Virus record (IMG/VR): IMGVR_UViG_3300020220_000403
Coordinates: 1 to 21,099 of that record
DNA: 21,099 nt
Source of the DNA: a virus
Strand: one strand, 5' to 3'
Part shown: piece by piece, positions 1 through 21,099 of the stretch
How positions within the stretch are numbered: position 1 is the stretch's first letter
Layout: each line of letters opens with the position of its first letter
Made by a program: the position numbers and the translations under genes
Notes under the pieces: model-generated
Seen by the model: the letters and a program-made list of their open reading frames with translations, nothing else
What the model was told of the DNA's origin: nothing
Database searches by the model: none

Positions 1-381
1 TAGCATGTCCCAATCATTAAGTATCTCCTGATTGATCGTGAGAAACTCGCTGGGATTCATTAAGAATTCAATGTCGTCTTCTAGTATTAACACTCGACGG
101 TATCCATTTATCTTGGCATGCTGGATCGCATTAAGATGGGATTGTCTACGACCCAATTGACCCTTAATGTACTTTTCTTCGCTCTTTATGAAGTCACGAT
201 AGCTAGTAGGATTAGGCATGGAGATCAGATCACTTCCTGCTATCCTGTGAAAATTAGTGATTCCAAATTTTTCAAACTGTTTGATCATGTTTTGACGGCG
301 ATCCCCGTCTTTATCCATATTGATATAGAGTATCTTATCAAAATACTCATTTATGTTTACTGGTCGATAGGTAAAATCCAT
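1..381 (-). CDS. Glycosyltransferase family 25 (LPS biosynthesis type), 3'-truncated by window edge
   Basis: The minus-strand frame starting with ATG at 381 stays open to base 1 and gives 127 residues. The N-terminus has the GT25 opening ILYINMDKDGDRR (about residues 17-29), in which a hydrophobic strand is followed by a charged D-x-x-x-R segment. Next come GQLGRRQSHLNAI (about 75-87) and the strand VLILEDDIEF (about 97-106), whose EDD is the acidic motif expected to bind the metal and nucleotide sugar. GT25 enzymes transfer sugars, often galactose, onto lipopolysaccharide or protein acceptors. The donor and acceptor here cannot be read. The start codon overlaps the stop of the upstream GT9-like gene by one base (TAATG), so translation is probably coupled. 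The C-terminal part lies outside the window. The family call is fairly secure; the role in the phage is inferred. Confidence 0.82.
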   Translation of the reverse strand, partial: MDFTYRPVNINEYFDKILYINMDKDGDRRQNMIKQFEKFGITNFHRIAGSDLISMPNPTSYRDFIKSEEKYIKGQLGRRQSHLNAIQHAKINGYRRVLILEDDIEFLMNPSEFLTINQEILNDWDML

Positions 382-1277
382 TATGCTGAAAGGATCTCGG
401 TCAGATCAAATATGTTTAGGTCTAACAATGGACACTCATGATTTGCTCCATGAAAGTTATAATCAAAAAGATAACTGTCTGGCAACTTAGTATCTTGTGG
501 CAGATCGGCTACTACGTTATGGTGTATATCGTATCCAAAGATTTTAGGTGAGGTCCCGATCCACAGAACTGTCGATGGAAGCATCATAGCGGCGGCAGCA
601 TGTTGCAGACAAGAATCTATTAGAATTCTTCGTTCTGAAAAGAGTAATAATGAGAGCATTTCCATGTTACCCATGGGTTCATGGATAACCTCTGCGCCAG
701 ATATCACATGTTCACAGGATCGACATATTTGGATCACATGATGTGTTTGATTTAAAACTTTTACTATTTCTGTTGCTAAGTCAATCGGCATGTCCCTGGT
801 CCATGAATAAACATACGGCTGATCATTTAGTGGACCGCCATTAGTCTGTATGACTGCAATCGGTCGGTCACGATGCCACTTTCTAAAGCCGAACTGTCGC
901 TGTCTCACATTAAAGATCAATTCCGGTGATTCTCCAGAAAAATCTAAATCGTATATCTTACACCAATTTTCAATTAGCGAAAGTCTCTTATGAATGTGGT
1001 CGCTTGTAAAATAGGGTTCATGTTTAAAGATTAAGCTGTCCCTGCCATCGATAAAATCTTGATAGAAATATGGAGTCGTGCCTATTCTATACACTCGATC
1101 AATGAAAGGTAAATTTAGGAATATTTCAGGATGTGAGCAGACTACTATTAATTCTCGATCAGGGTGATTGTTTTTAATACATTTAGCAACTGCAGTAGCG
1201 GCTATGTTTTTTCCAAGCCCTCCCTCAATGTGAAATACTGAATACTTTTTTTCTTTCTTTTTAGTTGGGTTGCTCAT
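381..1277 (-). CDS. Glycosyltransferase family 9-like (heptosyltransferase-type) protein
   Basis: 298 residues. After a lysine-rich start, FHIEGGLGKNIAATAVAKCI (about residues 16-35) matches the GT9 N-terminal pattern of a strand, a glycine loop and a helix. It is followed by the strand ELIVVCSHPEIF and by LPFIDRVYRIG. The C-terminal half has RILIDSCLQHAAAAMMLPS, which corresponds to the DSGxxH-type nucleotide-sugar site of heptosyltransferases, with Cys in place of Gly. The usual family length is about 320-350 residues, so it is slightly short. Similar proteins occur in large environmental phages. It probably acts in the host cytoplasm, using an activated sugar on a virion protein or a host surface glycan; which of these is unknown. 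It overlaps the GT25 gene by one base and is separated from the tail-tube-like gene by 53 bases that may hold a promoter. Confidence 0.78.
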   Translation of the reverse strand: MSNPTKKKEKKYSVFHIEGGLGKNIAATAVAKCIKNNHPDRELIVVCSHPEIFLNLPFIDRVYRIGTTPYFYQDFIDGRDSLIFKHEPYFTSDHIHKRLSLIENWCKIYDLDFSGESPELIFNVRQRQFGFRKWHRDRPIAVIQTNGGPLNDQPYVYSWTRDMPIDLATEIVKVLNQTHHVIQICRSCEHVISGAEVIHEPMGNMEMLSLLLFSERRILIDSCLQHAAAAMMLPSTVLWIGTSPKIFGYDIHHNVVADLPQDTKLPDSYLFDYNFHGANHECPLLDLNIFDLTEILSA

Positions 1278-1330
1278 CTCAGTAAAAGTTATAACGTTTA
1301 TAACTATTACTTTGATTTGATAAAAAGTTC
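1278..1330 (-). promoter_or_regulatory. Intergenic spacer with perfect inverted repeat, possible promoter for the glycosyltransferase pair
   Basis: This 53-base AT-rich spacer contains GTTATAA-CGT-TTATAAC at 1288-1304, a perfect 7-base inverted repeat around 3 bases. It ends about 11 bases upstream of the GT9-like start codon. Read on the minus strand it includes TATAAACG, similar to the T4-type late promoter TATAAATA at 6 of 8 bases. The AT-only arms make a stable terminator hairpin unlikely. A promoter or operator is the more likely reading, but this rests on one site. Confidence 0.3.
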
Positions 1331-1882
1331 TTAGTTAAAATCTAACTCGATATCAAAATCGAAATACACGAATTTAGCAGTAAAAGTCGTAAAGTCTGGA
1401 GTGGCAGAACTATATGAGAGCTTAAAACCGTCTTGACTCTTTAAAATCGGTCTCTTAAATATGATCGACGACACCAAGTATCCTTCATTGTCTAGGAGAG
1501 AAAGTCTCATTGGAGAAAACGTAGGCTGGTTTTTATTATTAAAGTCCAAGTATTTTAGTGCGTTTTCTAAAAAGATAAAATAGTTTAGGTAGGCATCAGT
1601 CAGTTTAAAAGTTAGGGTAAACTCTCTAGTGAATAGGTCGACTACTTGCTTAGAGCTCTTGTATTCCTGTTGCTTACCGAATAGTCTAGTCTGAGTCGCA
1701 GGATCCATAGTCCAACCAGGAAAATCGATAGATTGTATCGTTGCTGACATAAACGCGTCAATAGTATCATACGGTAGGATCAAGCTCTGATAATACTTCT
1801 TGTACTTTTCCTTGATCTCAGGTGCAAAGAAATCAGGCGGAAAGTTAAATATGAATCCGTTTTGTCTTACGTTTAATAGCAT
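1331..1882 (-). CDS. Tail-tube-like virion structural protein
   Basis: 183 residues. The conserved-looking core runs IQSIDFPGW (about 49-57), a VVDLFTREFTLTFKLTDAYLNY block (about 80-101), then FLENALKYLDF, and near the end LSLLDNEGYLVSSIIF and TFTAKFVYFDFDIELDF. A strand rich in F/T/L followed by D-x-x-x-N-Y and an amphipathic helix is the pattern of the tail tube fold (T4 gp19 and the related gp48/gp54). The closing alternating hydrophobic strand also fits. I infer a tube or tube-like baseplate or neck protein. It could instead be a different beta-barrel virion protein of the same fold. The ATG follows the TAG stop of the DUF5824-like gene directly, which suggests coupled translation and membership in the late structural operon. 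Confidence 0.55.
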   Translation of the reverse strand: MLLNVRQNGFIFNFPPDFFAPEIKEKYKKYYQSLILPYDTIDAFMSATIQSIDFPGWTMDPATQTRLFGKQQEYKSSKQVVDLFTREFTLTFKLTDAYLNYFIFLENALKYLDFNNKNQPTFSPMRLSLLDNEGYLVSSIIFKRPILKSQDGFKLSYSSATPDFTTFTAKFVYFDFDIELDFN

Positions 1883-2161
1883 CTATTTCTTTTTATTTCT
1901 TTTTGCCTTTTTAGCTCTTTGCCAGAGGGACTTATCTGCCTTCTGAGTGGTCTTTCCTCCGGTGATAAATGAATTTACTCGTGCCATCGCCCATTGCTGC
2001 TGGGTGACCCCAGGGCGATGTCCAGTCCTCCAAGCCGCCATTCCTTTGTTATATACGGTTCGAAGTATGCCTAACGGAATTCCGCTAGCTTTGGCTTTAT
2101 TCTTAAGAGCGGTCTCCGACTCATTAATTCTGTTATTCAACCACTGATTAAAATTTAACAT
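1883..2161 (-). CDS. DUF5824-like small basic protein with N-terminal capsid-targeting-like peptide
   Basis: 92 residues from the ATG at 2161, which lies one base after the stop of the upstream gene. A longer in-frame start at 2182 would lie inside that gene and would bury the motif. The protein opens with MLNFNQWLNNRINESE: an F-x-Q-W-L core like the T4 internal-protein targeting peptide, then I-N-E/S, which fits the prohead protease rule of [L/I]-x-E before a small residue. The body has SGIPLGILRTVYNKGMAAW (about 26-44), GVTQQQWAMARVNSFITGGK (about 51-70) and a basic tail. This pattern is known from phage proteins assigned, from memory, to DUF5824. Function is unknown. The charge suggests DNA association in the head. 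Confidence 0.72.
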   Translation of the reverse strand: MLNFNQWLNNRINESETALKNKAKASGIPLGILRTVYNKGMAAWRTGHRPGVTQQQWAMARVNSFITGGKTTQKADKSLWQRAKKAKRNKKK

Positions 2162-2162
2162 C

Positions 2163-2852
2163 TTATTTCTCTTTTTTTCCAAGCTGTCTCTTGACCTCTT
2201 CTCTTACTTTCTCCATCTTTTTAGCATAAGCCGGATCGTCCTTACGATTAAAGACGATCTGCTGGTTAAGGCTTCCTGTGATCTTGCGCATGTCTCCTCC
2301 TCTGGTCCTGATCAACCATGCAGCAAGTGCCTTGATTCCCAAGCTCTTAAACTTTCCCTTAGCGTCTGGTGCATCCGAATCGTGCCAGTCTGGAGCACCC
2401 TTGGGTTTTTTACCCTCAGATACTTCGTCCTCGTTCTTAGCTTGCCAATCTGCAGATACTTTATCATCTAGGATAGGTCCGCCTGATGCCCAAGTATAAC
2501 AGGTTCTAGCAGAATGACACTTAAAGTGGTGCATCCAACAGTAACCCAAACGACCGTCGGGATCCGATACTTCGCCTGGCATGCAGGCTTCCATTCTTGG
2601 AGAGATATCGAAGGCCACACAATTACTGCAATTAGATTCCTTAGCTACTTCAGGTTCAGTATTCCATTTCTTAGCATATCTGATCCAGTATTCATCATCA
2701 TTTAGGTTTAGCGGGCCATATTGAATATACTCCGCCTCAATTGCCTTATCTCTGTTTTGAGTGTTTAACTCTAGGTTTTGAGTCGCCATTGGACAAGAAC
2801 CGTTCTCCTTTTCAAGAATTAAGTATTGTCGATAGTTTAATAGGTTTTTCAT
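2163..2852 (-). CDS. Cysteine-rich phage protein, two-domain, with N-terminal capsid-targeting-like peptide
   Basis: 229 residues, starting MKNLLNYRQYLILEK, where the Y-x-Q-Y-L core resembles the targeting peptide of T4 internal proteins. The first domain (about 18-135) has seven cysteines at 20, 75, 78, 90, 105, 112 and 118, and a His-rich stretch CWMHHFKCHSARTC at 105-118. The Cys/His spacing suggests bound zinc or an iron-sulfur centre. After a charged linker, a second domain (about 150-229) begins GAPDWHDSDAPDAKGKFKSL and contains ITGSLNQQIVFNR and a basic helix. Both blocks look like families seen in environmental phages, but I cannot name a function. The ATG overlaps the upstream TGA by four bases (ATGA), and the next gene begins one base past its own stop, so it sits tightly within the cluster. 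Confidence 0.75.
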   Translation of the reverse strand: MKNLLNYRQYLILEKENGSCPMATQNLELNTQNRDKAIEAEYIQYGPLNLNDDEYWIRYAKKWNTEPEVAKESNCSNCVAFDISPRMEACMPGEVSDPDGRLGYCWMHHFKCHSARTCYTWASGGPILDDKVSADWQAKNEDEVSEGKKPKGAPDWHDSDAPDAKGKFKSLGIKALAAWLIRTRGGDMRKITGSLNQQIVFNRKDDPAYAKKMEKVREEVKRQLGKKEK

Positions 2853-3262
2853 TTTTTACCGAATTTTTTTTGATAGGCTAGCGTGTATTTACTAGGTTTA
2901 GTTTTGTATCGTTTGCCCGATTTTGAATAGTCTGCTTTCCAGCCACCGTCCGGATAACTAGTATATGCACTAGCATCATTGTCACTCTTTTTAGCGTGTT
3001 TCTTGATCTCACTCTTCATCTCCCTAGAATCTCGAGTCAAGTATACGGGATTTACTTTTTCCTTTTTTCTCTCGTTCACGAATTGAGAATAGGTCAAGAT
3101 CTTGGACTCATTCTTGGAGATCTCGATAGCTTGTAATTGGTCGACTGCCTTTTCTCGAGTAGGGTGAGTTCCAAGTAACTTACGCTTACCGTTCACCTTC
3201 TTTTTAGAATAGACTTTCCACACATTACCTGACTTTTCTATGGTCTCATTTATCGAATCCAT
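2849..3262 (-). CDS. Small basic phage protein with internal capsid-targeting-like motif
   Basis: 137 residues from ATG at 3262; a GTG at 3265 directly precedes it and is also possible. AAAGGG lies just upstream, one of the few Shine-Dalgarno-like sequences here. Residues about 11-50 form a compact basic module (VWKVYSKKKVNGKRKLLGTH, then PTREKAVDQLQAIE). At 54-64 comes KILTYSQFVNE, which matches the targeting motif found at the N-terminus of neighbouring proteins but here lies internally. The C-terminal part (about 76-137) has SREMKSEIKKHAKKSDNDAS and a lysine-rich KTKPSKYTLAYQKKFG end. The start overlaps the end of the cupin-like gene. The layout suggests a small domain fused in front of an originally N-terminal targeting peptide. 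Molecular function is unknown; the charge suggests nucleic acid contact. Confidence 0.68.
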   Translation of the reverse strand: MDSINETIEKSGNVWKVYSKKKVNGKRKLLGTHPTREKAVDQLQAIEISKNESKILTYSQFVNERKKEKVNPVYLTRDSREMKSEIKKHAKKSDNDASAYTSYPDGGWKADYSKSGKRYKTKPSKYTLAYQKKFGKK

Positions 3263-3527
3263 CACCCTTTATTATTTTTACCTTTAATGTTCCAGTTCCC
3301 CGAATCACCCTGTGCCACTGACCTCTCTCGATAAAAACTGTCGAGTTTAGGCTTTGCGGTAACTTATTCTCCAATTGAATCTTCCAATCAGTAGACTCAA
3401 TTGCTAGTATCGCTCTGTCCTCGTCGTCTCGATGCCAAGTAAACTCTGTGATAGTTGTATCTTGTGAAAATTCACGTATATAAGTATCACTAGATATTTG
3501 AGTCTCTTCGAATAGTAATTGCTTCAT
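3246..3527 (-). CDS. Small cupin-like beta protein
   Basis: 93 residues. The pattern FTWHRDDEDR (29-38), a strand with W48 and Q51, then the turn LPQSL, FIERGQWHRVIRGTG (65-79) and LKVKII is a small jelly-roll, cupin-like protein that I recognise from phage genomes. Histidines 32 and 72 could be metal ligands, but a complete canonical HxH cupin motif is not present, so an enzymatic role is doubtful. The N-terminus MKQLLFEE is only loosely like the targeting peptides of its neighbours because it lacks the Y-x-Q core. No Shine-Dalgarno sequence precedes it; the leader contains TAAAAATAA. The gene ends inside the start of the next gene and sits 17 bases after the hydrolase-like gene. Confidence 0.65.
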   Translation of the reverse strand: MKQLLFEETQISSDTYIREFSQDTTITEFTWHRDDEDRAILAIESTDWKIQLENKLPQSLNSTVFIERGQWHRVIRGTGTLKVKIIKGDGFDK

Positions 3528-3544
3528 GCTATTTTATTTTTAAA

Positions 3545-4144
3545 TCACAGACCAGCAACAGCTGGAACGTTAGTTTCCATGTGACCCGTCTTTTTCTTTG
3601 CCTCACCTGCACTCTTCGCAATTGCATCTCTAGCGATCTTATTATCTGCACCAAAATCAGTATAATAATATTTTACTTTCGATGAATTATTTTTAGTAAA
3701 CTCTTGATAAAAAGAAGATACTTCAGAATTTCCCATCCAAATATCAACTAATAAGACTTTAGAAAAGTCAGAGGCTCTATTCTTTAATAGGGACCTGCCT
3801 GGACGATATCCTCCAGAAAATAGATACAGGACCTTTGATGATGGTTTAATTCCATATTTTTCAAGTTGAGTGAGCACGTTTTTATAAGTTGACTCTCCAT
3901 CTACTTGATGACTAGATGCAACGAATATGTGATACTTGTTTTTTAATTTATCCACATAGTCCCACATGTAGTCTCCGCTCGGTCTTCCACCAACGCGTAT
4001 TCCGCCATAGACTATGAGTAGAGGAGCCGTCTTGTTTTTACAAAACAGGATTTTTCCACCGGAGATAACGGTTTTTTCAGTAGGCATGGACTCAACTTGA
4101 GTCGCATCCTCAAATAATTGTTGATAAGTTAATAGATGCTTCAT
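3545..4144 (-). CDS. Putative alpha/beta-hydrolase-like protein with N-terminal capsid-targeting-like peptide
   Basis: 199 residues from the ATG at 4144. An in-frame extension to 4210 is rejected because it overlaps the upstream gene and hides the MKHLLTYQQLFEDA start. That start has the Y-x-Q-hydrophobic core of the T4 internal-protein targeting peptide. The body alternates strands and helices like a small alpha/beta hydrolase: APLLIVYGGIRVGG (about 40-53) could form the oxyanion region, VLYLFSGGYRPG (105-116) places Ser110 at a nucleophile elbow-like turn, VLLVDIWMG has Asp134, a later turn has Asp163, and TGHMETN places His188 near the end. The Ser-Asp-His order is right, but the elbow lacks the first Gly of GxSxG. 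A lipase or peptidase-like activity is inferred only. The start overlaps the upstream stop as TAATG, indicating coupling. Confidence 0.6.
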   Translation of the reverse strand: MKHLLTYQQLFEDATQVESMPTEKTVISGGKILFCKNKTAPLLIVYGGIRVGGRPSGDYMWDYVDKLKNKYHIFVASSHQVDGESTYKNVLTQLEKYGIKPSSKVLYLFSGGYRPGRSLLKNRASDFSKVLLVDIWMGNSEVSSFYQEFTKNNSSKVKYYYTDFGADNKIARDAIAKSAGEAKKKTGHMETNVPAVAGL

Positions 4145-4716
4145 TACCAAAATCCAGGATAAGTTTTTCCGCCCCAAAGGTGAGCGTAGCGGTTGATGCG
4201 GCAAGCCCAATAGCCAGCCTTAGTCCGGTCCTTCTTCTCAGCACAGTTGTGTCGAGCAGCAAAGGACTTTCTGGCTTTTGGATTGGACACTTTTGCTGTG
4301 AGTCCTCCATGCACATCACCAAACGCGATCTTAATTATTTTTTTTGTTTTAGGGTTTCTCACGTAAACGTGATACTTTTTAGTACCTCCTCTCATGGGAT
4401 AGCCCAATCTAGGTGACTTTTCCTCATTAAGATCCAATACCTCAAGAGGAAGGTCTAATGGAACCGCGTGACCGTTAAATATTCCAGTAAGACCAAGATC
4501 AGTGGACTCAAAGAGTTGGCGATCGTGATCACCCAATATAAGTAGGCCAGCATAAAACTTTTGTCTAGCTTCAGTGAGTAGTTCAAGGTGAGCGTCTGAA
4601 CCCGGTCGAAAAACTGATTCAGCAATGCTGATATCTCGATCAATATGATACTTTAAGCTCTCTGAGATAGCTGACTCACCAATAAATTGAGTAAAACTTT
4701 TTATTCTAGCTTCCAT
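4144..4716 (-). CDS. Conserved phage protein with capsid-targeting-like N-terminus and HNC-KKDRTKAGYWACR motif
   Basis: 190 residues. The N-terminus is SFTQFIGESAISES (7-20), closely matching the T4 targeting peptide core Y/F-x-Q/E-F-I-x-E. Two candidate prohead protease sites, I-G-E/S and I-S-E/S, fall inside it. A middle segment (about 36-96) contains RPGSDAHLELLTEA, FESTDLG and VPLDLPLEV. The C-terminal domain (about 103-190) has YHVYVRNPKTKKIIKIAFGD and the signature ARHNC at 154-158 followed by KKDRTKAGYWACR, with cysteines 158 and 172. I recognise this block from many large phage genomes, but no biochemical function is known to me. It lies just downstream of the gp15-like gene, and GATAAATA occurs in its short leader. 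Head-internal cargo is the best inference. Confidence 0.68.
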   Translation of the reverse strand: MEARIKSFTQFIGESAISESLKYHIDRDISIAESVFRPGSDAHLELLTEARQKFYAGLLILGDHDRQLFESTDLGLTGIFNGHAVPLDLPLEVLDLNEEKSPRLGYPMRGGTKKYHVYVRNPKTKKIIKIAFGDVHGGLTAKVSNPKARKSFAARHNCAEKKDRTKAGYWACRINRYAHLWGGKTYPGFW

Positions 4717-4737
4717 ATTAGTTATTTATCTCTAAAA

Positions 4738-5523
4738 TTATTCAGACGGAGGATAATCTTGATCGATCCAACTATCACTAATAGTTGAACGGTCGTCTCC
4801 AGTAGTCTCACGAAGATTAAACTGCTTGATCGTGTTTCCTTTGTATATCTTAGAATGGTCATCAAAACTTGGAAAATAGGTCTCCATGTTTAAGTCTAGG
4901 GATATGCTTACGATATTTGCATCGCTGTAGACAAAACTGTAACTCTTAGTGAATTGTGCAGTCTCAGGAAAGGTGATCTGTGCAGGTACCCTAATTCCTC
5001 TAAACTGGAAGTATCTTACTTGATTCTTATAGTAGAAATCAAAGATCTTTTCCATGATCTTAAAGGTCTTGTTGATGTTATCACTCTCGATCTTGATGTT
5101 ATAGGTAAGAGCCATCGGTAGGGTAAAGAGTCTAGCCGAAAATGCCTTTAGCATCTTTTGATCGTTCTCATCCCTGACCTCCTGATTAAAGCTACCCCGG
5201 ACAAACTTGTTGGTATTATCTGACGGTTTAATGCTAAATGAGGAAAGGGTGACTACTCCCCGTGGCATCTGTTCATAGTTGCCCTCTGCATGATTGGGAT
5301 ACTTACAATCAGTCGGCAGGTCGATAAAAAAGTCTTTCATGAATCCCTCGTCTCCTCCAAAATTGTAGAAGAATGGAATCTCATACTGCTCGACTTTATC
5401 GTTTCGTTTAAGATCAATGACTACTTGTCGATTTAGAAGATCAAGCATGGAAAGGGTAGCGTTTCTAAGAAATATGTCTTGAACGTTCTCGTTTCTGATG
5501 TTTTCGTTATTTGATATTTTCAT
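4738..5523 (-). CDS. T4 gp15-like tail sheath stabiliser / tail completion protein
   Basis: 261 residues. The arrangement parallels T4 gp15, which forms the ring that caps the tail sheath and joins it to the head. Near the N-terminus there is a helix RNATLSMLDLLNRQVVIDLK followed by a strand YEIPFFYNFGG. In the middle comes LFTLPMALTYNIKIESDNIN, then the helix FKIMEKIFDFYYKNQ, and near the end SISLDLNMETYFPSF, like the IVEQILPYF and FEVNGWMYPP stretches of gp15. The length (261 against 272) also agrees. The assignment rests on remembered pattern, so other sheath-terminator or neck proteins remain possible. The ATG lies three bases after the stop of the 703-residue gene, with no Shine-Dalgarno sequence. 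Confidence 0.55.
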   Translation of the reverse strand: MKISNNENIRNENVQDIFLRNATLSMLDLLNRQVVIDLKRNDKVEQYEIPFFYNFGGDEGFMKDFFIDLPTDCKYPNHAEGNYEQMPRGVVTLSSFSIKPSDNTNKFVRGSFNQEVRDENDQKMLKAFSARLFTLPMALTYNIKIESDNINKTFKIMEKIFDFYYKNQVRYFQFRGIRVPAQITFPETAQFTKSYSFVYSDANIVSISLDLNMETYFPSFDDHSKIYKGNTIKQFNLRETTGDDRSTISDSWIDQDYPPSE

Positions 5524-5526
5524 GGG

Positions 5527-7638
5527 TTATCTGTTTTTAGCGATGTATGGTAGGTTAGTTTGAGGACGACAGTTATCGATCAAGACTAACATCGATTCGT
5601 CTTTTAGAAACTGTTGGCTTAGGATAAAATCATGCTCTTCCTCCCTCAACATGGTGTTAAATATTCTGATATTTGTGATCAGGATCTTGGAACTAGGTAA
5701 GGTATAGTTTTGGGTCAAGTCAAATGTCTGTTGAGTGAATGAAGAAGTATTTGCTAAGATCCTAACAAAATCGTTGTGATTGATGATGTCACTAGGGTCC
5801 TCCTTGATCTTGTATACGTAGGCGCCACACTGTAAAAACTCATTAGACATTGAGATCACCATCGCGTGCCAAGAATCGCTCACAAAGTTGGTGATAGTAT
5901 AGGTTTTTACTAAACTATTCACTATGACTGTGATCACCAGGTCTCCTTCAGGTATCCTTACTCCCTTTGAATCAAGGTTATCGTACCCATCGATAAAGCG
6001 GATTGAGTCTGACGTGCTTGGAACATTGAATAGACAAGTAAAGCTTAAGTTTTGATTCTCTGTCAGATCAAACTTGGGTTGAGCGTTGTAGATGATGGCC
6101 GTGTTTCTAATCCTAAATTGTGCGGTCGGGACGGGTCCAGTATTATCAAATAGTATGTTCTTTTGGGTCTTAAGGCTTATGTCTCGATATGCCTCAATCC
6201 GAAGGTATCGACCCTCATCGTTGGTGCCGACGTGATTTGGAATAGAATCAAACGGTCCTCTAACCCTGATATATCGAGTAGTGAGGCCGCTAACATTTTT
6301 GTCAGAGCTAATCAGACCTCCGTTTTTCCAAGTCAAGTAGAGATCGCTCTCCTGATATGCCAAGATCACTTGTGTGGCTGAGGTAGGTACGCCGTCCAGT
6401 CCAGGTAGGTTAAATACTTGCTGAGTGGTTGCGAGTACTGGCGAGTCATTCGTTAAGCTAACAGTAAGATCAGTCGGCAGTATCGCACCTAAATCATAAT
6501 AGTTTTCGATCAGCGGAGCAAAGTTATACGTATATTTCAGAGGTCGTTGAATCAGATCAGGATGTAGGGATTTTCTGGCAGAGTCAAAGGTAGTTGTGAT
6601 CTTTTTATACTGCTCTGGCATGGTCGCATCCTTAATGTCCTTTTTCACCTCATCTCCAAATAGGTTTTCTGCGCTAAGTATCACGTTATCTAGGAAAGTT
6701 CGAGTATCGTCTGTGAGTAACATGTCGATGTTTGGGTTGTACTTCTTAAGTTGCACCTTCCAAAAGGTGGGAGCCATCATGAATCCACGATGTAGGTAAG
6801 ATCCCTGGATCTCAAACATCCTGTTCAGGAGAGGAAAGTAGAGAAAATCCCGTTTACGAGGTTCAGAATTGACACCAAAGATCGATTGAAAATACTTATG
6901 ATCGATTTCCACCTCAAACGGTAACTGAAAATCGATACCGAACTCTGTGTATTTTGGAACGTTGTCCGGAAAGGCATTGTCTTTTACCATCACCTTGATA
7001 CACTTACGATCCACGTTTTTATAAAGAGTCCATTCTTTAAAAACATAGTCACCGCTGTCTGATTCCGGAAGCGTCCTAAAGTATACTACTTGGTGGCCGT
7101 ATAATTGGTTAGTAAAGAATGAGAGCTCTTGGAACATGCCGATTGCACTATCGACGTTGTATGGCCTAAAGCTAGGATCCCTATTTTGAATGATTGATGT
7201 ACACATCTCATCGCTACAGATTACCTGTGGAGCATAAACGTTAGCCACTTGAGCAGCCTGTCTAAACCTAAGCTTGACCTCATTGATCTCGATCGGAGTG
7301 GACATAAAATCAGAAGTTCCATCATCATATTCGTATTTTACTTCAAAGTAGAACTCATCATGCTCATCCAATAGAATACTCGCAGCGTCGCCAAGGTCTC
7401 CAGGTTCTACCTCATACCAAAGTGACCAGTCGAGCCTATTTCTAGAATACCTAAACTTTCTGCTTAAGTCATTTAGGTCCAATGTGTTTGGTACATCGAT
7501 CACTAGGTCTTCAATAAAATCGGTGAACTCTATTATTCCTGACACAGGTTCAGTTGTAGAAAATATCCTAAAGTTCTTGCTAAAGGTCAAAGAATTATTT
7601 TGAGGATCTATTAATAGCTTGACGGTGGTCTTAACCAT
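5527..7638 (-). CDS. Large virion structural protein with LamG-like C-terminal domain
   Basis: 703 residues. The N-terminal third is beta-rich with acidic loops, for example SRNRLDWSLWYEVEPGD and EFYFEVKYEYDDGTSDFM, resembling immunoglobulin or fibronectin-type folds. A central part (about 270-390) contains PLLNRMFEIQGSYLHRGF, MAPTFWKVQLKKYNP and a helical segment SAENLFGDEVKKDIKDA. From about residue 510 to 695 the pattern is a concanavalin/LamG-like beta sandwich: NLSFTCLFNVPS, SDSWHAMVISMS, and the typical closing ITNIRIFNTMLREEEHDFIL. Such domains bind carbohydrate or other virion proteins. I infer a baseplate or tail-associated protein. A specific T4 counterpart cannot be assigned. It is the first minus-strand gene after the divergent spacer and probably starts its own transcript. 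Confidence 0.65.
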   Translation of the reverse strand: MVKTTVKLLIDPQNNSLTFSKNFRIFSTTEPVSGIIEFTDFIEDLVIDVPNTLDLNDLSRKFRYSRNRLDWSLWYEVEPGDLGDAASILLDEHDEFYFEVKYEYDDGTSDFMSTPIEINEVKLRFRQAAQVANVYAPQVICSDEMCTSIIQNRDPSFRPYNVDSAIGMFQELSFFTNQLYGHQVVYFRTLPESDSGDYVFKEWTLYKNVDRKCIKVMVKDNAFPDNVPKYTEFGIDFQLPFEVEIDHKYFQSIFGVNSEPRKRDFLYFPLLNRMFEIQGSYLHRGFMMAPTFWKVQLKKYNPNIDMLLTDDTRTFLDNVILSAENLFGDEVKKDIKDATMPEQYKKITTTFDSARKSLHPDLIQRPLKYTYNFAPLIENYYDLGAILPTDLTVSLTNDSPVLATTQQVFNLPGLDGVPTSATQVILAYQESDLYLTWKNGGLISSDKNVSGLTTRYIRVRGPFDSIPNHVGTNDEGRYLRIEAYRDISLKTQKNILFDNTGPVPTAQFRIRNTAIIYNAQPKFDLTENQNLSFTCLFNVPSTSDSIRFIDGYDNLDSKGVRIPEGDLVITVIVNSLVKTYTITNFVSDSWHAMVISMSNEFLQCGAYVYKIKEDPSDIINHNDFVRILANTSSFTQQTFDLTQNYTLPSSKILITNIRIFNTMLREEEHDFILSQQFLKDESMLVLIDNCRPQTNLPYIAKNR

Positions 7639-7730
7639 TGTGGGTAGCGTGTTTAGTTTATTTATTTTAATTTTTTACTTAAACTAGTATTGGATTTTGA
7701 GTAAAAATAAATAATAAAAAGAGAAGAGCC
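7639..7730. promoter_or_regulatory. Divergent intergenic spacer with paired AATAAATA elements, likely bidirectional promoter region
   Basis: This 92-base AT-rich spacer is the longest non-coding stretch and the only divergent gene junction. AATAAATA occurs on the plus strand at 7706-7713, 17 bases before the TTG start, and on the minus strand at 7659-7666, 20 bases before the ATG at 7638. Each differs at one base from the T4-type late promoter TATAAATA. Their placement is roughly mirror-symmetric. In AT-rich DNA such matches also arise by chance, so the promoter call rests on position and gene orientation. Confidence 0.42.
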
Positions 7731-8531
7731 TTGAAAAAAAAACAGATCTTGGACCCACTATGGCTGACGAAAGGATCGTACTTGGATCCTGAGTACTTTA
7801 ACTATGTGCTGCTTGCGGCAGGCCAAAGGTATCGTCATGACATCGAGGAAGGAAACCTAGAACACTTTTATGAGCTCTTTTTCCACAGCTTAAACCTAAA
7901 TACCTTGGCATTAGAGGGTAACTTGCGAGATTTTAAGATGCACCCGGCCCTGAAGGGAGAACGAATCAAACAGATCACGGCTGAACTTAAACAAGTATTC
8001 ACCAAAAAGGCTGAGATTGTTGAGATCTTTAGAAACGCAAATTACGTTTTCTTGAATCTTATCCTAGATTACATGGACATACAGCTAGATGTGATGGACA
8101 ACGTTGATTTCTTTTACATGAATGAAATGATTCATGAGCAGTCTGAAATCTTCATAGTAATCAACCAGATCGGAAGTAAAAAGTATTCTATCTGGAAGTT
8201 AACCATGGATCGTAAAAAGGACTTGGGTTACTCCCTTAAGAAGATAAAGACAATAACTATCCAAGAAGTAAAAGAAAAAGCTCTTAGAGAGGCACTAGAT
8301 AGGCTTCAGGATCCTGAATTAGAGAAGATGAAGGAACATAAGAATATTTGCTTTGCTGTCTTAGAGGGACCTCCTGAAAAGATGGTAGCCAATGTGCTTA
8401 AAGACACTATTCTCCTAAACAAAGGAATCGCTAAGGGTATTAAATTTGAGCCCACCATCATTAATGAGATGCACGGATTACTGGTCTCAGAGAGACTCAT
8501 GCCGTTTACCCTAAACCAGTGGATCTATTAA
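7731..8531 (+). CDS. Unknown phage protein, the only plus-strand gene
   Basis: 266 residues, starting at TTG. No ATG or GTG occurs between the upstream in-frame stop and this codon, and GAGAAGAG a few bases before it is a reasonable ribosome site. The protein is mainly helical and soluble with no signal peptide or membrane segment. It includes LDPEYFNYVLLAAGQRYRHD (about 18-37), a YVFLNLILDYMDIQLDVMDN segment, a probable beta strand SEIFIVINQIGSKKYSIWKL, a helix-rich KEKALREALDRLQDPELEKM, and an end MPFTLNQWIY. I do not recognise a family. Position among tail and baseplate genes suggests an assembly factor or minor structural protein, but opposite orientation could equally mean different timing of expression. 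Its stop overlaps the stop of the convergent 106-residue gene, sharing TTAA at 8528-8531. Confidence 0.75.
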   Translation: MKKKQILDPLWLTKGSYLDPEYFNYVLLAAGQRYRHDIEEGNLEHFYELFFHSLNLNTLALEGNLRDFKMHPALKGERIKQITAELKQVFTKKAEIVEIFRNANYVFLNLILDYMDIQLDVMDNVDFFYMNEMIHEQSEIFIVINQIGSKKYSIWKLTMDRKKDLGYSLKKIKTITIQEVKEKALREALDRLQDPELEKMKEHKNICFAVLEGPPEKMVANVLKDTILLNKGIAKGIKFEPTIINEMHGLLVSERLMPFTLNQWIY

Positions 8532-8848
8532 ATATCGTCCTCTACCGATAGCTCAGACTCGATAAGTTTGGCTTTTACTTTAGAATAAGCGAAAGCAAAA
8601 ATTGAGCTTTCGGTAAACTCTTCAAATTCAGGTGAACCCGTCTCAATCGGAAAAAATATGCTAGCGAAGAGTTTTCTACACAATACAGTAAGGTTAGGAT
8701 CAAGATCTCTAGCTTCTCTATCTAGGTAGTTATTTAGTTTTACTGAGATTCCCTTACCTCTTTTAAAATCGACAGATTCGATATTTACATAGATTTCGTT
8801 AGACGGTCCAGCGTCTGTGTAAAGTTCAGTAGTGATTGTTAGTCCCAT
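8528..8848 (-). CDS. Small protein of unknown function, probably tail-associated
   Basis: 106 residues, mainly beta strand in the first half (GLTITTELYTDAG, EIYVNIESVDFKRGKGISVK) and helical in the second (PNLTVLCRKLFASIFF, and a FAYSKVKAKLIESEL segment) with an acidic end. No known family is recognised. It follows the tail fibre gene by 16 bases and shares its direction, so it may be a fibre-associated or attachment protein, or an assembly partner. That role is from context only. The leader reads TATAAAAATAAAAATTATAA before ATG with no Shine-Dalgarno sequence. The stop codon overlaps that of the opposing plus-strand gene. Confidence 0.65.
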   Translation of the reverse strand: MGLTITTELYTDAGPSNEIYVNIESVDFKRGKGISVKLNNYLDREARDLDPNLTVLCRKLFASIFFPIETGSPEFEEFTESSIFAFAYSKVKAKLIESELSVEDDI

Positions 8849-8864
8849 TTTATAATTTTTATTT

Positions 8865-11378
8865 TTATATGAATTCAGTTAGCGTAAAATTAAAACATAT
8901 CATAGTTTGAGTATCCCATGAAAGAGCATCGACATTAGTGAATAGTATTGTGCTTGAAGTTGAACCTAAGATAACCCAAGAAACTACACCAAATCGTTCT
9001 GTAAGTCCAGGATAAGTACCGCCTTCTCGTAATTGTACTTGCATCGAACTTGTACTCACATTAATTGAAGGATGATTTAGAGCAAGCTGCGCTCTAGTAT
9101 AAGGAGGCCCACTGCCAGAAGATCCACTAAAAGCATAACTTACTGAAAAGCCAGTAGGTAACGTATCCAAATCAATAAAGTATGCTCCTAAATGAATGTT
9201 ATGATTGAATCCGAATCTAATAAGTCCATGCCAAACGTTTTTAACGTATTGTGTGCTTGCATTATCGTCATTGATTGAGACGGAACCGTTAAACCTAGAC
9301 GCACCTTCTGCGTAGTTATCAGTTGCACCAACTACATGATAACCATACGTTTTTCCTCCAGCCGGGCGAGCTGTTCCCATTGTGATTTTAGAACCATATG
9401 AAGCATTAGGATGGAGTAAGCCGGTCGTATTTACATTAATTAGCTGACCAACAAGATCACTAGATGGTGAACTTGTTGAATTTACTTGTATGCTGGTTAC
9501 GCTACCGTAAGTTATGCCTTGAGCATTAGCAAGAGGTTGCTCAATTGTTGTCTGGGTACCTCGAATTTCAGTAGTAGCATTCGGTAAATAATCAGTGATC
9601 TCTATTTGATTACCTCTAATTGTTCCTCCACTTCCCGAACTTAAATCTGGTGCAAGTTGAAAATAATTACCAAATACTTGTCTACTTGATCCAAGAAAAT
9701 CCGAAGAACTATCTAGCTGTATCCTATTTCCATAGAAATTTCCATTATGTGATATGTTGGTAGCTAAAGTTAAATCTAAATCTATTCCTGTAAAATTTCC
9801 ATTGATAGTTGATGTGCCAGTAAAAGAGGTTGAGCTTCCTTTAAAACTGCTCATGGTATTAGTTCCAGTAAACTGAAGGTTATTACCTGTAAAAAGACTC
9901 ATCTTATTCGTTCCAGAAAATGCACTACTTTGTAAAACAACAGCTGGTGTGTGCGCTGAAAAAAGATCATTGATTGTGGTGGCATTGACTGCAAGAAAAC
10001 CAATGGATCCAAAAGAAAGATTATCAAGCTGAGAAAGAGAAACTATTTTTAGTGCAGCAGAGCCAGTTTCGTAAATGTGATGAGTTGTATTAGCATCTGG
10101 TGTAGCTATCCCTATTCCTACTTTACCCTCAACGATCAGTCCATTTGCTGGAGCAGTCAGGTCCTCAAATCCTGAACCGATTGCTAGCCCGTCTACTACG
10201 TTAGCATCACCATTGATGAATGCTCCTTTATTAAGAAGAATCACACCGTCTACGCCAGAGTTTGAATCTAACATAAGATGATTCTTGCCGCTAAGCTTAG
10301 CGTTTAAGCTTGAATAGTCTAGAGCCAAACCTAGAGTCGCATTGATAGATGAATTAGTAGTCGAAACATGAATACCGTCGGCTACGATATGCGTGTGAGC
10401 TGGACTACGCTCGACAATGGCGTCAGCCGATGCTAACACTACCGATAACTCTTCTCTTATTGGAGACATGCCCTCATTATTCCACTTAGGAAATAGGAAC
10501 TCAAACGCTCCATTCTGATCGATGTCTAAAATAGATTGGCTCTCAGTATAGGATAGAGAAAATCTTGCAGTATTGATCCATGAATTGGTCGCCGGTAAAT
10601 ACGGAGGTAATATCGGATCGATATATTGTTTGTAAAACTTTACCTTTAGGTTATGTTTAAGGTCGCTGTATTTAATGGTACCGATCGGAATCACGTCGTT
10701 GTCCATATAGAGAGAACCGAGTTCAAGATGATATCGACCGGTCTGTGCCTTTCCTGAAAGCTGAGTATCTTCGTGTGCAGGAACAATGGATAATAAAGAA
10801 TTGTACTGAGATTGACCTAAGGTCGGATAAAGCAGATCCGCTTCATCAAAATTATTTAAGAACAATATATTATTTAACGAAGTATTTGCCGCTCCTCTAG
10901 TAGTATCGACTAGCGAGTTATCACGTTTATCAAATAGGATAAACTTATTAACGGCAGTTGAACCAGGATTCTGGGTAGTAGTGACTGTCTCAAATGGAAC
11001 GGACGATAAGCTAGTAAGATATGCGTTTACGATGGCTGCAATGCTTACGACTTGTGTCCAAATACTGGTTCCATCATCGTATTTCCACACTTGAAAGACG
11101 TTGGACGTCTGATCAAGATAGAGATCGCCATCGATCAATCCGGTAAAAGTAAGAGTGTTTGGATCTCCAGAATCAACCCACCAAGTAGCTCCACGATCTC
11201 CTTGCGGACCGAGCAGTCCGACTGGTCCGGCTGGACCCTGTGGGCCAGTTAGTCCGATTGGGCCAGGCGAACCTACTCCAAGCTCAAGTAATTTATTATA
11301 ATTGAAGTTTAACTTATCAACTAGTATTTCTTGAGGGTCTGATGAAAATATTTCCTTTAGGTTTATTCTAATTGGCAT
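8865..11378 (-). CDS. Tail fibre with collagen-like segment and beta-repeat stalk
   Basis: 837 residues. The N-terminus (RINLKEIFSSDPQEILVDKL, then NFNYNKLLELG) is a likely virion attachment segment. Nine G-x-y triplets (residues 36-62, closed by Gly63) form a short collagen-like triple-helix element. A domain with LIDGDLYLDQTSNVFQVWKY (about 81-100) follows, the common spacer after phage collagen repeats. KVGIGIATPDANTTHHIY (near 415) is typical of trimeric fibres. Residues 484-679 are eleven degenerate repeats of 15-20 residues ending in aromatic/hydrophobic-x-Gly or similar, probably a beta-solenoid stalk. The last 160 residues include GATDNYAEGASRFNGSVSIN and a Ser-rich tip that likely contacts the host. 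No self-cleaving S74 chaperone signature is seen at the C-terminus. The start lies one base from the previous stop. Confidence 0.82.
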   Translation of the reverse strand: MPIRINLKEIFSSDPQEILVDKLNFNYNKLLELGVGSPGPIGLTGPQGPAGPVGLLGPQGDRGATWWVDSGDPNTLTFTGLIDGDLYLDQTSNVFQVWKYDDGTSIWTQVVSIAAIVNAYLTSLSSVPFETVTTTQNPGSTAVNKFILFDKRDNSLVDTTRGAANTSLNNILFLNNFDEADLLYPTLGQSQYNSLLSIVPAHEDTQLSGKAQTGRYHLELGSLYMDNDVIPIGTIKYSDLKHNLKVKFYKQYIDPILPPYLPATNSWINTARFSLSYTESQSILDIDQNGAFEFLFPKWNNEGMSPIREELSVVLASADAIVERSPAHTHIVADGIHVSTTNSSINATLGLALDYSSLNAKLSGKNHLMLDSNSGVDGVILLNKGAFINGDANVVDGLAIGSGFEDLTAPANGLIVEGKVGIGIATPDANTTHHIYETGSAALKIVSLSQLDNLSFGSIGFLAVNATTINDLFSAHTPAVVLQSSAFSGTNKMSLFTGNNLQFTGTNTMSSFKGSSTSFTGTSTINGNFTGIDLDLTLATNISHNGNFYGNRIQLDSSSDFLGSSRQVFGNYFQLAPDLSSGSGGTIRGNQIEITDYLPNATTEIRGTQTTIEQPLANAQGITYGSVTSIQVNSTSSPSSDLVGQLINVNTTGLLHPNASYGSKITMGTARPAGGKTYGYHVVGATDNYAEGASRFNGSVSINDDNASTQYVKNVWHGLIRFGFNHNIHLGAYFIDLDTLPTGFSVSYAFSGSSGSGPPYTRAQLALNHPSINVSTSSMQVQLREGGTYPGLTERFGVVSWVILGSTSSTILFTNVDALSWDTQTMICFNFTLTEFI
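9342..9929 (-). repeat. Eleven degenerate 15-20-residue tandem repeats in the tail fibre
   Basis: Within the fibre, residues 484-679 divide without gaps into eleven units of 15, 16, 17, 19, 20, 19, 18, 18, 19, 18 and 17 residues. Most units end in a hydrophobic or aromatic residue, one variable residue, then Gly (LFTG, SFKG, NFYG, TIRG, ITYG, KTYG). Most begin with a polar pair followed by alternating hydrophobic residues (NNLQF, NRIQL, NQIEI, SVTSI). This is the period of one turn of a beta-solenoid. The DNA repeats are too diverged to be recent copies. Confidence 0.6.
11190..11273 (-). repeat. Collagen-like G-x-y triplet run in the tail fibre
   Basis: Nine uninterrupted G-x-y triplets occupy fibre residues 36-62, followed by Gly63. 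Several triplets carry Pro in the x position (GPI, GPQ, GPA, GPV). Collagen-like runs in phage fibres support trimerisation. At nine triplets this one is short and probably acts as a register or linker element between the attachment segment and the stalk. Confidence 0.85.
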
Positions 11379-11379
11379 A

Positions 11380-14300
11380 TTAGATGAATTTAATTTTTAT
11401 CTTTGGACTTATCGATAGACCTGAACCCGGTTTCTTTAAGAAACTAAATTGAAGTATCAACTTATCTTTTTTATTTATTTGCAATGACTTTAGTATCTCG
11501 TATCCTTGAGTAAAGCGTTTCTTGTCGTCTAGGAACACGAATTCTATTGCATTGGGATTTGAACTAGCTTGTTGATTGGTTGCAACCAGTGAGGCGTCTT
11601 CCTTTGCATACAAGGCATTTATATCAATATCATACAACTTTAAGATATTAAGTTTTATGTATTCTCTGACGTATGAAGAAACATTTATGTCAGGATCTGA
11701 TATGTTGGTAAAATTACCGATGTATTGGTTTGAGTTTATCAAGTACTCATTGAATTTTTCAGCGATGCCGTCTTCGATCAGGAATCGAGTAAGCACGTTA
11801 TTTACGTTAATGATTCCTTCAACCGCGGTCGGAGTCTCCTTCGCAACGATCTCAACTTTAGAAACGTCGACTGATTTGAACTCTACTGAAGGATCTATGA
11901 ATTGAATCTTAAAATCATTAAGTTCTATGATCTCAGGCAGAGTGATCAATTTAGCTAAGAATGAATCGTCCTCCTCTATTCGTAGTGCTCCAGAAACCGG
12001 CGAGTACTGCTCTTTGTTTGAATATCGATAATGAAAGCCCCAGTCCCAGTTTCCTCTAAGTAAGAAATAATCTGCTTGACCAATTGCTACTTCGCTGATT
12101 TTAGGATAGATCGGTAAGTATGATTCGTCTGATTCTAGCACTAGGACTTGAGTGTCTGCAACCTTGATATGATTGAAGTTTTGGATAGTCAATAGATTTG
12201 AGATATCTGAATTTATCTTAGTGTTACTTAATGAAAGGTCATTGATTAGATTCTTTTTAAATTTATAGTTTGATTTATACACTGAGTAGTTTCGAATGAT
12301 TGGCTCGTATTCTCCTTTGTATCGATTTAATTCGTATTTTACAGGAAGATTTGCGACTTCATAGTCAGTGCCGATTTCTTCCTGACCAGAAAACTGAATA
12401 GGAATGCTTGTTGTATAATTGGTGATCAGCTGATTTTGCTTTTCAATTGAGCTTAAGTCTAGAATTTCTAGATAAAAATTAGGATCAGTATTAAGTACTG
12501 AAGTACCGGTTTGATCAAGAGAATACGATGAGTATTCTATGATAATATCTAGAGAATTAACGTATTGTTTAAACTTAGCAAAGGATATTTTTTCAAATAA
12601 CTTTTCAAAGTAGCCTTCTCCACCAGTTAAAACTTTAAATACAAAGTTTTGATTGATGAATGCGGATGTGCTAGTTGGTAAAATTCCATATATAGTTAAG
12701 GAGGGTAGAACAAGCCCTACGTTATAATTGATTCCATCATAGTGGACAAACTTTTCTAAAGAATAGTCAATTGGATTAATTAACGGAACAGTCGGCACGA
12801 ACCCAACAAACCCACACATAAAAAGATCAAAATTAGTGCTAAGGTCCTTCATAAAAACTAGGGTCGAGCTCTTAGGATTGATGATGTCATCAGTAAGAGA
12901 ACCTAAATAATTTGGAGTATTTAGATTGGGCAGGGCCTTTATCGTGTAATCTGAACCGTTAAATCCAGTAGAACTAAAGTTGAGCTTGGTTCCCATCTTA
13001 ACGTTTGAAAAGGAATCAAGTACAGTGTTGTATTTTTTATTCTTTAGAGAATAGAGTAGGGTGTGAGTTAGGTTAGATACTTGACCGAATTGAATTCGAT
13101 AATCTCCGTTAATGCTATCATAATATTCGGTTAGAAAAGGAGTCAATGCAACAAAGTTTGATGGACTTACTTGAGTGGTGCCAGATAAGGTGGAATCCAG
13201 CCAATAGCCGTCTATTTCAGAAAGGTTTCCTATGTAAACTTCAATGATGACTACGATAAATCGATAATCAGTGTGTTCGATCACTCGATATCTAATTGGC
13301 GGTTCATCATTAGAATTAATGTCCTCCATTATCGGCTTTAAGATACAGCTAAATCGGTATCCCTCAAATCGAGTAGTTATTTCCTTGGCCACAGGCTTAC
13401 CGTCCGACCCTAGGACATCTGGATCAGTCACGTCCTTAAACGTTAGTTTAAATCCTTTGAAAAAAGCCTCGTATTGATCAGCTGAATTCTTGTACACCTG
13501 AGCATATCTAAATTGAGTGTCAGCAACTTCTTTTCCAGTAGCAGAAGTTGGAGTATAGGTAAAATAATTGATGAAATAGTCTGGATCAGAAAGAAGGGCT
13601 ACTTCATCTAATGGAGTCTCAAAGTAATTTGTGTTTTGAGCTATTAAAGTCTCATCGTTAGTATAGTTAAATTCGCTCTCAATATAGAACCATTCATGGG
13701 TAAAATTAATTGGATTTTGAGATCGATCAATATGATCTGGTGAAAAGTTATTTCTACCAAAGATCAATTCAGTATTTAAACGATATGGATTATCTCTAGA
13801 ATCTCGACCGTTCTTGATTCCCCATTTAGTAATATATGGAATGATTTTGGATCTTAGCGCAAAGTCCAAGCTCTCATTTTCTTTATAATAATCATATTCC
13901 GTTTCAGTAAGACCGTTTAAGTATTTTGTTCTTAGTTCATACTCGTTACTTGTATCTTGAGATACTACTTTACTTGGGTCTTTTAAGATAGAAAAACCCT
14001 CAAAACCTTTAAGCTCTTTGTTTGCATCATTGATTGGAATGGCTGAGCTTGTAGTAGAAGGATCGAATGTTACAAGCGGTGAGCCACTCACTGTTGAATA
14101 GTGAGTAGTAGTAGAAACGCTAAAACTGGATCCGGCTAAATATGTGGTTCCTTCAGTTAAGATTGATCCATTATACACGATATAATCTATTCCTGGTTCA
14201 AGTATCGTCTTGCCTTCTGGAATAAAATAATGCTGATAAAGATCAATGTTTGGAAAGTTTGTATAAGTACTTGAATAAAAATCAAGATCAAGATCCTTAA

Positions 14301-17070
14301 TCATATAGAATGATAAAAGACCAAAGGAAGGTCTAAACTTAGGCTTCATTAAGAACTCCTTATTTAAGATCGTCGGAGTTTCGTTTTCATCTAGGACGAC
14401 TGCTATTTTATTATCGTAATTAGATAGAGTCTTTGATCTTAACGCTGGTGTAGTAGAATTAGTCTCCGTGATCTCATCCACCCATTGAGAAACTTTTCTA
14501 ATCTTTGACCAGCTATCTGAAGATTTTACTAGGATTGAATCGAAGTTTGCTTCTATTTTACTAAGGTGGCCGGCATCAATGATGAGCCTATTTCCAGCCT
14601 CCTTTGATCCTCCCATAAAAGAAAAGGTGGAACCGATTAGAGAATTTCCAGTATAGATCGAATTAATCGTGATTACTGAGTATTCGTTTACTGGAGAAAA
14701 GAAGGAAACTTTGTGTAACTGATCAAAGTCACCTGGTGAATTGGCTTTGATAAATACTCGGTCGTCGTATTGATATGCCGTGAAGGTTCGATTTCTAATA
14801 CCGTTGATACAGCCGGTCAGAGCGCTTGCTATTTGACTTGCTGTCCCTCCGCCATTCATGTAGAACTCATCGTATCCAAGTATGTTATCATAATCATTAT
14901 AGACATAATATTCTCCTGGATTAGGAATCAGTGGGTATAGTTGAGTTGAGATAATCAGGTCAAACTTACCTATTGAATCTATTTGGGTTCCGTTTGGATG
15001 ATAGATCTTGATTTCATCATAGTTATCTAGTGAGGCATTAATCACTGATGCGATAGTTATAGTCGCATCACTGTTACCTCCATCTATAGTAACGATATCG
15101 CCGACTTGATAACCAGAGCCAGGGTAATTTACTGCAACTGATAGTATTCCGCCTGACCCATTATCTGTGACATCAAGAGTTAGACCAGACCCACTTCCAC
15201 CAGTCGTAGTAACACCGGTCGCACTAGTATAACTTGTTCCAGGTGAAGAAAGATTAATTAGGTCAGCTCGACCCGCGTAATTTATTTTTATTACCGCGTG
15301 TGAATGTCCAGGAACTCGAGTTGCAGCCCCTAAGTCTTGTAGAAAATTATTTCGACTTTGTCCAAAAAATAGGCCTAGATCAATTTTAGTATTTGCAAAC
15401 CTAAACTGACCGGTTGAGAGCTCTTTTCTGCATGTACCAAGAGCAGTACCATTAGTTGGGCTAGTCTCTACCCGGTATTCAAAATTATCGGTATCGACAA
15501 CTGTTATTAGGTATTCACCCTCATACGCTACATCAGAAGATGAAATGATTACGATATCACCTGTCGAGTATCCATGGGATAATATATTAGCATTAACTGT
15601 GGTATTACTTAAGACGAATGATACTTGTAGGACTGCATCAAATCCTCCACTGTTTACTGTGATAAGATCTCCACCTGAATAGTTTACACCTCCATTGACG
15701 ATTACGATTGAGGCAATTCCGCCAAATCCATCGTCAGTTAGATTAACAATTAGGCCAGATCCTCCTCCAGTCAGTGCAGTAGTAGTTACGTTATTTTGAG
15801 TAGAATAACCAGATCCAATTGAATTGACAGACACTAATTCTACCGCATTAAATATGGTTAGGGATAGGTTTACTGGTGTATGATTTGAATAGTCTATCAC
15901 AAAAGGATCAGATAATTTAGGCATGTATAAATTAGAATCCTTATCGCTAATATAATTTATAAAAAGACTATCTGAATCGACGAATGTTCTACTAAATTCA
16001 GAAACATTTATTTCTGAACTCTTATACGGAACGATGACTCCATCTGGATTAGACTGAGTAAGGAATACTTCATCTGTCTCTAAGAATCTTTTTCTAAAGT
16101 GTGGATCGTTTTCCCAAGTACCGCGATTTAAGTATGCTCGATCCAAGTCGATATCTAATTTAGTAAGCTCAATCGCATTAACATATACTCCTAAATATCG
16201 ATTAAAATCATATTTGTTTGAACTATCGTCATTAAATACAAATTCTAAATTTAAGATGTTTGGAAAGATCACCCCGTTTCTTGAAAACCCATTGGTGATA
16301 TTTTCTTCAAAAAACTTTAGTGGCTGAGATGAAGTATAAAAGTTATTTAATGATTCGCCTCTGCTTCCAAATATTCCCTCATTTATCAATATTCCATTCC
16401 ACGTGGTAAATTCGCCCTCTTCATAGAGAACGGTGAGCGGACTTGTTGGAAAATTTACGTTATTTATGTAATCCCTTAGGTATTTTCCAGGAGTAGTCTC
16501 TGCCCTAAGATCAAATGTCTGGATGATGGATGCTTTATTGAATAAGTCGATTAAATATTCGGTCTTGGTCTCTCCAGCATCATATTTTTGTTTTACTTGA
16601 TCAAGAGGAAAATTAGCTGGGTCGTTTATCTTAAATATGATGAAATAATCAGGTACCTCTTCTTTAAGATAAAGCGGTGCAAAATACGACATTCGTTCAG
16701 TATACTTGTTTGAAGCTAAGTATTTTACGCCACTAAAATAGTGAGAAAAATCGTACTGATCCTTAAAGTTCTTGGAAGTCTTAGTTGAATCTACTTGTTC
16801 ATTAAGATCAAAGATAATCTCATTTGGAGTAGATCCATTATTAAAAAATCTAAGAATGTTTGCAGGATGAGACTGAGTAACATCAATCGGAACTTTAGAA
16901 TAGAGATCCTTTGAGAGTTCAGGGTTAGCTTTTATTGATTCTAGCCACATGTAACCCGAATCATTTATCGCGATCTTAACATTTCCAGTAAGCTTGGGAT
17001 TGGTCCTAACTAATTGAAAACTACTATCTTCAGTTAATAACTTAACGTAGTTTATGTCGCGATTACTCAT
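11380..17070 (-). CDS. Giant mosaic virion structural protein (1896 residues)
   Basis: At 1896 residues this is longer than any T4 structural protein. The N-terminal part (about 1-400) is mixed alpha/beta, including KVPIDVTQSHPANILRFF and VPDYFIIFKINDP. Two glycine-rich beta repeats, residues about 411-486 and 602-677, share the order SIGSGY/SPGTSY, GGGSG/GGSGSG, a DxGxGGI turn, VNYxGG/SGYxxGD and an ITVNSGG/VTIDGG turn. Between them, about 493-545, HGYSTGDIVIISSSDVAYEG with a following VDTDNFEYRV strand matches the HGxxxGDxVxI module common in phage tail proteins. The remaining 1200 residues are Tyr-, Asn- and Phe-rich beta structure with a basic end. No enzyme motif is recognised. A baseplate wedge or tail-fibre-network role is inferred from size and neighbours. 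It follows the 1195-residue gene by 18 bases and ends one base before the fibre gene. Confidence 0.65.
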   Translation of the reverse strand: MSNRDINYVKLLTEDSSFQLVRTNPKLTGNVKIAINDSGYMWLESIKANPELSKDLYSKVPIDVTQSHPANILRFFNNGSTPNEIIFDLNEQVDSTKTSKNFKDQYDFSHYFSGVKYLASNKYTERMSYFAPLYLKEEVPDYFIIFKINDPANFPLDQVKQKYDAGETKTEYLIDLFNKASIIQTFDLRAETTPGKYLRDYINNVNFPTSPLTVLYEEGEFTTWNGILINEGIFGSRGESLNNFYTSSQPLKFFEENITNGFSRNGVIFPNILNLEFVFNDDSSNKYDFNRYLGVYVNAIELTKLDIDLDRAYLNRGTWENDPHFRKRFLETDEVFLTQSNPDGVIVPYKSSEINVSEFSRTFVDSDSLFINYISDKDSNLYMPKLSDPFVIDYSNHTPVNLSLTIFNAVELVSVNSIGSGYSTQNNVTTTALTGGGSGLIVNLTDDGFGGIASIVIVNGGVNYSGGDLITVNSGGFDAVLQVSFVLSNTTVNANILSHGYSTGDIVIISSSDVAYEGEYLITVVDTDNFEYRVETSPTNGTALGTCRKELSTGQFRFANTKIDLGLFFGQSRNNFLQDLGAATRVPGHSHAVIKINYAGRADLINLSSPGTSYTSATGVTTTGGSGSGLTLDVTDNGSGGILSVAVNYPGSGYQVGDIVTIDGGNSDATITIASVINASLDNYDEIKIYHPNGTQIDSIGKFDLIISTQLYPLIPNPGEYYVYNDYDNILGYDEFYMNGGGTASQIASALTGCINGIRNRTFTAYQYDDRVFIKANSPGDFDQLHKVSFFSPVNEYSVITINSIYTGNSLIGSTFSFMGGSKEAGNRLIIDAGHLSKIEANFDSILVKSSDSWSKIRKVSQWVDEITETNSTTPALRSKTLSNYDNKIAVVLDENETPTILNKEFLMKPKFRPSFGLLSFYMIKDLDLDFYSSTYTNFPNIDLYQHYFIPEGKTILEPGIDYIVYNGSILTEGTTYLAGSSFSVSTTTHYSTVSGSPLVTFDPSTTSSAIPINDANKELKGFEGFSILKDPSKVVSQDTSNEYELRTKYLNGLTETEYDYYKENESLDFALRSKIIPYITKWGIKNGRDSRDNPYRLNTELIFGRNNFSPDHIDRSQNPINFTHEWFYIESEFNYTNDETLIAQNTNYFETPLDEVALLSDPDYFINYFTYTPTSATGKEVADTQFRYAQVYKNSADQYEAFFKGFKLTFKDVTDPDVLGSDGKPVAKEITTRFEGYRFSCILKPIMEDINSNDEPPIRYRVIEHTDYRFIVVIIEVYIGNLSEIDGYWLDSTLSGTTQVSPSNFVALTPFLTEYYDSINGDYRIQFGQVSNLTHTLLYSLKNKKYNTVLDSFSNVKMGTKLNFSSTGFNGSDYTIKALPNLNTPNYLGSLTDDIINPKSSTLVFMKDLSTNFDLFMCGFVGFVPTVPLINPIDYSLEKFVHYDGINYNVGLVLPSLTIYGILPTSTSAFINQNFVFKVLTGGEGYFEKLFEKISFAKFKQYVNSLDIIIEYSSYSLDQTGTSVLNTDPNFYLEILDLSSIEKQNQLITNYTTSIPIQFSGQEEIGTDYEVANLPVKYELNRYKGEYEPIIRNYSVYKSNYKFKKNLINDLSLSNTKINSDISNLLTIQNFNHIKVADTQVLVLESDESYLPIYPKISEVAIGQADYFLLRGNWDWGFHYRYSNKEQYSPVSGALRIEEDDSFLAKLITLPEIIELNDFKIQFIDPSVEFKSVDVSKVEIVAKETPTAVEGIINVNNVLTRFLIEDGIAEKFNEYLINSNQYIGNFTNISDPDINVSSYVREYIKLNILKLYDIDINALYAKEDASLVATNQQASSNPNAIEFVFLDDKKRFTQGYEILKSLQINKKDKLILQFSFLKKPGSGLSISPKIKIKFI
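15040..15267 (-). repeat. Glycine-rich beta repeat, second copy, in the 1896-residue protein
   Basis: Residues about 602-677. It repeats the order of the first copy at 15613-15840: an S-x-G-x-x-Y start, a GGSGSG turn, LDVTDNGSGGI, a hydrophobic strand ending GSGY, then GDIVTIDGG and a closing strand. The DNA has diverged well beyond a recent tandem copy. Confidence 0.7.
15613..15840 (-). repeat. Glycine-rich beta repeat, first copy, in the 1896-residue protein
   Basis: Residues about 411-486. Order of elements: VNSIGSGYSTQ, TALTGGGSG, VNLTDDGFGGI, a strand with VNGGVNYSGGD, then LITVNSGGFDA. It is paired with a second copy 116 residues further on, with an HG-x-x-x-GD module between them. Confidence 0.7.
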
Positions 17071-17088
17071 ATTGATATATGCTCATTT

Positions 17089-20000
17089 TTAGAAGCTAGA
17101 AACTTTTCCTTTACTTTGAACTAGCGGTGCATCTAGAGTAGTCTCTTTGATATATTGTGCGCTTACTTGTAGATCAAATGAAAAAGGTGCATAGTCTTTT
17201 AGGATGATGTCAATTCCTAATTTCTTTGAATATTTTATATTAGTTAAAGCGTCTCCGGTTCTTCTAAATCCTCCAATATATCCAAGTTTATCTGATGCTC
17301 TAAATTGAAATAATACTGGGATATTTAAAGCATTCTCTGGACCAAACTTGACTGTTTTAGTTGATCTGGCTGGAAAGTTTCCTTCAACTGATACTGATTC
17401 ATAATTAGTTGGATACATGTAAAGATAAGCTCCACATGTATATTTTCCAATAAGATATTCATCATTCTTGGTAAAACCTAACTTGATCGGATAGTGAGAA
17501 TCGTTTTTACCAGAAATAGTTGTATTATCTGATGGAGTCAATGGTGTAACTCGACTTGCTTGTTTATAGTATTCAACACTATATGCATTTGTTACTTCAG
17601 ACACAGCAGTCTCAAAATGAAGTGCATGAGCAAAGGGTAAATATTTTTGAAAGTCAGCAGCCGTAATGGAAGTACCAGCATTGAAATCTGGCCTAAATAC
17701 TTCTGCGATATTTGCTACTGAAAATGACGGGCCACACAGAGTAGGAAGATCTGGGTGATCTTTACTTATACAAAATTCAGTAAGTCGACCGCCGCCGTTT
17801 GGAACAGAGGAAGCATTAGTTGTTCCTGCCCATACCCTAGAATCAGTTGATGTCAATGGAATAGCAGTAGTTGGATTAAACGGTAGATAGTGACCCCAGT
17901 TTGCAGGAACAAATGACGTTGTTCCAACGGTTCGACCGCCATATGTATATGCTTGAGTATAATAAGGCACACTCGCATAAGTAGATGATGGAAAACTTGG
18001 TGAATACATTTCCTCAGATAATCCATATTCTCTTACTCTAGAGTTAATGAATTGACTCTTTACTTGACCAGATTGTGTGCTGGCCTTTTGTTTAAAGTTA
18101 GAGATTAATGGAACTGGATTTGAATTTACTCCAATTGGAACTATATCATATCTTCTATTTACATGATAATCATCATCCGGATATGCAGTAGGATTTGATG
18201 TAGTATCGACTTCATTGATTCCTCCGAATAGAAGAGATATTAATTCAAGACTAGTAGCTGACGTATTTTGGATCGATATCGCATACTGCTTAGTTATGAT
18301 TGCACCTTCGTTATAGACAACAGTTCCGCCAGTCGTGTCTTTAATAAGATCTTTATAATATCCGGCAAATAATTGTATTGTATCTCCGTTTGCAACGTCT
18401 AATGAATTTCCATCAGAATCTATCACACTTACTTTGATTACACCACGATCAAGATTAATTGATTGTTGGATCGCATCCAAAGTAGTCTGTAAGCTTTTTA
18501 ATTTTTGATATAAGTCTATTACATTTCCTTCATTAGTAAAGAATCCGCTAGAGATATCCTCGGCTATGTGAGAATAAAACTTATCACCAGACGTAAATTG
18601 ATTAGCTAGATGATTGTCTAGACCTTTAGAATTTAAGCTGTTTTCAAAATCAAGCTTAGCCTTTTCAGTAAATGCTTTTTGTGAAGCTATCATACTGTCT
18701 TCTTGAGATTGAATGTTTTCTGGGAATCTTACTTGAATTACGTTTGACCATATAGATTCGGCCGCGTTGGAAGGCCAACCGGCTTCAGACAAAGATTTTA
18801 CTTGAATCTCAACTAATTCTCCCTTTCTAATTGGTATGTTTAGCTGATTTGTGTTTACTACATCAGAATCAGTAAGAGTCTCTTCCGCCCATACATAGAG
18901 TCCAGTAGTCTCATCTAACACTTTTTGTCGAGGTTTTGTTAGTACTTCATTCCATGGAGAAAAAGTGGCAGTTTTAGTAGACCCATCAACATCAACGAAT
19001 GACTGTTGTTGAGCATTGGGCTGAGTACCAGTTAAGCTTAAATATCGATATCGGTATTTGAATTGAACTACGTTTTGCGTCCCATACTTATCTAACTTAG
19101 GATTAGGTATCTGCCAAAATCCTCTAACTTCATACTTTTTATTAGTAACGAATTGTGGTGTAGTTGATAACTGTACTGTGATATTTGTAACTAGGGAGGT
19201 GAGAGCAGCAGTCTTTTCATTACGTGCAGTAAGGGATTCAGTAAGTTGCTTTTGTAAGCGCTTAGCCTCCTTTGGAGTCTTAGAAACAGTTGTGATGTTG
19301 GCTTTAATCGAATCAATCTTCTTATTTAATTCTTCGACCTCTTGTTGAAGAGCGGCTTTTTCCTTTACGTTATTATTTAATTCAGTTATGCTCGCATCAT
19401 CTTGAATGTGTTGATCTATCTGGTATACTTTAAAACTAGTTTCATCTAGGACTGGAGCATCTGGCGTTATGGCTAAGATCGAAGGTAGGGTCTTTTCTTT
19501 AGCTAAGTTTAGAAGAATTAGTCCAAAGTCAGATACGAAATTGTTGTAATAATCAGCAAGAGTCGTAGTAGATTCATCTTGTAAAGGAATAGTCAACTCA
19601 TTTGTATATAGAGCAAGCCCTTTAGAAAAATCATTGATTGTTAAGTTTTTAGATTTACTAACAGGCTTAATAAAGATTACTTCTCTTTCATTAAAACCAA
19701 CGTTTACCTGTAACTCAGGTCGACGATACGGTACTGGTTTTAGCTTAAGCACGTCTGCACCTATCGTTAAAGGATCGTTTCCAAATATTCTTTCTAATAC
19801 AACTTCAGTATCAGTAGAATTAATTGAGATAACTCGATACTCAGTGTCGTTTGCTGTGATTAAGACATCGCCTTCAGCTAGCGTCTTACTGTTCTGTACT
19901 CCAGATAAAACATCTGTATAAACTAGTGTGCTTAATTTATATCGACGACGTAATGTAGAAACAGTTGCTCCACTATTTAGTGTCTGATTTCCTGTCTCTT

Positions 20001-20676
20001 CTAATATATTTACGATATCGAATGTTCCTTGGAACCTATTGATTGACACTTCCATATCAACAACGGTATCGTCCTCAAAGAAATCGATCCCATTATCATT
20101 AAGCTCTTGTACTAGGCTTGAATATACAAGGTCATTTTGTCCTTTATAGTTTTCATCAAAAAATGCAGCAACATCATCATTGTTTACTGAGTTAACGATG
20201 ATTCTCTTAACTATGAACTGATCAATATCCTCAGTTAATACTGACGAGATATCTAAGCTCACATAGAGTAGAGGATTTAGGAAAGACTCAAAAAACCAGT
20301 TATTTTTTACTTTAAATGAACTGGGAACAGTAAACGTAGAATTTTGAACGGTCTCAAGATCTTTAATTAATTGAGACGTCTTTTTTAATTCAAACTTTCT
20401 AAGATCTCCGGTTGATGATTTTATTCCGATCACATCGCTATTTGCTGAGATCAAGGTATCGAATTTTGTGTTAATGTCTTCAATCTTACCCTTAAGATAT
20501 CCAAAAGAGGGCACCGTGATATTAGTTGAAGTACCATCGACCTTGGTTTGGGACACAGTAACGTTTTCAGAACTTGATTCTAGAATATTCTGTAGACTAA
20601 ATAAAAATTTATTCATGTTGTCAATGTCGACAACTAGTCTCTTTAAAACGTCAGATAGCGTATGTTTTGTTTCCAT
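17089..20676 (-). CDS. Large virion structural protein with coiled coil and fibronectin-like segment (1195 residues)
   Basis: 1195 residues. The first 60 residues are helical (SDVLKRLVVDIDNMNKFLFS). Residues about 120-400 are beta-rich. A long predicted coiled coil spans about 429-490 (NVKEKAALQQEVEELNKKID and the following KRLQKQLTESL stretch). Residues about 513-652 look like a fibronectin type III or similar beta sandwich: KKYEVRGFWQIP, VQFKYRYRYLSL, ELVEIQVKSLSEAGWPS and SNVIQVRFP. A second helical, amidated stretch (about 660-740) includes LYQKLKSLQTTLDAIQQSI. The C-terminal third is beta structure with Tyr, Ser and Gly. No enzymatic motif is seen. The overall layout suggests an elongated trimeric baseplate or fibre-bearing protein; this is inference. 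It lies 11 bases after the partial gene on its right and 18 bases before the 1896-residue gene. Confidence 0.65.
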   Translation of the reverse strand: METKHTLSDVLKRLVVDIDNMNKFLFSLQNILESSSENVTVSQTKVDGTSTNITVPSFGYLKGKIEDINTKFDTLISANSDVIGIKSSTGDLRKFELKKTSQLIKDLETVQNSTFTVPSSFKVKNNWFFESFLNPLLYVSLDISSVLTEDIDQFIVKRIIVNSVNNDDVAAFFDENYKGQNDLVYSSLVQELNDNGIDFFEDDTVVDMEVSINRFQGTFDIVNILEETGNQTLNSGATVSTLRRRYKLSTLVYTDVLSGVQNSKTLAEGDVLITANDTEYRVISINSTDTEVVLERIFGNDPLTIGADVLKLKPVPYRRPELQVNVGFNEREVIFIKPVSKSKNLTINDFSKGLALYTNELTIPLQDESTTTLADYYNNFVSDFGLILLNLAKEKTLPSILAITPDAPVLDETSFKVYQIDQHIQDDASITELNNNVKEKAALQQEVEELNKKIDSIKANITTVSKTPKEAKRLQKQLTESLTARNEKTAALTSLVTNITVQLSTTPQFVTNKKYEVRGFWQIPNPKLDKYGTQNVVQFKYRYRYLSLTGTQPNAQQQSFVDVDGSTKTATFSPWNEVLTKPRQKVLDETTGLYVWAEETLTDSDVVNTNQLNIPIRKGELVEIQVKSLSEAGWPSNAAESIWSNVIQVRFPENIQSQEDSMIASQKAFTEKAKLDFENSLNSKGLDNHLANQFTSGDKFYSHIAEDISSGFFTNEGNVIDLYQKLKSLQTTLDAIQQSINLDRGVIKVSVIDSDGNSLDVANGDTIQLFAGYYKDLIKDTTGGTVVYNEGAIITKQYAISIQNTSATSLELISLLFGGINEVDTTSNPTAYPDDDYHVNRRYDIVPIGVNSNPVPLISNFKQKASTQSGQVKSQFINSRVREYGLSEEMYSPSFPSSTYASVPYYTQAYTYGGRTVGTTSFVPANWGHYLPFNPTTAIPLTSTDSRVWAGTTNASSVPNGGGRLTEFCISKDHPDLPTLCGPSFSVANIAEVFRPDFNAGTSITAADFQKYLPFAHALHFETAVSEVTNAYSVEYYKQASRVTPLTPSDNTTISGKNDSHYPIKLGFTKNDEYLIGKYTCGAYLYMYPTNYESVSVEGNFPARSTKTVKFGPENALNIPVLFQFRASDKLGYIGGFRRTGDALTNIKYSKKLGIDIILKDYAPFSFDLQVSAQYIKETTLDAPLVQSKGKVSSF

Positions 20677-20687
20677 GTATTCTTATG

Positions 20688-21099
20688 TTATCTTATTTGA
20701 TCTACCCTAAAGGTAAATGTAGTATCATCCATACAGATGATTTCAAAAATAGGTTTATTTAGTGATGGTGTAAAATCAAGATCATTAAAGAGTCCGATTA
20801 CTACTCCATACACACCAGTATTATTTCTATTTAATGCATCTGTGTATATCTTAAAGTCAAATGTTCCTGGAATGATTTCATCCTCTATCACCAATCGAAG
20901 GACCTGCCCTTTTTTCCATCTAACCATTGAATCATCTATGTATAATGATAGGTCCGATGTTAGAATAGTTGGAATGGTCGCGTTTTGATGAACAAAATAA
21001 TTGGTAAATGTTCCTAGGGTTAAAGTGCTGTTCGTAGCAATATTAGTTAATGACCCATTTGCGATATTGTACTGCTGATTGATATTTACTACTCGTACC
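20688..21099 (-). CDS. Virion structural protein, C-terminal 136 residues (5' end outside window)
   Basis: The frame ending at 20688 is open without a stop to the right edge of the window, so the ATG at 20927 is an internal Met and not the start. The visible part is beta-rich: TLTLGTFTNYFVHQN, TILTSDLSLYIDD, then WKKGQVLRLVIEDEII, FDFKIYTDALNRNNTGVYGV, and a closing FEIICMDDTTFTFRVDQI. This looks like the C-terminal beta domain of a tail or baseplate protein, but no family can be named. It is followed after 11 bases by the 1195-residue gene with the same orientation, so both are probably in one late operon. Confidence 0.7.
   Translation of the reverse strand, partial: VRVVNINQQYNIANGSLTNIATNSTLTLGTFTNYFVHQNATIPTILTSDLSLYIDDSMVRWKKGQVLRLVIEDEIIPGTFDFKIYTDALNRNNTGVYGVVIGLFNDLDFTPSLNKPIFEIICMDDTTFTFRVDQIR

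Follow-up and report, generated by a model that had tools for sequence, protein, structure and literature searches.

In T-even phages, internal proteins carry a common targeting sequence on variable defensive bodies (PMC3012670). In IPIII of T4, residues 4 and 7 govern targeting and residues 8 and 10 govern processing, and Asp at residue 10 stops cutting, not targeting (PMC9026906). In phiKZ and SPN3US, the prohead protease cuts many head proteins behind a Glu, and these are ejected together with the DNA (PMC9026906); in P1, N-terminal residues of DarB are enough to bring a foreign protein into the head (PMC9024508). In the open-access literature (subscription papers lay outside the search), we found neither huge phages with dozens of such tags nor a scaffold repeat resembling the tag described.

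The window analysed here, a virus record of 21,099 bases taken as a whole, covers part of the genome of a huge, uncultured phage of the T4-like kind. The window's large genes gave matches to phage structural families. The gene beside the cluster treated below encodes a T4 gp15-like tail sheath stabiliser with relatives in named records among huge metagenomic phages, Lak phages and Flavobacterium phage MaF61. No phage record searched for near-identity with the whole window matched; the nearest large relative, a 176-kb IMG/VR contig (G001), served as the main comparison genome. Between the gp15-like gene and a conserved gene without a named family lies a cluster of small genes (Table 1), in which a sequence-only reading had pointed to five related peptides, four N-terminal (in proteins of 190, 199, 229 and 92 aa) and one internal (137 aa). 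All five were found where it had placed them, and the 93-aa gene that it had left out is without a tag.

Table 1 Genes of the tagged cluster and its flanks, in window positions
Gene product	Position	Strand	Tag (position)	Other features
183-aa conserved protein, cluster flank	1331..1882	(-)	untagged	family without a name; conserved in relatives
92-aa tagged DUF5824 protein	1883..2161	(-)	FNQWLNNRINE (2120-2152)	net charge +17; DUF5824 E=4e-20
229-aa tagged Cys-rich protein	2163..2852	(-)	YRQYLILE (2811-2834)	7 Cys
137/138-aa protein	2849..3265	(-)	YSQFVNE, internal (3071-3091)	DUF2188/phrog_3684-like front domain, then the tag, then a basic body
93-aa protein inside the cluster	3246..3527	(-)	untagged	tag absent in most relatives also
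199-aa tagged protein	3545..4144	(-)	core YQQLFED (4106-4126)	weakly alpha/beta-hydrolase-like body
190-aa tagged protein	4144..4716	(-)	core FTQFIGE (4675-4695)	C-terminal RKSFAARHNC domain (phrog_7595)
T4 gp15-like tail sheath stabiliser, cluster flank	4738..5523	(-)		PF16724 E=1.1e-5

The four N-termini read MEARIKSFTQFIGES (190 aa, start 4716), MKHLLTYQQLFED (199 aa, start 4144), MKNLLNYRQYLILEK (229 aa, start 2852) and MLNFNQWLNNRINES (92 aa, start 2161), and the internal copy, at residues 53-67 of the 137-aa protein (start 3262), reads ...SKILTYSQFVNERKK. Four of the window peptides have the form aromatic-x-x-aromatic-hydrophobic, the 199-aa protein having Leu at the second aromatic position (YQQLF), and cleavage-type ends are present in the N-terminal tags (IGE, LFE, ILE and INE) as well as in the internal one (VNE). 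The bodies behind the tags are mutually unrelated, as had been claimed; net charges of the tagged window proteins run from +2 to +18. The cargo had been described as Cys-rich, DUF5824-like and hydrolase-like; the first two descriptions hold for the 229-aa and 92-aa proteins, and the third found weak fold support in the 199-aa protein, for which Foldseek matches to alpha/beta hydrolases reached E=0.01 at best, with a TM of about 0.4.

The pattern first proposed for these peptides contained a Gln ([YF]-x-Q-[FYWL]-[FILV]). It occurs at 4 of 17 window N-termini against 0.07 expected from internal segments, in a test that is circular, and at 9 of 206 N-termini in G001 against 0.45 expected (p=1e-9), some of these being homologs of window genes. 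The peptide signal is real; the Gln is dispensable, and the signal is better written [YF]-x-x-[FYWL]-[ILVF]-x-E.

We set a test motif from published T4 IPIII mutational data only and compared its counts at N-termini with those in segments from the interior of the same proteins. This T4-derived motif was enriched at the N-termini of all seven relatives tested: 12/206 in G001 (0.8 expected), 14/608 in G009 (2.7 expected), 18/507 in W01, which is LR756500 (1.6 expected), 6/162 in G007 (1.0 expected), 3/99 in G005 (0.6 expected) and, in two huge phages added as a prediction test of the enrichment, 18/245 in LR756504 (1.6 expected) and 20/233 in LR756501 (1.4 expected). A profile trained on four genomes, and seeded with the T4 peptide, picked out 17 proteins when applied to the held-out genome, G001, where 0.8 were expected. 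Expectation maximization (EM) from random seeds, with no T4 seed, arrived at the same motif (log-likelihood gain 364, against about 175 on shuffled N-termini), and single-genome runs gave IKTFNQFLN (G001), IKKYDEFLN (LR756501) and KEFIDFLNE (LR756504). The best-scoring random-seed solutions were shifted by 2-3 columns and then did not rank the T4 tags high; in the in-register solution only, the T4 tags ranked 4th and 5th.

What follows the tag differs from protein to protein. G001 has about two dozen tagged proteins, every body different (24/24), and 192 tagged proteins from five genomes fell into 156 body families. Alignments of 92 and 47 tagged proteins had little in common beyond MKxIxx[YF]xxF. 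In relatives, the tagged genes are scattered across the whole genome. Downstream of the tag, a second [LIVF]xE was not enriched (p=0.14). Basic charge was considered as a general mark of tagged proteins and discarded, because a slight excess of basic charge in the tagged set was confined to G001 and W01.

A gp21-like prohead protease gene had also been named as something to look for. The S77 search of the window record found none, as expected because the window is a fragment; among relatives, PF03420 (S77, gp21) was present in 10 of 13, over the curated cut-off in six of them. In G001 the domain scores 41.4 bits (cut-off 27) at residues 26-147, and the gene for the Gp23 major capsid protein (E=3e-35) comes directly after. 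The S77-bearing frame is 630-720 aa long in nine of the ten relatives and 211 aa in G008.

A long region joined to the S77 protease in the same protein holds as many as 14 tandem repeats of 14 residues, whose consensus is I-x-Y-S-E-Y-L-A-E-N-L-N-K-S, with Glu at 94%, and whose core, YSEYLAE, has the same shape as the tag core. A single repeat is exemplified by IEYSEYLAENLNKS; past the protease domain the G001 fusion runs ...INYAEYIKENVNNSIKYQNYLAEELDKGLQYVEYVAEGTNRSIEFGEYLSEN..., and G009 has 13 in-register copies of the type YSEYLAENLDKGIS. Three other very large records (636, 635 and 735 kb) hold 11, 11 and 13 copies. Strict T4-tag motifs in the repeats numbered 293 across 33 fusion sequences, many of them closely related, against 2.8 expected. 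When the T4-derived pattern was run over every protein, the fusion topped the internal matches in six of seven genomes. It had 6-14 of them, whereas the next protein had no more than 3, apart from one case with 7. A scaffold-repeat profile run over T4 N-termini placed the MKTYQEFIAE proteins first and second of 245 ORFs (14.6 each; next 7.2), although the repeat units had been gathered by a pattern shaped on the T4 tag and this ranking is thus not fully blind. The likeness of tag and repeat is confined to the 7-residue core; the full 10-column tag profile did not rank the scaffold fusion first among internal windows, and the two profiles agree only modestly in register, since 112 of 5000 permutations of the columns did as well (p about 0.02).

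We call the fused region a scaffold on the basis of its position, helix prediction and fusion to the protease, because comparison with T4 gp22 (hhalign E 0.48 and 0.29) and with 121Q gp602 showed no homology. AlphaFold gave a fair protease domain (pLDDT mostly 70-80) and, over the repeats, a long low-confidence helix (mean pLDDT 50.7); the model did not reveal a binding mode for the tag.

Tags and repeats occur together. Tag enrichment was found in all seven phages that have repeats, although LR756500 has a degenerate repeat region with 2 strict copies, and five phages without repeats (Lak-A1, MaF61, Phosso, 121Q and G008) showed no strict-motif enrichment at N-termini. The motif-rate comparison envisaged by the sequence-only reading therefore came out in its favour: N-termini are enriched, and internal segments of the same proteomes and phages lacking scaffold repeats are not. 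Repeats were sought and found absent in T4, cyanophage S-MbCM100, 121Q, Lak-A1, MaF61 and Phosso; T4 and its relative VH7D have three tags each. Among annotated isolates, no cultured phage with a repeat scaffold was found. MaF61 as a phage without S77 was ruled out by tblastn, which located a divergent S77-type protein of 1404 aa annotated as prohead scaffold. This protein has no repeats in the 1072 aa read and no strict repeat motif over its whole length; being divergent and without repeats, it led us to use MaF61 only as a phage without repeats.

The cluster itself varies among relatives, its gene content between the gp15-like and 183-aa genes differing from contig to contig. For the 190-aa protein, IMG/VR contigs, G001 among them, yielded at least 80 relatives (closest 89-90% identity). 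SF[ST][QE][FY][IL] is kept near the N-terminus of its homologs, distant ones drifting to forms like MKYLKLFE, and the last residue of the putative cleavage site (P1) varies between E, D, K, G and H. Both the conserved positions and the variable last residue fit the residue roles established for IPIII. The position of the 199-aa gene is taken by unrelated tagged bodies in other contigs, a cyanophycin-synthetase N-terminal domain (E=2e-41) in L011 and a 271-aa protein in L082, and in G001 the slot of the 92-aa gene holds a 154-aa DUF5824 protein with the tag MILTFEQYCILE. In L021, L027 and G007, the tag of the 229-aa protein or its equivalent is directly joined to the C-terminal part only. The body of the 137-aa protein recurs in L081 as an 88-aa homolog that starts directly with MTTSSQIMTYSQFINERKKEK; in the window the tag is internal because the DUF2188/phrog_3684-like domain precedes the tagged body. 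By this comparison, the internal copy is a genuine N-terminal tag that lost its terminal place when a front domain was fused to it. The body swaps, the joining of a tag to a C-terminal part and the rearrangement of tag and front domain show recombination between tags and bodies.

In 139 tagged proteins compared with Pfam, the matches included leucine-rich repeats (6), DUF5824 (3), ligases, NUDIX, cell-wall hydrolases and one Acb1; the majority belong to no known family. The N-terminus of the Acb1 anti-CBASS protein, MKTIKDFITEKKS, is tag-like, making it an example of possible early-acting cargo. Some matches in tagged proteins (topoisomerase, PhoH, RecA and DNA polymerase) are probably false positives of the score threshold.

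We consider it likely that the cluster is a variable head-cargo cassette, in which a tag of the IPIII kind would be a detached scaffold repeat, trimmed by the S77 protease, with the cargo ejected along with the DNA. This reading starts from features seen directly in the sequences, namely the tags, their enrichment, the unrelated bodies, the protease and repeats (both in relatives), the common core and the co-occurrence. From these we infer binding, packaging, cleavage and ejection. A cargo protein bearing the capsid targeting tag [YF]xx[FYWL][ILV]xE would pack by that tag among a rod of 14-residue helical scaffold repeats while the prohead assembles, and so be carried inside. The S77 protease would then cleave behind [LIV]xE, both in the tags, which would release the cargo, and in the repeats, which would break the scaffold into pieces ahead of DNA packing, and the freed cargo would stay with the DNA for later ejection into the host. 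The 190-, 199-, 229-, 92- and 137-aa proteins would accordingly be candidate virion cargo, the 137-aa protein being the least certain because its tag is now internal. We give about even chances to a broader proposal, that the tag is one scaffold repeat of the phage itself, in a single copy, such that any protein acquiring it would be incorporated into the prohead in place of a scaffold unit. The largest known phages would then have an open address-label system for pre-loading proteins for host takeover and anti-defence by the dozen, and the long-known T4 tag may bind its scaffold by the same repeat-like packing.

The cleavage-type motif common to tag and scaffold repeat could also mean that the tag recruits assembly factors to the scaffold core, to be used and destroyed in the prohead like T4 core proteins rather than injected as effectors. 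This is unlikely in our judgement, as the tagged families are unrelated and come in dozens, the tagged set turns over fast between relatives, and many bodies are folded enzymes or small domains (NUDIX, ligases, Acb1, leucine-rich repeats) with no evident assembly role. Somewhat less probable again is an amphipathic N-terminal helix that directs proteins to another compartment, be it the tail lumen, the membrane or a replication compartment. The tag peptide is indeed amphipathic and the window cluster sits among tail genes; however, tagged genes are spread genome-wide, the motif fits a proven head-targeting peptide position by position, and the tag co-occurs with the repeat scaffold. Chance, paralog ancestry or a general bias in N-terminal composition, for which one could cite the shortness of the peptides and a loose motif form that is mildly raised in T4, Lak and 121Q as well, is largely refuted, since neither internal segments nor shuffled N-termini reproduce the signal, the 24 tagged G001 bodies are mutually unrelated and the strict motif is not enriched in the five control phages.

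To our knowledge, it is only partly understood how a peptide of 10 residues directs proteins to the inside of the T4 head. That very large phages repeat the tag core in their probable scaffold offers a concrete, testable partner for the tag. The tags also suggest how dozens of proteins may be loaded into the head for delivery to the host, and provide a simple sequence rule to predict which huge-phage proteins travel in the virion and act first in a new host.

Compared with T4 IPI-IPIII (MKTYQEFIAE), the proteins described here share the N-terminal place of the tag, the aromatic-x-x-aromatic-hydrophobic-x-Glu pattern, variable bodies and a gp21-type protease. They differ in number, a genome having dozens of them where T4 has a few, in that many tagged bodies are not small basic proteins, and in that the tag motif is also the tandem repeat of a protease-scaffold protein. 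The protease resembles T4 gp21 (Peptidase_S77) in its PF03420 matches and in adjoining the Gp23 capsid gene; unlike gp21 and gp22, which are two separate proteins, it forms part of a single fusion of 630-810 aa with up to 14 repeats and no detectable gp22 homology. Cleavage sites in phiKZ and SPN3US have few other determinants, whereas here a short tag is common to otherwise unrelated proteins, and the P1 DarB packaging signal belongs to one known protein. T-even internal proteins with a targeting tag were thus known; what is new here, as far as the open-access literature shows, is their expansion in huge phages and a protease fused to tag-like repeats.

Fusions of an S77 (gp21-type) protease domain to putative scaffold repeats that share the core of the putative targeting tag, with 4–7 repeats, were also found on contigs assigned to the genome bins of Bacteroidetes, Clostridia and SAR324 (L327, L328 and L329; genome_contigs). 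LR756501 encodes, in addition to its protease-scaffold fusion, a 1691-aa protein with seven internal motifs of the type fixed from T4 IPIII. An S77-type fusion of 1404 aa from phage MaF61, to which the Pfam S77 model gave no match, was detected by tblastn and lacks the repeats of the other fusions.

Pfam matched leucine-rich repeats in six tagged proteins. Several proteins with MKYIKEYEEF-like tags in LR756500 (L161, L155, L168 and L169) are leucine-rich-repeat proteins. In the relative G007, one protein with a tag-like N-terminus, MKTIKDFITEKKS, has a domain that Pfam assigns to the anti-CBASS family Acb1 (PF23474, E=3.7e-8); as judged from its sequence, this protein is possibly an anti-defence protein packaged beforehand.

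Family searches with the 266-aa protein of the window returned nothing convincing. The 176-kb relative G001 has a homologue of its gene at the same place, likewise on the opposite strand.

Coordinates of the individual genes and proteins described here
Feature	Location	Strand	Remark
266-aa gene	window 7731-8531	+	strand opposite to neighbouring genes
S77-type fusion	MaF61 113692-117906
1691-aa protein	LR756501 ~21458
Acb1-domain protein	G007, L137:12705-13244

The N-termini of Lak-A1 proteins, analysed by EM, have a common start of their own, KLxESLFDD, which is unlike the tag (gain 140 versus ~109 on shuffled sequences); examples are MNKLIKRLIESLFDDIDD, MNKNIKKLLESLFDDDF and MIKEINKLLESLFDDDDD. 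KLxESLFDD could be a tag specific to the Lak-A1 lineage, in a phage without a repeat scaffold.
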